Under the pieces are notes generated by a model. The model did not search any database. It saw only the letters and a program-made list of their open reading frames with translations, and was not told where the DNA came from. The position numbers and the translations under genes were made by a program. From contig JAKSLB010000005.1 in NCBI GenBank assembly GCA_024401435.1, positions 124,001 through 188,000 of the forward strand: a stretch of DNA of 64,000 nt, in the 5' to 3' direction. This document shows positions 1 to 64,000 of this stretch, in pieces. The DNA comes from Paludibacteraceae bacterium. GTDB taxonomy: Bacteria; Bacteroidota; Bacteroidia; Bacteroidales; Paludibacteraceae. Within the stretch, counting starts at the first letter, position 1. Each line of letters opens with the position of its first letter.

Positions 1-1
1 G

Positions 2-487
2 ATCCTAGCAATGGATTCGGCTGGTATTCGTGATCGCCAGGTTGTGACTGATCCTGAGAGAGGTACAGGAGTTTTCTCTTATTGGTTGGATAATAACAAA
101 TCAACAATGACAACTTTTGATATTATTAAGAACCTTGCATTTGGCTCTCATGTTATCAGTGTGATAGATGAAAATGGATGTACATCATCCTTCAACTTTA
201 CTTTGGATCCTCCTGAAATCATCATCCCAGAGTTCTTTACTCCGAATGGTGATGGTATACATGATCAATGGATTGTTGGTAAGTTAGCAGAAGTTTATCC
301 AAATGCGGTAGTCTATATTTTTGATAGATTTGGAAAATTGGTAGGAGAATACTTAGGTGATGATGCAGATGGTTGGGATGGTACTTACAATGGTGTTAAT
401 TTGCCATCAACCGATTATTGGTATATGATTGACATTGCTGAAATCGAAAGACAATACACAGGTCACTTTACTTTGATTAGACGATAA
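2..487 (+). CDS. C-terminal part of a T9SS cargo protein (type B / CHU_C sorting domain), cut by the window edge
   Basis: The reading frame is open to the left edge, so only the last ~160 residues are present and the ATG at position 11 is probably internal. The tail has the hallmark FFTPNGDG motif of the gliding-motility-associated C-terminal domain (TIGR04131/CHU_C), followed by YIFDRFGKL, DGWDGTYNG and a final HFTLIRR. In known Bacteroidota this domain directs proteins to the type IX secretion system and the cell surface, commonly with a PorP/SprF partner; a porP/sprF gene lies at 15.7 kb. The preceding residues (GSHVISVIDENGCTSSFNF) look like the end of an Ig/SprB-like repeat, so the whole protein is probably a long repetitive surface protein. 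A terminator follows the stop. Confidence 0.85.
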   Translation: MLAMDSAGIRDRQVVTDPERGTGVFSYWLDNNKSTMTTFDIIKNLAFGSHVISVIDENGCTSSFNFTLDPPEIIIPEFFTPNGDGIHDQWIVGKLAEVYPNAVVYIFDRFGKLVGEYLGDDADGWDGTYNGVNLPSTDYWYMIDIAEIERQYTGHFTLIRR

Positions 488-512
488 TTAAATGTGACAA
501 AAATAAATTATA

Positions 513-542
513 GAAAAGTGAGGCGTTTACGTCTCACTTTTC
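513..542 (+). terminator. Intrinsic terminator after the type B cargo gene
   Basis: A 12-bp stem (AAAAGTGAGGCG / CGTCTCACTTTT, one G-U pair) with a TTTA loop and a short T-rich tail lies 25 bp after the stop. The A-rich left arm may let it act in both directions. Confidence 0.7.
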
Positions 543-574
543 TTCCATAAAAACTAAGCTAATAAAACAATTAT

Positions 575-3181
575 ATGAAGCGTGTATTTTTATTATCTAT
601 TGTATTTTTTCATTTTGTAGGTGTTTTCGCTGTTTTGAATGAACGAAGTTTGGAACAAACTATATCAGTACTTCGAACTGAATTGGAATACTATAAACAA
701 GAACAGGCTGAGATTGTAAAAGAATATGACTCGATTCGTAGTGACCAACATGATAAAATAATCAATAAGATAAAGGAAAGTGAGCAAGTCTCTTTGATGT
801 TGTATTCTCAGAAACGTGATTACACTTTTGACCTAGCCTATGCGTGTCATGAAGCGACTACAATGTATGATGAGTTTGCTTCTCAACAGATTCCTTACAA
901 TGCCATTTTGAGCGGATTACAGACTGAAATTAATAGATATAAAAATCTAATAGATGTATTGGAACAATTACCACCTAGGCTTAACAGAAAGATGGATCAA
1001 TCTACTCTTGATTCTATCAAAAGTCAGGTTCGTATAAGAATGGATGAGAATGGTAGTCTTGATTCTATGTCCTTTGATGAATTTATTAAGCAAGCTTTGG
1101 CAACAATGGATACTACCAAAAAGAATGAAAGAAAATCTCCTTTTATGTTAAGCAAAGCTGCTCAATTAGATCGAGATTCATGTATTGCCTTGGCACAAGG
1201 GATAAAAGCGATTATGATTGAGAACTATAATAACATTTCAGAGGATAGTGAACATTATGCGTTTTTATCAAAGCGATTAAAAACGTTGAATGATTATGCT
1301 TTGGAGAGGTATAATGATATCAAGCAACTCATATTTAAAAATGGTGGTGCGAATTATTTTTCTATCATATCATCATTCCCTCAGTATTGGGAAAATGCGA
1401 AGAAAGACATTAAAGAAAAATATTATCAACCTAAAGATAAATCTGTACGATCTGAATGGCGTGGACCTATTGTCATAGCATTATCCATATTCATTATTTT
1501 TTATGTGATTATTGCAATGGCTTTAAGTAATCTGATCGTTCGTTTTTGTATTCCTCAGAAATATAAAGGCGTTAATTTTCAACAGAAAAAGTTTTATTAC
1601 ATATTAGCCTCCGCTGTTCTTCTGTTTGCTATTGTCGTATTGATTATGAGAAGTGTGATGACTCATCATTTCTTCTTGATGGCAAGTTCTTTGTTAATTG
1701 AATATGCAATGTTGGTTGGTGCAGTTTTGTTTTCTTTATTGATTCGTGTAAATGGTCGTCAGATAAAAAGTAGTTTTGCAATTTATTTGCCTATTCTTTT
1801 GATGGGATTTATTATCATAGTATTCCGAATAGTGTTTATAAGTAATAGTGTAGTTAATGTTGTTTTTCCACCAGTCTTGTTGATTTTTACAATATTACAA
1901 TGGATCGCTATTCGCAAAAACAAAAACAATATTCAATTTAGTGATGTCGCATACGCATACATCTCTTTATTGGTAATAATCGTCTCTTGCGTTTCTAGTT
2001 GGTTAGGTTATACATTATTGGCCGTACAAATATTTATTTGGTGGCTCTTCCAATTGACAGCAATACAAGCAATTACATGTATTAAAGATTTGTTGAAAAG
2101 TAATGAATTTAGATTTTTGACAACACGTGTGATGAAAAAAATGGAGATTGTGAATGTGGAAACAGCAGCACGAAAGGCTGTTCAGATGATGAATCCACCC
2201 AAAAATGATCGAGGAAATTATTTCGAAATAACATGGTTCTATGATTTGGCGAGAATTACAATTATTCCGATAACAATTGTTATGTCGATTGTTTTCTGTG
2301 TTTATTTTGCTGCAGGAATATTTGATTTGACCGAATCCTGTGAAATGATATTTAAGGTAAACTTCATTAATGTTGAAGGTGTGTGTCAGTTATCTATACA
2401 AAAATTGATGGTTGTCGCCATTCTTTTCTTTTCATTCCGTTTTATTGATTTTTCAATTAAATCAATCTATAAGAAATGCAAAACGAAATATGCAACAGAT
2501 AATGGAAATGCCAATATAACTTTAGCCAATAATATCATTTCTATTTTGATATGGGGTGCATTCTTTATCATTGTCTTAGTTATGTTGCGTATACCTAAAT
2601 CAGGCATTTCAATTGTGACTGCAGGTTTGGCGACAGGTTTGGGATTTGCCATGAAGGATGTGCTAGAAAATTTCATATATGGATTGTCGTTGATGACGGG
2701 TCGTGTTCGTGTGGGAGATTATATAGAGTGTGATGGTATTAGAGGACGAGTAGATTCAATTACTTACCAAAGTACACAAATTATTACTTTGGATGGATGT
2801 GTGATAGCATTTTTAAATACATCTTTATTTAATAAGAATTTCAAAAATCTAACACGTAATCATGGTTATGAGTTTACGAAATTGGAGGTCGGTGTAGCAT
2901 ATGGTACAGATATAGAGAAGGTGAGAAATCTCTTACAAGAATCTCTGAAACAGCTATATGCATATGATCGTAATGGGTTGCCATCTGTAGATAAAGAAAA
3001 GGGAATAGGTGTCTTTTTGAATGAATTCGGCAGTAGTAGTGTTGATTTGTATGTTACAATCTGGGCTTCTGTCGAAGACAAATTCCGTATTACAGGGGTT
3101 GCAAAGGAGATAATATATAATACTTTAAGTAAAAATAATATTGAAATACCATTTCCTCAAAGGTCTGTTCATATTATATGA
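575..3181 (+). CDS. MscS-family mechanosensitive ion channel with long periplasmic N-terminus
   Basis: The 868-residue protein starts with a signal peptide (to about residue 20). A helical, charged periplasmic region runs to about 290, several membrane segments span about 297-620, and a C-terminal MscS core covers about 640-860. The pore-lining helix shows the small-residue pattern GLATGLGFAMKDVLENF (about 680-697), followed by the beta domain (RVGDYIECDGIRGRVDSI). This architecture resembles the large MscK/YbiO-like channels rather than short MscS (about 286 residues in E. coli). The family opens under membrane tension to release osmolytes on hypo-osmotic shock. The gene stands alone between a terminator and a 230-bp gap, so it is probably transcribed singly. 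Ion selectivity and gating cannot be read from sequence. Confidence 0.9.
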   Translation: MKRVFLLSIVFFHFVGVFAVLNERSLEQTISVLRTELEYYKQEQAEIVKEYDSIRSDQHDKIINKIKESEQVSLMLYSQKRDYTFDLAYACHEATTMYDEFASQQIPYNAILSGLQTEINRYKNLIDVLEQLPPRLNRKMDQSTLDSIKSQVRIRMDENGSLDSMSFDEFIKQALATMDTTKKNERKSPFMLSKAAQLDRDSCIALAQGIKAIMIENYNNISEDSEHYAFLSKRLKTLNDYALERYNDIKQLIFKNGGANYFSIISSFPQYWENAKKDIKEKYYQPKDKSVRSEWRGPIVIALSIFIIFYVIIAMALSNLIVRFCIPQKYKGVNFQQKKFYYILASAVLLFAIVVLIMRSVMTHHFFLMASSLLIEYAMLVGAVLFSLLIRVNGRQIKSSFAIYLPILLMGFIIIVFRIVFISNSVVNVVFPPVLLIFTILQWIAIRKNKNNIQFSDVAYAYISLLVIIVSCVSSWLGYTLLAVQIFIWWLFQLTAIQAITCIKDLLKSNEFRFLTTRVMKKMEIVNVETAARKAVQMMNPPKNDRGNYFEITWFYDLARITIIPITIVMSIVFCVYFAAGIFDLTESCEMIFKVNFINVEGVCQLSIQKLMVVAILFFSFRFIDFSIKSIYKKCKTKYATDNGNANITLANNIISILIWGAFFIIVLVMLRIPKSGISIVTAGLATGLGFAMKDVLENFIYGLSLMTGRVRVGDYIECDGIRGRVDSITYQSTQIITLDGCVIAFLNTSLFNKNFKNLTRNHGYEFTKLEVGVAYGTDIEKVRNLLQESLKQLYAYDRNGLPSVDKEKGIGVFLNEFGSSSVDLYVTIWASVEDKFRITGVAKEIIYNTLSKNNIEIPFPQRSVHII

Positions 3182-3413
3182 AATTAAGAATGTTTGGAAT
3201 TTTTTCTTTTCGATAGAAGGTTTTTTAATAATTATTTTGTTTTTTTTTGCTAAAATCTTATTTTCGTATTTTAAATATGACTATTTAGAATAAAACATAA
3301 TAACGGCAATCTAATTTCTTGCTATTGAGGCTAAAGAATGGTGAATAAATCAAACTATTTTTAGTTAAATGTTTTAGTACGATTAGAAATTCGTTATAGA
3401 AAAAGTAAGGCTT

Positions 3414-5609
3414 ATGGATATGTCTAGTTACGGATGGAACGGCTCATCGTATGTTCGATGGAATGATTTTAATCGTGAAAATAAAAAGAGGGTGTTGATT
3501 ATTGTGTCAATAATTGTGTTGGCATTATTAGCATTGGGAATTTATTGGGCAAAGTTTTATCATAAAGTTTCCTATTATGAGGACGTTGTTTTTCATTATG
3601 AATGGCCAGAAGGAATAAATAAAATATCCAAATCAGAAGCAAAAAAAAGAAATGTTTCCTATATGTTGGAAAAGGATGGCGCATTGAGTGCTCATTGGAC
3701 TAAAGTATCTGCTGTAGATGGAAAATTACAGATGAACAAGTTTAATACGTTCAATACCTTTAATAAAGTTTTTTTAGATCCTGTTATTTCGATTGGAGAT
3801 AAACATTCTTCCCGTTTGACGGCACGTTTGAATGATGTTTGTTGTTGGGAATTTGTGGCAGACGAGAATAATAAATATGTAGTACAACAGAAAGCATACG
3901 ATGATACAGGATGTTTGGTATATGATTTTTCATATACGAGACACTTAAATAATACCTATAATGGTTTATATACGAGTCCGGTCGGAATACCTATTCGATC
4001 TTCTCAACATGGAGCTGTGATTGTAAAGATCACTTTGGATGAAAGAGGGTATCGTTCATTTGTGGAATTCTTTGATGCATGGGGAAATCGTAGTTGTGAT
4101 AAAAATCGAGTTTATGCCTATAAATTTGAGTATGACAAAGACGGACTTCTTAGAAGGAAAGGTGCTGTAAATGAAAAAGGAGATTATGTGTATGATACAC
4201 AATTCGTTTCCTCTGTTAAAAATCAATATGAAAATGGACGTTTGATATCACGTACCTATTTGAATCCAGAAGGATTGCCAACGAAAAACAAGCAAGGTTT
4301 TACGGTGGAAAAAATAACTTATGACAAATATGGTAGACTATCTTCATTAGAGTATGAGGGAGAAGATGGAACCCCTGCGACTATTTTGAATTTTGATGAT
4401 ATGTGTCATCGAATTGAGTATGAGTATGATGAAAATGGATATCTTATTAAATATTTATGTAAAGATGAGTCGGGTAATGTTGTTGGAGAGAGAGGTTATG
4501 GTATAAGTGCAGAAGGTAATACTTGTGAGTGTAATGCAAGTAATACAATGTCTGTAAAACCTTTCTATAATGAGCAGAATCGGTTGGCTTCTCTTTGGGG
4601 ATGTAGAAACGATAGTTTAGTGGCTGATGAAAACGGAGTTGCTGGGGTTGTTTTTGAATACGATGACAGGGATAATTTGGTGAAGAAATCATATTTAAAT
4701 GTCGATAAAAAACCAGCATCTATTGATGGTAATGTATATTCAATAGAATATCAATATGATGATTTCAACAACTGTACAAGAATGATTTATAAAGATAGTG
4801 TGGGAGAACCAGTGAAAAACATGCTCCAAATCGCATATGCGTTTGATTCTTATGGTAATGTGACATCGATTGAATGTTTTTCAGGTGATGGTAAAAAACC
4901 GGTAAATGGAACAGGTGGATGGCAAAAATGTGAGTATGTATATGATGGAAATAGATTTTTGCAGGAAGTTGTCTATTATGATGTTTCTGGTTACGTTATA
5001 TATTCACCTAAAAAGAAATATGCAATAGAACGTTTGATGAATGATGGGAATGGTCGTGTTTTATCTCGTTACTATTTAGATGATAATAGAGTAAGAATGA
5101 ACGCTGATGGGTATTCTTGGGATACGTTGATATACGAAGGTAATAACTTGGTAAGAGAATTTGCATATGATTTAAAATCGAATCCTGTTTTCCGTACGGA
5201 ATATAAATACGATCCGTGTCAGCGTTTGATAGAAGAAGCGTATTTTGATGCTAAAGGAAATGCATATGTGAAAAATGGCTATGCAAAAAAACAGGTGGAG
5301 TATCAAAGAGGAGGAAAGACAATCACATCTTATTTGGCTGCCGATGGGAAGGTCTTGAGAAAAGATTCTGTTTCAACGGAACAAGAGGTATTTAAGACAA
5401 GTATGATGGACAATCAGGTTAAATATAAAACGGTAAAGACTCATGATTGGAAATATGAAGGAGAAATGAAAAACGGAGAGCCATATGGAGATGGTCGTTT
5501 CACATGGTTATCAACAGGTTTCTTCATAGAAGGGTCTTTTAAAGGTTGGAATACAATGATTAATTCATGGAATTGTAATGAAGCATATTGGAATGAAAAG
5601 CATGATTAA
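3414..5609 (+). CDS. Membrane-anchored YD-like repeat protein with C-terminal MORN repeat
   Basis: The 731-residue protein has no cleavable signal. A single membrane anchor at about residues 27-45 (VLIIVSIIVLALLALGIYW) leaves a large extracytoplasmic part. From about 190 to 640 it has many short beta-hairpin repeats of the YD type, such as YDKYGRLSSLEY, YDENGYLIKYL and YDDRDNLVKKSY, which resemble RHS repeats but are more diverged. Many repeats end in a polar turn (DESGNVV, DAKGNAY). At about 680-710 there is a MORN-like motif (YEGEMKNGEPYGDGRFTW). No toxin domain, RHS core protease motif or PAAR domain follows, so this is not a polymorphic toxin. It overlaps the next gene by a few bases, arguing for an operon with the GLUG-repeat surface protein. 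Function unknown. Confidence 0.75.
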   Translation: MDMSSYGWNGSSYVRWNDFNRENKKRVLIIVSIIVLALLALGIYWAKFYHKVSYYEDVVFHYEWPEGINKISKSEAKKRNVSYMLEKDGALSAHWTKVSAVDGKLQMNKFNTFNTFNKVFLDPVISIGDKHSSRLTARLNDVCCWEFVADENNKYVVQQKAYDDTGCLVYDFSYTRHLNNTYNGLYTSPVGIPIRSSQHGAVIVKITLDERGYRSFVEFFDAWGNRSCDKNRVYAYKFEYDKDGLLRRKGAVNEKGDYVYDTQFVSSVKNQYENGRLISRTYLNPEGLPTKNKQGFTVEKITYDKYGRLSSLEYEGEDGTPATILNFDDMCHRIEYEYDENGYLIKYLCKDESGNVVGERGYGISAEGNTCECNASNTMSVKPFYNEQNRLASLWGCRNDSLVADENGVAGVVFEYDDRDNLVKKSYLNVDKKPASIDGNVYSIEYQYDDFNNCTRMIYKDSVGEPVKNMLQIAYAFDSYGNVTSIECFSGDGKKPVNGTGGWQKCEYVYDGNRFLQEVVYYDVSGYVIYSPKKKYAIERLMNDGNGRVLSRYYLDDNRVRMNADGYSWDTLIYEGNNLVREFAYDLKSNPVFRTEYKYDPCQRLIEEAYFDAKGNAYVKNGYAKKQVEYQRGGKTITSYLAADGKVLRKDSVSTEQEVFKTSMMDNQVKYKTVKTHDWKYEGEMKNGEPYGDGRFTWLSTGFFIEGSFKGWNTMINSWNCNEAYWNEKHD

Positions 5610-8600
5610 ACATATTATATGTTGCATGTTGCTCTTGTGTGGAGTAAATGTAATGGCAACGAATTGGACGGATGTTGTTGTGGAAAAACCGGATTCCTAC
5701 ATTGAATGGAACGATACAATTTTCTTGAATGATAGTCGTGCCGTAGCATGGGTTGCGTCTGTTAGTAATGGTATCAATGGAGCTGATTCTTCTACTTTCT
5801 TGGGGAAAACCCTCTTTTTGACACGTGATGTTAATATGTCGGAACACGAGTTTTCTAAATTTATATCTACGTTTGATGGAGTCTTTGATGGTAATAATCA
5901 TAGTATAACAAGTATGGTTGATTCTAGTTGTTCTTTTTGTAGGGTCAATAGAGGAGAAATCAAAAATCTAAAAAGGAATGGGGGCGTTGTCGGTCAATGG
6001 ATTGAACGATATTCTTATCGTTCTTGTGCTATGTTTGCTGTGGAGAATTACGGAAAGGTAAGAAATTGTAGTGCAACTTATACTGAATTATCATATATTT
6101 CATCAATTGCCATAACAGTTGGTTGTATGGTGGCTAATAATTATGGTGTGGTTGACGGATGTAAAATAGCAGGTAAGTGGATTGTTTCTGGAAATATACC
6201 AGAAAATAGTTGCTTTGGAGGTATTGTTGCTCGCAATTATGGAGTTGTGAAAAATTGTGTAAATAAAGCTATTATAGATGGATATTGTTATGCGACAGGT
6301 GGTATTGTCGCTGAAAATCAAGGCGAAATCTTTAATTGTTCCAATGTTGGAGTAGTGAGGGGTGGAGCAACATATAGTGGTGGCCTTGTTGGTATCATGA
6401 TAGGAGAGGATGCTGAATTGAAAAATAGTTATAGCCTCGGTAAACAAGATGGGAATGGATTGGTTGGTATGATGAAGTCTGGTGCAGTATACAATTGTTA
6501 TGCGACAACGAGTAAATCATTCTTTGGTGAAGATAGTTATACAGATCAGAATTCATACATTTATGCATGTATTGATAGTGTTTCTGCGATACCGACTGGA
6601 TGTTATGGATTTCAAGGTAATGGTAGGAAATGTATACTTGTAGATAAAATTTATGACACTTTCGATATGCCGACAGCATTGAATTCATGGGTGGATATGC
6701 AACCTTCAGAAGGACTTGCGAAGTGGAAACTTGATACAGAATATGAAAATGAAGGATATCCTATGTTGGTTATACCAGAGTATGTTGAAGAAAAGGAATA
6801 TGAGAAACCAACATTACGGTGGGTAGATGTCGTAAAAGAACGTCCAGAAACTTATGTTGAGAATGGAAATGATATTTATATCCTTGACAATCGTTCATTA
6901 GCATGGCTCATATCTGTAATGAATGGTTTGAATGGACAACAACAGAATAATTTGTTCGGTAAAAATATTATGTTGATGTCAGATATTAACATGGGTAAAT
7001 ATAAATGGACACCAATAAAGAATTTCCAAGCAACGTTAGATGGAACTGGTAAAAATATAAAGGGATTATTTGTTGAGGATACTACAATTAATGCTGGTTT
7101 CGTTGTTACGAATAATGGAAAGATACAGGATGTGAATTTTAAGGACGCGTCTATGTATGTATATACGAAGAGTAATGTCTTAGCTGGTATGGTGGCTGCT
7201 AACAATAATGGTGAAATCTATAATGTTAAGTGTAATGGTCAAATTCACTTGGATGGAGTCTCTGAAAATTGTAATGCACTTTATTTAGGAGGATTGGCTG
7301 GTCTTAATAACGGAACGATAAGTACATGTAAATCTCAGGGTTCTGTATATTTGGATTATTGGGATTTCAAAGAACATTTGACGGCAGAAAATTATGTTGG
7401 TGGAATTGTGGGAGAAAACCTTGGTATAGTTGATGCATGTATAAATGAAGCAGAGGTGACAGGCTATTGTTATGCGTCAGGTGGCGTTGCTGGTTGTATA
7501 GAAGGAAATAAGGCAAAAGTAATCAATTGTGCTAATAGAGGATTTGTTTCAATGTCGGGTTCACCTTCACCATCATATGGTGGTGGCTTGGTTGGATATA
7601 TGAAGGGTCCTGGTATTTTGGCGAATTCGTATAATACTGGATATGTCGATGTGATGAGTGTAGTGGGTTATCAAAAAGCAGGTACAATCAGTAATTGTTA
7701 CAAGACTTGTACACAAACTATTATGTCGGAAGATGGCAATCCGTCTTATAATTATATTTATTCTTGTAAGGATAGTGTTGATGTATTGGGTATGGAGACC
7801 TCTCAATTTAAGAAAGATGGAACTTCTTTTACATTGACAAACTCGGTATATGGAACGACAGATTTTGTTGAGGCTTTGAATAGTTGGGTGGATAATCAAA
7901 ATAGTTCGTCATATATGAAATGGACTACAGATAAAAAGAAAGAGAATAAGGGATATCCTATCTTGAGAGTATCTTATAAGAAGGATACAACGTTCTATGT
8001 GTGTCCAGACATAGATTATTATGGTAATATTTTCACGTCTGCTGATGATTCTACAACCAAATCCATATTATGGAATGATACTCTTTATGAAAAGGTTAAG
8101 ATTATTTTAAATGCGAACTTTGATGATATAACTATAAAACGGAAAGATTCCTTCTATGTGGGTGAAATTGTGACATTATCATTGATTCCGTCTTGTACGA
8201 ATACTGTATGGAAATTAGATGATGGAACAATACGATATGGAAGTACAGTTGCTTTCCCTGTCGATATCACATATAAAAATGGTCATGTGGTTAAAGTATC
8301 TATGACACAAAATGGATGTTCTCATCAAATGTTTGACACATTGAAAGCTGCAAAGACGGGATATGATACGGTTCTTTACGTTTGTCCTGAAACTGTTTAT
8401 GAGGGGAATAACATTTTCACTATAGAAGATAATGGATCCGTTCAGACTTTAAATTGGACAGATTCAACTACTATTGTCGCTAAGATAGTTGTTAAAGCCG
8501 ATTATAATAAGATTCATTATACTGCGCCTGAATTCTTCTGCGCAAATGAAATGTTGACGATCTCAATGTCGGGTGCTAGTAATTATTTATGGATTGTGAA

Positions 8601-9237
8601 TTCAGACACGGTAAAAACAGATGATTATATATTTCGAGAACCGACCTTTAGGAAATTTATTTCTTCCGAAGATGATGGCTTCGTATTGGAAGCAATCGCG
8701 ACATTGAATGGTTGTGAACGTCGAATTGTTGATACGTTGATGCCAAAGCACTCGGAAATCATAGAGATGATAGGATGGGGGGATGTATTAGCTATTGCTA
8801 ATCCTGATACCATGTATGAATCTTATCAATGGTATTTTAATGGAGAAAGACAGGAGTATGAAACAAATCAGTATTTATATTGTCCGAAAGGATTACAACC
8901 AGGTGCATATTCGGCTAGAGCCTATAAATGGGATGGTTCTTATGAGACATATTGTCCATTATTTATAACCAAACCAGCAGTGAAGAGTTTGACCCGAAAA
9001 GTTTCTGTATATCCTAATCCTTCCACTGCAAGTGATGAGGTTCATATAGAGTTACAAAACATAGAAGAGAGTCAGATAGCTTCTATTATGGTGTCTGACA
9101 ATACAGGTAAATTTGTTTATCAAGTTAATGAATTGTCGCAATTTGACGTCTCTTCGTTGTCGACAGGTTGGTATATCTTATATATACAGTTACAAAATGA
9201 TGATGTTTATAGTACTAAATTTTCTATAATAAAATGA
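5602..9237 (+). CDS. GLUG-like repeat surface protein with T9SS type A sorting domain
   Basis: I place the start at the ATG at 5602, which gives a clean signal peptide (MIKHIICCMLLLCGVNVMA); ATGs at 5578 and 5593 are alternatives, and all overlap the previous stop. After it come two homologous modules of about 380 residues, each opening with a WxDVVxExPxxY motif and containing GLUG-type repeats (GGIVARNYGVVKNC, GGIVGENLGIVDAC), likely a beta-helix. Two shorter repeats beginning FYVCP and LYVCP follow at about 800 and 925. The C-terminus (VYPNPS...GWYILYIQL...FSIIK) is a Por_secre_tail/type A T9SS sorting signal. The protein is probably exported across the outer membrane and anchored or released. 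Its stop overlaps the next gene's start (ATGA), so it is part of an operon. Confidence 0.85.
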   Translation: MIKHIICCMLLLCGVNVMATNWTDVVVEKPDSYIEWNDTIFLNDSRAVAWVASVSNGINGADSSTFLGKTLFLTRDVNMSEHEFSKFISTFDGVFDGNNHSITSMVDSSCSFCRVNRGEIKNLKRNGGVVGQWIERYSYRSCAMFAVENYGKVRNCSATYTELSYISSIAITVGCMVANNYGVVDGCKIAGKWIVSGNIPENSCFGGIVARNYGVVKNCVNKAIIDGYCYATGGIVAENQGEIFNCSNVGVVRGGATYSGGLVGIMIGEDAELKNSYSLGKQDGNGLVGMMKSGAVYNCYATTSKSFFGEDSYTDQNSYIYACIDSVSAIPTGCYGFQGNGRKCILVDKIYDTFDMPTALNSWVDMQPSEGLAKWKLDTEYENEGYPMLVIPEYVEEKEYEKPTLRWVDVVKERPETYVENGNDIYILDNRSLAWLISVMNGLNGQQQNNLFGKNIMLMSDINMGKYKWTPIKNFQATLDGTGKNIKGLFVEDTTINAGFVVTNNGKIQDVNFKDASMYVYTKSNVLAGMVAANNNGEIYNVKCNGQIHLDGVSENCNALYLGGLAGLNNGTISTCKSQGSVYLDYWDFKEHLTAENYVGGIVGENLGIVDACINEAEVTGYCYASGGVAGCIEGNKAKVINCANRGFVSMSGSPSPSYGGGLVGYMKGPGILANSYNTGYVDVMSVVGYQKAGTISNCYKTCTQTIMSEDGNPSYNYIYSCKDSVDVLGMETSQFKKDGTSFTLTNSVYGTTDFVEALNSWVDNQNSSSYMKWTTDKKKENKGYPILRVSYKKDTTFYVCPDIDYYGNIFTSADDSTTKSILWNDTLYEKVKIILNANFDDITIKRKDSFYVGEIVTLSLIPSCTNTVWKLDDGTIRYGSTVAFPVDITYKNGHVVKVSMTQNGCSHQMFDTLKAAKTGYDTVLYVCPETVYEGNNIFTIEDNGSVQTLNWTDSTTIVAKIVVKADYNKIHYTAPEFFCANEMLTISMSGASNYLWIVNSDTVKTDDYIFREPTFRKFISSEDDGFVLEAIATLNGCERRIVDTLMPKHSEIIEMIGWGDVLAIANPDTMYESYQWYFNGERQEYETNQYLYCPKGLQPGAYSARAYKWDGSYETYCPLFITKPAVKSLTRKVSVYPNPSTASDEVHIELQNIEESQIASIMVSDNTGKFVYQVNELSQFDVSSLSTGWYILYIQLQNDDVYSTKFSIIK

Positions 9238-10802
9238 AGAAGATAGTTTACATATTAAGTTTAGTTGTCATCTTCTTCTTGAATTTGTCACGACTAAATG
9301 CACAAATAGATGGATCACACTTAATGTTTGATTTGGGTGGTGGTGTACATACGATGTTGTATGATCCTCATTGGGGAGAAAATAAGATCGGTATGGGTGG
9401 TAAGATAGGGTTGAATTATGCTTACTATTTCAATCAAAATTTTGGTTTCGGATTAGGTTCATATTGTTCTTTATATTCGTCAAAATATAAAGTGAAAGAT
9501 TTTGAATTGTCTGATGGAAAGAAACAAATAGATGATTTGAATTATGATTATACCTATGTTTTATATGCAAAATCTCATTTGAATGAAACTGAAAGAGTCG
9601 TTTCGTTATATTTCCCTATTTCTTTCCGTACACAATTCCAAATCGGATGGTATTGGGATATGCGTGTGAATGTAGGTGCGTCTATTGAACTTCCTCTTTT
9701 AAAAAGATATTATACAGAAGGTGATGTTACGACATCCGCCTATTATGAGGAATTAAATATTTTGTTCCATGACATGCCTAATCATGGATTTATGAAAGAA
9801 AAGTATTCTGTTCATGATGATTTCATAACTAAAAAGGTTGGAATTTCTCCTTTTATTGATTTGGGATTTTCTCGTATGATTGATTCTCATTGGCGTTTTT
9901 ATTTGGGAGTTTATGCTTCTTTAAGTGCTATGAATTTGTTGAAAGACAACGAGAATCCTCAATTTTACGATTCTACATCAGACAGAAAACCTCAGAATGC
10001 TTTTGCGTCTGACTTAAGTGAAAGTATGCGATTGTTTAAGGCTGGAGCTGCTATTGGTTTTATTTATCAGTTTAGAGAAGATAATAAAGGTAATTTGGTA
10101 CAAACAGCACAGTTCGAATTGGATTCAATCATACCAGCTGTCTATGACGTAAAGGAAGAGGAACCTGTTAAAGAGGAGGTTGTTGTTTCTATCGATACCA
10201 CTTGTGAAGATGTAGTAGATATCAATTGGAAATGGTTGGCAGATTCTACCGCTAAGGCGGAAGGTTTGAAGGGTTGGAATAGTTCTTCGTCTTATAATAA
10301 TACTCCTAAGCGTACTGTAACTCCTAAGGTTGAAAAGAAACCAGCAACTCCATCTAATGAAAAGCCTATTGACACTACTACAGTAATCAAGCAAGAGCCT
10401 GTTGTAGAACCTATTCAAGAAGTGATAGAAGAGGTAAAGACGGAGGAACCGGTTTCCCCGGTTCATATAGAAGAAGATGTGCCTTCCAAAAAGATTGGCG
10501 ACGTTACAGTTCGTACAAAGAAAATAAAAGTACTTTGTAGTAATGGAACATCTTTCATATTAGAATATACAGATCCGGGGGATGGTAATTTAACATCTTC
10601 TATGAAGGGAGAATTATTGGTTGTTGCTAACATTTTAAAGACAAATGCTTCTCAAAAGGTAACGTTGACAGATGAAAGTCAGTATTCGGGTATGAGTAAG
10701 TATGTAAAACAAAAGAATATGCTTTATTTCTCCAAAATTAAGAGATTCTTACTTCAATATGGTGCTCGTCCTGAGCAAGTTGTATATGGTGATTCCGAAT
10801 AA
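9234..10802 (+). CDS. Outer-membrane beta-barrel protein with degenerate OmpA-like C-terminus
   Basis: The 522-residue protein has a signal peptide ending around residue 23 (LNAQ) and an N-terminal part of alternating polar/aromatic strands (FDLGGGVHTMLYD, GLNYAYYFNQNFGFGLG, SPFIDLGFSRM) typical of an 8-12-strand outer-membrane barrel, to about residue 285. A linker rich in Pro, Glu, Val and Lys follows (about 300-415). The last ~85 residues are spaced like an OmpA peptidoglycan-binding domain (LLVVANILKTNASQKVTL ... FLLQYGARPEQVVYGDSE). However, the usual GHTD aspartate and the RA arginine motif that grip diaminopimelate are not conserved (the corresponding stretch reads TLTDESQYSG). It overlaps the upstream gene by 4 bp, so translation is probably coupled. 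Likely an envelope partner of the upstream surface protein; role inferred only from context. Confidence 0.7.
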   Translation: MKKIVYILSLVVIFFLNLSRLNAQIDGSHLMFDLGGGVHTMLYDPHWGENKIGMGGKIGLNYAYYFNQNFGFGLGSYCSLYSSKYKVKDFELSDGKKQIDDLNYDYTYVLYAKSHLNETERVVSLYFPISFRTQFQIGWYWDMRVNVGASIELPLLKRYYTEGDVTTSAYYEELNILFHDMPNHGFMKEKYSVHDDFITKKVGISPFIDLGFSRMIDSHWRFYLGVYASLSAMNLLKDNENPQFYDSTSDRKPQNAFASDLSESMRLFKAGAAIGFIYQFREDNKGNLVQTAQFELDSIIPAVYDVKEEEPVKEEVVVSIDTTCEDVVDINWKWLADSTAKAEGLKGWNSSSSYNNTPKRTVTPKVEKKPATPSNEKPIDTTTVIKQEPVVEPIQEVIEEVKTEEPVSPVHIEEDVPSKKIGDVTVRTKKIKVLCSNGTSFILEYTDPGDGNLTSSMKGELLVVANILKTNASQKVTLTDESQYSGMSKYVKQKNMLYFSKIKRFLLQYGARPEQVVYGDSE

Positions 10803-10835
10803 ATACTGAAATTTAGTGATATGTAAGAATATTTT

Positions 10836-10883
10836 GGCTGTCATTTTATTTGAAATATAAAATAGATGACAGCCATTTTTTTT
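10836..10883 (+). terminator. Intrinsic terminator after the barrel gene
   Basis: GGCTGTCAT pairs with ATGACAGCC, extended by an inner AT stem, and is followed by a run of T. It ends the YD-repeat/GLUG/barrel operon before the large Ig-repeat gene. Confidence 0.85.
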
Positions 10884-11099
10884 CGTTGTAAAAAAATGAA
10901 CGTTCGTTGAATTTTTAATATTTTTTAAATGTTTTATTATGATATTAGAATTTATTTTGAGATATTTGCGGACGATGAATAATAGGGGAAAGAAAAGGGT
11001 GAGATTGAAGAGTGAATAAGTCTATTCTTTTTTTTCTTATGACAAGATGAGTGACTATATGTTAGTTGCGTCGTAAATTATTAGTGAAAACAGATAATT

Positions 11100-14000
11100 A
11101 TGTCCTTAAATCTAATTACTGGTACAATCCAGAAGGGTAAATATGGAGTGGCAATCTTAGTGTCATTCTTTACAGTGATGAGTGTTTATTCACAGCTTGA
11201 TAAGCCTAATGTGGACACTCCAAATCTTAGTTTTGAAAACGGAAATTTTGAGGGTTGGGAGTGTTATACAGGTGGATTTTATTTTGATACAACGGATAGC
11301 ACTTATAAGTTCGAAAATTGGAATCAAGTGTCTGGTAACGAAATGGGCGCTGATAACAGGAAACATTTTGTTATAAAGAACAATGCGGAAGATGTTCCTG
11401 ATGATAATTTGAGATGTTATTTGACGTCTACCAATCCGGAAGGAAAATTGACTGCTCGTATAGGCTCTATTGAAACAGCAGAAAATTCTGGAAGGAAGAG
11501 CGCTATGGCAGAAAGATTGGTGTATAAGTTTACGGTAACGGAAAATACGACATTATTAACTTATCGATATGCTGTGGTGATGCATTGCCCCGATTTGGTT
11601 GGTGCAGGTGCAGCAAAAACAGAACACACAGGAGAACAATATCCTACATTCCAAATGAATGTGAATCTGTATAATCCTAAGACAGGTACAACTTCTCTTT
11701 TACAATGTGGTAATTTTAAGGTTAATGCAGCTGGAACTAATGCGATAGCATTGAAATTAACATCGGATGAAGGTGATTGTCCGTCATCTCCTCTTCATAG
11801 AGATAGATCATTGTATGAATTTGCATATGTCCCTTGGACTTATGGTAATTTTGATCTTTCTAATCATGTGGGTGAAGAAGTGACAATTGAAATTATAAAT
11901 CGAGATTGTTTGAGTTTGAAAACTGGTAATACTGGTGGAATAGGCGGAATAGGCGGAATAGGTGCTGGCGGCGGAGCAACTGAAACAATATCAGGAGGTC
12001 AACACCGATCTTATGGTTATTTTTGGGCAGAAACAAAAAAATTGGAATTGACAGTTAAGAATTGTATTGGTGAAGATGCAGTTTTCTATGCTCCAAAGGG
12101 ATTTGATCGATATGAATGGAAAAGTAAAAACAATGTAAATATTGTAGTTGATCCAACCGATCCATCTATTGCAACGATTGCTAATGATTTAAAAGTGCCA
12201 GGAGATGAAATTGAGTGTATAGTTCATAATTCAGACGATTGTAAATCTGAAGTGAGATTATCTGCTGTCTTAGACGAGATGACTGCATCATTAGATTTCG
12301 ATTTTGAAAATGATTGTGATGGATTGGTTCATTTTAAAGATATTAAAGATAATGTTGTTGGTGATGCTGTCTCAGGTTATTTGTGGGATTTCGGAAATGG
12401 GAAGACGTCTGCACAAAGAGAGCCTGATGCTATGTATATGGAGCCAAAGGATTATAATGTTAAGTTGACAATTCAAACAGAATTAGGTTGTACAGCTTCT
12501 ATTGAAAAAATTGTAGATGTACGTTATTTCCCGAAATTGAATATTTCTTCAGAAAGTGAGGTTTGCCGTGGAGATACTATTTCTTTGGTTGCTATAGGTG
12601 CTTCTGATAAAAGTATATACAAATGGGATACCGGAGATAGTACAATGGAAATCCGAAGAAAAATTGATGCTTCTCAGGTGTTCAAATTGGAGGTGATTGA
12701 TGAGTATTTGTGCTCATATACAGCTAATTTCCGTGTTTCTGTAAAGGAGAGCCCAATGTTGTTGATAAAGGGAAGTGATGAGGTTTGCTTGGGGGATACG
12801 GCAGCGTTGACAGCAATTGAGTTCGGAAGTGCAACAGGTCAAGATGTGTCATTCGTATGGGACATTGGTACTACGGGCGCAGATATGAAGGCTCGTCCAT
12901 TGCAGGATAATACAGTTTATACAGTAACGGCTTCCTATAAAAATGGCTGTTATACTGAAATGTCGAAGACTATTAGGGTAAATCCTCTTCCGGTTGTATC
13001 TGTGTCGGGTGATGGTTTGATATGCCAAAATGATCCTGCTAATTTAAAGGCAGATGTCGTTTCTTCAAATGGCGATGTTACCTATATTTGGAAAGATTTA
13101 TTTAACGGACCAGTTCGAACAGTATATCCAGATACAACAACAGTTTATTCTGTATATTGTGTTGATGCAAAGAATTGTGTGTCACGTCCAGAAGAGTTTA
13201 CTGTAAAGGTAAAAGAGTTGCCTGATGTAAAGATAACAGGTGATTCTGCAATATGCGAAGGTAAAAGTACAAATCTTACAGTAACGGGTGTTAGTTCAAA
13301 TGTCGTTTGGTATGATGGAACCATTGGTCAAACTACTATTACTCGTACACCAACGCAGGATACTATTTATTGGGTAGAGGGTACATCAAACAATTGTAAG
13401 GGACGTGCGGAGTTTAAGGTTAAGTTGTTGGATGTTCCAACAGTATGGATAGAAGGTAATACTACGATTTGTCAAGGCGATACAACTAGATTGTATGCAA
13501 AGGGTGCAGATACATATATATGGAATACTTCGGATGTTACAGATTCTATTGATGTTCATCCATATTCAATGTCTGATTATACTGTAACGGGTACTACTAC
13601 GAATGGAGGTTGCGTGGGTACAGCTTCTATACGTGTGAACGTTAATGAACCGCCTACAATTAATATTACGGGAGATCGGGAAGTGTGTGATGGAGATGAT
13701 GCTCAGGTTTCTGTTTCTGGAGCTGCTGAATATTTTTGGAGTAACAATGCGTATGGACCTAAAGTTACTCTAAAAATAACAAAAGATGATACGTTGACTG
13801 TTCGTTGCATTGATGATAATTTATGTGAAGCAACTGCGAAATGGACCATCAAAAAGAAGGAACTTCCAGTTCTTTCTTACACAGGTGAGACAGCTGTATG
13901 TTCTGGTCAAATTTTGACAGTTACAGCTTCTGGTGCTAATACGTATGAATGGCAAGATGGAACAGGTACATCTGTCTTTAGTAGAGTACTTGAAAATGAT

Positions 14001-15737
14001 ATGGAGTTGAAGGTTAAAGGATTTATTAACGGATGTTCTTCGTCTATGATTATTCCTGTTAGTATTTTACCAGTTCCATCATTATGGGTGTCAGGTAGTG
14101 GTGTAACGGGTGTTTGTGCTGGTGATTCTGCATCGTTGATTGGACATGGTGCTGATTATTATCAATGGAGTAATGGTCAAAAAGCGGATACGATTACAAT
14201 TTATCCATCAAATTCTACGGAATATTCTTTGTATGGTTATACGGAAAAGGGTTGTGAGGTGATGATACCAGTTCCAGTAAAAGTAAATCCTAATCCTATG
14301 GTGTATACGAAAGGAGATGATAAAGCTTGTCAAGGAACGTTGGCGAATATTGAAGCTTTGGATGCTAATGGTGAAACAGCAAGTTTCTCATGGGGAACGG
14401 GTAATATCGGTTCTATTATTACTCCTATGATTATGTCTGATACTTCATTTACGGTAACTGCTGAGAATAAGTACGGCTGTAAGGGTACTGCTGTTCACGA
14501 GGTTATTTTGACAGAACTTCCAGAACTGTCATATGTCGGAAAAACAACGGTATGTTATGGAGAATCAACTACTATTCAAGGTACAGGAGCATTAACCTAT
14601 AGTTGGAATGATGGTGCTAATGAATATAGTGGATCTTCTATAAATGTTACACCAAAATCAAATACGGTTATTCGTATGACGGGTAGCAATGTAAGTAACT
14701 GCCCAGCAACGATTGATATCCAAATTATTGTTCAATCTTTGCCTTCTGTCTTTATTTCTGGTGATTCAGCGGTGTGCTTAGGTGAAGAGTTCTCCTTGTA
14801 TGCTTCAGGTGCTGACACCTATAAATGGAATACAGGTGATGAAACTTCGGATATAACATATAATACAAGTTCCACAACGGAATATACTGTTTACGGTACA
14901 AATGCGCAAGGTTGTACATCTAAAGCAACTAAGATTGTTCAAGTTCGTCCTTCTCCTATGGTTAGCATAGAGAAAGGTCCTCAGTCAGGTTGCCCAGGTT
15001 TGCCAGATACTATTCATTTGTCTGCTAAAGGTGCTGATGTGTACAAATGGTCGAGCGAACCATATAGTGCTAGTATCGCATTGAATGGTTTGACTGCAAA
15101 TTTGGCTGCTACTATTGATGGTCCAACAACTGTTACGGTTGAGGGTACTGATGTGTTTGGTTGTACGGGTACGGCAAAAGTTGATGTGGATTTGGTTCCA
15201 CGTCATGATATAGAGTTCTCTGTTTCTCCTGATTTCGTTGAAGAAGGAAGTTCGAATGTTCGATTTAATGGAGTATTCCCTAAAACTGCTAAATGGTATT
15301 GGGAAACAGGTGATAATATGATAGAAGAAACTGGTGTGAATACATCTCACTATTATGATCCTAATGCGGCAGATTCATTTATTGTAAAAGTTCGTGCAAT
15401 CGATCAGTTCGGATGTGAATATACGGGTCGTTCCACTGTCTATACATGGTTGGATTTCTGGGCTGCAGAAGGTTTCACACCTAATGGAGATGATTTGAAT
15501 GATACATTTAAATTCTATGGCGGCGAATTCGTAGATGATTTCTCTTTCATTATTTTTAATAGATTGGGCGAAATCGTTTTCGAAGGACAAAGTATCAACG
15601 ACGAATGGGATGGTACTACTATAGATGGAGAGAAATGCCCTTGGGGTGTTTATGGTTGGTATTGCAAGTATAAGAGTAATTACAAAGGTATCAACAAGGA
15701 AGGTGAGCGAAGAGGTTTTGTCTCTTTAATTAGATAA
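11100..15737 (+). CDS. Giant Ig/PKD-repeat surface protein with T9SS type B (CHU_C) sorting domain
   Basis: The 1545-residue protein begins with a signal peptide ending near residue 33 (VYSQ). An N-terminal domain (about 35-320) looks like a galactose-binding or jelly-roll fold (LSFENGNFEGWECYTGG). One PKD domain follows (GYLWDFGNGKTSAQREPD, about 420-450). Next are twelve repeats of about 75-80 residues with the signature ISGxxxVCxGDxxxLxAxGAxxYxWxxG, each with paired cysteines, and a final PKD-like domain. The C-terminal CHU_C domain has EGFTPNGDDLNDTF and ends RGFVSLIR. This is the build of SprB-like adhesins and other type B T9SS cargo, which rely on a PorP/SprF-like partner; one follows 8 bp downstream. 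Likely a cell-surface adhesin; ligand unknown. Confidence 0.88.
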   Translation: MSLNLITGTIQKGKYGVAILVSFFTVMSVYSQLDKPNVDTPNLSFENGNFEGWECYTGGFYFDTTDSTYKFENWNQVSGNEMGADNRKHFVIKNNAEDVPDDNLRCYLTSTNPEGKLTARIGSIETAENSGRKSAMAERLVYKFTVTENTTLLTYRYAVVMHCPDLVGAGAAKTEHTGEQYPTFQMNVNLYNPKTGTTSLLQCGNFKVNAAGTNAIALKLTSDEGDCPSSPLHRDRSLYEFAYVPWTYGNFDLSNHVGEEVTIEIINRDCLSLKTGNTGGIGGIGGIGAGGGATETISGGQHRSYGYFWAETKKLELTVKNCIGEDAVFYAPKGFDRYEWKSKNNVNIVVDPTDPSIATIANDLKVPGDEIECIVHNSDDCKSEVRLSAVLDEMTASLDFDFENDCDGLVHFKDIKDNVVGDAVSGYLWDFGNGKTSAQREPDAMYMEPKDYNVKLTIQTELGCTASIEKIVDVRYFPKLNISSESEVCRGDTISLVAIGASDKSIYKWDTGDSTMEIRRKIDASQVFKLEVIDEYLCSYTANFRVSVKESPMLLIKGSDEVCLGDTAALTAIEFGSATGQDVSFVWDIGTTGADMKARPLQDNTVYTVTASYKNGCYTEMSKTIRVNPLPVVSVSGDGLICQNDPANLKADVVSSNGDVTYIWKDLFNGPVRTVYPDTTTVYSVYCVDAKNCVSRPEEFTVKVKELPDVKITGDSAICEGKSTNLTVTGVSSNVVWYDGTIGQTTITRTPTQDTIYWVEGTSNNCKGRAEFKVKLLDVPTVWIEGNTTICQGDTTRLYAKGADTYIWNTSDVTDSIDVHPYSMSDYTVTGTTTNGGCVGTASIRVNVNEPPTINITGDREVCDGDDAQVSVSGAAEYFWSNNAYGPKVTLKITKDDTLTVRCIDDNLCEATAKWTIKKKELPVLSYTGETAVCSGQILTVTASGANTYEWQDGTGTSVFSRVLENDMELKVKGFINGCSSSMIIPVSILPVPSLWVSGSGVTGVCAGDSASLIGHGADYYQWSNGQKADTITIYPSNSTEYSLYGYTEKGCEVMIPVPVKVNPNPMVYTKGDDKACQGTLANIEALDANGETASFSWGTGNIGSIITPMIMSDTSFTVTAENKYGCKGTAVHEVILTELPELSYVGKTTVCYGESTTIQGTGALTYSWNDGANEYSGSSINVTPKSNTVIRMTGSNVSNCPATIDIQIIVQSLPSVFISGDSAVCLGEEFSLYASGADTYKWNTGDETSDITYNTSSTTEYTVYGTNAQGCTSKATKIVQVRPSPMVSIEKGPQSGCPGLPDTIHLSAKGADVYKWSSEPYSASIALNGLTANLAATIDGPTTVTVEGTDVFGCTGTAKVDVDLVPRHDIEFSVSPDFVEEGSSNVRFNGVFPKTAKWYWETGDNMIEETGVNTSHYYDPNAADSFIVKVRAIDQFGCEYTGRSTVYTWLDFWAAEGFTPNGDDLNDTFKFYGGEFVDDFSFIIFNRLGEIVFEGQSINDEWDGTTIDGEKCPWGVYGWYCKYKSNYKGINKEGERRGFVSLIR
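11934..11960 (+). repeat. 9-bp tandem repeat coding for Gly-Gly-Ile
   Basis: Three copies of the 9-bp unit GGCGGAATA (first copy GGTGGAATA), followed by a diverged GGTGCTGGC, encode GGIGGIGGIGAGGG inside the N-terminal domain of the giant surface protein. The unit keeps the frame, so changes in copy number would only lengthen a flexible loop. Confidence 0.8.
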
Positions 15738-15745
15738 CCATTATT

Positions 15746-16726
15746 ATGATGAAAAAGATAGTATTGTTTTTATGGGCATTCTGCCTTTCTGTAGCAATTC
15801 AGGCACAAGATTATACCTTAGTAGGACATAATCTTACACCGTTTAGCTTAAACCCGTCTTTGGCTGGAAATGCGTATGATATACGTTTCGGTCTTAGTTA
15901 TAGACAACAGTGGTTAGCTTTAGGGAATAATTACCATACGGTAAGAGCTTCTTATGATCAAAGTTTCCATCGTAGAATATGTTCCGTTGGATTTGCCTAT
16001 GCATTTGATAATATGGCGAATGGAGTATATACAGTGAATGAATTTTCACCTACTTATGCTCATACACTTAAGGTGAAAGAGGAACAATATATACGTTTGG
16101 GTTTACAAGGTTCTTTATACCTCAATCATTTAGAATGGGATAAAATACGTTATGGAGATCAGTATGATATGAATACCAGAAGACCTTCGTTAGAAACATT
16201 GGAAAATTTCGAGGAAGATACTCGATTACATTTTGATTTCTCTGTCGGTGCTTCCTATCTAATTGAAAATAGATTAACGATTGGTGCTGCTGTTTATCAT
16301 GTTACAGAACCCAATAATGGATTTATGGAGTTGAAAGATAATGTTTTGCATAGAAAGTATGTCGGACATATCAACTTTATTCAAGATTTGCAATATAAGA
16401 ATGGTTTGTGGGGTAGAGAGAGCCTTTCTGGAAAGTATATCTTCGTGAATGGTTCGTATCAGCGACAGGATGTTTATCAAATGTTGAATGTTGGTCTTGG
16501 ATTCGCATGGGACCCTTTGGTCTTTGGTGTTTCTGATAAAAATGATTTCGATGGTGTGAATGTGATTGGTTTAATGGCAGGTGGTCATTATAAGGGAATC
16601 CAATTCTTTTATGTCTTTGATTTGTTTACATCATCCAAAAAGAACGGATCATGGTCGCATGAATTTAACTTCATTTATATTATAAAACACGTAGAAAAAT
16701 ATCCTTGCCCTGTTGTTTATTGGTAA
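15746..16726 (+). CDS. PorP/SprF-family T9SS outer-membrane protein
   Basis: The 326-residue protein has a signal peptide (cut after AIQA) followed by the family hallmark at the mature N-terminus: HNLTPFSLNPSLAGNAYDIR, then FGLSYRQQWLAL. The rest is a repetitive barrel of YxFD/YxxLGLG strands, and it ends in KYPCPVVYW. PorP/SprF proteins sit in the outer membrane, bind T9SS components and serve as the partner for exporting or anchoring CHU_C (type B) cargo. Cargo and partner genes are commonly adjacent, as here, where the 1545-residue type B protein ends 8 bp upstream. The pair is therefore likely dedicated and co-transcribed. The length is normal for the family. Confidence 0.92.
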   Translation: MMKKIVLFLWAFCLSVAIQAQDYTLVGHNLTPFSLNPSLAGNAYDIRFGLSYRQQWLALGNNYHTVRASYDQSFHRRICSVGFAYAFDNMANGVYTVNEFSPTYAHTLKVKEEQYIRLGLQGSLYLNHLEWDKIRYGDQYDMNTRRPSLETLENFEEDTRLHFDFSVGASYLIENRLTIGAAVYHVTEPNNGFMELKDNVLHRKYVGHINFIQDLQYKNGLWGRESLSGKYIFVNGSYQRQDVYQMLNVGLGFAWDPLVFGVSDKNDFDGVNVIGLMAGGHYKGIQFFYVFDLFTSSKKNGSWSHEFNFIYIIKHVEKYPCPVVYW

Positions 16727-16764
16727 TTCTGGATAGGATCATTCATAACATTATTATAATCAAT

Positions 16765-16822
16765 AACCTTCCCCGTTTAAGAGAATGTGAGTTTTCTTAA
16801 AATTAGGGAAGGTTTGTTTTTC
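16765..16822. terminator. Stem-loop between convergent porP/sprF and tenA genes
   Basis: AACCTTCCC (16765-16773) pairs with GGGAAGGTT (16806-16814), then GTTTTT on the plus strand. It lies between two convergent genes and plausibly ends both transcripts; the loop is long (about 32 nt). Confidence 0.6.
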
Positions 16823-17461
16823 CTATCTTATCTGGTTAATAAATTTAGTTTCTCCTATTGCTGCATGATAGAAACAGACATCCATTTCTTCTCTTGTTTC
16901 AGAAGAGGATTCCTCTGCTACGTGATTGGCTAATTGAATGATTGACTCAACTACTCTGTCCATTGTGGATGATGTGTAGGTGGTAATCCACTCTTCGTAT
17001 TTGTTGGGATGTGAGGCGTTTTTTATCATGTATTTACCGAGGTCGTTGTAATATTTAAAACAAGGTAATATGACAGCTAAAGATGTAGCTGCGTTGTTTT
17101 GTTGAATGATATTTGTTTCTAGTTCAATGTATTCTATCGTTGTTTTGCTTGGTATGATATAAGGAGATAATCCTCCTATTCTTTTTGCATATTTTTCCTC
17201 TATTTCTTTTTCTGCTAGTATTCCTTCACGAGATAATTGAAGAAACATCTCTTTGTGTTCTTTGGAGGGAATCATTTTTGCAATGTGAAGTAGATTATTG
17301 GCATATGCGTGTAGATATATGGTATCCTGCTCAAGGAAATGTTTAAATGAAGAATCGGATAGTTCTCCATTTACTAGTCCTTTGATTAGTCTACTATTGA
17401 GCATTAGTTCAAATTGCGGTTTGCATTTCTGAAAAATGCATTCACTCCAACAAGGATTCAT
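16823..17461 (-). CDS. tenA: TenA-family thiaminase II (aminopyrimidine aminohydrolase)
   Basis: I start at the ATG at 17461, which overlaps the thiE stop as ATGA. A longer open frame exists upstream but would run deep inside thiE with implausible Cys/Arg-rich sequence. The resulting 212-residue protein is all-helical with TenA features: an early FELMLNSRLIKGLVNGEL helix, HAYANNLLHIAKM, and LPCFKYYNDLG containing the active-site cysteine of the TenA_C class. The C-terminal helix ends YHAAIGETKFINQI with the conserved Glu. TenA hydrolyses aminopyrimidine breakdown products of thiamine so the hydroxymethylpyrimidine moiety can be reused. It is last in a TPP-riboswitch-controlled salvage operon, consistent with that role. 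Confidence 0.9.
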   Translation of the reverse strand: MNPCWSECIFQKCKPQFELMLNSRLIKGLVNGELSDSSFKHFLEQDTIYLHAYANNLLHIAKMIPSKEHKEMFLQLSREGILAEKEIEEKYAKRIGGLSPYIIPSKTTIEYIELETNIIQQNNAATSLAVILPCFKYYNDLGKYMIKNASHPNKYEEWITTYTSSTMDRVVESIIQLANHVAEESSSETREEMDVCFYHAAIGETKFINQIR

Positions 17462-18099
17462 TTGCAACGTGTCTTTGTAATGATTTCTTTTAATTTTATT
17501 GCTGCATTGTAGGGAGATTGTGCTGCAACTATTGCGGAAACGACAGCAACTCCTTCCACGCCGCATTTCATAACATCTTCAATTGTTTCCTGATTCATTC
17601 CTCCGATGGCAACAGCTCTGTGGTTAGATATTTTCATTGCCTCTCGTGTCCCATCTAAACCGAATGGTTGGGCAGTGTCTGTTTTGGTTGGTGTGGAAAA
17701 AACTGGAGAAATACCAATGTAATCAACATCAAGTAAGTTTGCTTTTTCTACTTCTTCCATGTTCTCAACAGATAGTCCGATAATTTTATCAGGACCTAAT
17801 AGTTGACGAGCTATATCATATGGCATATCCGATTGCCCAATATGAACGCCTTCTGCATCTACTGCAAGCGCTATGTCAATTCTATCATTGATAATTAAAG
17901 GTATGTTATAGTTGATTAGTCTTTCTTTTAATCTTCGTGCCAAATCTACAAACGTGGATGTGGAACAATCTTTTTCTCGTAATTGTACGATTGTTGCACC
18001 GCCTTTTACTGCTTCTTCTACAATCCATTCAATATCTCTTTCTCCTGCAAGAGGACGATCTGTTACCAGATATAATGATAAATCAAATTCTTTTTTCAT
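17458..18099 (-). CDS. thiE: Thiamine-phosphate synthase
   Basis: The 213-residue TIM-barrel protein carries the family motifs in order: ATIVQLREKD (about 35-44, pyrimidine binding), PLIINDRIDIALAVDAEGVHIGQSDMP (split here as IINDRIDIA and GVHIGQSD), IGLSVENMEE, YIGISPVFSTPTKTD (phosphate loop), AIGGMNQETIEDVMKCG and GVAVVSAI. It condenses HMP pyrophosphate with thiazole phosphate to make thiamine phosphate in the cytoplasm. The start ATG overlaps the thiM stop (ATGA) and the stop overlaps the tenA start, so all three are translationally coupled. Length is normal. With ThiM and TenA beside it and no thiC, thiG or thiD in the window, this locus reads as a salvage unit. Confidence 0.95.
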   Translation of the reverse strand: MKKEFDLSLYLVTDRPLAGERDIEWIVEEAVKGGATIVQLREKDCSTSTFVDLARRLKERLINYNIPLIINDRIDIALAVDAEGVHIGQSDMPYDIARQLLGPDKIIGLSVENMEEVEKANLLDVDYIGISPVFSTPTKTDTAQPFGLDGTREAMKISNHRAVAIGGMNQETIEDVMKCGVEGVAVVSAIVAAQSPYNAAIKLKEIITKTRCK

Positions 18100-18890
18100 T
18101 GTCTTAATTTGTTTGAGTATTCGGTGTCTTTCATTTGATATAGATTATCAAGAAAAGCAGGAACGAAACTTCCTGGTGATTGATATTTTTCAGCAGTTGT
18201 TTCTCCTGTAATTCCCATAATGGCCATTGCATGAGCAGCGGCCATAAATGAATTTTCATTAATGGATAGAAATGTACCTACCATTGAAGAGGCGGTACAT
18301 CCCATAGCCGTGATTTTAGGCATGATAGGAGAACCATTTTGTATGAACTCTCTTTGCTGTCCGTTTGTAATATAGTCTGTTTCTCCGCTGATGACTACTA
18401 TTGTATGGTGTTCTTTTGCCAGCCAATCGGCAGCGTTCTGTGCTTTTTCAACATTGATGGAACTATCAACCCCTTTACTTTGTACACGATTATTGGTTAA
18501 TGCCATAATTTCGGAAGCGTTACCTCGAATTACATTTGGATGATATTCTTGAATGAGGTGAAGTGCTGTTTGGGTTCGATAGGTTGAGGCTCCTGCACCA
18601 ACGGGATCAATCACCCATGGTTTGTGATTTCGATAAGCTGTTTGCGCTGCGATTTCCATCCCTTTTATCCAATTTTCATCGAGAGTTCCTATGTTTATGA
18701 CCAATGCGGAAGATTGTGTTACAATTTCTTCCATTTCCATTGGAGAATGAGCCATAATAGGAGAGGCACCAAACGCAAGCAATGCATTTGCGGAGAAATT
18801 CATTGCCACGTAATTGGTAATGTTATGAATAAGAGGATTGGTTACCCGTATTTTTTTTATATCCTCTTCAAACCTTTTTTTATCAATCAT
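18096..18890 (-). CDS. thiM: Hydroxyethylthiazole kinase
   Basis: The 264-residue ribokinase-like protein has the ThiM motifs: PLIHNITNYVAMNFSANALLAFGASPIM near the start (seen as HNITNYVAMN and GASPIM), PWVIDPVGAGASTYRT (substrate/magnesium site), VIRGNASEIMAL, and the anion-hole/catalytic segment ITAMGCTASSMVGTFLS with the conserved Cys. It phosphorylates the salvaged thiazole alcohol for ThiE. It overlaps thiE by 4 bp and follows the methyltransferase gene by 7 bp, so it belongs to the same transcript under the TPP riboswitch. Confidence 0.95.
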   Translation of the reverse strand: MIDKKRFEEDIKKIRVTNPLIHNITNYVAMNFSANALLAFGASPIMAHSPMEMEEIVTQSSALVINIGTLDENWIKGMEIAAQTAYRNHKPWVIDPVGAGASTYRTQTALHLIQEYHPNVIRGNASEIMALTNNRVQSKGVDSSINVEKAQNAADWLAKEHHTIVVISGETDYITNGQQREFIQNGSPIMPKITAMGCTASSMVGTFLSINENSFMAAAHAMAIMGITGETTAEKYQSPGSFVPAFLDNLYQMKDTEYSNKLRQ

Positions 18891-18897
18891 ATTGTTG

Positions 18898-19602
18898 TTA
18901 ATCTTTTATTGCGGTGATAGCTACATATGAACCTTTATCATATCCATTAATTGGATCTTCAATCTGTAAATGAGAAAAGCATGGATGAGTTGTAAGTGTT
19001 TGCTTGAATGAGAGGTTGGATAATCCAATCTCTTGCAAAATGTTAATCTTCTCTGCTGTTGTTCTCCATTTGGCTTGTTTCACTAATTCAATTGGATAGG
19101 GTAGATGTGGTTGAATTCCTTCTAATAAGGGATGTTCCCAAGAACCAACGGAAAGAGCAAGATTGTATAGCGTTCCATATCCACTCTCTTTCGGTACATC
19201 GATTATAATGATTCGACCACCTTTCGTTACGGCTTTTTTAGCTTTTATAAGTGCCTTTTTTAAATCATTCATATAACAAGGACATCCGTTAAATAGAATG
19301 GTGTCGTAGCAATTGTCTCCATAATTTGCATCTTCGCCTGTGTTAATTTCCACATTGATGCCTCGTTTAATGGCTATGTCTGCCATTGATTGCGATGGCT
19401 CGATCCCGTGTTTGATGGATATGTTATAATCGTCTTTTAGCGCTTTTTCGAATAATCCACTTCCACACCCAATGGAAAGAATCTCTTTGGACCCTTTTAA
19501 ACAAGAAGCAACCAATCGAAGTTCTGTTTCGAATACGTTACTGTTCTCTATGAACCATTGATCGTATTCTTTTGCATAAATGTCAAAACCTGTATAACTC
19601 AT
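18898..19602 (-). CDS. Class I SAM-dependent methyltransferase, first gene of the thiamine salvage operon
   Basis: The 234-residue protein has the Rossmann methyltransferase core: motif I EILSIGCGSGLFEKAL (about 37-52), an acidic second strand (KHGIEPSQSMADIA), and the motif IV region DTILFNGCPCYMNDLKKAL followed by GGRIIIIDVPK. This matches the Methyltransf_11/25 group found in UbiE-like and many unassigned enzymes; the substrate cannot be told. It is the first gene behind the TPP riboswitch and terminator and ends 7 bp before thiM, so its expression should follow thiamine need. It may act on a thiamine precursor or degradation product, but this is inference. No transporter signature is present. 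Confidence 0.8.
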   Translation of the reverse strand: MSYTGFDIYAKEYDQWFIENSNVFETELRLVASCLKGSKEILSIGCGSGLFEKALKDDYNISIKHGIEPSQSMADIAIKRGINVEINTGEDANYGDNCYDTILFNGCPCYMNDLKKALIKAKKAVTKGGRIIIIDVPKESGYGTLYNLALSVGSWEHPLLEGIQPHLPYPIELVKQAKWRTTAEKINILQEIGLSNLSFKQTLTTHPCFSHLQIEDPINGYDKGSYVAITAIKD

Positions 19603-19613
19603 CGATGTTGAAT

Positions 19614-19642
19614 AAAAAAACCGTATCCTTTTGAGGATACGG
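19614..19642 (-). terminator. Riboswitch-linked intrinsic terminator
   Basis: On the minus strand CCGTATCC and GGATACGG form an 8-bp stem with loop TCAAAA and are followed directly by seven T. It lies after the TPP aptamer and only about 12 bp before the methyltransferase ATG, the arrangement expected for a riboswitch acting by premature termination. Confidence 0.85.
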
Positions 19643-19672
19643 TTGAATATTGAAATGAAAATTTATATCTTT

Positions 19673-19757
19673 TTCCGTTTTCCTCTCTGCCATTACGCAG
19701 CAGGTTCAAAGGGTATAATCTCAGCCTGACTAACAAGCACCCCTATGTCTGTAAGAC
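19673..19757 (-). promoter_or_regulatory. TPP riboswitch (THI box)
   Basis: Read on the minus strand, the region carries the conserved THI-box blocks in order: GGGGTGCTTG, GGCTGAGATTATACCC, TTTGAACCTG, then GCGTAATGGCAGAGAGGA. These correspond to the pyrimidine-sensing CUGAGA loop and the pyrophosphate-sensing arm of the TPP aptamer. It lies upstream of the methyltransferase-thiM-thiE-tenA operon with a terminator in between, so TPP binding should favour termination. Confidence 0.93.
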
Positions 19758-19761
19758 AATG

Positions 19762-19769
19762 CAAAAGTA
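19762..19769 (-). promoter_or_regulatory. -7 promoter box (TACTTTTG) of the thiamine operon
   Basis: On the minus strand TACTTTTGC fits the Bacteroidota -7 consensus TAnnTTTG and would start RNA just before the TPP aptamer. The -33 element is not clear. Confidence 0.5.
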
Positions 19770-19971
19770 TATAATTTTTTGAAAATATTTCAGAAGTGTG
19801 TTCTGAATATTCTCAGTTTTGTATGATTTTTTTATGGCGTGCTTTCGAAAGATTGTCTCCTATTTTGTTGAATAATAATGATTTAAAATGTGTATGACGA
19901 TGGTATTTAAATCATCGAATAGGCTATTGAATTTTTCGAAAGTTCATTTAAGTGATTTATCCCAATCTATA

Positions 19972-20865
19972 TTAGTTAACGCCATTAATTGCAATTTCAG
20001 GTTCGATACCTTTAACGATTTTTTTAATCATACCTTGAAGAACTGCACCTGGACCAACTTCCGTAAAGGATGTAGCACCAGCAGCAACCATATTTTGAAT
20101 AGATTGGGTCCATTTTACAGGAGCAGTTAACTGTTTAATAAGATTGTTTTTGATAATCTCTGGATCGGTTTCCCCTTTTGTTGAAACATTTTGGAATATT
20201 GGACATTTAGGAGCTTTGAATTGAGTGGATTGAATGGCTTTTTCCAATTCAATTTTAGCTGGTTCCATTAAAGGCGAATGGAAGGCTCCACCGACAGCTA
20301 ATTTGATAGCTCTTTTTGCTTCTGCTTGTAACATTAATTCACATGCTTTGTCGATACCAGGGATAGTACCCGAGATAACTAATTGTCCAGGACAGTTATA
20401 ATTGGCAGGTACAACTATATCATCTGTTATAGAAGCACAAATTTCTTCCACTTTTTCGTCGGGTAGTCCAAGAATGGCAGCCATGGTAGATGGCTGTTTC
20501 TCGCATGCTTTTTGCATGGCCATTGCACGTTTGGAAACTAATATTAGTCCATCTTCGAAATCGATAGCTCCACTAGCAACGAGTGCGGAAAATTCACCTA
20601 AAGAATGACCAGCAACCATGTCTGGCTTAAAATCATCGCTTAGTGATTTAGCTAATAAAACAGAGTGAAGAAATACGGCAGGTTGTGTCACTTTTGTCTG
20701 CTTTAGGTCGTCTGCACTTCCTTCGAACATTACGTCAGTGATTTTAAAACCTAGAATTTCATTTGCTCTTTCTAGTAATTCCTTTGCCAATGGCAAATTA
20801 TCGTACAAATCTTTGGCCATTCCTGTAAATTGGGAACCTTGGCCAGGGAATACGAATGCTTTCAT
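19972..20865 (-). CDS. fabD: Malonyl-CoA:ACP transacylase
   Basis: The 297-residue protein shows the FabD signature: FPGQGSQFTGMAKDLYD at the N-terminus, the nucleophile elbow GHSLGEFSALVASG (Ser about 92), the substrate arginine region KRAMAMQKACE, and GGAFHSPLM with the catalytic His (about 200). It ends normally after AINGVN. It transfers malonyl groups from CoA to acyl carrier protein to feed fatty acid elongation. It is the last gene of a minus-strand run (DUF4783-nadC-nuclease-fabD), 48 bp after the nuclease gene. No hairpin with a T-run was found downstream; between its stop and the riboswitch promoter (about 200 bp) I see no gene. Confidence 0.96.
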   Translation of the reverse strand: MKAFVFPGQGSQFTGMAKDLYDNLPLAKELLERANEILGFKITDVMFEGSADDLKQTKVTQPAVFLHSVLLAKSLSDDFKPDMVAGHSLGEFSALVASGAIDFEDGLILVSKRAMAMQKACEKQPSTMAAILGLPDEKVEEICASITDDIVVPANYNCPGQLVISGTIPGIDKACELMLQAEAKRAIKLAVGGAFHSPLMEPAKIELEKAIQSTQFKAPKCPIFQNVSTKGETDPEIIKNNLIKQLTAPVKWTQSIQNMVAAGATSFTEVGPGAVLQGMIKKIVKGIEPEIAINGVN

Positions 20866-20913
20866 ATAAATAAGTCCTTTTTATACTCATGAATAATTTT
20901 CATGAGGTTTAGG

Positions 20914-21807
20914 TTAATGGTTATATTTTTTTTCGTAAGAAAATTTTTTCCATGCAGCAACGTTTATTTGTCCTTCTAGTTTTGCTTGTTCTGCTTTGGA
21001 AAGATTATGGAAAAAATCGATTTTAGTTTCTTTTTCTATTTCATCGACGGTTACTGCATAATCGAAAAAACTACCTTCGGCTCCCTCTTGAGGAATGATG
21101 AAGCCAATCATTTTTTCTTTCCCTTTGTAAGAGAAGTCATAGACAATTTTATAAAACTTTTTGGGAATTGTAATGTCGCTTTTTTCCTCTTGTCCTCGAT
21201 TGTTTTTATAACTCAATTTCTTACAATCTTTGGTTAATATAGGACCCGTGATTACATATACAGTGTTGAATTTCTGAGCCCAATATCGAACTTGCATTTC
21301 TAAATCGTTCCAGATACCAGCATTAAATTTTTGTTTCTGCGGAGATATGTTACTGGTGTAAAAACACTCGTTCATGGCAGTTCTGTCAAACTTCATATCG
21401 CCCGCTGGCGCCAAATGACCTCTTGTGTAACCACAGTTTCTATATTCATATGGATGAGCTGATTCTGTAGTAACAATAGGATCTTCTGTAAAACTTTCCT
21501 TTCTTTGTAAATTCCCTTTAGTCTCTTGTTTCGTTAATTCGTATGCAACCCATTCTGACTGTTCGTCATCTTCAGAATAAGAGAAAGAATAGTTTTCGTG
21601 ATGATACAATTTTCCCTTTGGAGTTGAGTGTGTAAAAATGGCATCACCTTTTTTATTAGAAGATGATTGTTTTGTTTCTGCACCTCCCTTTTGAGTGGGG
21701 GTATTGTAAAAAGATGAACTACCCTCTTGTGGTTGGGATTCATTGTTTACGCCAATACAATTATAAAGGAATGCTGAAACAATTGCTATGATCAATATTC
21801 TTTTCAT
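20914..21807 (-). CDS. Secreted DNA/RNA non-specific endonuclease (NUC1 family), probable lipoprotein
   Basis: I start at the ATG at 21807, overlapping the nadC stop as ATGA; a 26-residue upstream extension lies inside nadC and lacks a signal. From this start the protein has a signal peptide with a possible lipobox (SAFLYNC). A low-complexity Ser/Gln/Lys linker to about residue 70 precedes the nuclease domain. The active-site motif is TRGHLAPAGDM (family DRGH; His is the general base), followed by CFYTSNISPQKQKFNAGIW, where the Asn binds magnesium, and YVITGPIL. Family members degrade nucleic acids outside the cytoplasm. Here it probably faces the periplasm or surface and may scavenge nucleotides; sitting between nadC and fabD does not explain its role. 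Confidence 0.88.
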   Translation of the reverse strand: MKRILIIAIVSAFLYNCIGVNNESQPQEGSSSFYNTPTQKGGAETKQSSSNKKGDAIFTHSTPKGKLYHHENYSFSYSEDDEQSEWVAYELTKQETKGNLQRKESFTEDPIVTTESAHPYEYRNCGYTRGHLAPAGDMKFDRTAMNECFYTSNISPQKQKFNAGIWNDLEMQVRYWAQKFNTVYVITGPILTKDCKKLSYKNNRGQEEKSDITIPKKFYKIVYDFSYKGKEKMIGFIIPQEGAEGSFFDYAVTVDEIEKETKIDFFHNLSKAEQAKLEGQINVAAWKKFSYEKKYNH

Positions 21808-22655
21808 TTCACTGCTTTTAGACTCATATCCAAACCTTTGACGGAGTGGGTAAGTGCGCCTACTGATATGTAGTCGACGCCACATTCTGCATAGTCACGG
21901 AGAGTGTCAAAAGTGATACCTCCGGAAGATTCAGTTTCGAATCTGTGGTTGATTCGACGTACAGCTTCTTTTGTGTCAGTTGTGTTGAAATTGTCAAGCA
22001 TGATTCTGTCAACGCCACCTATTTGTAATACTTCTTCTAATTCGTCGAAATTACGAACTTCAATTTCTATTTTAAGATTTTTACCTTTTGCTTTCAAGTA
22101 TTCTTTTGCTTTTGTAATAGCATTCTTAATGCCACCAGCAAAGTCAACGTGATTATCTTTTAATAGAATCATGTCAAATAATCCAATACGATGGTTGACT
22201 CCTCCTCCGATTTTCACTGCTTGCTTTTCAAGCATACGAAGACCAGGAGTTGTCTTTCTTGTGTCAAGAACTCTTGTGTTTAATCCTTCTAACAATTTAG
22301 CATAGCGATTGGTTTGGGTGGCAATTCCACTCATACGTTGCATAATGTTCAATACTGTACGTTCAGTTTGAAGTAATGATTGTTCCTTGCCTGTAACATA
22401 GAAGGCAATATCACCTTTCTTCACTTTCGCGCCATCGTTAAGCAAAATTTCCATTTGCATTTCGGGATCGAATTTATGGAAAACTCTTTTGGCAATTTCG
22501 ACTCCTGCGAGGATTCCATCTTCTTTGATGAGAAGTTTTGCTTTTCCAATCTTGTCGGAAGGAATGCAGCACAATGTTGTATGGTCACCATCTCCAATAT
22601 CTTCAGCAAAAGCCAAATTTAGAAGATCTTCTATTAATTCATTTTCGCTTTTCAT
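21804..22655 (-). CDS. nadC: Nicotinate-nucleotide pyrophosphorylase (carboxylating)
   Basis: The 283-residue protein has NadC/QPRTase motifs: EDIGDGDHTT near the N-terminus, ERTVLNIMQRMSGIAT (about 98-113), VLDTRKTTPGLRMLEKQAV with Arg and Lys residues binding the substrates, GGGVNHRIGLFDMILLKDNH, IEIEVRNFDEL, IMLDNFNT and the phosphate loop YISVGALTHSVKGLDMSL. It converts quinolinate and PRPP to nicotinate mononucleotide with loss of CO2 in de novo NAD synthesis. It follows the DUF4783 gene by 20 bp and overlaps the nuclease gene by 4 bp. nadA and nadB are not in the window. Confidence 0.96.
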   Translation of the reverse strand: MKSENELIEDLLNLAFAEDIGDGDHTTLCCIPSDKIGKAKLLIKEDGILAGVEIAKRVFHKFDPEMQMEILLNDGAKVKKGDIAFYVTGKEQSLLQTERTVLNIMQRMSGIATQTNRYAKLLEGLNTRVLDTRKTTPGLRMLEKQAVKIGGGVNHRIGLFDMILLKDNHVDFAGGIKNAITKAKEYLKAKGKNLKIEIEVRNFDELEEVLQIGGVDRIMLDNFNTTDTKEAVRRINHRFETESSGGITFDTLRDYAECGVDYISVGALTHSVKGLDMSLKAVK

Positions 22656-22675
22656 ATGTCAGTTGAATAAAATTC

Positions 22676-23062
22676 TTATTTGTCTTGTGTGATTTTTACT
22701 TGGTATATAAGGTCTTTATTCGAATCTTTTTGTGTAAGAATAAATAATGTGTATTCTCCACTATTAGTATATAACTTACCTAAAATAATGGCAGACTTTC
22801 CTCTCTCTGTTTTGTTGGTCAGAGAATAATTCGTTGGCCTGTTTCTGCGGAAAAAATCATTTAACAATGATTTCGCACGGTCTCTATCGCAAGAACTAGA
22901 AGCCTTTTCTATCGTAATATCTACATTATTGTTTAGGTAAGATTCTATTTTTGATATGTTTCCATTCGCAAATGCTTGCGTTATTTCTGTAGAATTCGCA
23001 TGAAGATTAAAACTTATAAAAGAGGTAATTAATGTGATTAATGTGACTTTTATATTTTTCAT
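22676..23062 (-). CDS. DUF4783 family small exported protein
   Basis: The 128-residue protein begins with a signal peptide (cut after NLHA) and has a compact NTF2-like look: an amphipathic start (EITQAFANGNISKIESYL), NNVDITIEK, RAKSLLNDFFRRNRPTNYSL, and strands AIILGKLYTNSGEYTLFIL and LIYQVKITQDK. This matches DUF4783, a Bacteroidota family often beside nadC; no reaction is known. It is the first gene of the minus-strand operon and is divergent from rlmH, with a -7 box on each strand between them. Confidence 0.85.
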   Translation of the reverse strand: MKNIKVTLITLITSFISFNLHANSTEITQAFANGNISKIESYLNNNVDITIEKASSSCDRDRAKSLLNDFFRRNRPTNYSLTNKTERGKSAIILGKLYTNSGEYTLFILTQKDSNKDLIYQVKITQDK

Positions 23063-23108
23063 AATTTATTCCGAATTTGAGAGTTATGCGTCATAAAATT
23101 ACAAAGTG

Positions 23109-23116
23109 CAAAAATA
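23109..23116 (-). promoter_or_regulatory. -7 promoter box (TATTTTTG) for the DUF4783-nadC operon
   Basis: Minus-strand TATTTTTGC fits TAnnTTTG and lies about 47 bp before the DUF4783 start. The -33 element is not clear. Confidence 0.45.
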
Positions 23117-23140
23117 ATGCCAAAAAATAGTAATTTTTAT

Positions 23141-23148
23141 TATTTTTG
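23141..23148 (+). promoter_or_regulatory. -7 promoter box (TATTTTTG) for rlmH
   Basis: TATTTTTGC fits TAnnTTTG and ends 18 bp before the rlmH ATG, giving a short leader. It forms a divergent pair with the box at 23109-23116. Confidence 0.5.
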
Positions 23149-23166
23149 CCATAAAAGTTATAGCGT

Positions 23167-23640
23167 ATGAAAGTGACACTAATAACAGTTGGCAAAACTA
23201 ATAATTTAAATTTTAAAAACGCAATATCTGACTATCAAAAGCGTTTAAAATTTTATCTTTCTTTCGAAATTGAAGAATTACCCGATATAAAAAACACGAA
23301 AAATATGACGGAAGATGAGCAAAAGCAAAAAGAAGGAGAAATGTTGCTAAAATCTTTCCAAAATGGTGATGAGGTAATTTTGTTAGATGATAAAGGTGAG
23401 GAACATACTTCTATGTCATTTTCGTCATTTATAGAAAAAAAATCAGTTGCAGGTTTGAAAAGATTAGTTTTTGTGGTAGGCGGACCATATGGATTTTCAC
23501 CAGACGTCTATGGGAGAGCAAATGGTAAGGTCTCATTATCAAGGATGACATTCTCTCATCAGATGGTTCGTCTTATTTTTGTTGAACAATTGTACAGGGC
23601 GATGACAATTTTAAAAGGAGAACCCTATCATCACGAATGA
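23167..23640 (+). CDS. rlmH: 23S rRNA (pseudouridine-1915-N3)-methyltransferase
   Basis: The 157-residue SPOUT protein has the normal RlmH length and motifs: an N-terminal VTLITVGKT strand, VILLDDKGEEHTSMSFSSFI, VFVVGGPYGFSPDVYGRA (SAM-binding knot), KVSLSRMTFSHQMVRLIFVEQLYRA and the conserved end GEPYHHE. It methylates pseudouridine 1915 in helix 69 of 23S rRNA on assembled ribosomes. It is divergent from the DUF4783-nadC operon and 70 bp upstream of the histidine kinase. Confidence 0.97.
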   Translation: MKVTLITVGKTNNLNFKNAISDYQKRLKFYLSFEIEELPDIKNTKNMTEDEQKQKEGEMLLKSFQNGDEVILLDDKGEEHTSMSFSSFIEKKSVAGLKRLVFVVGGPYGFSPDVYGRANGKVSLSRMTFSHQMVRLIFVEQLYRAMTILKGEPYHHE

Positions 23641-23710
23641 TTTCATGGATTTTTTTTATGCTTTTTGGCACATATTTTGTTGTTGTTTTTACATATAATT
23701 GGTGAATAAT

Positions 23711-26700
23711 GTGAAACGAACATTTCGATATTTCCGGCTTAAATTAACTAGAAAATATTTCTCTTTTAAAAAAGGAGGAATGGTTGCTAGTTGTCTTTTC
23801 CTTGCTTTGTCTTTGCTTTTTTTCTTCTTGTTTGAATATTTGTTTTATTCGACATCTGTTTTTAAAGTTGACAAAAATGAATTTACAAGGACTTTAAAAG
23901 AGAAAGAAGCTTATTCGGAACAGGTATTAGATCAGATTAAGTCTACCATAGAAAGTGAGGGACTAACGTCTTTGTGTCAACAGAAGAACATATACAATGA
24001 GTCTGAACAAAAAGAAATATCTTTTCAAATCTACCAAGGCGATCAACTTGAGTTCTGGTCGAACAATGTGGTTGCATTGGAAGGCGTAAGTAAATTCAAT
24101 TTCGCGAAAGAGTTTTTTTATGAAACAGATAATTCTTATGTGGTGGTTTTGCAGTCTTTTTTCCGTGAATATAGGTGTGTTGCATTAATTAAAATCAAAG
24201 ATAACATCTTCCCGAAAAAAAACAGTTTAAACAATCATTATGCGGAAGCATTTCATATACCAGGGTCAGTTATAATATCCAAAGATAAAGTCGATGATGA
24301 AGATTCAATGTCTTTTTCTTCGCAAGATGGTAAACATTTATTCTCGTTGTCAAATATTACAATTCGACACGAAAATCCTGCCTATTTGATTTTTTCTATT
24401 GTTTGCTGGGTTTTAGTTTTATTCGCTATCCTTTTACTATTGTCGTCTTATTTGGCATATGTGGAAAAATGGCATCCAGCCCAATACAAATATTCTGTTG
24501 TGGGAACCTCTCTGGTCTGGTTGTTGGTCATTGCGTTGACAGCAATATTTAGATATCCAACTATGTGGTTTGAAAATGATTTTCTTTCCACGTTGTCCTA
24601 TCATTCGACGATTGCTCCAACATTATCCCATCTGTTCTTGTATACTTTGTTTTTGTATGGTATGTTGTTTTTGTTTAAGTCAAGAATACCTACGAAAATA
24701 ATAAGCCCTAATACAATGTCTCCATTGTATGCTGTGTTGTTGATATTAGTTTTGAAAACCATTTCATTCTTGTTGCTTATTTACTTATATGAGATCATAA
24801 AAGGACTAGTTTATCATTCGAATATGAATGTGGCTGTCTCTATTATTCAAGAAGTGAGAGCGGAGACCTTTTTGCTTCTACTGTTGGAATTGTTTTGCGT
24901 ATATCTTTATTATTGGTTTATTTCTCGTGTTAAACAATTCTATGCGGATAAGAGTAATACGAAGATAATCATATATACACATTTGCTTTTAACCACAGTT
25001 AGTGTTGTTTTCTTTGCGGTGTCAGGGTCTTGGTTGGAAGTCGTTTTGCTGATACTTGTTTCTTGTGTGATTTTGTTCATTGACTTGTATGAAACATATT
25101 ATCCAATCAGTGGATTCCTTTATACAGCACCGATTGCTTTTATATTTATTAATTTGATAGTTGGTTTGTCTTATCATTATTCCTCTTTAAAAACAGAGGC
25201 GCAATATAAACAAATGGCCCAACTCATTAGTGTGGAAAATTGTGTATATCAAGATGATATTGCGGAATCAATTTTGAAAGAGAAAAACCTTTTTGTCATC
25301 ACTGATTCTCGTTTGATACGATGGGTGAGATTAAATAGCTCAGAGACAGACGAATTGTTAGAGACTTATTTGTGGGAATCCTATTTTAAAGTTTTTGAAG
25401 ATAAATATGATTTCGAGGTTCAAATTTGTTCCCCTCATGATTCCTTGTATATACGAAAACCAAATTTTGAAAATGCGGAATATTCGGGTTTCGATGCAGT
25501 AGCACCTGTTTTACGTAAGTTGGACATGACGAAATTTTATGCTAATCAAGACGAAAAATTAGCTATTTCCTATTTGGGACATATCCAAATGGATTCGATT
25601 TCGGTCTATTTGAAATTTTATCGTAAAACAACATATGATAGAGTTAGTTTGTTGGAACAGTCTATTCGACAAACAACACCATTTGAAAGCAACTCAAAAG
25701 CCAAATATCTTAACGGAGAATTAAGTTATTCTGATGGAGAATTCCACTATCCGATTTTAATGTCATGGTTGACAGCTGAGGAACAGTATCAAACAGATTA
25801 TCAGTTTGCTTTGAATTATTATACTCATTATGTGCATGTCTTCGATTCGGGAAGAAGTATGTCTGTTGTGAGTGTGCCAGAACGTCAGAGTTATATCTAT
25901 GTGATATTGACAACTTATCTGTTTGCGGCATATGTGTTGATTGCAATTCTCTATTTTTCAATAAGGGAGATTCGCAAGCATTTGTTGAAAAAAAGCAAAT
26001 CTTTGTTAACACGAATGCAGTTGTTATTTGTCATACCTATTATGTCTGCCTTTTTGATTTTGGCAGTTGCCACGTTCCCGTTCTTTATGGATCAATATGA
26101 GAAATCTCAGTTCTCAGAGATAAAGGAGGATGCGATTTCGGTTCAACAAAATGTTCAAAACATAGTGGGATTGTCGGATAATTTGTCCGACCAATCTATG
26201 GAACTATTTACTAAGGTGAAGGAGCTTTCTAATTTGTTCCAATTGAATGTAGTATTGTATGATGAAGATGGGAAATTGTTGGTGTCGTCGCGTCCTTTGG
26301 TGATGTTTGCAGATAAAAGGCAATCGCATTTAGTGTATCCAATTATTAAATTTCAAACCGTGCCAGAATTATTTAGGAAGGAAAAAGTACGGTCTATAGA
26401 TTGTTATTCTCATTATGTGAAAGCCTATAATCTTCAAAATAAATGCGTAGGTTATATTCGATTGATGTCTCATAAAGCCTATTATCAAGTCCAAAATGAA
26501 ATATTTAACATCTTGGTTGTCGTAGTAGATATTTATTTGTTTATTTCTATTATTTCAATTTTCATTATTTGGTTGTTGAATAAACGAACGACGAAGCCGT
26601 TGGTGATGTTGTCTGAACGTTTTACGGAAGTACGATTGACAGGAGAGAACACATTGATTGATTATCCGGAAGATGATGAGATTGGTGATTTGGTAAAACA

Positions 26701-27448
26701 ATATAATAATATGGTGCTTCAGTTGCAGGATAGTGCGGAACGTTTGGCTCGGTCAGAACGTGAATTCGCATGGCGTGAGATGGCAAGAAGAATAGCACAT
26801 GAAATTAAAAATCCGTTGACTCCAATGAAATTGAGCGTACAACAATGTATGCGAAAACGAGCGTTGGACCCAGAACATTTCGATGATTATTTCCAGAAGA
26901 CATCGAAAATATTAATTGATCAAATAGACAACTTGTCTAATATAGCATCTGAATTCTCTTCTTTTGCTAAAGCTGCTGAATCTCGTTATTCTGCTGTGGA
27001 TATCGTGGATAAACTTCAGTCTACTGTCGAATTGTTTGCAAACAATTCAGAAGATGTTTCATTCCGTTTGAATTTAAACGGGTATGAACATGAATATATA
27101 TGGATGGATGATAAACAATTGCTACAGATATTTAATAATTTGTTCAGAAATGCTATTCAATCAATTCCATCTAATAGAGAGGGACGGGTTGTCGTATCAT
27201 TCTATGAAGAAGAGAATTCTACATTTGTAGAAATCACAGATAACGGTTGCGGAATTTCAAAAGAAAACAGAGAAAAAATGTTTCAACCGAATTTTACAAC
27301 CAAAACAAGTGGAATGGGATTAGGCCTTGCGATTGTAAAGAATATTCTATTATCGGCAGGTGGAGACATTTGGTTTGATTCGGAGTTGGGAAAAGGAACT
27401 ACTTTTTTTGTGAAAATTCCGATTTATCATGCTAAAGATAACGAATAA
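23711..27448 (+). CDS. Large multi-pass NtrY-like sensor histidine kinase
   Basis: The frame opens at TTG 23699, GTG 23702 or GTG 23711, with an ATG only at 23780. I choose GTG 23711 because it gives MKRTFRYFRLKLTRKYF, a plausible basic cytoplasmic start before the first membrane helix. The ~1245-residue protein has one N-terminal helix, an extracytoplasmic domain to about 220, then about seven helices (230-490), a second sensing region (about 490-730) and two more helices around 740 and 780. Next come a third extracytoplasmic domain (about 800-930), a helix, HAMP (about 965-1010), HisKA with ARRIAHEIKNPLTPMKLSVQQ, and HATPase with NNLFRNAIQS, DNGCGIS and TSGMGLGLAIVKN. It probably phosphorylates an NtrC-like or T9SS-linked response regulator; no regulator gene is adjacent. 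Confidence 0.87.
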   Translation: MKRTFRYFRLKLTRKYFSFKKGGMVASCLFLALSLLFFFLFEYLFYSTSVFKVDKNEFTRTLKEKEAYSEQVLDQIKSTIESEGLTSLCQQKNIYNESEQKEISFQIYQGDQLEFWSNNVVALEGVSKFNFAKEFFYETDNSYVVVLQSFFREYRCVALIKIKDNIFPKKNSLNNHYAEAFHIPGSVIISKDKVDDEDSMSFSSQDGKHLFSLSNITIRHENPAYLIFSIVCWVLVLFAILLLLSSYLAYVEKWHPAQYKYSVVGTSLVWLLVIALTAIFRYPTMWFENDFLSTLSYHSTIAPTLSHLFLYTLFLYGMLFLFKSRIPTKIISPNTMSPLYAVLLILVLKTISFLLLIYLYEIIKGLVYHSNMNVAVSIIQEVRAETFLLLLLELFCVYLYYWFISRVKQFYADKSNTKIIIYTHLLLTTVSVVFFAVSGSWLEVVLLILVSCVILFIDLYETYYPISGFLYTAPIAFIFINLIVGLSYHYSSLKTEAQYKQMAQLISVENCVYQDDIAESILKEKNLFVITDSRLIRWVRLNSSETDELLETYLWESYFKVFEDKYDFEVQICSPHDSLYIRKPNFENAEYSGFDAVAPVLRKLDMTKFYANQDEKLAISYLGHIQMDSISVYLKFYRKTTYDRVSLLEQSIRQTTPFESNSKAKYLNGELSYSDGEFHYPILMSWLTAEEQYQTDYQFALNYYTHYVHVFDSGRSMSVVSVPERQSYIYVILTTYLFAAYVLIAILYFSIREIRKHLLKKSKSLLTRMQLLFVIPIMSAFLILAVATFPFFMDQYEKSQFSEIKEDAISVQQNVQNIVGLSDNLSDQSMELFTKVKELSNLFQLNVVLYDEDGKLLVSSRPLVMFADKRQSHLVYPIIKFQTVPELFRKEKVRSIDCYSHYVKAYNLQNKCVGYIRLMSHKAYYQVQNEIFNILVVVVDIYLFISIISIFIIWLLNKRTTKPLVMLSERFTEVRLTGENTLIDYPEDDEIGDLVKQYNNMVLQLQDSAERLARSEREFAWREMARRIAHEIKNPLTPMKLSVQQCMRKRALDPEHFDDYFQKTSKILIDQIDNLSNIASEFSSFAKAAESRYSAVDIVDKLQSTVELFANNSEDVSFRLNLNGYEHEYIWMDDKQLLQIFNNLFRNAIQSIPSNREGRVVVSFYEEENSTFVEITDNGCGISKENREKMFQPNFTTKTSGMGLGLAIVKNILLSAGGDIWFDSELGKGTTFFVKIPIYHAKDNE

Positions 27449-27462
27449 AGGAAAGATTTTGT

Positions 27463-27470
27463 TATATTTG
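27463..27470 (+). promoter_or_regulatory. -7 promoter box (TATATTTG) for the porQ operon
   Basis: TATATTTG fits TAnnTTTG, 15 bp after the kinase stop and about 70 bp before porQ. No good -33 element was seen. Confidence 0.4.
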
Positions 27471-27539
27471 GGGACGAAATAAAAGTGTTGCTCTTTAGAA
27501 AGGAGAAATGCTTGTTTCAAAGGAAAAACGTTATCGTTA

Positions 27540-28601
27540 ATGAGTATGTTTCAAAAAAGTATAAAGTTATTTTTTGTCGTTGTATTTACTTGTCTGTCGA
27601 TGTGTTTTGTAAACGCAGAGACTGGTAATGGAGTCTATCGATTTTTGAATTTGCCGTTTAATGCAAAGTTGGCAGGTATGGGTGGAGAAAATGTCTCTGT
27701 CCAATCTGACGATGTGAATCAGTTTTATACGAATCCAGCTTTGTTCACACCATCCTTAAAAAATAAGATATCTTTGAGCTATGTGAATTATTTGGCAGAT
27801 GCGAATGGCGGTATGGCTTCCTATTCGTATATGTTAGACAACTTGAATTATTTTGGCTTCAATTTCTTGTTTATGGGATATGGTGATTTGGCTGGATATG
27901 ATCGGTATGGAAATGAAATAGGGGAATTTTCTGCGGGCGATTTCGCATGGAATTTGGTATATGCACGTTATTTGGGAGCCAATATAAAAGTGGGTTTGTC
28001 GATGAAACCTGTTTATTCTCATATTGATACATATAATAGTTTCGGTTTGGGATTTGATTTGGGTGCTAATTATTATAAACAAGAATGGGATTTCTCCGTT
28101 GGTTTTTCTGTTCGTAATTTTGGTTTCCGCTTCACTGATTACTATGAAGATCAGGAGACGGAAAGATTGCCTTGGAATATGCAATTGGGTGTCACTAAAG
28201 GATTGGAGCATGCACCATTTCGGTTTTCTATTACCTATGATCATTTAAATGATTGGTCATTGGATTATAATCGTCCCAAGAAAAAAACATCATTAATGTC
28301 TATAGATGAAGAAAACAATGATCTTGATGAAATAAAATTCGCGGATATGTTATTTCGCCATTTCGTGTTTGGCTTAGAAGTAATTATTCATAAGAATTTT
28401 CATATTGATATGGCATACAATCATCGACGCAATAGAGAATATACATTGAGTGAAGCGAGAGGTATTAATGGATTCTCTTTTGGCGCTGGATTTAAAGTAT
28501 ATAAGTTTAATTTGGATGCGGCATATGCACAATATGCGCCATCAGGTGGTACATTTACGTTGTCGTTATCCTCATCAATAGATTCATTTAAAAAGCAATG
28601 A
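27540..28601 (+). CDS. porQ: Type IX secretion system protein PorQ
   Basis: The 353-residue outer-membrane barrel protein has a signal peptide (cut near FVNA) and the PorQ/PorV-like mature start GVYRFLNLPFNAKLAGMGG, then DDVNQFYTNPALF. Repeating strands such as SASYSYMLDNLNYFGFNF-type segments, FNFLFMGYGDLAGYD and FGAGFKVYKFNLDAAYAQY build the barrel. PorQ belongs to the FadL-like group and contributes to the T9SS attachment complex. The gene order porQ-cmk-ispH, with a 4-bp overlap into cmk, recurs in Bacteroidales and supports the call. It lies 92 bp after the kinase gene. Confidence 0.9.
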   Translation: MSMFQKSIKLFFVVVFTCLSMCFVNAETGNGVYRFLNLPFNAKLAGMGGENVSVQSDDVNQFYTNPALFTPSLKNKISLSYVNYLADANGGMASYSYMLDNLNYFGFNFLFMGYGDLAGYDRYGNEIGEFSAGDFAWNLVYARYLGANIKVGLSMKPVYSHIDTYNSFGLGFDLGANYYKQEWDFSVGFSVRNFGFRFTDYYEDQETERLPWNMQLGVTKGLEHAPFRFSITYDHLNDWSLDYNRPKKKTSLMSIDEENNDLDEIKFADMLFRHFVFGLEVIIHKNFHIDMAYNHRRNREYTLSEARGINGFSFGAGFKVYKFNLDAAYAQYAPSGGTFTLSLSSSIDSFKKQ

Positions 28602-29284
28602 AAAAGATAATAGTTGCCATTGATGGATTTTCTTCTTGCGGGAAAAGTACAATGGCTAAAGATTTAGCAAAGAGTGTTGGTTATGCATACGTAGATACGG
28701 GTGCAATGTATCGTTCGGTAACCCTTTATTGCTTGAGAAATAATTGGATTCAGAACGGTATTGTGGCTGAAGATAAGTTGAAAGATGCTATTCCGTCTAT
28801 TCGAATTGAATTTAAGTATAATTCGGAGAAACAAATGAACGAGACCTATTTAAATGGTGAAAATGTGGAGAAGGAGATACGTTCATTGACAGTTTCTAAT
28901 TCGGTAAGTATTGTTAGTTCAATAGGATTTGTTCGTCGTGCTATGGTCGCTCAACAGCAAGCGTATAGCGTTGAACGTGGTGTTGTGATGGATGGTCGTG
29001 ATATAGGAACAGTTGTTTTCCCAGATGCGGAATTGAAAATATTCCTTACGGCATCTCCTGAAATTCGTGCTCAACGTCGTTATGACGAGTTGACGGCAAA
29101 AGGTGAAACGGTCTCTTTTGACGAAATTTTAGAAAATGTAAAACAACGTGACTATCTTGATCAGAATAGAGAAGAGAGTCCACTTCGTAAAGCAGAAGAT
29201 GCTATTGAATTGGATAATAGTTATATGACTATTGCGGAACAAAAAGAATGGTTGTTACACCATTTTGAGGAGAGAACAAAATGA
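28598..29284 (+). CDS. cmk: (d)CMP kinase
   Basis: The 228-residue P-loop kinase has IVAIDGFSSCGKSTMAKDLA (Walker A) at the N-terminus, YAYVDTGAMYRSVTL (nucleotide site), GRDIGTVVFPDAELKIFLTA, a lid with RAQRRYDEL and a distal DYLDQNREESPLRKAEDA with Asp/Arg residues that bind CMP. It phosphorylates CMP and dCMP for nucleotide synthesis. ATGA overlaps join it to porQ before and ispH after. Confidence 0.96.
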   Translation: MKKIIVAIDGFSSCGKSTMAKDLAKSVGYAYVDTGAMYRSVTLYCLRNNWIQNGIVAEDKLKDAIPSIRIEFKYNSEKQMNETYLNGENVEKEIRSLTVSNSVSIVSSIGFVRRAMVAQQQAYSVERGVVMDGRDIGTVVFPDAELKIFLTASPEIRAQRRYDELTAKGETVSFDEILENVKQRDYLDQNREESPLRKAEDAIELDNSYMTIAEQKEWLLHHFEERTK

Positions 29285-30147
29285 TTATTGAGATAGATTC
29301 GAATTCAGGATTTTGCTTTGGCGTTGTTACGGCAATTAATAAGGCGGAAGAGGAATTGGCCAAATCTGACAGACTTCATTGTTTGGGCGCGATTGTTCAT
29401 AATAGTATGGAGGTCCGCAGATTAGAGCAGAAGGGCTTGATCACGATTGATAGGGATGCTTTTGATCATTTGAAAGGGCATAAAATCTTGTTCCGTGCTC
29501 ATGGGGAACCTCCAACAACTTATCAACAAGCAGAGGCTAATGGGCTTACGATTATTGATGCGACTTGTCCTGTTGTTTTGAATCTTCAAAAAAGAATAAG
29601 AAAAGCCTATGAAGAGTCTGATACGAAAACGACTCAAGTTGTTATCTATGGGAAAAAGGCTCATGCGGAGGTGAATGGCTTGGTTGGACAGACTGATGGT
29701 AATGCTATTGTAATTGAAGGTATAGAAGATCTTTTCAAATTGGATTTTTCCAAAAACATTCGTTTGTTTTCGCAAACAACAAAATCCATAGAGGGCTTTA
29801 ATAAAATTGTAGAAGAAATTAAGAGTCGAATGAAACCAGAGGGAACATTCGAATATAATGATACAATTTGTCGGCAGGTTGCAAATCGTATTCCAAAAAT
29901 AATAAACTTTGTAGCTCAACATGAGTTGATTCTGTTTGTTAGTGGGAAGGAGAGCTCGAATGGAAGAGTCTTGTTTGATGAATGTCGAAAGGTAAATGAT
30001 AATATCTATATGATTTCAGATTTAGAAGAGGTGGATTATACTATTTTTGAAGGAGTGAAATCTGTAGGTATCTGTGGTGCAACATCAACACCTAAATGGT
30101 TGATGGAAGAACTGAAACAAAAGATTGAACAAAATGTTATATCATAA
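29281..30147 (+). CDS. ispH: 4-hydroxy-3-methylbut-2-enyl diphosphate reductase
   Basis: The 288-residue protein keeps the three iron-sulfur cysteines: SGFCFGVVTAINKAEE (about 13), IIDATCPVVLNL (about 97) and YNDTICRQVANR (about 197). It also has substrate-binding histidines in IVHNSMEVRRL and FRAHGEPP, and KAHAEVNGLVG. It ends with the usual GICGATSTPKWLMEEL. It catalyses the last step of the MEP isoprenoid pathway with a 4Fe-4S cluster. In the porQ-cmk-ispH operon it overlaps cmk by 4 bp, and pfkA follows 21 bp later. Confidence 0.97.
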   Translation: MIIEIDSNSGFCFGVVTAINKAEEELAKSDRLHCLGAIVHNSMEVRRLEQKGLITIDRDAFDHLKGHKILFRAHGEPPTTYQQAEANGLTIIDATCPVVLNLQKRIRKAYEESDTKTTQVVIYGKKAHAEVNGLVGQTDGNAIVIEGIEDLFKLDFSKNIRLFSQTTKSIEGFNKIVEEIKSRMKPEGTFEYNDTICRQVANRIPKIINFVAQHELILFVSGKESSNGRVLFDECRKVNDNIYMISDLEEVDYTIFEGVKSVGICGATSTPKWLMEELKQKIEQNVIS

Positions 30148-30168
30148 TCTTATTAATTAAAAAACGAA

Positions 30169-31152
30169 ATGAAATACGAAATTAATTGTATTGGAATTTT
30201 AACCTCGGGAGGTGATGCTCCAGGTATGAATGCTGCAATTCGTTCTGTGACACGTGCGGCTATTTTCCATGGAATTAGAGTCAAGGGAATCTATCATGGA
30301 TACAAAGGATTAATTTCTGGTGAAATAAAAGAGTTCCAAACTCAAAGCGTTAGTAACATAATCCAACAAGGTGGTACTATATTACGTACTGCTCGCTGTA
30401 AAGAGTTTATGACTGAGGAGGGGAAAAAACAAGCTTATGAAACAATGCAAAAAGAGGGAATCGATGCATTGGTTGTCTTAGGTGGTGATGGAACTTTTAC
30501 AGGAGCAAGAGAATTCGCACAAGATTTTAATGTGCCAATCGTTGGTGTGCCTTGTACCATTGATAATGATGTTTGTGGTACTGATTATACAATAGGATAT
30601 GATACTGCTTTAAATACAATTGTTGAGGCTGTGGACAAAATACGTGATACTGCTAATTCTCACGAAAGATTGTTCTTTATAGAGGTGATGGGACGTGATG
30701 CTGGATTCTTAGCTTTAAATTCTGCCATTGCTTCTGGTGCCGAGGCTGCTATTATCCCTGAAATTGAAACAGGGGAGGCACAATTGGAGGATTTGATTCA
30801 AAGAGGTTTTAGAAAATCTAAAAATAGTAGTATCGTTATTGTTGCTGAAAGTGACATTACGGGTGGTGCTATGGGAATCGCTTCTAGGTTGAAAGAGACT
30901 CATCCTGAGTACGATTCACGTATTACAATTTTAGGACACTTGCAACGTGGAGGTTCTCCTTCTGCTCAGGATCGTATATTGGCAAGCCGTTTAGGCGCTG
31001 CTGCTATTGATGCACTATTGGAAGAACAAAGAAATGTAATGATTGGTATTGATGATGATAAGATCGTTTACGTGCCTTTCACAAAAGCAATTAAAGACGA
31101 CAAACCAGTCGACCTTGCTTTAATGGAGGTCTTGAAAACTTTGTCTTACTAA
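30169..31152 (+). CDS. pfkA: ATP-dependent 6-phosphofructokinase
   Basis: The 327-residue protein shows bacterial PfkA motifs: [15 protein letters not shown] (about 9-23), [20 protein letters not shown] (the Gly-Gly-Asp-Gly typical of ATP users), [21 protein letters not shown] with the catalytic Asp, [12 protein letters not shown] and [19 protein letters not shown]. It phosphorylates fructose 6-phosphate in glycolysis. It is 21 bp after ispH and 15 bp before the glucosaminidase gene, so probably in the same transcript. Confidence 0.96.
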
Positions 31153-31167
31153 TTCAATCGTTTGTTT

Positions 31168-31773
31168 ATGCGTGGTTGTCTCGTTTTTTTTACTCTTTTG
31201 CTCCCAACTTTATTGTTTGGTCAGGCAGCTGGTACAAAAAATGAGACAATTGCGTATATAGATAAATATTATAAAATAGCGATTCGGGAGATGTATGAAT
31301 ATAAGATACCTGCTAGTATTACTTTGGCTCAAGGCATCTTAGAATCGGGTAGTGGAAGAAGTGATTTGGCTACTATCGCGAATAATCATTTTGGTATAAA
31401 ATGTACGAGCGATTATGTTGGAGACACTTTTTTAAAGGATGATGACAAGAAGGATGATTGCTTCCGTGTCTATTTGGATGCGGAGTCCTCCTATCGTGAT
31501 CATTCTCTTTTTTTAGTGAATCGTAGTCGTTATTCGTTCTTGTTCACTTATTGGATAAGAGATTATAAGGCATGGGCAATAGGTTTGAAAAAAGCTGGCT
31601 ATGCAACAAATCCTAATTATCCACAATTACTTATTGATGTGATTGAACAATATGAATTGTATGAATATGATCGTCATCCAGAACGATATGTTTTAAAACC
31701 TTCTTCTATTTCGTCTCTTGATATTGTTAAAAAAGCTTTTCAATCACAAACCTCTAATGAAAACGAAAAATAA
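31168..31773 (+). CDS. Secreted glucosaminidase (FlgJ/LytG-like peptidoglycan hydrolase)
   Basis: The start is the ATG at 31168, giving signal peptide MRGCLVFFTLLLPTLLFGQ; a TTG two codons upstream is less likely. The ~200-residue protein is one glucosaminidase domain: IPASITLAQGILESGSGRSDLA holds the catalytic Glu, followed by NNHFGIKC, CFRVYLDAESSYRDHSLFL, and AIGLKKAGYATNPNYPQLLIDVIEQYEL. The family cleaves the glycan chain of peptidoglycan. No LysM domain follows; the tail (RYVLKPSSISSL...) is short. Its stop overlaps the next start by 1 nt. Confidence 0.9.
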   Translation: MRGCLVFFTLLLPTLLFGQAAGTKNETIAYIDKYYKIAIREMYEYKIPASITLAQGILESGSGRSDLATIANNHFGIKCTSDYVGDTFLKDDDKKDDCFRVYLDAESSYRDHSLFLVNRSRYSFLFTYWIRDYKAWAIGLKKAGYATNPNYPQLLIDVIEQYELYEYDRHPERYVLKPSSISSLDIVKKAFQSQTSNENEK

Positions 31774-32462
31774 TGGTTAAAAAAGTTTGGCTAATCTTAT
31801 CGGTAATAGCAAATGTTTTCTTGCTTGCTGTTGTTATTTATATGTATAATAGACAACCTATGGCTGCACAACAGGATAAGGTACAGACTGATGTGTTTTT
31901 TTCAAGTGCCTATGAGGATGGAAATATTGTTTTTATTGGGGAAGAAAGATTGCAATTATGTAGTTGGAAAACACTATTAGGAAGTGATAAAATAGCAAAT
32001 CTGGCAATTTATAAAAACACCATAAAAGATGAAATAAAACGTGCTTCTTTTATTTTTGATGATAACACGCCTTCTCAAATTGTTATGATGCTTGGTGTCC
32101 AAGATCTTCAAAATGGGACTCCTGTAAATGAAATTTATAAAGATTTCGTTTCTTATGTAGAGTTGCTTCAAACAAAATTACCACAAACAGAACTTATCGT
32201 TATCCCTGTTTTGCCTGTTACTCCAGATGATAATACTGTTTATCCTGCTATTACGATGGAAAATATTAAAGCTTTAAATCTTTTAATTAAGATGTATTCG
32301 GTCGAAAAGGGCTTGACCTATGTTAACTTGTTCCCAGATTTTTATAAAGAACAGTTTGATTGTATGAAAGCAGACTTTAATATCGGTGATGGATTCCATT
32401 TTTCTCAAACTGGTTACTTCGTGTTTAGAGAGCGTTTGAGGCCTTACCTTCGTTTAGAATGA
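31773..32462 (+). CDS. Membrane-anchored SGNH/GDSL-like protein with lost nucleophile
   Basis: The 229-residue protein has an N-terminal membrane helix (VWLILSVIANVFLLAVVIYMY) and an extracytoplasmic SGNH-fold domain. Block I reads NIVFIGEERLQLCSW where active members have GDS, so the Ser nucleophile is missing. Block III reads MMLGVQDLQNG instead of GxND. Block V keeps Asp and His in DGFHFSQTGYFVFRERLRPYL. It may bind rather than hydrolyse an ester, or be a remodelled enzyme. It starts on the last base of the glucosaminidase stop, suggesting a shared role in the cell wall, and a terminator ends the operon after it. Confidence 0.65.
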   Translation: MVKKVWLILSVIANVFLLAVVIYMYNRQPMAAQQDKVQTDVFFSSAYEDGNIVFIGEERLQLCSWKTLLGSDKIANLAIYKNTIKDEIKRASFIFDDNTPSQIVMMLGVQDLQNGTPVNEIYKDFVSYVELLQTKLPQTELIVIPVLPVTPDDNTVYPAITMENIKALNLLIKMYSVEKGLTYVNLFPDFYKEQFDCMKADFNIGDGFHFSQTGYFVFRERLRPYLRLE

Positions 32463-32471
32463 AGATGAATC

Positions 32472-32512
32472 AAAAAACAGGGAATCACTTTACAATGGTT
32501 CCCTGTTTTTTT
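32472..32512. terminator. Bidirectional intrinsic terminator
   Basis: AAAAAACAGGGAA pairs with TTCCCTGTTTTTTT, so both strands end in a U-run. It lies between the convergent SGNH-like and DUF4922 genes and should terminate both. Confidence 0.88.
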
Positions 32513-32525
32513 ACTTGTTAACCAG

Positions 32526-33410
32526 TTAATAGCAAACCTGTTTGAATACATCTTCTATGACATCTTTGGTAAGTTCATCGAAATCTTTCCTTCTTGGTAA
32601 AACAAGTATTCCTGCCACATCGATAGCCCCTGGACTGATCATTTTATAGCCTTCTCCTTCTTCAAAAAATTGAGTAGGTCTGTGTTTCTTCCTTGGAAAT
32701 ACAAACAAATGCCAATCCCCTTTCTCATAGAATCCAAACAGATTCATCTTCGGTTCTTCTTCTGTCCCTGATAGCATCTGTAATTGCTTGTATAATTGTT
32801 CAAAATAGGATTGAGTTAGATTAGCTTTCTCACTCTGTATATGAATACATTTCCTTCCATAATTTAAGAACTCTTCCATCTTGCCTTCCTTGCATTCTGA
32901 CAAGACTCTTGTTTTGACTATGGCTAATTCAGACTCAAATGGTAGTTGCCCTTTTAGAACAGCTTGAAAATGTAAATGGTCGGGTGCTGAGGCTCCGCAT
33001 TGTGGTCCATTGTACAATAATGTGTGGGAAGGTAATTCTTTGCAAAATGAGATGAATGAGCCAATGTATGGAAGTATCTCTTGCGCTTTATGTTCTTTGA
33101 TGGGAATTGTCATATGCCCTTTTAAAATGGGAAAAGGGTTCACTAATAGTGTGAATTGCTCATCTAATTTGATACCTTCTTGAATTGTGGGTCTGTTGCT
33201 TTCGCATAGAAAACATTTTCTATTGGCAATGGTTTTAGCATCTAATTTTGCTCCAGAAGAGACTGCTCTTGCTGGATTGTATTGTGCATAGATACTATAA
33301 GAACCCATGTCAAATTTTCGTAGCTCGATAGAATCTAGTTGTGCAACGCGCTCTCTAAAATCGTCCCAAACTTTTAATTGATCATCATATAAAGCTTTGT
33401 AATCAATCAT
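32526..33410 (-). CDS. DUF4922 protein, HIT-superfamily (ATP adenylyltransferase-like)
   Basis: The 294-residue protein has features of the GalT/Ap4A-phosphorylase branch of the HIT superfamily: CFLCESNRP (possible zinc or structural cysteines), LVNPFPILKGHMTIPIKEH, YNGPQCGASAPDHLHFQAV holding the His-x-His-x-Gln motif, and a C-terminal NLFGFYEKGDWHLFVFPRKKHRP. In this superfamily the middle His carries the nucleotidyl group. Substrate is unknown. Its start overlaps the glycosyltransferase gene by 8 bp, so the two are coupled and it may handle an activated sugar. Confidence 0.78.
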   Translation of the reverse strand: MIDYKALYDDQLKVWDDFRERVAQLDSIELRKFDMGSYSIYAQYNPARAVSSGAKLDAKTIANRKCFLCESNRPTIQEGIKLDEQFTLLVNPFPILKGHMTIPIKEHKAQEILPYIGSFISFCKELPSHTLLYNGPQCGASAPDHLHFQAVLKGQLPFESELAIVKTRVLSECKEGKMEEFLNYGRKCIHIQSEKANLTQSYFEQLYKQLQMLSGTEEEPKMNLFGFYEKGDWHLFVFPRKKHRPTQFFEEGEGYKMISPGAIDVAGILVLPRRKDFDELTKDVIEDVFKQVCY

Positions 33411-34860
33411 TTCTTTTCTTGTTTTGAATTATACGATTGAGAATTTCGAGACTTCTCAATTTGTCTTTATAAGAGTTGTTTTTATTTTGTTTGATAATAT
33501 CCAGTGATGCGTCGGAATTATCTTCCCATCTTCTGCATAGATAGAGCGAATCATAAATTCGGCCGATTTGATAATCATGTGAAATGGTTAATCCTAATGC
33601 GTAATCTTCTCCGTAACTTGTGTTTGGTACGTGAATTTTGCGTAGAATAGGAGTGTAGAATGCACGAGGAGCTCCAAGTCCATTAATGCGGAGTGCATTG
33701 TTACGTCCATTGCGTGGAGTCCATTCCTTATGATCTATTAGTCCTGGTGCAATTGTGTTCATTTGAAAATCTGTTATGGTGTAACTTCCAATGACCATAG
33801 CACATTTTTGTTCGTAAAAGGCATTGACGATAGTTTGTAGTGTATTTTCTGTTTGATATACATCATCACTATCTAATTGAACGGCAAATTTTCCGCATTT
33901 GGAATGTTCTATGCCTTCGTTCCAACAACCACCAATACCTAAATCAGTTCGCGATGGTATGATGTGAACGACTCTATTGTCTTTTTGTGCATGTTGATCG
34001 ATAATTTCACTTGTACCATCAGTTGAATGATTGTCTATGATGATTAAATTGAATTTAAAATCTGCTTTCTGTGATAATACAGATTCAATAGCGTCTGCAA
34101 TTGTCTTTGCTCTGTTCTTCACAGGAATGATGACACTTGCTTCATATTCGAATGTGCCTTCATCGAAATTAACAGTCTTGAATTCAGGTTCTAAATAGGC
34201 ATTGATATCTTTCAAATGGTTGAGGCAAGCGCGTTCTTTCTCAATTTGAGTATCTCTGTTTCGAGGATCCACGTAATCGAATTGACTAACCGATAAATTA
34301 TCATCTTCAATGACTGTATATAAAAATTCATTGATATGAAATGTTGGTCGTTGAGCTGAAATTGACAATCGTGATCGATACCATCCTGCTGTGCGATAGT
34401 TCTCTTTGTCGTGAGAAATCTCTTTTTGTAATAATCTTTGGTTGATTAAGACCAAAGGACCGAAGTTGAAATCGTCACGGACACTCCCTATTTGATAGTC
34501 GATGGTTGGTATGGCCTCTGTCTTGCCGTTTTTCTCTACATAATAGTCTGAATAGATGATACTGGCATGGGTGAAGGATGCTATTTGATGAAAACGCTCC
34601 AATCCGTGTTGCCCCCAATTGAATTTTACGGGCTTCGGACAATATAATATGTATTCGCTTTTGGACATAAGTGAGATTAGTCGTATTGTACGAGAACTCT
34701 CGGGCTGGCTCGTCGTAATGGTACGAACGCCAAGTTGAGGCAATGCTGTTTGCTCAGGGACAAGTAAAATGATTTCCCTGACGCAAGGTTCTTTTTTTAG
34801 AACTGATATTGTTTTCGAAGTAATTTCTTCGTTTATGTACGGAATGAAGCAATCAATCAT
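33403..34860 (-). CDS. Family 2 glycosyltransferase with two GT-A-like halves
   Basis: The 485-residue protein has a typical GT2 domain in its second half: EASVIIPVKNRAKTIADAI (about 238-256), LIIIDNHSTDGTSEII, AVQLDSDDVYQ with the DxD metal motif (about 325), then the acceptor loop with GLGAPRAFYTPILRK and EDYALGLTI. The first ~230 residues also look like a GT-A fold (IDCFIPYINEEITSKTISVL, then REIILLV) but lack a DxD motif, so this half may be structural. No membrane helix is evident, so it probably works in the cytoplasm or at the membrane surface. It overlaps the DUF4922 gene, and its product is unknown. Confidence 0.85.
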   Translation of the reverse strand: MIDCFIPYINEEITSKTISVLKKEPCVREIILLVPEQTALPQLGVRTITTSQPESSRTIRLISLMSKSEYILYCPKPVKFNWGQHGLERFHQIASFTHASIIYSDYYVEKNGKTEAIPTIDYQIGSVRDDFNFGPLVLINQRLLQKEISHDKENYRTAGWYRSRLSISAQRPTFHINEFLYTVIEDDNLSVSQFDYVDPRNRDTQIEKERACLNHLKDINAYLEPEFKTVNFDEGTFEYEASVIIPVKNRAKTIADAIESVLSQKADFKFNLIIIDNHSTDGTSEIIDQHAQKDNRVVHIIPSRTDLGIGGCWNEGIEHSKCGKFAVQLDSDDVYQTENTLQTIVNAFYEQKCAMVIGSYTITDFQMNTIAPGLIDHKEWTPRNGRNNALRINGLGAPRAFYTPILRKIHVPNTSYGEDYALGLTISHDYQIGRIYDSLYLCRRWEDNSDASLDIIKQNKNNSYKDKLRSLEILNRIIQNKKRND

Positions 34861-34915
34861 GATTATAGTACTTTAATAGTTAAAATGCGGAAAAACTTGT
34901 TGCTTTAAAGTGATA

Positions 34916-36793
34916 TCACTCAACATTGATATATTCATTTTTAGATTTTACTATATAAGAGAATTTGAGTTCCTTTTTTTCTCCAGCGTTCAATGTGAGT
35001 TTCCATATGAGCTTTCCCTCGATGTAGTCTATTTCAGCACCGCTGCTTTCTAATAGTTCAACGGTAATATCGCTATTTGTTGAGACAGGGAATTGATCCT
35101 CTACAGTAATTTTTACCGCTTCCGTTTTATTGTTTTTAACGGTAATTTGCCAATCACGTTCAACCTTATTTGTTGTCTTGATTAGATTTTTTGAAGAGTA
35201 ATTTTTCAATTCTTTCCTTTCTACAGCTAAATCTTTATCCTTTCCAATGGATAATTTAAGAGTGTCTTCAGTTTGTCTTGCATTAATGAAGCTTTCACCC
35301 ATATATACGTTGTTTAGGAATATTTTAACATTACCATCCAACAAGTCTAATTTCTTCCAACTCGGAATTGAGGCAATTAAATATACATCTTTGGATAGCT
35401 TAGGAACAGCAAAATAGTTGTATTCAGCTTCAATGGCCATATCTTTTACAACGACTTCGTGGTCGGCACCATCTTCTGGTATGTTGTTTTTGCCTGTAAT
35501 CTCTGAATTGCAGTTGCGAATAAGCATTTGTGGAATATTGGCTTCCATGTCACTGCTTTGGCTTATATTTTGTTTGACAAGAATCTTGTTTTGAGAAATA
35601 TAATTTTTGAATTGACTGTTTCCTGTAGCGTTGCAAACGAATGATTTGGATTCACTTAATTTGATATTTTTTACAACCGAATTTATTCCTTCTGCTACAC
35701 AACTGGTTGATCTATAATTTGCATATTCATAATAAACATGAGAACCTTGAGGAACCAATAATTCGTAATAACCGTTTTCGTCTGTTTCCGTTTTTAAATC
35801 ATCACCAGAAGTGACTAGAACACCTTTCAATGGATTTTTGTCATCCCTTATGATACCTAATACTTTAATATAGGAGTTGTTGGTGGTGGAAGGTTGATTA
35901 TACAAGCTATTTACATAACGTCTAGCAGGAATAATGTATTTAGACAATTCCGGCTTTTCGTTGCTGATAGTTGGGTCATTTTGAGATAATATAAGTTTTA
36001 CATCCTTCCAATTCTCCTTGCTGGCTTGACTGATGTATGCTTTTTGAATGAGGTGAAGATTTTTATCGCTTTTGGTGATTCTTGTTTCGTAAAAAGGCAT
36101 CCATGAGGCATTTTCTATAAAATATTGAATGTCAATGTCACAATTAGTCCCCATAGGAGCCTTTACTTTAATTAAAAGAAAACTTTTAGGCTCCATCTGC
36201 TTGTCATACAACAAGTTGAGCTTTTGCTCATTCAGTGTCAATTCTTTTTGGTAGATATCTATTTTCTTTTGATTGTTGTATTGGATGGTGATAATTTCAT
36301 TTAAATCTTTGCGCATATAGGAGGCTATGCCTTGTAATGTGGTAGCTGTGAAACCATTATTACCACCGATATTATCACTATTTAATAGTAAATTGCGCTC
36401 TTTGTCTAAAACTTCATTCTTCGTTTGCAGAATGTCTATTGAATCTCGAAGGATAATAGATCGTTTGGTTAAGCTATTCGCGTCTTTGGAAATCTGTTTT
36501 TTGTTAGGCACTTCTATGTCATAATCAACTGATATGAGAGAAACATCCCCTTTCCTTATACCTACTTGGATGGATTTTTGATCGAGTAGAGGAGTCAATA
36601 AAGGTAATTTTATTTCTGATTCACCAGCATTAACATTCACGTTGGCTGTTCTCTTTACCATGGCACCTTGTGGGTAAACCATAACTTCAGTGATTTTAGA
36701 TTTTGCTTCTTGTGTGGCAAATATTGACGTGCTGCAGAATAGAAAACAACCTGCTAAAAATATTCTTTGTATTTTATTATATCGATTTTTCAT
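34916..36793 (-). CDS. DUF4139/MuiA-like envelope protein with carboxypeptidase-regulatory-like insert
   Basis: I use the ATG at 36793 (4 bp after the neighbouring stop), giving a good signal peptide ending SIFA; an ATG at 36811 is possible. The ~625-residue protein starts with a DUF4140-type segment (KITEVMVYPQGAMVKRTANV), has a coiled middle part, and a DUF4139 beta domain (KVKAPMGTNCDIDIQYFI, WMPFYETRI, WKDVKLILSQNDP ... C-terminal ERDWQITVKNNKTEAVKI and GEKKELKFSYIV). Between about 310 and 440 lies an insert opening with a CarboxypepD_reg-like fold (VKVLGIIRDDKNPLKGVLVT, TETDENGYYELLVP). The rest of that insert (about 380-440) resembles an eroded copy of the plug domain in the next gene. 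Function of the family is unknown. Confidence 0.82.
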   Translation of the reverse strand: MKNRYNKIQRIFLAGCFLFCSTSIFATQEAKSKITEVMVYPQGAMVKRTANVNVNAGESEIKLPLLTPLLDQKSIQVGIRKGDVSLISVDYDIEVPNKKQISKDANSLTKRSIILRDSIDILQTKNEVLDKERNLLLNSDNIGGNNGFTATTLQGIASYMRKDLNEIITIQYNNQKKIDIYQKELTLNEQKLNLLYDKQMEPKSFLLIKVKAPMGTNCDIDIQYFIENASWMPFYETRITKSDKNLHLIQKAYISQASKENWKDVKLILSQNDPTISNEKPELSKYIIPARRYVNSLYNQPSTTNNSYIKVLGIIRDDKNPLKGVLVTSGDDLKTETDENGYYELLVPQGSHVYYEYANYRSTSCVAEGINSVVKNIKLSESKSFVCNATGNSQFKNYISQNKILVKQNISQSSDMEANIPQMLIRNCNSEITGKNNIPEDGADHEVVVKDMAIEAEYNYFAVPKLSKDVYLIASIPSWKKLDLLDGNVKIFLNNVYMGESFINARQTEDTLKLSIGKDKDLAVERKELKNYSSKNLIKTTNKVERDWQITVKNNKTEAVKITVEDQFPVSTNSDITVELLESSGAEIDYIEGKLIWKLTLNAGEKKELKFSYIVKSKNEYINVE

Positions 36794-36797
36794 GTTT

Positions 36798-39221
36798 TTA
36801 TAAATTTTCATCGGTTAATAAATCATTATAGTCGTCACTGTTCTTCACAGTTACCTCATAACTAAATTTTATTTCTTTACGTTCTCCTGGTGCAAGTTTT
36901 AGATCCCAACTCAATTTTCCGCTCGTTTCATCCAGCTTGGCACCTCCGTTGTCTATGAGTTCCACTTTTATCTCATCATTGGATGCAACGGGTATTTGAT
37001 CTTCTAAGGTGATGTCAATACTAACTTCTTTGTTGTTTTTAACGACAATCATCCACTCTCGTTTGATTTTGTTTTTTGTGTTGATCAGATTCTTTTTCTG
37101 CTTTGTGACTTGAAGTTTCCTTTCTATCCCAACATTTTTTTCTACACCTAATGAAAAATGCAAAGTGTCTTCTATGGCAAGTGGGGTCCAAGACGATTCT
37201 CCAACATATGTGTTATCAGAGAAAATACGTAACTTTCCTGCTAAAAGATCATACTTCTTCCAATCTGGTATTTCTGCCAACATATATACGTTAGGGGTGA
37301 TTTTAGGCACTGCAAAATAAGAGTAACGCACTGGAATATCTTCTTGTACTAACGTGGCTTCATGTTCAACTCCGTCTGAAGGGATGGAGTTTAGTCCTGC
37401 TGCAGTTCCTGTGTAATCTTGTAGATTGGCAAAAACAGATTGATATAGAGAAGAACCTGTTTTCGAATTTCTTTTTGTTGTCACTAAAATAACACCGTTT
37501 GCTGCTCGTGAGCCATAAATAGATGTCGATGATGCATCATTTATAACTTCCATAGAGATGATGTCATTTGGATCAATTGATTCTAATGGATTGTCATTCG
37601 TACCACCACCAATTGGCATACCATCAACAACATATAATGGTTGAGTGTTACCTGTTAATGAAGAAGTACCACGAATGCTAACCTTTGATCTAGCACCTGG
37701 TTGTCCTGATGATGCATTTGCTTGAACACCTGATGAGCGTCCTGCTAACGCTTGGTCAACTGAAACTCTATTCTTTGTTCTAGCAACTCCGTATCCAGTT
37801 TCAACCTCAATATCAGAAAAGAACTGTATGTCTTCTGACAACATAATTTTACCTAAATTGGTTTTCGTATTAGTTGAAACCTTTATCGTTTTATTTTTGA
37901 AACCCATATTTGAAAATTCCAAGACATCACCATTGTCGGCGAAGATGCTGAAGTTTCCGTCAAAGTCTGAAACTACACCTTTGGTTGTTCCTTTAATGAC
38001 AACATCTACACCAGGAACAGGGTCATTGTTTGAATCGACGATGGTTCCAGTTAAATAAATTGATCCATTTTTGCTTTGTGCATATATCGTCGAAGCATCA
38101 TCTTCTAAGTTGATGTTGAAAAGATTTACATTGTTATCAGTGACTTTTCTATGAGCTCCTTTGTGCCCAGAATGAGAATATCTGATGGTCGAAAATGCAG
38201 GTACTAAAAGTTGATAAAATCCGGAAGCGTCAGTTTCTGTTGAAATATTACCTGCGGAAATGTATGTGCCTTCCAAAGCACCATTGAGGTCACGCACTAC
38301 TCCCATTACTTTTACCATATTGTTTTCTGTGGTTTCCTCGTTGTCTTGATATTGATTTTGATAAGGTAATGTATATCGTTTTAATTCTGGTTTTTTACTG
38401 TTGACAGAAGGATTTGATTTTGTAACAATCATTTTAATATTGTTCCAATCTTCTTTTGATTTTTGAGAGACAAATACTTTTTTATTTACATTCAGTGTTG
38501 AAGTTTTCTCTGAAACACGAAGTTCATAAAAAGGTTTCCATTCTGCCTCTTTGATAATATATTTAATGGAAATCTCAGATTCTGCTGGAGTGGGAGAGAC
38601 AAGAGAAATGTATAATGCCGCTTGAGGGTTTGAACTACGATTGTCGAGTAACGTTAGTTCTTGGTTTATTGTGGATTTCTCTTCCTCGTAATTAGACAAG
38701 ATACGATGATTTTTTAATTGCATATCAGCAATTTCATTGAGATCTTTTCTTAAAAAGGAGGCAATTCCACTTAATTGTTCTGCATTGAATCCTTTGGAAC
38801 CTCCAATATTATTGTTTGAAATAACAAAACCTTTTTCTGTGTTTAGCGTACCATTGAATGATTTTATGAGTTTTAACGAGTCGTTTAACACAGATAATCG
38901 AGAGACTAATTTATCATTGATTTTTGCAATAGAATCTCTGTTCGGGATTTCTATGTCCACGTTAACTTTTCCCAGTGTGATGTCTGTGTTGGTAATACCT
39001 ACTTGTATGCTTTTTTGATTCAAATTCGGACTAATCATAGGAATTTTTACCTCTGTTATACCTGCTGGTATTTTGACTCGTGCTGTTCTTTCTACTAGTG
39101 CACCTTGCTTGTAGATGGTAACTTGATTTATGTGTGAATGAATGGTTAAAGTGTCTGCGTGAACACAGATATTCAAACACCAAAGCAAGATTAGAGTTAG
39201 AATGTTTTTTGTCTTTATCAT
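36798..39221 (-). CDS. DUF4139 protein with an internal SusC-type TonB plug domain
   Basis: The 807-residue protein has a signal peptide (cut after CVHA), DUF4140 segment (HINQVTIYKQGALVERTARV), helical region and DUF4139 beta domain split around a long insert. The insert contains a first CarboxypepD_reg-like repeat (about 300-355), a second (TGTIVDSNNDPVPGVDVVIK, about 388-465), and a SusC/RagA-type plug (about 466-590). The plug has VETGYGVARTKNRVSVDQAL, GQPGARSKVSIRGTSSL, QPLYVVDGMP and SSTSIYGSRAANGVILVTT. After it the DUF4139 domain resumes (VEHEATLVQEDIPVRYSYFA to the end). There is no TonB-dependent barrel. The plug is normally the cork of an outer-membrane importer, so here it must serve a different role, perhaps protein binding. 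Paralogue of the next gene downstream. Confidence 0.88.
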   Translation of the reverse strand: MIKTKNILTLILLWCLNICVHADTLTIHSHINQVTIYKQGALVERTARVKIPAGITEVKIPMISPNLNQKSIQVGITNTDITLGKVNVDIEIPNRDSIAKINDKLVSRLSVLNDSLKLIKSFNGTLNTEKGFVISNNNIGGSKGFNAEQLSGIASFLRKDLNEIADMQLKNHRILSNYEEEKSTINQELTLLDNRSSNPQAALYISLVSPTPAESEISIKYIIKEAEWKPFYELRVSEKTSTLNVNKKVFVSQKSKEDWNNIKMIVTKSNPSVNSKKPELKRYTLPYQNQYQDNEETTENNMVKVMGVVRDLNGALEGTYISAGNISTETDASGFYQLLVPAFSTIRYSHSGHKGAHRKVTDNNVNLFNINLEDDASTIYAQSKNGSIYLTGTIVDSNNDPVPGVDVVIKGTTKGVVSDFDGNFSIFADNGDVLEFSNMGFKNKTIKVSTNTKTNLGKIMLSEDIQFFSDIEVETGYGVARTKNRVSVDQALAGRSSGVQANASSGQPGARSKVSIRGTSSLTGNTQPLYVVDGMPIGGGTNDNPLESIDPNDIISMEVINDASSTSIYGSRAANGVILVTTKRNSKTGSSLYQSVFANLQDYTGTAAGLNSIPSDGVEHEATLVQEDIPVRYSYFAVPKITPNVYMLAEIPDWKKYDLLAGKLRIFSDNTYVGESSWTPLAIEDTLHFSLGVEKNVGIERKLQVTKQKKNLINTKNKIKREWMIVVKNNKEVSIDITLEDQIPVASNDEIKVELIDNGGAKLDETSGKLSWDLKLAPGERKEIKFSYEVTVKNSDDYNDLLTDENL

Positions 39222-39235
39222 ATTTAATGGTTAAA

Positions 39236-42232
39236 TTATTTCTTCTCAAAAAATTGGATAATCTCTTTCATCAAATTCAATCTTTCTTTTTCGCTTTCGA
39301 TACTTTCAAATGGAATGGAGGAGATGACCGTCTTGTATCTGCCATTATATCCTACTGTTGCAGGTAGATTACTTCCTTCAAATGAATGAATCACTTTCGA
39401 ACCGTTGGAGATGTCGAGTGCATCAGGTGACTCTACTGCGTATTGTTTTGAATTAGGTATATTACAGTAGTGATAATATTTTTGTTTGAACATTTTCCAT
39501 GGTGCAAAGTAGTTCGATAGCAGTCCTTTCGTTTTTAGTTTGCTTTCTCCTAATTTGTATTTTAGAACTCGCTCTGCAAATTGAATGGCGTCTGTATCAC
39601 AAGAGTCTCGTTCGTACAAATCTGATGCAACATATGCACCATTTACGTATATGTTGCCTTGTTGCGTCATAAGATATCTGCGAATAGAACGTTGCATACT
39701 TGGAGGGAAAAGTTGGTAACGAGTTTCTGAACCAACTTGAGTGCTTTTTTCTTCTCCTAAGATTAGATCAATGAAATTATAACCTCTTAATCTAAAATGT
39801 CCTTCAGTTATTACTTCATCACTACAGGAAACGAAAGAATAGCCTGCAGCTAAGATGGCTTTCCCATGTATATAAGGAAAGTCGAAGGTGTTCCCTGCAA
39901 TGATATCATTTTCAAACATTCCATAACATGCTCCATGTCCTGGATTGGCGTTTGTGCGAAATTTATTCCTTTTGTTATAAGAATATTGACTACCAGTGAA
40001 ACTAAGGTCATATTTGTCAGGAACGCCTTGATCTAATTTGTCTAAAAAACCAGAATATTCAGGGCTGTCAAACCATTCAGGAGCAGAAACTCGATGGAAT
40101 CCATTGATGATTAGTGCCATTTTGGTTGTGTGGGGTACATATCCTGCAGCTAATATTTCAGATGGGAAACTTTCACCACCTTCATTAACGGCGGTTACTT
40201 TAAATCGATATATTTTTTGGGGCTCTAGGGTGATTTGTGTGTAAGGGGTACGAACAATCTCTCCATTGTTCCATCCTCCATCATCAGTAGCGGTATATAG
40301 TATATAATAGTCTGGTGAGGCAGTCGATTCAAGGCTGTCCTCTTGCGGTTCCCAACTTAAATGAACCACATTGTTCTCTTCGTTGAAAAATTCTGTGCTG
40401 AATTTTTTTACGGGTAAGGGTTGCACGACATAATCGCGATCTTGTTGATAACATAAAAACTTCAGAATTCCTTTGTAAATAGCACGACAGACTAGAAATT
40501 TAAAATGCGGATCTAGTCCGTAGCGCATATCGGTAAAGTTTTGATGTGATAACAATTCTAGTAAGAATGTGGGCGTTTCTGGAACTCTTGCTTCATAATA
40601 AGATGCATCGGTTAATTTCCTCCTTGTCCAGTCGGGACGAAAAGTGCTACGAATGTCATTGACAATTTGTGTTTGTATAATATCCGCTAAATCACGAGAG
40701 ATAATTCTACGCTGACCATTCGTATAGTAGCGTGATCCGTTACTTTCAGACATATAGATGGCCATAGTTCCAATAATGCTGTCATTGAATACTTGTCCTG
40801 CATCCGTATGGAATCCCATAGTCATTTCGATGGGAATATTCTTTCCTTCCGTATTGGGAGATTTTGAGGAACCTCCGATTAAGGTATTCACCCAATGACC
40901 ACGACACATATAGTCATCTTTGTAATCATCTTTGTAATCATTCCTATTGTATACAGAATCAGGATATCCTGCCCATTGAAGCCAATAACGAGCACCTTCT
41001 AGGTAACGAGGTTTGTTGCTGTAGATGATGGAGTCTTGTTGATTAATTCGTCCAATGTTACCATATCCACCTCCAAATCGTACAGCGTCTGCTGTGATAA
41101 TATTGTTGTTGCTTTTACTCTTGTTGGATAACTCCACCCGACCAATATCGGGATTGGTTCCTTTCTTAAATGTGAAGGTGCCGAGATAGATCCACGTGTT
41201 ACCTCCCATTTTTTGATTCACAACAAATTCAGTATTCCCTCCTGCATGATAAACAATGTAATGTGCATCAGTCGCACTATTGGGGTAGGAGTGATAAGAT
41301 ATGTAAACTGCATATTCTCCAGTTTCTGGGATCTCAGGAGTCCAGTTGGCATACCCCATACCTTCTTTACTGGTTCTGATTTTCCTATAAGTACCATAGC
41401 AGAAAGGATTTTCACCTTCACGATACAATTCTCTTGGATTGCCAAAACCTGTGGTGTCGCCTCTTCTCCATTTGCTTGTTTTGTCGTTACATTCATCGTA
41501 AAAGAACGTCTCTCGATCATCATTGTCAACAATTACTTCGTTCAATTGAGTATCACGTTCCCTTGGTAGCATAACGTAAGCACCTGCATTTTCTAACATG
41601 GGAACAAGATAAGGAAGCACATAACCTAATGTGTATGTGTCTTCTGTGACTTGAAATAGGTGAGGCCGTTGCCAAGTCCAATCGTTCTCTTTCTTTTCAT
41701 AATACCATCCGTGACTAGGCCATAATGCGATATTGTTATTGAGAAGTCCTTGTGAAGGTTGCGTTTTCTTGCTAAGATTGCTAACTATTGGCAATTCATA
41801 TAGACGATGTTTCTCAAGACGACCTTTGTCTGGTTTTATGTATTCTCGATATATATTAGGAATAAGATCAGCTATCTCGTATCCATTGATGAACATTTCT
41901 ATTTTATAATTGTCGTACTCTTTATCTAAATGATTTTTCAATGAATCTTTGAGGGATGCTACATTATATTCGCGGAAGGGTATGCTTTCCAAATATTTAT
42001 TGGCATAGATGCGAACCGTCTTTTTTGATTTGAGTACTATGACACTATCAAAACCAATCTTGTTTTGTTTTAAGATGGGATTTTGTTCTTGAATATGATA
42101 GATGATTGATTTAAACAGAGAATCTTGCAGAATAACTGATTGACCAGCATGCACATGAGTCATACTAAGGGAAAACCCTATTATGGTTAAACATATTATG
42201 CGAAAAATTGAATGCTGTTTCACGATGCCCAT
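39236..42232 (-). CDS. Large secreted N-acetylmuramoyl-L-alanine amidase with golvesin-like and FN3 domains
   Basis: The 998-residue protein has a signal peptide (cut near VHAGQ). It opens with a mixed region, then an Amidase_3 domain that is interrupted: GYVLPYLVPMLENAGAYVMLPRERDT (seen as LVPMLENAGAYVMLPRERDT) begins it, and MTMGFHTDAG and EARVPETPTFLLELLSHQNFTD complete it with zinc-binding and catalytic His/Glu positions. Between them sits a golvesin C-terminal-like beta domain (WTPEIPETGEYAVYISYHSY, about 300-395). A fibronectin type III domain (about 655-715) follows, then a C-terminal alpha/beta domain (MALIINGFHRVSAPEWF ... ILAAGYSFVSCSDE). Database copies are sometimes named xanthan lyase, which the sequence does not support. 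It is probably an outer peptidoglycan amidase. It is the first gene after tRNA-Leu on this strand. Confidence 0.8.
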   Translation of the reverse strand: MGIVKQHSIFRIICLTIIGFSLSMTHVHAGQSVILQDSLFKSIIYHIQEQNPILKQNKIGFDSVIVLKSKKTVRIYANKYLESIPFREYNVASLKDSLKNHLDKEYDNYKIEMFINGYEIADLIPNIYREYIKPDKGRLEKHRLYELPIVSNLSKKTQPSQGLLNNNIALWPSHGWYYEKKENDWTWQRPHLFQVTEDTYTLGYVLPYLVPMLENAGAYVMLPRERDTQLNEVIVDNDDRETFFYDECNDKTSKWRRGDTTGFGNPRELYREGENPFCYGTYRKIRTSKEGMGYANWTPEIPETGEYAVYISYHSYPNSATDAHYIVYHAGGNTEFVVNQKMGGNTWIYLGTFTFKKGTNPDIGRVELSNKSKSNNNIITADAVRFGGGYGNIGRINQQDSIIYSNKPRYLEGARYWLQWAGYPDSVYNRNDYKDDYKDDYMCRGHWVNTLIGGSSKSPNTEGKNIPIEMTMGFHTDAGQVFNDSIIGTMAIYMSESNGSRYYTNGQRRIISRDLADIIQTQIVNDIRSTFRPDWTRRKLTDASYYEARVPETPTFLLELLSHQNFTDMRYGLDPHFKFLVCRAIYKGILKFLCYQQDRDYVVQPLPVKKFSTEFFNEENNVVHLSWEPQEDSLESTASPDYYILYTATDDGGWNNGEIVRTPYTQITLEPQKIYRFKVTAVNEGGESFPSEILAAGYVPHTTKMALIINGFHRVSAPEWFDSPEYSGFLDKLDQGVPDKYDLSFTGSQYSYNKRNKFRTNANPGHGACYGMFENDIIAGNTFDFPYIHGKAILAAGYSFVSCSDEVITEGHFRLRGYNFIDLILGEEKSTQVGSETRYQLFPPSMQRSIRRYLMTQQGNIYVNGAYVASDLYERDSCDTDAIQFAERVLKYKLGESKLKTKGLLSNYFAPWKMFKQKYYHYCNIPNSKQYAVESPDALDISNGSKVIHSFEGSNLPATVGYNGRYKTVISSIPFESIESEKERLNLMKEIIQFFEKK
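40914..40941 (-). repeat. 12-bp tandem duplication in the amidase gene
   Basis: TCATCTTTGTAA occurs twice in tandem (40914-40925, 40926-40937) plus four bases of a third copy. Read on the coding strand it encodes the repeat DYKDDYKDDY, an in-frame slippage product in the loop before MCRGHWVN. Confidence 0.75.
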
Positions 42233-42244
42233 TTTAATCTGTTG

Positions 42245-42327
42245 TACCCGGGATGAGACTCGAACTCACACAACCTTGCGGTCACTAGTACCTGAAACTA
42301 GCGTGTCTACCATTTCACCACCCGGGT
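42245..42327 (-). tRNA. tRNA-Leu (CAG anticodon)
   Basis: On the minus strand the sequence folds as a class II tRNA: acceptor arms ACCCGGG and CCCGGGT plus discriminator A, D arm with TGGTAGACAC, anticodon stem CTAGT/ACTAG with loop TTCAGGT (anticodon CAG), a long variable arm (TGACCGCAAGGTTGT), and T arm GTGAG-TTCGAGT-CTCAT. The 3' CCA is not fully encoded (CAA follows). The long variable arm and A73 fit leucine. Confidence 0.95.
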
Positions 42328-42335
42328 ATGTTTTG

Positions 42336-42343
42336 CAAATTTA
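42336..42343 (-). promoter_or_regulatory. -7 promoter box (TAAATTTG) for tRNA-Leu
   Basis: Minus-strand TAAATTTGC fits TAnnTTTG and ends 8 bp before the mature tRNA 5' end, giving a very short precursor leader. Confidence 0.5.
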
Positions 42344-42464
42344 ATATTTTATTTATAAAAAAGGGAATTTTTTTTATGAACTGAAAAACGTTTAAAAAAT
42401 AATTTTTCCAGATTGAGTTGTTTAAAAAATGAGGTTAAAATATGAAAGTATTGGTAAATATTTG

Positions 42465-42472
42465 TACATTTG
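42465..42472 (+). promoter_or_regulatory. -7 promoter box (TACATTTG) for the outer-membrane barrel gene
   Basis: TACATTTGC fits TAnnTTTG, about 82 bp before the ATG. A clear -33 element was not found. Confidence 0.45.
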
Positions 42473-42554
42473 CCAAATTCATGTTCGAAAGAAGTGAAAA
42501 GTTCCCGCTTCGTTTGGGCTTTTATTAATCAATGGAACTGAGAAAAAACTAGAG

Positions 42555-43265
42555 ATGAAAAAGGTATTATTAGCAGCATTGTTGTTGTCATCAATGGCAA
42601 TCAATGCACAAGAAGCAGCTGATTCAACCGCTGCAACAGAAGAGCAAAATGTATCAAATGAGTTCAAAGTTGATCCAGGTAAGTTCATGGCTGAAATTGG
42701 TTTCTCACCAGTATCGGGTACTTATGACGATGTGAATTTAATTGGTGGACAATTACGCGGTATTTATGTTGTTTCAGAAAAAATCGAAATTAAGTTAGGC
42801 TTAGGTTTCGGTATTAATAAGGAAGCTGCTGAAAGTGGTGTTGGTGATACTTGGTCAAAATCTACTTCAAGCACATCTAGATTATCAATCAATCCTGGCT
42901 TTAATTATTTGTTTGAAGGAACTAAAAAATTGGAACCTTATATTGGTGCTGAATTAGAATTTGGTACAACTTCAAATAAAACTGTTAACGAGACATCTAC
43001 AACAAAAATAACTAATAAGAACCAAACAGGTGGATTTAATACTTTTGGTCTAATGGCTCTTACTGGTTTCAACTATTTCTTTGCTAAGAATATCTTCGTT
43101 GGTGCAGAAATTGGCTTAGGCTTTGGTGTTAATGTACAAAAGGGATCTTATACAGAAACTGTTACTGATGGAAAAACAGAAAAGGCAGAAAATGATGTAG
43201 AGGCTCATACTACAGATTTCTCTCCTGTTGTTACTCCAACACTTCGTTTAGGTTGGGCTTTCTAA
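42555..43265 (+). CDS. Small outer-membrane beta-barrel protein
   Basis: The 236-residue protein has a classic signal peptide (MKKVLLAALLLSSMAINAQ) and a short acidic start (EAADSTAATEEQN). About eight strands follow, such as KFMAEIGFSPVSG, KIEIKLGLGFGIN, RLSINPGFNYLFEG, EPYIGAELEFGTT, FVGAEIGLGFGVN and the terminal TLRLGWAF ending in the aromatic residue typical of barrels. The loops are rich in Thr, Ser and Lys. This is the porin_beta/OMP_b-brl type, 8 strands; no pore ligand can be inferred. It has its own promoter and terminator, so it is likely a well-expressed monocistronic porin-like protein. Confidence 0.82.
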   Translation: MKKVLLAALLLSSMAINAQEAADSTAATEEQNVSNEFKVDPGKFMAEIGFSPVSGTYDDVNLIGGQLRGIYVVSEKIEIKLGLGFGINKEAAESGVGDTWSKSTSSTSRLSINPGFNYLFEGTKKLEPYIGAELEFGTTSNKTVNETSTTKITNKNQTGGFNTFGLMALTGFNYFFAKNIFVGAEIGLGFGVNVQKGSYTETVTDGKTEKAENDVEAHTTDFSPVVTPTLRLGWAF

Positions 43266-43293
43266 TCGGTCGTTATATACAAAAATGAATCAT

Positions 43294-43331
43294 AAAGTCT
43301 CGTGCCAATAATTGGTGCGAGACTTTTTATT
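43294..43331 (+). terminator. Intrinsic terminator after the barrel gene
   Basis: A 16-bp stem (AAAGTCTCGTGCCAAT / ATTGGTGCGAGACTTT, two G-U pairs) followed by TTTTTAT lies about 28 bp after the stop. Confidence 0.9.
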
Positions 43332-43397
43332 TGAATGTACTGTTTCCTTATCTGTGAAATTTCAAATCATAAAATCAAAAATTCGGAATTATTCATT

Positions 43398-43405
43398 TAT
43401 CTTTG
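43398..43405 (+). promoter_or_regulatory. -7 promoter box (TATCTTTG) for porW-porX
   Basis: TATCTTTGCAA matches TAnnTTTG and is identical in its first 11 bases to the box before the trp leader (61428). It leaves a leader of about 135 nt before the porW start. Confidence 0.5.
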
Positions 43406-43546
43406 CAATGTATTATCCATAATAATGCAATTTTTATTCTATTTTTCAGTTATTGTAAATAGAGTTGGTAGAAATATAGGAACAGGGAAGTTCCCATTGT
43501 TAAACTAAAAAAAACGGAGATTAAATAGGTCTCCACTTCTTGAAAA

Positions 43547-46500
43547 TTGAAAAGGAAACAATTATATTTTCTTCTGCTTTCAGTCGCATTGCTACTTGTT
43601 GGATGCGATATGAAGAAAAATACAGCTTTTAATAGAAAGTATCAGGCTCTTAATACACGTTATAATGTTTATTATAATGCAAAAGAGTCATTTAAAAAGG
43701 GGTATAAAAAGATTGATGAAAGTTTTGCCCCAGATTATTCTCATATTATTCCTGTCTTTTCGGTAAGCGACCAATCAACTCAGGGGGTTGCAAAAGGTGA
43801 TATGAATAGAACTGTTGAAAAGTGTGAATTGGCAGTTCAAGAACATTCGATGCAAAAAAAACCGAAGAAGAAATATGAAAAAATGCGCGATCCTGCTTAT
43901 GTTGCCTTCTATAACCAGGAGGAGTTTAATTCATATATGGACGAGGTGTGGATGTTGATGGGACAAGCTAAGTTTTATTCTAATGATTATTTGGCTGCTT
44001 CTGCCACATTCACTTATGTGATTAAACATTTCTCGGGAGATGATAAGTTGGTTCTTCAGGCTTCTATTTGGAAAGCTCGCTCTTTGAAGGAACTCGGGTG
44101 GTTGTATGAGGCTGACGAAATTATGAATAAGATAGATGAGGAAGAACTACCTTATGATGTTGAAAACCTTTATCATGGTGCTCGTGCTGATTTGTATATG
44201 GTTCACAAAGAGTATGCTTTGGCTTTACCTCATTTGCTGAAAGCTGTAGAGACAGAGAAGGATAGAGTGCAACGTACTCGTTTTAATTTTGTGATTGCTC
44301 AAATTTATCAGTTACAAGGTGATAAGGAAAAAGCGTATACTTATTACGACAAAGTAATAAAGGCAAACCCTAATTATCAAATGACATTTAATGCAAATAT
44401 TTTACAAACAGAGGTGGTGTCTGGTTCTTCTGCAGATTTGATAAAACGTTTGCAAAAAATGGCTAAAAATCGTAATAATGCAGATTATTTGGATCAAATT
44501 TATTACGCTATGGGTAATATATATTTGTCTAAATCTGATACGGCTAAAGCATTGGAATATTATCAAACATCTGCAGATACAAGCGTTCGTAATGGATTGG
44601 AAAAGGCTCAAACATTGATAACAATGGGTGATATCTATTACAATAAGAAAGATTATGTGAAGGCTCAACCTTGCTTTTCGGAAGCGTCGTCTATCATAGA
44701 CCAAAAGCATGACGATTATCTTAGAGTCTCTCGCTTGTCTGTTATGTTGGATGAATTGGTCCAAAATTACGATGTTTATAAGTTACAAGATAGCTTGTTG
44801 ACATTGTCTGTTGCCTCTAAACCAGAATTGTCTGCTGCAATTAGTCGCGCTATCCAAAAAGTGGTGGATGAAGAACGAAAAGAACGTGAACGTTTGGAGA
44901 GAGAAAGAGAAGAACAAAAGCAACTAGAACTGGAAATAGAAAATATGGCAGTGATGGATAGTCGTGCCTTAGGAATGAACCAGGGTAGTTCATGGTATTT
45001 TTATAATAAAAGTACAGTAGATAAAGGAAAATTGGAATTCCGTAAGAAATTCGGTCAACGTCGTTTGGAAGATAACTGGAACCGTCGCAATAAAACAATT
45101 ATGGTTTTCGCAGAAGAAGATTTGGCTGATAAGGTGGATATGGAGTCTATGGGACTTGTCTCTGGCGATTCTATAAAAACAGATACGGAGTTTGGTGATC
45201 GTACGATGCCTGCTGACCAGAATCCTAAACGACCAGAATTCTATTTGAGACAAATTCCATTTAATGAGGATCAGAAACTTGTGGCTCATGAGGAGTTGTC
45301 GAACTCTCTTTTCAATATGGCTGTCGTTTATGATGAAAAGTTGCAAGATTATCCAAAAGCTTTGGAAACATATGAGGAGTTTATTCGCCGTTATCCAAAT
45401 GATCCAAGAGCTGCTGATGCGTACTATTGCTGCTATCGAATTGCTGGTAAGGAAAAAGATAATCAGTTGGCTGATCGGTATAGATCTAATTTGATTGCTG
45501 AATATCCACAAAGTAAATATGCTAAAATTCTTTCTAATCCAGATTTCAAAGAAAAATTGGAAAGAATGCAGGTGGAACAGGATTCCCTTTATCAGTTAAC
45601 ATATGCTGCTTATCTAAAGGGTGAGTTTGATACTGTAAAGCAATATACTCATTATATGGAGGCAAATTACCCAGTTTCTTCTTTAATGCCAAAATTCTTG
45701 TTGCTGAATTCTTTGAGTATAGGAAAAACAATGGATAAGGATACTTTTGCTGCTGCATTGAACAATTTGTTAGAACGATATCCATCAAGTGACGTTTCTT
45801 CTATGGCAAAAGATATTCTTGCGCTGATTAATCAAGGAAATATTCCGTCAGAAGGAACCAATGTCGGTGGATTGTTAGCACTTCGTGAAGAGTCTAGAAA
45901 AGAAGAGGCTGCAGAAATGGGTGTTGTTGTAAATGATGGATTTACGGTTAGTTACCAAACCCCTTACTTATTTAAATTGTTGACAGACACAACGAAGGTT
46001 GACCAAAACAAATTGTTGTATGAAACGGCTATGTACAACTTTACAAAATTCTTAATCAAGGATTTTGATTTGAATAGTCAAAAAGGAATGTTAACAGTTT
46101 CAGGTTTGGATAACTATGATGAGGCATTGTGGTACATAAATGGTATTATTGCCGATGAGGGGATCCAAAAATTATTGTCGGGCACAGATTACAAGTATTT
46201 GCTGATCACACCAGAAAATTTGGATTTGATTGGTAAGGGTTACACCTTGGAACAATATGAACAATTCTATAAAGATAGTATTATGACTCGCAAACGTAAT
46301 AATAAAGTTTCTGTAGAATTGATTGATGAGAATAAGATGGCGGAAACAGATAGTGTGTCTGCTCAACCTGTGGAGAAAGATGTGAATAATACTCTTCAGA
46401 ACGTTATCGAGCAAAAGAAAGAAACAGTAACCCCTGAACCATCTAATAAGATAGAGCCTACAGAGAAACTATCAGATGAAAAGCAAGGAACAGAGGTACA

Positions 46501-46984
46501 GACTCCTCAAACTCCAGAACCAAAGAAGGATTCTATTGCTTCAAATGTATCACAACCTGCACAACCTGCAGAACCAGAAAAACCGAAAAAAGAATTGAAG
46601 AAATATAAGGGACTTTACACTTATGATCCTTCTGCTGCTCATTATTTCGTTATGATTGTCAATACAGGTAAGGTCGACTCTGAGACTGTATTAGCAGCTA
46701 TCAACAAATATAATTCAACCAATCATGCATTGTTGAATTTGAATGCTGTAGAAACATCTTCGAAAGATTTCCCTCAAATGTTTGTTGTCGGTTCATTATC
46801 TTCTGCGGATTTGTCCATCTCTTATTTGAAACAAGTGGTGAAGAGCCAAGAGATAAAGAGTGCTTTTGGAAATGTTCCGTATCGTAATATTATTATAACG
46901 AAAGAAAATTTAGAGGTGTTGAAGACGACAGGAAATATTAATGTTTATATGGAATTATATAAGCGTCTTTACTTGAATCGCTAA
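43547..46984 (+). CDS. porW: Type IX secretion system lipoprotein PorW/SprE
   Basis: The only start that keeps a signal peptide is TTG at 43547, because an in-frame stop lies two codons upstream. It yields MKRKQLYFLLLSVALLLVGC with a clear lipobox. The 1145-residue protein opens with the PorW/SprE signature (NRKYQALNTRYNVYYNAKESF). TPR repeats follow at about 115-380 (AKFYSNDYLAASATFTYVI, ALPHLLKAVETEKD, KALEYYQTSADTS), then an acidic coiled coil (RKERERLERE, about 445) and more TPR-like repeats (about 585-760). Then comes a Pro/Glu linker and repeated C-terminal domains (YDPSAAHYFVMIVNTGKVD). SprE/PorW links T9SS parts and is needed for secretion or gliding in known species. The porX gene follows 18 bp later. 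Confidence 0.9.
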   Translation: MKRKQLYFLLLSVALLLVGCDMKKNTAFNRKYQALNTRYNVYYNAKESFKKGYKKIDESFAPDYSHIIPVFSVSDQSTQGVAKGDMNRTVEKCELAVQEHSMQKKPKKKYEKMRDPAYVAFYNQEEFNSYMDEVWMLMGQAKFYSNDYLAASATFTYVIKHFSGDDKLVLQASIWKARSLKELGWLYEADEIMNKIDEEELPYDVENLYHGARADLYMVHKEYALALPHLLKAVETEKDRVQRTRFNFVIAQIYQLQGDKEKAYTYYDKVIKANPNYQMTFNANILQTEVVSGSSADLIKRLQKMAKNRNNADYLDQIYYAMGNIYLSKSDTAKALEYYQTSADTSVRNGLEKAQTLITMGDIYYNKKDYVKAQPCFSEASSIIDQKHDDYLRVSRLSVMLDELVQNYDVYKLQDSLLTLSVASKPELSAAISRAIQKVVDEERKERERLEREREEQKQLELEIENMAVMDSRALGMNQGSSWYFYNKSTVDKGKLEFRKKFGQRRLEDNWNRRNKTIMVFAEEDLADKVDMESMGLVSGDSIKTDTEFGDRTMPADQNPKRPEFYLRQIPFNEDQKLVAHEELSNSLFNMAVVYDEKLQDYPKALETYEEFIRRYPNDPRAADAYYCCYRIAGKEKDNQLADRYRSNLIAEYPQSKYAKILSNPDFKEKLERMQVEQDSLYQLTYAAYLKGEFDTVKQYTHYMEANYPVSSLMPKFLLLNSLSIGKTMDKDTFAAALNNLLERYPSSDVSSMAKDILALINQGNIPSEGTNVGGLLALREESRKEEAAEMGVVVNDGFTVSYQTPYLFKLLTDTTKVDQNKLLYETAMYNFTKFLIKDFDLNSQKGMLTVSGLDNYDEALWYINGIIADEGIQKLLSGTDYKYLLITPENLDLIGKGYTLEQYEQFYKDSIMTRKRNNKVSVELIDENKMAETDSVSAQPVEKDVNNTLQNVIEQKKETVTPEPSNKIEPTEKLSDEKQGTEVQTPQTPEPKKDSIASNVSQPAQPAEPEKPKKELKKYKGLYTYDPSAAHYFVMIVNTGKVDSETVLAAINKYNSTNHALLNLNAVETSSKDFPQMFVVGSLSSADLSISYLKQVVKSQEIKSAFGNVPYRNIIITKENLEVLKTTGNINVYMELYKRLYLNR

Positions 46985-47002
46985 TCATAAAAGAGGAAAT
47001 GT

Positions 47003-48553
47003 ATGAAGAAAGATAGAATATTATGGGCGGATGATGAAATTGATTTGTTAAAAGCACATGTTCTATTCCTCGAGTCAAAGGGATATGAGGTAGTATGTGT
47101 GAATAATGGGGAAGATGCGGTTCAGGTTTCATCGGAAGAACATTTCGACATTATTTTCCTGGATGAGAATATGCCTGGCATGAGTGGATTGGAAGCCTTG
47201 TCCTTGATTAAGGAAAAGGATACAATGGTGCCTGTTGTGATGATTACGAAAAGTGAAGAGGAAAATTTGATGAATCAGGCAATAGGGAAAAAAATAGCGG
47301 ATTATTTAATTAAACCTGTTAATCCGAATCAAATCCTGTTGTCTATTAAAAAGAATGTCAATAAACGAGAAATTATTTCTTCAACAACTACGGATGGCTA
47401 TCGTTCTGAATTTGGTAGAATCGGAATGCAAATTAATGATTCTTTTACCTACCAAGATTGGATGGAAGTCTATAAAAAGTTGGTCTATTGGGAATTAGAG
47501 TTAGAGCAAACGGAGAACCAAATGTCGGATGTTCTTAAAATGCAGAAAGAAGAGGCTAATTCAACGTTTGTGAAATTCATAAAGAAAAATTATGAGGATT
47601 GGTTCACGGAGGGGTGTGAAAGACCTTTGTTAAGCCATGAGATATTTAAGAAAAAATTATTCCCTTTGTTGAATAAAGAAGAGTCTATATTCTTTATTGT
47701 GTTTGATAATTTTAGATTCGATCAATGGCGTATTGTGAGAGAATTGTTACATGATGATTTTATGGTAGAGACAGAGGATATGTACAGCTCTATTTTGCCT
47801 ACTGCCACACAATATGCACGTAATGCAATCTTCTCGGGTTTGTTGCCTCTGCAAATACAGAAAATGTTCCCTCAATATTGGGTGGAAGAAGAGGAAGAAG
47901 AGGGAAAAAATAATTTTGAAGAGGAATTGATTCGTACCCAAATCGAGCGTTTTAGAAAGAAATACACATTTTCATATCACAAGATAAATGATTCTGGATC
48001 TTGTGAAAAATTGATTGCCGAATTCCCTCAATATTCGAAAAATCAGTTGAATGTAGTGGTGTTCAATTTCGTGGATATGTTATCACATGCACGTACAGAT
48101 TCAAAAATGATTCGAGAGTTAGCGTCGACAGAAGCTGCTTATAGATCATTGACCAAATCATGGTTCCAACATTCTCCAATTGTTGATTTTTTCCATTTGC
48201 TGGCAGAGAAAAAAATGAAGGTGATGATTACGACAGATCATGGAACTATAAAAGTTGATAATGCAATTAAGGTGATCGGAGATAGAAATACAAATACGAA
48301 TTTACGATACAAGGTTGGTAAAAATTTGGATTATAATGCGAAGGAAGTTTTTGTGATTAAACAGCCAGATAAGGTTGGATTGCCTTCTCCTAATGTGAGT
48401 TCTTCTTACATATTTGCTGGAAATGATGATTTCTTTGCTTATCCTAATAACTATAATTATTACGTTTCATATTTCAAAAATACATTCCAGCATGGTGGCA
48501 TTTCATTAGAAGAAATGTTTGTCCCTTTGGTTACATTAATTTCCAAAAAATAA
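47003..48553 (+). CDS. porX: T9SS response regulator PorX (receiver plus PglZ domain)
   Basis: The 516-residue protein begins with a receiver domain: ILWADDEIDLL (acidic pocket), IIFLDENMPGMSG with phospho-accepting Asp (about 53), MITKSEEE with the conserved Lys, and DYLIKPVNP. After a helical linker a PglZ/alkaline-phosphatase-like domain runs from about 200: IFFIVFDNFRFDQWRIVREL, TATQYARNAIFSGLLP, FNFVDMLSHART and VMITTDHGTIKV carrying metal-binding Asp/His residues. This pairing is characteristic of PorX, which with a PorY-type kinase controls T9SS genes and has phosphodiesterase activity in studied species. It is 18 bp after porW, hence co-transcribed. Confidence 0.94.
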   Translation: MKKDRILWADDEIDLLKAHVLFLESKGYEVVCVNNGEDAVQVSSEEHFDIIFLDENMPGMSGLEALSLIKEKDTMVPVVMITKSEEENLMNQAIGKKIADYLIKPVNPNQILLSIKKNVNKREIISSTTTDGYRSEFGRIGMQINDSFTYQDWMEVYKKLVYWELELEQTENQMSDVLKMQKEEANSTFVKFIKKNYEDWFTEGCERPLLSHEIFKKKLFPLLNKEESIFFIVFDNFRFDQWRIVRELLHDDFMVETEDMYSSILPTATQYARNAIFSGLLPLQIQKMFPQYWVEEEEEEGKNNFEEELIRTQIERFRKKYTFSYHKINDSGSCEKLIAEFPQYSKNQLNVVVFNFVDMLSHARTDSKMIRELASTEAAYRSLTKSWFQHSPIVDFFHLLAEKKMKVMITTDHGTIKVDNAIKVIGDRNTNTNLRYKVGKNLDYNAKEVFVIKQPDKVGLPSPNVSSSYIFAGNDDFFAYPNNYNYYVSYFKNTFQHGGISLEEMFVPLVTLISKK

Positions 48554-48576
48554 TTTTAAGGAATTGAATATGTTTA

Positions 48577-48584
48577 TATTTTTG
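48577..48584 (+). promoter_or_regulatory. -7 promoter box (TATTTTTG) for the tandem paralogues
   Basis: TATTTTTGC fits TAnnTTTG, 24 bp after porX and 48 bp before the next ATG. Confidence 0.45.
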
Positions 48585-48632
48585 CATAAAGGTTTTGATT
48601 TTTATGTCGGTTTAAAATAAATAATAAGTGAT

Positions 48633-49748
48633 ATGAGAAAATTTTTATTGACTTTAGTAGTAGGACTTGGTTTTGCCTCATCAATGATGGCACAGTCTCC
48701 AGACAAAAATAGTATGGGTTTCTTTTCGATTCCAGGCTATCCTTATTGCCATATGCAAAGTACATCAGAAACTTATGCCATTGTAACTGATCGTATTGTT
48801 CCATTGACATCGACGAACTCTTATATTGGTAGCGCATTAAATATGGGTGTTACTTATTTGGAACGAGTTTCGGCTCCAGATGGTGCAGATTTTGTGATTT
48901 CTGTTGATAATGTGTATGAAAACAGATCTTCTGTTGATGTGGTGGATCCAGACAAAAAACGTCCTGCACCAAGAAACCAGACAAAACAATCTGCTGTGTT
49001 GTTGGAAATCGGTAGATTCAAAATTTATGATACTCCAAAATCAACGTCTACAACACCAGCTCCTCAAGGACCTCGTAAGTTTCTTGCAAAACAAACAATA
49101 GAAATGGGATTTACAGTTCAAGTCATCAATCAAGCGAATGGTGGTGAAGGAGAGGTTGTTTTTACAGATACAATTAATGTGTTGAAAGATATTGAATCTG
49201 ATCGTTTCCCTAATCCAGATGCTGCTAAGGAAGATTTGAAAAACAGAACTAAAGATTTCACATTGAAATCTGTTATGAAAGAGTACCAATCTTTCTTGGC
49301 TAAAGTTGTGGGTGCTTCTCCTATATCGGTTAACTTTAAAATTTACTCTGTAAGAACAAAAAAGAAATGCACTATAGATTATTCTGATATCAATAATGCT
49401 TATACTAGTTTTGTTGAAGCATACGAATTTATCAAGAAACGTCATGGTCAAATTGATAAGTTTAAAGCTATGGCAGCACCTTCTGTAACTGTATGGGAAG
49501 AGAACTTGAAACAAGCTAATTTGACTGATAATACGGCAAAGGTAAATAAAGAGATCGCAGCTGCATTGTATTATAATATGGCTGTATATTCTGCATTGAT
49601 TAAAGATTATCAGGCTAGTTATGAATACTTCATTAAGGCTGATGAAACAGATTTAGGCTTTGGCGATGCTTTGCAAATGTCTAAGTTAGCCCAAACTTGG
49701 ATAAAAACAGTGGAGGCTTATAATAAGAGAATGGGCATTGCAAAATAA
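48633..49748 (+). CDS. Exported protein of unknown function, copy 1 of a tandem pair
   Basis: The 371-residue protein has a signal peptide (cut after MMA, mature Gln). Then come a segment FFSIPGYPYCHMQSTSETYAIVTDRIVPLTS, shared with copy 2, a beta-rich middle (FTVQVINQANGGEGEVVFTDT) and a helical C-terminal half from about 245. That half has KKKCTIDYSDINNAYTSF and a TPR-like tail (IAAALYYNMAVYSALIKDYQASYEYFIKADE). I do not recognise a named family. It is probably periplasmic or outer-membrane associated. It follows porX by about 80 bp but has its own promoter box, so a T9SS link is only positional. Confidence 0.75.
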   Translation: MRKFLLTLVVGLGFASSMMAQSPDKNSMGFFSIPGYPYCHMQSTSETYAIVTDRIVPLTSTNSYIGSALNMGVTYLERVSAPDGADFVISVDNVYENRSSVDVVDPDKKRPAPRNQTKQSAVLLEIGRFKIYDTPKSTSTTPAPQGPRKFLAKQTIEMGFTVQVINQANGGEGEVVFTDTINVLKDIESDRFPNPDAAKEDLKNRTKDFTLKSVMKEYQSFLAKVVGASPISVNFKIYSVRTKKKCTIDYSDINNAYTSFVEAYEFIKKRHGQIDKFKAMAAPSVTVWEENLKQANLTDNTAKVNKEIAAALYYNMAVYSALIKDYQASYEYFIKADETDLGFGDALQMSKLAQTWIKTVEAYNKRMGIAK

Positions 49749-49772
49749 CAAAGGTTTAAAATTTATATAAAA

Positions 49773-50888
49773 ATGAAGAAATTTTTTATAGTATCTTTAA
49801 TGACTCTATGCTGTGCTGTATCGTTGATGGCTCAGAGTTCAGACAAACATCATTTGGGTTTTTTTCAAGTGCCAAATTACCCTATTGTTAAAATGCAATC
49901 TAATAATGAAACGTATGCTATTGTAACTGATAGAATCGTTCCGTTGACATCAGACAATTCATATATAGGTCAATATATGAATTTGAGTTGTAACTATTTG
50001 TCAAGAGTGTCTTCTCCTGATGGCGCTGATTTTATTATTTCTGTTAGTAATGTTGCTACGTCAACAACTACTCCTGAAGTATATCATGTTTCAAAAAAAC
50101 GACCAACGTTGCCTTCTAAGATTACCTCAACGGGGAAAGTAGAAAAAAACACTTTCTCCAGTTTTAAATATACATCTGATTTAAATCCCTTGAAATCATC
50201 TTCTCTGCATTCAGAATATTCTTTTGTTGCAATACAAACGAGAACGATTCAGTTTAATGTTGAAGTGATAAATCAACAAAACGGAGGTGAAACAGTTTTC
50301 CAAGATACTGTTTATGCTTGTATTGGAATTGAATGCAATCCACAAGAAAATGGTGAAGAAGCAAAAAAAACGGTGACAAAAGATTTGGAAAGGTTCACAC
50401 TTAAAACTGTAATGACTCAATACGGAAAGTTCTTGTCTTCTATATTGGGGGGGGCTCCAACAACAGTTAACTTTAGAGCTTTTAGTGTTAATGTAAAGAA
50501 AAAATGTACGATTGATTATTCCGATATCAATAATGCATATACTAACTTTGAACAAGCTTATGAATTCCTAAAAAAACGTCAAAGCAAAATAGACAAATTT
50601 AAGGAAATGGCTGAGCCTTCGGTAAAAGTATGGTTGGATAATTTGAGTCAAGCTAATTTGACAGACAAAACAGCTAAGGTTAATAAAGAGGTTGCTGCTG
50701 CATTGTATTATAATATGGCAGTTTACTCAATTTTAATTAAGGATTTTAAGGCCAGTGCTGATTACTTTACCAAAGCTGATCAAGCAGATTCTGGCTTTGA
50801 TAATGCTTCTGCTATGGCCAAAATGGCTGAAAATTGGAAAAAAGATCAAGAAGAATACGAAAAAAGAATGGCTGAAGTAAGTAAATAA
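49773..50888 (+). CDS. Exported protein of unknown function, copy 2 of a tandem pair
   Basis: Also 371 residues, with a signal peptide (cut after SLMA, mature Gln), and clearly homologous along its full length to the gene 24 bp upstream. Shared blocks include ETYAIVTDRIVPLTS, SPDGADFIISVSNV, KKKCTIDYSDINNAYT, VAAALYYNMAVYSILIKD. The least similar part is about residues 115-165, where this copy has a Ser/Thr/Lys-rich insert. The pair arose by tandem duplication with divergence. The C-terminal half has TPR-like helices. Function unknown. A terminator follows. Confidence 0.75.
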   Translation: MKKFFIVSLMTLCCAVSLMAQSSDKHHLGFFQVPNYPIVKMQSNNETYAIVTDRIVPLTSDNSYIGQYMNLSCNYLSRVSSPDGADFIISVSNVATSTTTPEVYHVSKKRPTLPSKITSTGKVEKNTFSSFKYTSDLNPLKSSSLHSEYSFVAIQTRTIQFNVEVINQQNGGETVFQDTVYACIGIECNPQENGEEAKKTVTKDLERFTLKTVMTQYGKFLSSILGGAPTTVNFRAFSVNVKKKCTIDYSDINNAYTNFEQAYEFLKKRQSKIDKFKEMAEPSVKVWLDNLSQANLTDKTAKVNKEVAAALYYNMAVYSILIKDFKASADYFTKADQADSGFDNASAMAKMAENWKKDQEEYEKRMAEVSK

Positions 50889-50908
50889 TTGTTTGCGGAA
50901 AAGTATAA

Positions 50909-50947
50909 AATAACGGGTGTTTTTGATAACATCCGTTATTTTTTTAT
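50909..50947 (+). terminator. Intrinsic terminator between convergent genes
   Basis: AATAACGGGTGTT pairs with AACATCCGTTATT (one G-U pair) and is followed by seven T. A-rich sequence on the other side may help termination of the minus-strand kinase gene. Confidence 0.9.
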
Positions 50948-50976
50948 CCTAAAATAGTTATTAAAACTAATAATGA

Positions 50977-51804
50977 TTATTGATGGTATTTGATTAATCC
51001 GTCAATAGGACTTTTTTCAATAATGGTAATAGCCCTGTTGTCTTGTCTCGCTACATCTAATAATTCTTCTTGAAAATAATAAGCAATGGAACCGACAAGT
51101 CCGATAGCTAACGATTCCGGGTATTGACTAATGTTTCTAAAAAAGAAATCTTTAAAACACGTTATAAGCAATTGATGAAAATATGGCTCTTTCTTGTATT
51201 GATATATATGTTTTGAAAATTGAGCTAAAAATCGATTTGGAAAAGGTTGTTTGTAAATTTTGTCCATAATGACGGCAGGTGAGATATTTTCTTCTTGAAA
51301 AAATCTTTCTGTTATTTCAATAGGTGCTAACCCTTTTAGAATGTCACCTATGAAATTTTTTCCAAGAACAGCTCCACTGCCTTCGTCACCTAGTATAAAT
51401 CCAAGAGGAGAAACATTTTTGACGATTCCATTGCCATTATACTGACAAGAATTTGAACCGGTTCCTAAAATACATGCAATACCTTCATCGTGTTGGAAAA
51501 GAGAACGTGCAGCTCCTAAAAGATCATTATGAACTTCTATGATAGCATGAGAAAATATTTCTTGTAACGGACGTTGTACCATGTCGCATTTCTCTTTAAA
51601 AGAACATCCTGCACCATAGAAATACACTTGTTTGGTTTGTTCTCTTATCTCAATAGGACATGCGTTGGTTATCGTCGCAAGAATATCATTTTCTTTTTGG
51701 TAAAAAGGATTTATTCCTGTGGTTTGACTTTTGTATCGTATGTCGTTTTTTTTTATCCAAATAAAGTCGCTTTTTGTAGACCCACTGTCAATGATTAGTA
51801 TCAT
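50977..51804 (-). CDS. BadF/BadG-type ATPase, N-acetylglucosamine kinase-like
   Basis: The 275-residue protein is an ASKHA-fold kinase: LIIDSGSTKSDFIWI (phosphate-1 loop), YFYGAGC, EVHNDLLGAARSLF, ACILGTGSNSCQYNG (phosphate-2) and LGFILGDEGSGAVLGKNFIGDIL. This layout matches the NagK-like BadF/BadG/BcrA/BcrD group, which phosphorylates N-acetylglucosamine from peptidoglycan or chitin turnover. Exact sugar is uncertain. It stands alone on the minus strand, opposite the glycogen cluster. The 265-bp gap to the next gene holds AT-rich sequence with no obvious gene. Confidence 0.85.
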   Translation of the reverse strand: MILIIDSGSTKSDFIWIKKNDIRYKSQTTGINPFYQKENDILATITNACPIEIREQTKQVYFYGAGCSFKEKCDMVQRPLQEIFSHAIIEVHNDLLGAARSLFQHDEGIACILGTGSNSCQYNGNGIVKNVSPLGFILGDEGSGAVLGKNFIGDILKGLAPIEITERFFQEENISPAVIMDKIYKQPFPNRFLAQFSKHIYQYKKEPYFHQLLITCFKDFFFRNISQYPESLAIGLVGSIAYYFQEELLDVARQDNRAITIIEKSPIDGLIKYHQ

Positions 51805-52069
51805 GTTTTTTGATAAATTTTAATGATTTGGAGTATTTATGGAAATTCCCATAATTATAAAACAAAGTAACTATTTATTTCTTAGAAGAGCAAATGGAAG
51901 AAATTAAAATATTAGAAATATATAGAATTCCACTTTTTTTAGGGAAAAATGGAAAAAAACGAAAATAAAATGTGTTTTTTATGATAAAAATGTCTAAATT
52001 TAGAGTTTGAATGATATAGACCATTCAATTCGATGAAAGGTGAGTATTTGATTGTAAAAATTTACATAT

Positions 52070-54013
52070 ATGAGTTATCTAAGGTTTGACAAAATGCTTT
52101 TGACTAATCTTGAGCAATCGTTGTCTCGGGAGATGTTGCGCACAAATAAGTCGGGTGCTTATCATTGTACCACTGTGGTAGGATGTAACACTCGAAAATA
52201 CCATGGCCTATTGGTTATTCCCATTAAGGAGATGGATAATGATAATCATGTGCTTTTGTCATCTTTAGATGAAACAGTAGTGCAACATGGTGCTGCTTTT
52301 AACTTAGGTATTCATAAATATGAGGGAGATCATTATTCGCCTAAGGGACATAAGTACATGCGTGAGTTTAATTGTGATGTCGTTCCTTGTGGAATTTACA
52401 GAGTGGGTGGTGTCATATTGTCAAAAGAAAAAGTTTTCATTTCATATGAAAATAGAATTTTAATAAAGTATACGTTGTTAGAAGCAAATTCTCCAACAAT
52501 TCTTCGCTTTAGTCCGTTTTTGGCATTTAGAAATGTGAATGAATTAAGTGTCGAAAATTATCATGCCGATACTTCGTATCATGAGATAGACAATGGTATT
52601 TCAATGTGTATGTATCAAGGTTATCCAACATTGTACATGCAATTTAATAAACCTATGCAGTTTGTGTCTCAACCTATTTGGAATAAAGGAATAGAATATC
52701 CGAAGGAGTTGGAGAGAGGTTACTATTTTAAGGAGGACCTTTTTGTTCCTGGTTATTTTGAGGTCCCTATTAAACGTGGTGAGTCTGTTATTTTTTCTGC
52801 AGGTATTAGTGAATTAAATTCGGAAAAATTGCCACAGATTTATTACGAGGAAGTTTCCAAAAGAACGACAAGAACGAGTTTCTTTAATTGTTTGAAAAAT
52901 TCTGCTCAACAGTTTTTTAATCGGAAAAATCCAGAAGAACTTTATTTGTTGGCTGGTTATCCTTGGTTTAAGTGTCGTGCAAGAGATATGTTTATTTCAC
53001 TTCCAGGTGTGTCATTGGCATTTGACGACTTGTCTGGATTCGAAAAAATCATGACGACAATGATACCGGGAATCCGTAATTTTATGAATGGAAAGTCAAT
53101 AGATAGAGATGTTCAAGGATTGGAAGATCCGGATGTCCTTCTTTGGCTAATTTGGGCTGTTCAGGAATATTCAAAAGTGACATCAAGTGAACAAACATGG
53201 AAGTTGTATGGCGAGTTTTTAAAAGAGGTTGTTGAATTTATTTTAAAACAAAAACATCCGAATTTGTTTGTTCATGAAAATGGTCTTTTATATGTGAATG
53301 GATGGGATAAACCTGTGACATGGATGAATTCGGAATGTGATGGTCATCCAATCACTCCACGCAGTGGTTATGTGGTAGAAATAAATGCGCTATGGTATAA
53401 TGCCCTTCGTTTTGTGTCGGAATTGGCATCTATGAATAGTGATGATTATTTCTCGGAGAGTTTAACGTTTTATGCGGATAAAGTAAAAGAAAATTTTGTT
53501 CCTACGTTTTGGAATGGATTCTATTTGTACGATTTCGTATGCGGAGATTATCGAGAAGTCTCTGTTCGTCCCAATATGTTATGGGCGGTTTCTTTGAAAT
53601 ATTCGCCATTGGAAAACAAACAAAAGAAATCAATTGTAGATATCTCCACAAAAGAATTATTGACCCCGAGAGGATTACGTTCGTTAAGCCCTAAAAGCCA
53701 TAATTATCATGGCACATGTGATGGTTCACAAAGAGATCGTGATTTCGCGGCATTTCAAGGCGCAGTATGGCCTTGGCTGATAGGTACTTACGTGGAAGCT
53801 TATTTAAATGTTTATAAAAATAGTGGATTCTCATTTGCGGAAAGAACACTTATCGGATTTGAAGAGGAAATGTATCTAGGATGCATAGGTACATTGTCTG
53901 AAATGTACGATGGTAATCCTCCGTTTAAGGGTAGAGGTGGTATATCTTATGCCATGAATGTGGCTGAGGTGTTGAGAGTGTTGAAGATATTGAATAATTA
54001 TTACAAAGAATAA
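52070..54013 (+). CDS. Glycogen debranching enzyme (amylo-alpha-1,6-glucosidase family)
   Basis: The 647-residue protein has an N-terminal GDE_N_bis-type beta domain with EMLRTNKSGAYHCTTVVGCNTRKYHGLLVIP (positions 20-50; key residues TRKYHG), and a C-terminal (alpha/alpha)6 catalytic barrel, GH133-like. Catalytic-region motifs are GYPWFKCRARDMFISLPG, VQGLEDPDVLLWLIWAV, TWMNSECDGHPITPRSGYVVE and GTCDGSQRDRDFAAFQGAVW. No signal peptide, so it is cytoplasmic. It should hydrolyse alpha-1,6 branch points of glycogen. It starts a three-gene glucan cluster, 3 bp before the glycosyltransferase gene. Confidence 0.92.
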   Translation: MSYLRFDKMLLTNLEQSLSREMLRTNKSGAYHCTTVVGCNTRKYHGLLVIPIKEMDNDNHVLLSSLDETVVQHGAAFNLGIHKYEGDHYSPKGHKYMREFNCDVVPCGIYRVGGVILSKEKVFISYENRILIKYTLLEANSPTILRFSPFLAFRNVNELSVENYHADTSYHEIDNGISMCMYQGYPTLYMQFNKPMQFVSQPIWNKGIEYPKELERGYYFKEDLFVPGYFEVPIKRGESVIFSAGISELNSEKLPQIYYEEVSKRTTRTSFFNCLKNSAQQFFNRKNPEELYLLAGYPWFKCRARDMFISLPGVSLAFDDLSGFEKIMTTMIPGIRNFMNGKSIDRDVQGLEDPDVLLWLIWAVQEYSKVTSSEQTWKLYGEFLKEVVEFILKQKHPNLFVHENGLLYVNGWDKPVTWMNSECDGHPITPRSGYVVEINALWYNALRFVSELASMNSDDYFSESLTFYADKVKENFVPTFWNGFYLYDFVCGDYREVSVRPNMLWAVSLKYSPLENKQKKSIVDISTKELLTPRGLRSLSPKSHNYHGTCDGSQRDRDFAAFQGAVWPWLIGTYVEAYLNVYKNSGFSFAERTLIGFEEEMYLGCIGTLSEMYDGNPPFKGRGGISYAMNVAEVLRVLKILNNYYKE

Positions 54014-54016
54014 TAT

Positions 54017-55282
54017 ATGAAGGCGTTGATGTTTGGATGGGAATTTCCTCCTCATATTCTTGGAGGGTTGGGTACTGCTAGTTATGGCTTGACTAGAGGC
54101 ATGTCTGTACAAAATGATATGGAGATTGCCTTTATGTTACCTAAACCTTGGGGGGATGAGGACCAAAGTTTCCTAAAAATTATTCCGGCAAATAAAATTC
54201 CTATTTGTTGGCGTGAGCCAGAGGAAAATTATTTGAGACAGGAATTGGCAGGACGCATTTCTACTGATGACTATTATAGGTATCGAGATTGTATTCGTGA
54301 GGATAATAATCATATTGGTGTAAGTGGTATAGGTTCTGTTGAATTTTCTGGTCGCTATCCAGACAATCTACAGGAAGAAATACGCAATTATGATGCTGTT
54401 GCTGGTGTCGTGTGCCGCGCTATGGATTTTGACATCATTCATTCTCATGATTGGTTGACTTATCCTGCTGGTATTCACGCAAAGTATGTGTCTGGAAAAC
54501 CTTTAGTGATCCATGTTCATGCTACAGATTTTGACAGAAGTAGAGGAAATGTTAATCCAACGGTATATAATATCGAAAAAGCTGGTATGGATCATGCCGA
54601 TCATATTATTACTGTAAGTAATTTGACTAGAGAAACAGTCATTAATCGTTATCATATAGATCCTGCCAAGGTGACTACGGTTCATAATGCGGTTGAACCA
54701 TTAAGCTCGGAAATTATGGAGATTGAACCAAGACGTGGCACTAAAGATAAAGTGGTAACTTTCTTGGGTCGTATCACTATGCAAAAAGGACCTGAATATT
54801 TTGTTGAGGCTGCATATAGAGTATTGCAACGTACTAAAAATGTACGATTTGTAATGGCAGGAAGTGGTGATATGATGGAGAAAATGATTCGTCATGCTGC
54901 TTATCGTAATATCTCTGATAGATTCCATTTTACGGGTTTCTTGAAAGGTAAAGAGGTTTACGAGTTGTTAAAATCTAGTGATGTTTATATTATGCCTTCT
55001 GTTTCAGAACCATTTGGAATCTCTCCTTTGGAAGCTATGCAGGTTGGCGTTCCTACTATTATATCCAAACAGTCTGGTTGCGCTGAAATATTATCCAATG
55101 CTATCAAAATCGATTATTGGGATATTGATGCAATGGCAGATGCAATTTATTCTATTATTACATATCCATCTATGTATAATTTCTTGAAAGTTGAGGGGAA
55201 AAAAGAAGTGGATGAAATAAAATGGGAGTATGCTGCACAAAAGGTTAGACAGGTATATAATAAAGTTCTAGGATGGAATTAA
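54017..55282 (+). CDS. GT4-type glycogen/alpha-glucan synthase-like glycosyltransferase
   Basis: The 421-residue GT-B enzyme starts MFGWEFPPHILGGLGTASYGL with the substrate loop KxGG-like GGLG, then FDIIHSHDWLTYPAG, VIHVHATDFDR, VVTFLGRITMQKGPEYFVEA and VSEPFGISPLEAMQVGVPTIISKQSG, with the catalytic Glu pair region (EPFGISPLEA). These are GT4/GT5 features. In Bacteroidota genes of this type are annotated as glycogen synthase, and position between a debranching enzyme and a GH57 amylase supports a role in glycogen synthesis. Donor (UDP- or ADP-glucose) cannot be told. Start at 54017 is 3 bp after the debranching gene. Confidence 0.88.
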   Translation: MKALMFGWEFPPHILGGLGTASYGLTRGMSVQNDMEIAFMLPKPWGDEDQSFLKIIPANKIPICWREPEENYLRQELAGRISTDDYYRYRDCIREDNNHIGVSGIGSVEFSGRYPDNLQEEIRNYDAVAGVVCRAMDFDIIHSHDWLTYPAGIHAKYVSGKPLVIHVHATDFDRSRGNVNPTVYNIEKAGMDHADHIITVSNLTRETVINRYHIDPAKVTTVHNAVEPLSSEIMEIEPRRGTKDKVVTFLGRITMQKGPEYFVEAAYRVLQRTKNVRFVMAGSGDMMEKMIRHAAYRNISDRFHFTGFLKGKEVYELLKSSDVYIMPSVSEPFGISPLEAMQVGVPTIISKQSGCAEILSNAIKIDYWDIDAMADAIYSIITYPSMYNFLKVEGKKEVDEIKWEYAAQKVRQVYNKVLGWN

Positions 55283-55314
55283 TAAATAACATTGAAAAAT
55301 AAATAAAATAATAT

Positions 55315-56727
55315 ATGAAATCAGTTTGTTTCTATTTCCAAATTCACCAACCGTTTCGATTGAAAAGATATCGTTTCTTCGATATTGGAAGCGATCATTA
55401 TTATTATGACGATTACAATAATGAGGAAATTATTACGAGAATTGCTCGAAATTGCTATTTGCCTGCAAATAATACGATCCTTCAAATGATTAAGGATACG
55501 AAAGGAAAATTTAAGGTGGCATATTCTATTTCAGGTATTGCTCTTGAGCAAATGGAATTGTATGCGCCTGAGGTAATAGATTCGTTTAAAGAATTGGCAA
55601 AAACGGGATGTGTTGAGTTTTTGGCAGAAACATATGCTCATTCGTTGTCTTCTCTGTTGGAGGATAATGATGAGTTTGAAAAACAGGTGAAGTCTCATGT
55701 GAAAAAGATACAAAGTTTGTTCGGCTACAAACCAACTATATTCCGTAATACGGAGTTGATTTATTCTGATGATATTGGTGAACGTGTCGCTAATATGGGC
55801 TTTAAGGCTATGATAACAGAGGGTGCTAAACATGTTTTGGGTTGGAAAAGTCCTAATTATGTTTATTGTTGCGCCAATAACCCTCGTTTAAAACTCCTAT
55901 TGAAGAATTACAAATTGAGTGATGATGTCACATTCCGTTTTTCTGATTGGAGTTGGAACCAATATCCTCTTACCGCTGATAAATTTATGAATTGGATTAA
56001 GGAAACACCAGAGTCGGAGGATGTGGTTAACCTGTTTATGAATTATGAAACTTTTGGAGAAATGCAAAGTGCAGGTACTGGTATCTTTGAATTTTTGAAG
56101 GCTCTTCCGTATTTTGCAGATCAAATGGATATCGATTTCCAAACACCTTCAATGGTTATTGAAAAAAGAAAACCAATAGATCAAATTCATGCTCCATATC
56201 CAATGTCATGGGCAGATGAAGAACGCGATTTGTCTGCTTGGTTAGGTAATGAATTGCAACGTTCTGCTTTCGATAAGTTAAATGCTATAGGTGAACGTGT
56301 TCGCTTGTCTAATGATAGAAGATTATTACAGGATTGGTTCTATCTACAATCTAGTGATCATTTCTATTATATGTCGACTAAGTACTTCTCTGATGGTGCT
56401 GTCCATAGCCATTTTAGTCCGTATGACACTCCTTATGAGGCGTTTATGAACTATATGAATGTCCTTAGTGATTTTATAGAGCGTGTTAATTCTTTCTTCC
56501 CAGAAGGTGTCGATAATGAAGAACTGAATTCTCTTTTACAGACAATTGAAGCACAAGGTAAAATCATCGCAGAATTGGAGGCAAAAAATAGTAAAGCGTC
56601 GGAAAAAGAACAGAAACCAGTTGAAAAAAAGAAATCCACACCTACAGCTGCTTCGAAATCTAAGAAAACTGTAACGAAGACTTCTTCCAAAACTGATAAA
56701 TTGAATAATGATAGGTTGAAGGCTTAG
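55315..56727 (+). CDS. GH57-family alpha-amylase/glucanotransferase
   Basis: The 470-residue protein has no signal peptide and shows the GH57 layout: YFQIHQPFRLKRYRFF (about 7-22), GCVEFLAETYAHSLSSL, KPTIFRNTELIYSDDIGE with the likely nucleophile Glu, and MNYETFGEMQSAGTGIFEFL (about 243-262), with candidate acid Asp/Glu in the FGEMQ area. It probably acts on intracellular glycogen as an alpha-amylase or glucanotransferase. The last ~45 residues are a Lys/Ser/Thr/Ala-rich tail (KKKSTPTAASKSKKTVTKTS), disordered and basic, outside the enzyme fold. It is 32 bp after the GT4 gene and ends the cluster before a terminator. Confidence 0.92.
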   Translation: MKSVCFYFQIHQPFRLKRYRFFDIGSDHYYYDDYNNEEIITRIARNCYLPANNTILQMIKDTKGKFKVAYSISGIALEQMELYAPEVIDSFKELAKTGCVEFLAETYAHSLSSLLEDNDEFEKQVKSHVKKIQSLFGYKPTIFRNTELIYSDDIGERVANMGFKAMITEGAKHVLGWKSPNYVYCCANNPRLKLLLKNYKLSDDVTFRFSDWSWNQYPLTADKFMNWIKETPESEDVVNLFMNYETFGEMQSAGTGIFEFLKALPYFADQMDIDFQTPSMVIEKRKPIDQIHAPYPMSWADEERDLSAWLGNELQRSAFDKLNAIGERVRLSNDRRLLQDWFYLQSSDHFYYMSTKYFSDGAVHSHFSPYDTPYEAFMNYMNVLSDFIERVNSFFPEGVDNEELNSLLQTIEAQGKIIAELEAKNSKASEKEQKPVEKKKSTPTAASKSKKTVTKTSSKTDKLNNDRLKA

Positions 56728-56750
56728 AAAAATATATTTTTATATTGAGC

Positions 56751-56788
56751 AAAAGAGTGTGTCGTATTGATATACTCTTTTCTTTTTA
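56751..56788 (+). terminator. Intrinsic terminator after the glycogen cluster
   Basis: AAAAGAGT pairs with ACTCTTTT with a 15-nt loop; TCTTTTTAT follows. A-rich left arm may make it weakly bidirectional. Confidence 0.75.
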
Positions 56789-57079
56789 TCATATGTCAAT
56801 ATCTATTTTATTGGTATGGTGGAGGAAAAATAAGGATTTTTTTAGTAATTTTGCAACACTTTTTAAGAAGAGTATTCTTAATCGCTATGTGTTGATTATG
56901 AGAATGTTGCTAATTGTTGGGTTAACTTAAAAAACAGACTGTGTTTATAATGTGAACTTGCCTTTCCCCAAAAAACAAATGGCAACAAATTGAATATGAT
57001 CTAGATGGATAGAACTCTTTTTGAATTTATTAATGAGGATTGATTGAATCCTCTTCATTACAATATAATAAGGTTACAA
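56789..57079. other. Intergenic region upstream of pagL-like gene
   Basis: The gap from the GH57 stop to the pagL-like ATG is about 350 bp. Apart from the terminator at its left end and a -7 box at 56846-56853 it holds AT-rich sequence. An open frame at 56745-56930 has no homology I recognise and overlaps the terminator and promoter, so I do not call it a gene. Confidence 0.5.
56846..56853 (+). promoter_or_regulatory. -7 promoter box (TAATTTTG)
   Basis: TAATTTTGCAA fits TAnnTTTG; the nearest downstream gene is the pagL-like deacylase about 230 bp away, so a long leader would result. No good -33 element. Confidence 0.35.
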
Positions 57080-58336
57080 ATGAATTTTTTAAAAACTCTC
57101 TTCCCGAAATTTCTTTTCTTTTTCTCTTGTTCTTTTTTTTCATTGTCCGTTTTTGCTGAGCAAGATTCTATTTCTCGTCCGATGATTTGGAATCTTCGTG
57201 GTGATCGTGGTTTTGTGCTTTCAACTAATGACCTGGTGAAAGGTGGGCACTATAATCCAGATCCATTAAATCAAGGGTGGACATATAATAAAGAGAATGA
57301 GGTGAAAAATTATACTTCTATTGGTTTGCAATATGAATGGGGTTTGAAAAAAAATGATTGGAGACGAGAAGCTTATCGCAATCCTTATTTTGGTGTGGGT
57401 TTTCATGTGGCTGATTTTAATGATGAACGTCTAGGAAATCCTTTTTCTCTCTATTTTATATATGGTTCGGAGTTCTTTAAATTCACCAAATGGTTGTCAT
57501 GGAATGGAGAACTGAATTTGGGGTATTCTTCTAATTGGAATCACTATGATAAGTTCACTAATCAGGATAATGTGGCTATTGGTGGAAGTAATAATATTCA
57601 TGTCTGTTTGGCTACCTATTTACGCTTCCTGTTGACCGATCATTGGGATCTCCGTTTGGGTGCTAATTTCACTCACTATTCGAATGGAGCATTGAAGATG
57701 CCTAATAGGGGAATGAATATGATTAATCCATTCCTCTCTGTTGGATATAGAATCAATGAGGAACGTAATAATCTCCCTCGTACATTCAAAGCTCCTCGTC
57801 TTCCTTATAGAATTGATCATGATTTTATTTTGACAACATCTTGCCGTCAAATCTATTTTGATACGGATAAAACGTATTTGAAAACACAATATGTTGATCA
57901 TTTGTTTCATGTCTATGCCTTTAGTTATGCTCCTATGTTCACAAGAAGCTACAAATATAAGTTTGGACCAAGTTTGGATTTTAAATATGATGAGAGTATA
58001 GGTGCTCATGCTGATTATGTGTATAACGAATATGATGAATATTTTTATAATAGAGTCTGGTTGGGTGAACGTAAAAATAGATTCTCTATGGGAGTCTCTT
58101 TGAAGGGAGAGGTCGTTTTGCCATATGTTTCTGTCTTTGCTAATATCGGTTATGAATTTTGGCACAAAGATGAAAAAACACCTCGTGTATATGAACAAGT
58201 GGGTGTTAAAATACAACCATATGGAAACTTCTTTGGTGTAATGGGCGTAAGAGCTGTTTACTTTACGAAAGCTCAATATATAACATGGAGTGTTGGTTAT
58301 ACTTTAAAAGGTAAAAATTTACAAAAAGAAGAATAG
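57080..58336 (+). CDS. Acyloxyacyl hydrolase / PagL-like lipid A deacylase
   Basis: I use the ATG at 57080, which gives signal peptide MNFLKTLFPKFLFFFSCSFF...VFA; an upstream TTG (57044) would add residues without a signal. The ~418-residue protein has the PagL-type catalytic signature FTHYSNGALKMPNRGMN, with His and Ser of the HxSN motif in a barrel strand (about residue 212). Other strands include NPYFGVGFHVADF, SWNGELNLGYSS and NPFLSVGYRI. PagL enzymes sit in the outer membrane and remove the 3-O acyl chain from lipid A, lowering endotoxin activity. It is longer than proteobacterial PagL (about 170-185 residues), with an extra C-terminal barrel part (about 245-418). No operon partner is visible. 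Confidence 0.83.
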   Translation: MNFLKTLFPKFLFFFSCSFFSLSVFAEQDSISRPMIWNLRGDRGFVLSTNDLVKGGHYNPDPLNQGWTYNKENEVKNYTSIGLQYEWGLKKNDWRREAYRNPYFGVGFHVADFNDERLGNPFSLYFIYGSEFFKFTKWLSWNGELNLGYSSNWNHYDKFTNQDNVAIGGSNNIHVCLATYLRFLLTDHWDLRLGANFTHYSNGALKMPNRGMNMINPFLSVGYRINEERNNLPRTFKAPRLPYRIDHDFILTTSCRQIYFDTDKTYLKTQYVDHLFHVYAFSYAPMFTRSYKYKFGPSLDFKYDESIGAHADYVYNEYDEYFYNRVWLGERKNRFSMGVSLKGEVVLPYVSVFANIGYEFWHKDEKTPRVYEQVGVKIQPYGNFFGVMGVRAVYFTKAQYITWSVGYTLKGKNLQKEE

Positions 58337-58403
58337 GAAAATTAAAAAAATATTAAAAAAACAAATATTTTTTGTTTTTTTCTTGTTTTTGACAAAACTT
58401 GTA

Positions 58404-58411
58404 TACATTTG
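58404..58411 (+). promoter_or_regulatory. -7 promoter box (TACATTTG) with -33 TTG
   Basis: TACATTTG fits TAnnTTTG and a TTG lies at 58383-58385, an 18-bp spacing within the Bacteroidota range. It sits about 70 bp before the 28-residue microprotein gene. Confidence 0.5.
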
Positions 58412-58482
58412 TGGTTAATTGATTGAAAGTTAGACTACTGAAGACCGTAAGTATAAATTAACCTAATAAATGTAAAATTAAT

Positions 58483-58569
58483 ATGAGCGTATTTATTTTT
58501 TTGTTTTTCTTTTATTGGATCATCTTAGGAATTTCGATTTATAAAGCTAAGATTGTTGATGAGGAATAA
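58483..58569 (+). CDS. 28-residue membrane microprotein (predicted)
   Basis: ATG at 58483 opens a 28-codon frame ending TAA at 58567-58569. The product has a hydrophobic helix rich in Phe (VFIFLFFFYWIILGISIY) and a short charged tail (KAKIVDEE), so it would be a single-span membrane peptide with a charged end. It is preceded by a good promoter box and followed about 135 bp later by the His/Cys-rich gene. There is no homology I can name; coding status rests on start, stop and composition only. Confidence 0.45.
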   Translation: MSVFIFLFFFYWIILGISIYKAKIVDEE

Positions 58570-58703
58570 TCTTTGTTGGATAAACCATCTTCTTTGTTGT
58601 CCGATTTAGTGTGTTCCCAATATTATTGAATAATATTTAAGTGTTTTTTTTCGTTCTTTTCTTCGCATAGAAACTTGTAATTTAAAATAACAATTAATAT
58701 TCT

Positions 58704-59039
58704 TTGATAAAGAAGCAAATACATAGAACATTTGTCGCATCATTGCTGTTGTTTGTCCTTGTACAAATTCTTTTTGCAAAGGCATATCATACTCATGACT
58801 CGCTTCGTGTCTCACATCATTATGTGGCTGATTCTGTGGTCGATGAAGATGACGATGAATGTCCTATTTGTATTTTTACTTTGATGCCATGTGATGAACT
58901 TGCATCAGATTTTATCTTCCTTCACAATTATATTGCTAATGTATATGTTGAATCTTATGTAAATCATTATTTCCGTTCGTTTGGTAATTCTCTATTATTA
59001 CGTGCACCACCTGTTTTGACGATAGGAGACTTCTGTTAA
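58704..59039 (+). CDS. Small His/Cys-rich exported protein next to a TonB receptor
   Basis: The frame starts at TTG 58704 (an in-frame stop lies just upstream and no ATG comes before the signal segment). The 111-residue protein has an N-terminal hydrophobic signal (FVASLLLFVLVQILFAKA), then a His-rich stretch HTHDSLRVSHHY, an acidic run (VVDEDDDE) and CPICIFTLMPC, with further Cys at the end. The His/Cys layout suggests metal binding, resembling the CPxC of DUF2946-like proteins, but the match is loose. It is 240 bp before a TonB receptor gene and may help capture or signal the same cargo. Confidence 0.6.
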   Translation: MIKKQIHRTFVASLLLFVLVQILFAKAYHTHDSLRVSHHYVADSVVDEDDDECPICIFTLMPCDELASDFIFLHNYIANVYVESYVNHYFRSFGNSLLLRAPPVLTIGDFC

Positions 59040-59278
59040 TCCCTTTGATATTAAATAGTTTTCAGGGAAATGTTACTTGTGATTTTCCCCTTTGTCGAGT
59101 TTTTGTTGCTTTTAGTGAACATGCAATGTTTGTGTTGTGTCTAAAAATCAACAAACAGTCTGACAAAATTTATAATTCACTATAGGGCAATTTATAGAAA
59201 TCACCTATATGGTTAGTTTTTTTTGATAGGAAACATTCCTCATCTATTATTTCTTAACACGTAATATAATAAGGTTTT

Positions 59279-61372
59279 ATGAATATTTATAAGTGCGCCA
59301 TTTTGTGTGTGGCGTTAAATGTTGTGTCTGTATGTATGGCACAATCGGATACTGTCTATTTGCGTAATGAAAATTTCGATGATGTTGAACTGGATGAAGT
59401 TGTAGTTACATCTAATCGAGAAGAAACAAAAAAACATTTAGCACCTTCTGTCGTTCAAGTATTGAATAGCAGAAAGTTGGAGCTCACTCGTTCTTGTGTT
59501 GTGGCTGATGCTTTGCCTTTTCAGGCTGGCGTTCGTGTGGAGGATGATTGCCAAAATTGTGGTTATAAACAAGCTCGTATTAATGGATTGGATGGACATT
59601 ATTCTCAGATTTTGATAAATTCACATCCTATGTTTTCTGCTGTCAGTAATTTGTATGGCTTGGAACAGATACCGGCTAATATGATTGGAAGGGTAGAAGT
59701 GATGCGTGGTGGTGGGTCTGCTTTGTATGGTGCTTCTGCTGTTGGCGGTACAATTAATATTATTACAAAAGAACCTGAACGAAATAGTGCGGATGTTTCT
59801 CATACATTTTCTGCTTTAGGAAATTCGTCTTTTGACAATAATACGACATTGAATGCATCTGTTTTGGCACCAGATCAAAAAGCAGGTATATCTATTTTTG
59901 CTCAAAATCGTATCCGTCAAGGTTATTCTTATTATGATGATGGTTATACAACTTTACCTCAGTTGAAAACACAATCTGTTGGAACTAACCTATATTTTAA
60001 AACGTCATCTTATTCAAAACTATCTTTTGATTATTATTTGTTGAAGGACGATCGTAGGGGTGGTAATGATTTTGATTCTATTCCTGAAAAATCAAATATC
60101 GCAGAGATTGCACAACATACGATTCATAATGGAACTGCTAATTATTATTGGAGTTCACAAAATGGGAAGTATTATTTTAATCTGTATTCTGGTATCGCTT
60201 ATGTTAATAGAAATAGTTATACTGGTGGATATGGAACCGATGAAGATCCTGATTTAAATGCAGATAGATATTATAGCAAAACAAACGATTTGACATGGGC
60301 GCTGGGTGGTTTGTACCGTTATAAAATGGATACTTGTTGGTTCTTGCCTGCAGATTTGACTGTTGGTGGTGAATATACAGGAGACCATATTGATGATTAT
60401 GCAATTGGTTTTGATACTCGAGAAAAACAACGCACAGGTATTGGAAGTCTATATGCTCAGAATGAGTGGAAGAATCATCGTTGGGGATTTTTGTTAGGAT
60501 TGCGTATGGATAAACATAATTTGATTGACCATCCTATTTTCTCACCTCGTGTGAATTTGCGTTATAGTCCTAATGAAAAGTGGTCTTTCCGTGCGACCTA
60601 TTCGGATGGATTCCGTGCTCCACAGATTTTCGATGAGGATTTGCACATAGAGATGGCTGCTGGTAATCGATTCAAAGTATATTTGGCGGATGATTTGAAG
60701 GAAGAACGAAGTCATAGTTATACGATTTCCTCTGATTTAAATACTTCTTTTGGTAAGACTCGTTTCGAATGGATGATGGAAGGTTTCTTGACAGATTTGA
60801 ATGACATATTTGCGGAACGAGAAACAGGAATCATAGACGAACAGGGGAATGAGAAAATAGAAAGATATAATGGTAGTGGTGCTAAAGTTATGGGTGTTAC
60901 AACGGAACTTAGAACGCTTTTCCCTAAATATGTGACGATGGAATTGAGCTTTACTGCTCAGAAAAGTGAGTACGATGAATTGGAACATTGGAGTGATGAG
61001 GCTCCTGATGTGAAAAGAATGTTCCGTTCTCCTAACTTGTATGGTTATATGGATGTGGATGTTACACCTGTCAAAAATTTCACGATTGGTCTTTCTGGAA
61101 CATATACGGGTAGTATGTTGGTTCAGCATTTGGCTGGTTCTGGAACAGATGTGGATGTGGCGGTTGAAACTCCTAATTTTTGGGATTTTAATGTGAAACT
61201 AAATTATTCGTTCTTAATTCAATGCGTGAAGGTTGACGTTTCGACTGGTGTGAAAAATCTATTCAATTCATTTCAAAAAGATTTGGATAGAGGAGCTGAG
61301 CGTGATGGCGCTTATATTTATGGTCCATCTTTGCCACGTAACTTTTTTGCAGGTCTTTCAATTCACTTATAG
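59279..61372 (+). CDS. TonB-dependent outer-membrane receptor
   Basis: The 697-residue protein has a signal peptide (cut after CMA). A TonB-box-like acidic start (VELDEVVVTSNREETKKH) leads into the plug (about 45-165): QVLNSRKLELTRSCVVADAL, VRVEDDCQNCGYKQARINGL, SQILINSHPMFS, PANMIGRVEVMRGGGSALYG and GGTINIITKEP. A 22-strand barrel follows, ending LPRNFFAGLSIHL. The CQNCGY element in the plug is shared by a Bacteroidota group of receptors near BtuB/FecA-like proteins; the ligand (metal chelate, haem or corrinoid) cannot be told. The nearby His/Cys-rich protein favours a metal-containing ligand, by inference. Confidence 0.9.
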   Translation: MNIYKCAILCVALNVVSVCMAQSDTVYLRNENFDDVELDEVVVTSNREETKKHLAPSVVQVLNSRKLELTRSCVVADALPFQAGVRVEDDCQNCGYKQARINGLDGHYSQILINSHPMFSAVSNLYGLEQIPANMIGRVEVMRGGGSALYGASAVGGTINIITKEPERNSADVSHTFSALGNSSFDNNTTLNASVLAPDQKAGISIFAQNRIRQGYSYYDDGYTTLPQLKTQSVGTNLYFKTSSYSKLSFDYYLLKDDRRGGNDFDSIPEKSNIAEIAQHTIHNGTANYYWSSQNGKYYFNLYSGIAYVNRNSYTGGYGTDEDPDLNADRYYSKTNDLTWALGGLYRYKMDTCWFLPADLTVGGEYTGDHIDDYAIGFDTREKQRTGIGSLYAQNEWKNHRWGFLLGLRMDKHNLIDHPIFSPRVNLRYSPNEKWSFRATYSDGFRAPQIFDEDLHIEMAAGNRFKVYLADDLKEERSHSYTISSDLNTSFGKTRFEWMMEGFLTDLNDIFAERETGIIDEQGNEKIERYNGSGAKVMGVTTELRTLFPKYVTMELSFTAQKSEYDELEHWSDEAPDVKRMFRSPNLYGYMDVDVTPVKNFTIGLSGTYTGSMLVQHLAGSGTDVDVAVETPNFWDFNVKLNYSFLIQCVKVDVSTGVKNLFNSFQKDLDRGAERDGAYIYGPSLPRNFFAGLSIHL

Positions 61373-61427
61373 AAATCATCAATGAAAATTTTTTGATGGA
61401 AAATTTTTATGAGAGAAAAAAATGCCC

Positions 61428-61435
61428 TATCTTTG
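61428..61435 (+). promoter_or_regulatory. -7 promoter box (TATCTTTG) of the trp leader transcript
   Basis: TATCTTTGCAA fits TAnnTTTG and ends 16 bp before the leader-peptide ATG, so RNA would start just ahead of it. Same 11 bases as the porW box. Confidence 0.6.
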
Positions 61436-61451
61436 CAATTGATAAAAAGAA

Positions 61452-61511
61452 ATGAATCTGAATATGAATCATATAATGAACAATAGCAGACGTTGGTGGC
61501 GCTGGTCCTAA
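61452..61511 (+). CDS. trp leader peptide (Trp-codon attenuator)
   Basis: A 19-codon frame runs from ATG 61452 to TAA 61509-61511: MNLNMNHIMNNSRRWWRWS. It has three Trp codons within four (TGG TGG CGC TGG) close to its stop, as in classical trp leader peptides. Later ATGs at 61464 and 61476 could also start it. It lies between a promoter and a terminator hairpin directly upstream of trpB, so ribosome stalling at low charged tRNA-Trp is expected to raise trpB transcription. Confidence 0.85.
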   Translation: MNLNMNHIMNNSRRWWRWS

Positions 61512-61600
61512 TTCAAATGGAGGATCAGTCATTCAATTTTTGCAATGTTTGAGCGATAAAAAGCCGTAGGCCTCCAAGACCTGCGGCTTATTTCTTTTTA
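61504..61600 (+). promoter_or_regulatory. trp attenuator with terminator hairpin
   Basis: The terminator stem is AAGCCGTAGG (61561-61570) with CCTGCGGCTT (61580-61589), 10 bp with one G-U pair, then a T-rich tail ATTTCTTTTT. Upstream, GGTCCT (61504-61509) can pair with AGGATC (61521-61526), while TGGAGG (61518-61523) is complementary to CCTCCA (61571-61576) in the terminator loop. A ribosome stalled at the Trp codons would block the first pairing and free TGGAGG to engage the terminator region. The switch is inferred; stem and T-run are seen. Confidence 0.75.
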
Positions 61601-61633
61601 TCAAAATTGAATAATAATTAAACTACATAAAAA

Positions 61634-63001
61634 ATGGAAAAACAAAAAAGATTTTTCTTGCAGGAGAATGAAATACCAAAAGCTTGGTATAACATTGTGG
61701 CTGATATGAAAAACAAGCCTCTCCCTATGCTAAATCCAAAGACAAAACAACCAATTACATTGGATGAAATGTGTGTCCTTTTCAATAAGGCTTGTTCTGA
61801 ACAAGAATTGAATACAACGGATGCATGGATTGAAATCCCTGAAGAGGTTCGTAATCTATATAAGAATTATCGTTCTACTCCATTAGTGAGAGCTTATGGT
61901 TTGGAAAAAGCATTGGACACTCCTGCTCATATCTACTTTAAGAATGAGAGTGTTAGTCCAATCGGTTCTCATAAATTGAATTCTGCTTTGGCTCAAGCTT
62001 ATTATTGTAAACAAGAAGGTGTAACAAATATTACAACAGAAACGGGTGCAGGTCAATGGGGCGCAGCTCTTTCTTACGCTGCTAAGGCATTCGGTTTGGA
62101 ATTGGCTGTCTTTATGGTAAAGGTGAGCTATCATCAAAAGCCATATCGTCGTTCTATTATGCAAACGTTTGGCGCTCAAGTAATCGCATCTCCAAGTATG
62201 AGTACTCGTGCAGGTAAGGATATCCTTACAAATAATCCTAATTACCAAGGTAGCTTGGGTACTGCCATCTCAGAAGCTGTTGAATTGGCTATGCAAACTC
62301 CTAATTGTAAGTATGTTTTGGGTAGTGTGCTAAACCATGTGTCTCTACATCAAACAGTTATCGGATTGGAAGCTGAGAAACAAATGGAAATGGCTGGTGA
62401 ATATCCTGATGTTGTGATTGGTTGTTTCGGGGGAGGCTCAAACTTCGGTGGTATCTCTTTCCCATTCATGCGTCATAATATTTTAGATGGAAAGACAACC
62501 GAATTCTTGGCTGCGGAACCTGCTTCTTGCCCTAAATTAACTCGTGGTATCTTCCAATATGATTATGGTGATGAAGCGGGTTATACTCCAATGATGCCTA
62601 TGTTCACATTAGGACATAATTTTGCTCCAGCTCATATCCATGCGGGTGGCCTTCGTTACCATGGTGCAGGAACAATTGTGAGCCAATTGATTAAAGATGG
62701 TTTGATGAGAGGTGTGGATATCCCTCAAATTGAAACTTTCGAGGCTGCAACTTTGTTTGCTCGTTCGGAAGGAATCATTCCTGCCCCTGAATCATCCCAT
62801 GCAATCGCTACTGCTATTCGTGAGGCTAAGAAAGCAAAAGAGGAAGGAAAAGAAAAGGTTATTTTGTTCAACCTTTCTGGTCATGGCTTGATTGATATGA
62901 CTGCTTACGACCAATTTATTTCTGGCGATTTGACAAACTATTCTTTGCCTGATGAAGTTATTCAAAGTAATGTTGATCAATTAGAGAAGATTATTAAGTG
63001 A
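61634..63001 (+). CDS. trpB: Tryptophan synthase beta chain, TrpB2 type
   Basis: The 455-residue PLP enzyme has NESVSPIGSHKLNSALAQAY with the PLP-binding Lys (about 112), TTETGAGQWGAALSYAAKAF with the catalytic-loop Glu, GSVLNHVSLHQTVIG, GCFGGGSNFGGISFPFM (PLP phosphate loop), GGLRYHGAG and EGIIPAPESSHAI. The length and the N-terminal extension match TrpB2, the long form that often lacks a TrpA partner, not the ~395-residue TrpB1. It makes tryptophan from indole and serine. It is the only trp gene in the window and stands 33 bp after the attenuator, with a terminator behind it. Confidence 0.95.
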   Translation: MEKQKRFFLQENEIPKAWYNIVADMKNKPLPMLNPKTKQPITLDEMCVLFNKACSEQELNTTDAWIEIPEEVRNLYKNYRSTPLVRAYGLEKALDTPAHIYFKNESVSPIGSHKLNSALAQAYYCKQEGVTNITTETGAGQWGAALSYAAKAFGLELAVFMVKVSYHQKPYRRSIMQTFGAQVIASPSMSTRAGKDILTNNPNYQGSLGTAISEAVELAMQTPNCKYVLGSVLNHVSLHQTVIGLEAEKQMEMAGEYPDVVIGCFGGGSNFGGISFPFMRHNILDGKTTEFLAAEPASCPKLTRGIFQYDYGDEAGYTPMMPMFTLGHNFAPAHIHAGGLRYHGAGTIVSQLIKDGLMRGVDIPQIETFEAATLFARSEGIIPAPESSHAIATAIREAKKAKEEGKEKVILFNLSGHGLIDMTAYDQFISGDLTNYSLPDEVIQSNVDQLEKIIK

Positions 63002-63030
63002 TACTCTTTTCTTGATGAAATACAGAAAGA

Positions 63031-63063
63031 AGCATGCTGATTTATTTAGCATGCTTTTTTTAT
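63031..63063 (+). terminator. Intrinsic terminator after trpB
   Basis: The palindromic AGCATGCT occurs at 63031-63038 and 63049-63056 as an 8-bp stem with a 10-nt loop and is followed by TTTTTT. Confidence 0.9.
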
Positions 63064-63075
63064 ATTGGTGTCAGC

Positions 63076-63216
63076 TTAACTTGAAAAGAGATACCAATAG
63101 TCTGCAATGCCAGTAATGTTCTTGATGCGCTTCTGAATGACCATAAGCAGCGGATTCGCGATAAGTATCACCCAAATCTGTATCTTGATAGCGTTAGCGT
63201 TTTCTCCATAGAAGTA
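63076..63216 (-). pseudogene. Relic of an IS4-like transposase C-terminus
   Basis: Read on the minus strand between two stop codons, 46 codons give YFYGENANAIKIQIWVILIA then NPLLMVIQKRIKNITGI. The FYGEN-NAIKIQIWV-LIA pattern is the C-terminal conserved segment of IS4-type transposases of Bacteroidota. Only this fragment remains: there is no start, DDE core or terminal inverted repeat, and a stop codon sits immediately upstream. Its base use (several CGC, GCG and CTG codons) differs from the AT-rich surroundings, consistent with imported DNA. It lies between the trpB terminator and the unknown minus-strand gene. Confidence 0.75.
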
Positions 63217-63221
63217 TTATT

Positions 63222-64000
63222 TCATTCTTTACTATACATTTCCATAATTTTATCTTCTACATATAGAAAAGTATCGTTGAGGGCATTGAAAGGGAATTTT
63301 TTAGGCATATCAATATAAATGATATTATCACCATCATAAAAGCCAAACTTTCCACTCTCTTTGTCATAAAAAGATTTCATGGCAGAATAATCTCTACCCA
63401 ATATCATCTGATATTTTTTCTTTTCTGAATCGATGATCACACAAGCCCTTTCGGGAGAAACAAAATTTTTCACTGCTAAGATATATCTTCCGTTCGTGCA
63501 GACTGATTTGATGTCAAACTTCACGGCAACCTTTACAGAATCCGACAAGCATGGAGAAGAGGAAATATAAATGTCAGTCCACGCATATCCACTATAAAAA
63601 TCATCCCGTTCATTGGATTTCGTAAAAAAAAACTTGCCTCCTGCATGGAAACAAGAGCGACAATATTGGCAATATACAGAATCCTTTTTTACGATTCCTC
63701 TTTTTAGTTTTTCAAGTTCGAACTTCCATATATAATCATCATATTTAGGATTATAATAAATAGGGTCTATTTGTAAGGTGTTTATTATCATTAAAGACGT
63801 ATCGTCTGGGAATGTGACAGATGGATAAAGATCGAAATTAGGAATAGTCCAAAAAACAAATGATGTGTCAGGCGTTTCAAAATGGAATAAACTATATTTT
63901 TCATCATTAGTTACCGTCAGAAAAAACACATTTCCTTGAAAAGTCTCTACCGAATATCGACCCTCTTGGTTCAATTTTTTTCGAATCCCTGTTTCTCTAT
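63222..64000 (-). CDS. Unknown protein, 5' end beyond the window
   Basis: The frame is open to the right edge (reading RETGIRKKLNQEG before the first TTG), so at least 259 residues of a longer protein are present. The visible part is beta-rich with repeated strand-turn patterns: YSVETFQGNVFFLTVTNDEK, SLFHFETPDTSFVFW, CVIIDSEKKKYQMILG, GKFGFYDGDNIIYID. These could be blades of a beta-propeller, and a cluster YCQYCRSCFH has three Cys. It resembles the 6-bladed propeller lipoproteins common in Bacteroidota, but I cannot confirm a family. It ends next to the IS4 relic. Confidence 0.65.
   Translation of the reverse strand, partial: RETGIRKKLNQEGRYSVETFQGNVFFLTVTNDEKYSLFHFETPDTSFVFWTIPNFDLYPSVTFPDDTSLMIINTLQIDPIYYNPKYDDYIWKFELEKLKRGIVKKDSVYCQYCRSCFHAGGKFFFTKSNERDDFYSGYAWTDIYISSSPCLSDSVKVAVKFDIKSVCTNGRYILAVKNFVSPERACVIIDSEKKKYQMILGRDYSAMKSFYDKESGKFGFYDGDNIIYIDMPKKFPFNALNDTFLYVEDKIMEMYSKE

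Follow-up and report, generated by a model that had tools for sequence, protein, structure and literature searches.

The window, a stretch of 64,000 nucleotides from a Paludibacteraceae genome (G000), carries on its reverse strand one uninterrupted open reading frame, identified by ORF calling, for a protein of 807 residues (P0001, Table 1). A Sec-type signal peptide, seen by eye, suggests that P0001 is a periplasmic protein. In Pfam searches it shows the domain order of the MuiA family, DUF4140 followed by DUF4139, and both P0001 and its neighbour P0002 exceed the curated cut-off of the NCBIfam MuiA model (TIGR02231; 241.1 and 250.4 bits, cut-off 112.6). The DUF4139 match extends over residues 218–791 (E 1e-41) and is interrupted. 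CarbopepD_reg_2 matches two stretches, the better one at residues 390–464 (3e-21), and Plug (PF07715) matches residues 484–577 (3e-16) over positions 21–107 of the 107-position profile. No barrel family was found in P0001 by Pfam, and the C-terminal half of DUF4139 comes after the plug. The first-pass annotation had described two CarboxypepD_reg-like domains inside DUF4139 and a SusC-type plug, without a barrel, between the two DUF4139 halves; the domain search of the full protein bears this out, including the match of the plug segment to the Plug profile. Its description of the plug as complete does not hold, as the first 20 of the 107 Pfam positions are missing.

Table 1. Features of the MuiA-like gene pair, in coordinates of the window.
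Feature	Coordinates	Strand	Basis or remark
MuiA-like protein with SusC module, P0001, 807 aa	36798..39221	-	ORF, Pfam/NCBIfam
Sec-type signal peptide, residues 1-22	39156..39221	-	Cleavage after VHA, no lipobox, by eye
DUF4140, residues 34-132	38826..39122	-	Pfam, E 2.2e-12
DUF4139, first half of the split domain, residues 218-290	38352..38570	-	Pfam; boundary from comparison with relatives
reg1, CarboxypepD_reg-like, native to the MuiA pair, residues 300-380	38082..38324	-	Common to P0002
reg2, SusC N-terminal extension (NTE, PF13715), residues 390-464	37830..38054	-	Pfam
Ton-box-like strand DIEVETG, residues 470-476	37794..37814	-	Alignment, by motif only
SusC-type plug, residues 484-584, first 20 Pfam positions absent	37470..37772	-	Pfam, alignment
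DUF4139, second half, residues 606-791	36849..37406	-	Pfam
Plug-less MuiA paralogue, P0002, 631 aa	34916..36811	-	Downstream, 14 bp overlap with P0001

The whole scaffold of P0001 is that of the MuiA family (TIGR02231; DUF4140 plus DUF4139), from which it differs by a SusC module in the middle of DUF4139. With the SusC/RagA transporters (TIGR04056), P0001 shares the order of NTE, Ton-box-like strand and plug as well as the TIGR04057 signature (53.8 bits, cut-off 46.2), whereas it lacks their barrel and stays below the family cut-off (200.7 bits against 368.25; best stretch, profile positions 3–208 of 981). The best solved relative is RagA (6sli), matched by residues 391–587. An assembly error or a frame that joins two genes is unlikely because the reading frame is single, the insert DNA is 77% and not 100% identical to the SusC gene of the same genome, and a tandem pair with a plug insert is present in 14 further genomes.

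P0002 is 37% and 49% identical to P0001 in two blocks; in Pfam it gives a single weak reg match and none to Plug. The tandem pair, led by the plug gene, occurs in G000 as well as in 14 relatives; in the relative G012, contig ends truncate both genes. The neighbourhoods of the pairs differ. The nearest named relatives are metagenome-assembled genomes (MAGs) from ruminant stomach labelled Paludibacteraceae or Bacteroidales. We dropped the gene neighbourhood as a functional clue because, of the 11 loci listed, only those of G000, G002, G003 and G004 have the amidase-like, GT and DUF4922 neighbours; G014 is alignable across this neighbourhood. In the window, an ORF of 998 aa with Golvesin_C and fn3 domains and a weak match to Amidase_3 (39236–42232, reverse strand) ends 14 bases upstream of the plug gene and is possibly part of the same operon. 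Elsewhere in the window (59279–61372, forward strand), an ORF of 697 aa has a Plug match, a Ton-box-like start (ELDEVVVTS) and the appearance of an ordinary TonB-dependent receptor. A Prevotellaceae MAG carries a tandem MuiA pair in the opposite order, in which the plug-less gene precedes the plug gene (L255:2819–4417 and 4549–6525, forward strand). A role in anti-phage defence was rejected, since P0001, P0002 and P0003 gave no PADLOC match at E up to 0.01, as was a plasmid-borne origin: P0002 finds eight plasmid records, every one below 60% identity.

Passages of PMC7782687 give the order of the SusC N-terminus as NTE, Ton box and plug, with DEVVVTG as the Ton box; in the same passages the NTE is proposed to confer TonB specificity, its deletion leads to a dominant-negative growth phenotype, and lid-closed SusCD transporters without plug density are described from cryo-EM. 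Background on SusCD biogenesis is found in parts of PMC12611786. The insert of P0001 contains the same elements in the same order: an NTE (PF13715), a Ton box recognized by motif only, and a plug (PF07715) with 20 of 107 positions missing. On this shared order, we read reg2, DIEVETG and the plug together as one SusC N-terminal module and not as three separate domains. The module resembles the SusC encoded in the same genome (G000:C128:122763–125897) in each part. The NTE is 54% identical to that of its own SusC, compared with 24–49% for the 14 other SusCs compared, the counterpart of DIEVETG in the alignment is EIVVETG, and the plug is 79% identical at the protein level; over the whole insert the protein identity is 60.9%. 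In contrast, reg1 (residues 300–380) is also found in the plug-less P0002 and is thus native to the MuiA pair. The earlier idea of a domain captured from SusC by another protein therefore stands with a corrected extent, the foreign part being reg2, Ton box and plug, and reg1 belonging to the host protein. The single SusC module, the match to the SusCs of the lineage and the overlapping plug-less paralogue are all points absent from the first-pass annotation.

The loops of the module differ in length from those of SusC. In comparisons of the 15 plug-bearing first genes with the SusC of the same genome, which are comparisons among related sequences, the loop after VDGxP is shorter in 13 and of the same length in G004 and G014, the two most recent copies. 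The linker from Ton box to plug is likewise shorter in 13 of the 15, four of which have no Ton box. The loop that runs from SGVQV to IRG is shorter in three, longer in two and equal in ten. In transporters, plug loops of this kind face the substrate.

We then compared the ancestry of the insert with that of its scaffold. The 15 plug-bearing first genes, a family defined by its core and not by its insert, form one clade on the core trees (SH-aLRT 99; 100/99 on a second tree). A single clade of MuiA inserts is rejected on a tree of NTE plus plug (AU p 2.9e-39), which comprises 10 MuiA and 15 SusC rows after the five inserts without NTE were left out, and on a plug-only tree of 15 MuiA and 15 SusC rows (p 6.9e-4). 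One ancient capture that was inherited vertically is thereby rejected for the NTE-plus-plug inserts of the family. Well-supported branches force five changes between MuiA and SusC labels in the first tree and four in the second. In the NTE-plus-plug tree, the inserts of G018, G034 and G020 are each joined to the SusC from the genome that encodes them (99/98, 100/98 and 98/96), and the window insert falls with the four SusCs of its clade (98/97).

The identities agree with the trees. When each genus or deep clade is represented once, the identity of the NTE is 58% with its own SusC and 35% with the others, a value reached by 1 of 120 permutations, the lowest count that the test allows. For the plug, the identities are 75% with its own SusC and 66% with the others (1 of 720, again the lowest count). 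The native reg1, used as a control, shows no such excess: 22 against 23% (96 of 120 permutations as high), or 23.2 against 23.3% when G019 is included (419 of 720). For G034, the identity of the NTE with its own SusC is 80%, and none of the 14 others exceeds 46%. Among 21 genomes, the best DNA match of the window insert outside itself is the SusC gene of G000, at 77% over 297 bp within the plug and 77% over a second block of 167 bp (241 bits); the best MuiA orthologue scores lower (71%, 122 bits). Thus the inserts of the family lie nearer to the SusCs of their lineage and the native parts do not.

The tracking is by lineage and not strictly by genome. In a 15 × 15 matrix of plugs, the own SusC is the top match in six genomes (G000, G001, G002, G018, G019 and G034) and is beaten in nine (G003, G004, G005, G007, G010, G011, G012, G014 and G020), where the better match is mostly a SusC from the same genus or family. 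The SusC plugs of G003, G004 and G014 are identical, whereas their MuiA plugs differ, and the plugs of G014 and G004 are nearest to the SusC of G002 (91 and 88%), with only 79 and 81% to their own. These results indicate that the insert follows SusC at the level of the lineage, with some copying across species. That the insert evolves by following the SusCs of the lineage, while the core is inherited as one clade, is the new finding of this work.

Between closely related species, the plug behaves as a cassette that recombines. The genes of G003 and G014 are 94–100% identical in DNA outside the plug and its borders and only 58.6–63.6% identical over residues 511–567. The reverse is seen for G004 and G014, with 84–94% over the N- and C-terminal backbone and 96.6–99.2% over residues 511–567; reg1 is 95–100% identical between these two, which shows that reg1 moves too. 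Between G003 and G014, dS is 0.50 in the plug, compared with 0.11 in reg1 and 0.03 in the N- and C-terminal cores, and the difference between plug and core points to import rather than point mutation. The dN/dS values, which are rough on recombinant sequence, are 0.24–0.65 for the plug (seven pairs), 0.78–0.82 for the NTE (three pairs) and 0–0.21 for the cores; the NTE values are also expected under relaxed constraint. A whole pair seems to have moved between the distant species G002 and G003, where it is 94–99% identical except in reg1 and plug (75 and 84%) and the flanks are 55–81% identical. The border of this segment is sharp upstream and fades over about 600 bases downstream, and for this one case a metagenome chimera is possible. 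At loci L064, L065, L066 and L072, the tandem pair appears to have passed between species as a unit of about 4 kb.

The first-pass annotation had proposed a survey of Bacteroidota, and the survey shows that the fusion is not peculiar to P0001 and that plug–MuiA fusions recur in the phylum. At a threshold of E 0.001, DUF4139 is detected in 36 of 61 relatives and in 134 of 395 genomes drawn from the phylum. Local profiles sorted 169 distinct MuiA ORFs into 71 without an insert, 63 with reg only, 16 with plug only and 19 with both. The resulting 35 plug-bearing ORFs of 169 are not a prevalence, because the loci were chosen partly for a high DUF4139 score and long frames and included 80 named loci, the best of 118 confirmed stretches; the window genes are also counted twice in this set, whole and as cut in L002. 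In a separate alignment (A2) of P0001, P0002 and 57 of the 90 relatives counted, all 59 rows match both DUF4140 and DUF4139 in Pfam, and a plug is called in 17 by Pfam and 19 by the local profiles. Mapping plug presence onto an insert-free core tree gave at least nine changes, with gains and losses not told apart. This tree was built by a quick method from 150 of the 169 rows, with short, near-identical and L002 rows left out. On it, the plug-bearing protein of the Flavobacterium-like G117 is nested among plug-less rows, named Flavobacterium species included.

The match to SusC is repeated in distant lineages, though not in all. Among the matches listed from ten genomes, the plug of G117 is 64% identical to its own SusC, and the next best by score reaches 46%. 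In the Edaphocola-like G077, the plug and its own SusC share 84% identity; among the near-full matches listed from five other genomes, none exceeds 59%. In Flavobacteriia, by comparison, the module of G194 shows no preference among the matches listed (own SusC 51%, others 50–52%), its best listed match being the MuiA protein of G364 at 62%. Also among the matches listed, the plug of G286 is 50–51% identical to its own SusC and 53% to another, and its NTE shows a slight own excess (59 against 53%). Thus rewriting from SusC is repeated in two distant lineages and absent from one clade of Flavobacteriia, where a single ancient vertical capture would fit G194 and G364 and, largely, G286.

SusC modules without a barrel are also present on other scaffolds. 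In the Flavobacterium-like G317, an ORF of the alpha-2-macroglobulin (A2M) family (L264:37–3231, reverse strand) has CarbopepD_reg_2 and Plug directly before the A2M domain, so that the two domains are spliced into an unrelated protein as in P0001, the scaffold being different. G077 encodes a VWA/YfbK protein (L321:1939–4623, reverse strand) with an N-terminal membrane segment, seen by eye, and a nearly complete series of NTE, Ton box and plug. The gene adjoins an ECF sigma gene (L321:4580–5131, reverse strand), and the protein looks like an anti-sigma-type sensor. It differs from P0001 in the near-completeness of the module, the transmembrane segment and the anti-sigma-like position. Its module shares 152 of 205 positions with the SusC to which the MuiA plug of G077 gives its best match, and since both modules match this one protein, two unrelated proteins of G077 resemble the module of a single SusC. 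Plug-like motifs, which Pfam does not call as plugs, also end two BlaR1-type M56 peptidases, for example FGEAGANGVIEIET in L295:970–2580 (reverse strand) and YGDKGKDGVIIIET in L296:112–1689 (forward strand). A protein of 305 aa with one membrane segment by eye (L298:106–1020, forward strand) has a plug-like end, which Pfam Plug matches only at E 0.07.

Given that the insert is copied from SusC genes, we considered what it might do there. In the reading that we favour, and that we hold to be plausible though somewhat short of probable, MuiA presents a refreshed mimic of the SusC plug that probably engages the SusC barrel or the handlers of the SusC N-terminal module. The periplasmic MuiA/DUF4139 scaffold would display the N-terminal module of its own-lineage SusC in a loop between the two DUF4139 halves; the scaffold is inherited as one clade, and the insert has been rewritten several times from SusC genes. 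Selection would keep the insert SusC-like, as it must be accepted by a partner that is fitted to that SusC. A partner fitted to the SusC plug, and above all the barrel, is suggested because the copies stay near the SusCs of the lineage and because the plug is retained in every one of the 15 family-clade genes, five of which are without the NTE. Outside this clade the carriers were picked for having a plug, and constant retention would be circular there. The SusC barrel would be the most likely partner, with the mimic capping or testing barrels whose plug is out or not yet in, and the plug-less paralogue would probably form the other half of a hetero-complex. Of the docking partners proposed in the first-pass annotation, a SusC barrel, SusD or TonB, the SusC match favours SusC or its handlers.

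A wider version of this idea, which we regard as unlikely at present, is that envelope sensors or guards of Bacteroidota carry a copy of the module of the resident SusC, which is refreshed and enters, or reports on, SusC barrels that lack their plug. The carriers would be the MuiA pairs followed here, the macroglobulin and the VWA protein beside the ECF sigma gene. A comparable arrangement is known from plant NLR receptors with integrated decoy domains, in which the receptor carries a copy of a domain of another protein as bait or sensor. Kingdom, biology and evidence differ from those of P0001, and the likeness is an analogy only.

Selection may not be needed at all. The insert could sit in an idle, permissive loop where homology to SusC drives gene conversion and the frame is kept for the C-terminal half, and such neutral concerted evolution would agree with the higher dN/dS of the module than of the N and C cores (0.24–0.82 against 0–0.21), with inserts gained or lost more than once at a single site, and with a SusC match by lineage rather than strictly by genome. 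We nevertheless consider it rather unlikely, as the motifs IRG, LYVVDG and YGSRAxNGV are still present in copies whose identity to SusC is only about 60%, dN/dS remains below 1, the plug is present and similar to its own SusC in lineages as distant as G117 and G077, and similar modules occur in the A2M and VWA proteins.

Alternatively, the functional part might be a hook for TonB/ExbBD, the NTE and Ton box allowing MuiA to be pulled or to titrate TonB away from SusC, with the plug as a passenger. Ton-box-like motifs are present in G018 (EEVVVVGYG), G034 (DEIVVAGYG) and G286 (DEVVVTGYS), the strongest match to an own SusC lies in the NTE, and TonB specificity is the role proposed for the NTE in the passages of PMC7782687 cited above. 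However, the NTE and Ton box are missing from G002, G003, G004 and G014, where the plug is kept, and no Ton box is seen in the MuiA proteins of G077 and G117, which carry a plug alone. This makes this explanation quite improbable. A recognition surface or decoy under diversifying selection, for instance against exploiters of SusC plugs, with alleles swapped between species, could account for the apparent species swap of the whole pair between G002 and G003 and for the plug allele that G004 and G014 share inside different backbones, but it is very unlikely for a protein whose signal peptide suggests a periplasmic location and that matches no PADLOC family, and the comparison behind it covers four species from MAG data.

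In the open PMC literature, we found neither a description of MuiA proteins with a plug or of copying from SusC to MuiA nor a paper on the function of the MuiA/DUF4139 family. If the copying is under selection, its evolutionary tracking would point to a SusC partner, either the barrel or the machinery of the N-terminal module, and would provide a first handle on the function of this family. It would also bear on where the plug is located during transport by SusC and on the purpose of the NTE. For annotation, the MuiA proteins carry a warning that a match to the plug does not imply a transporter.
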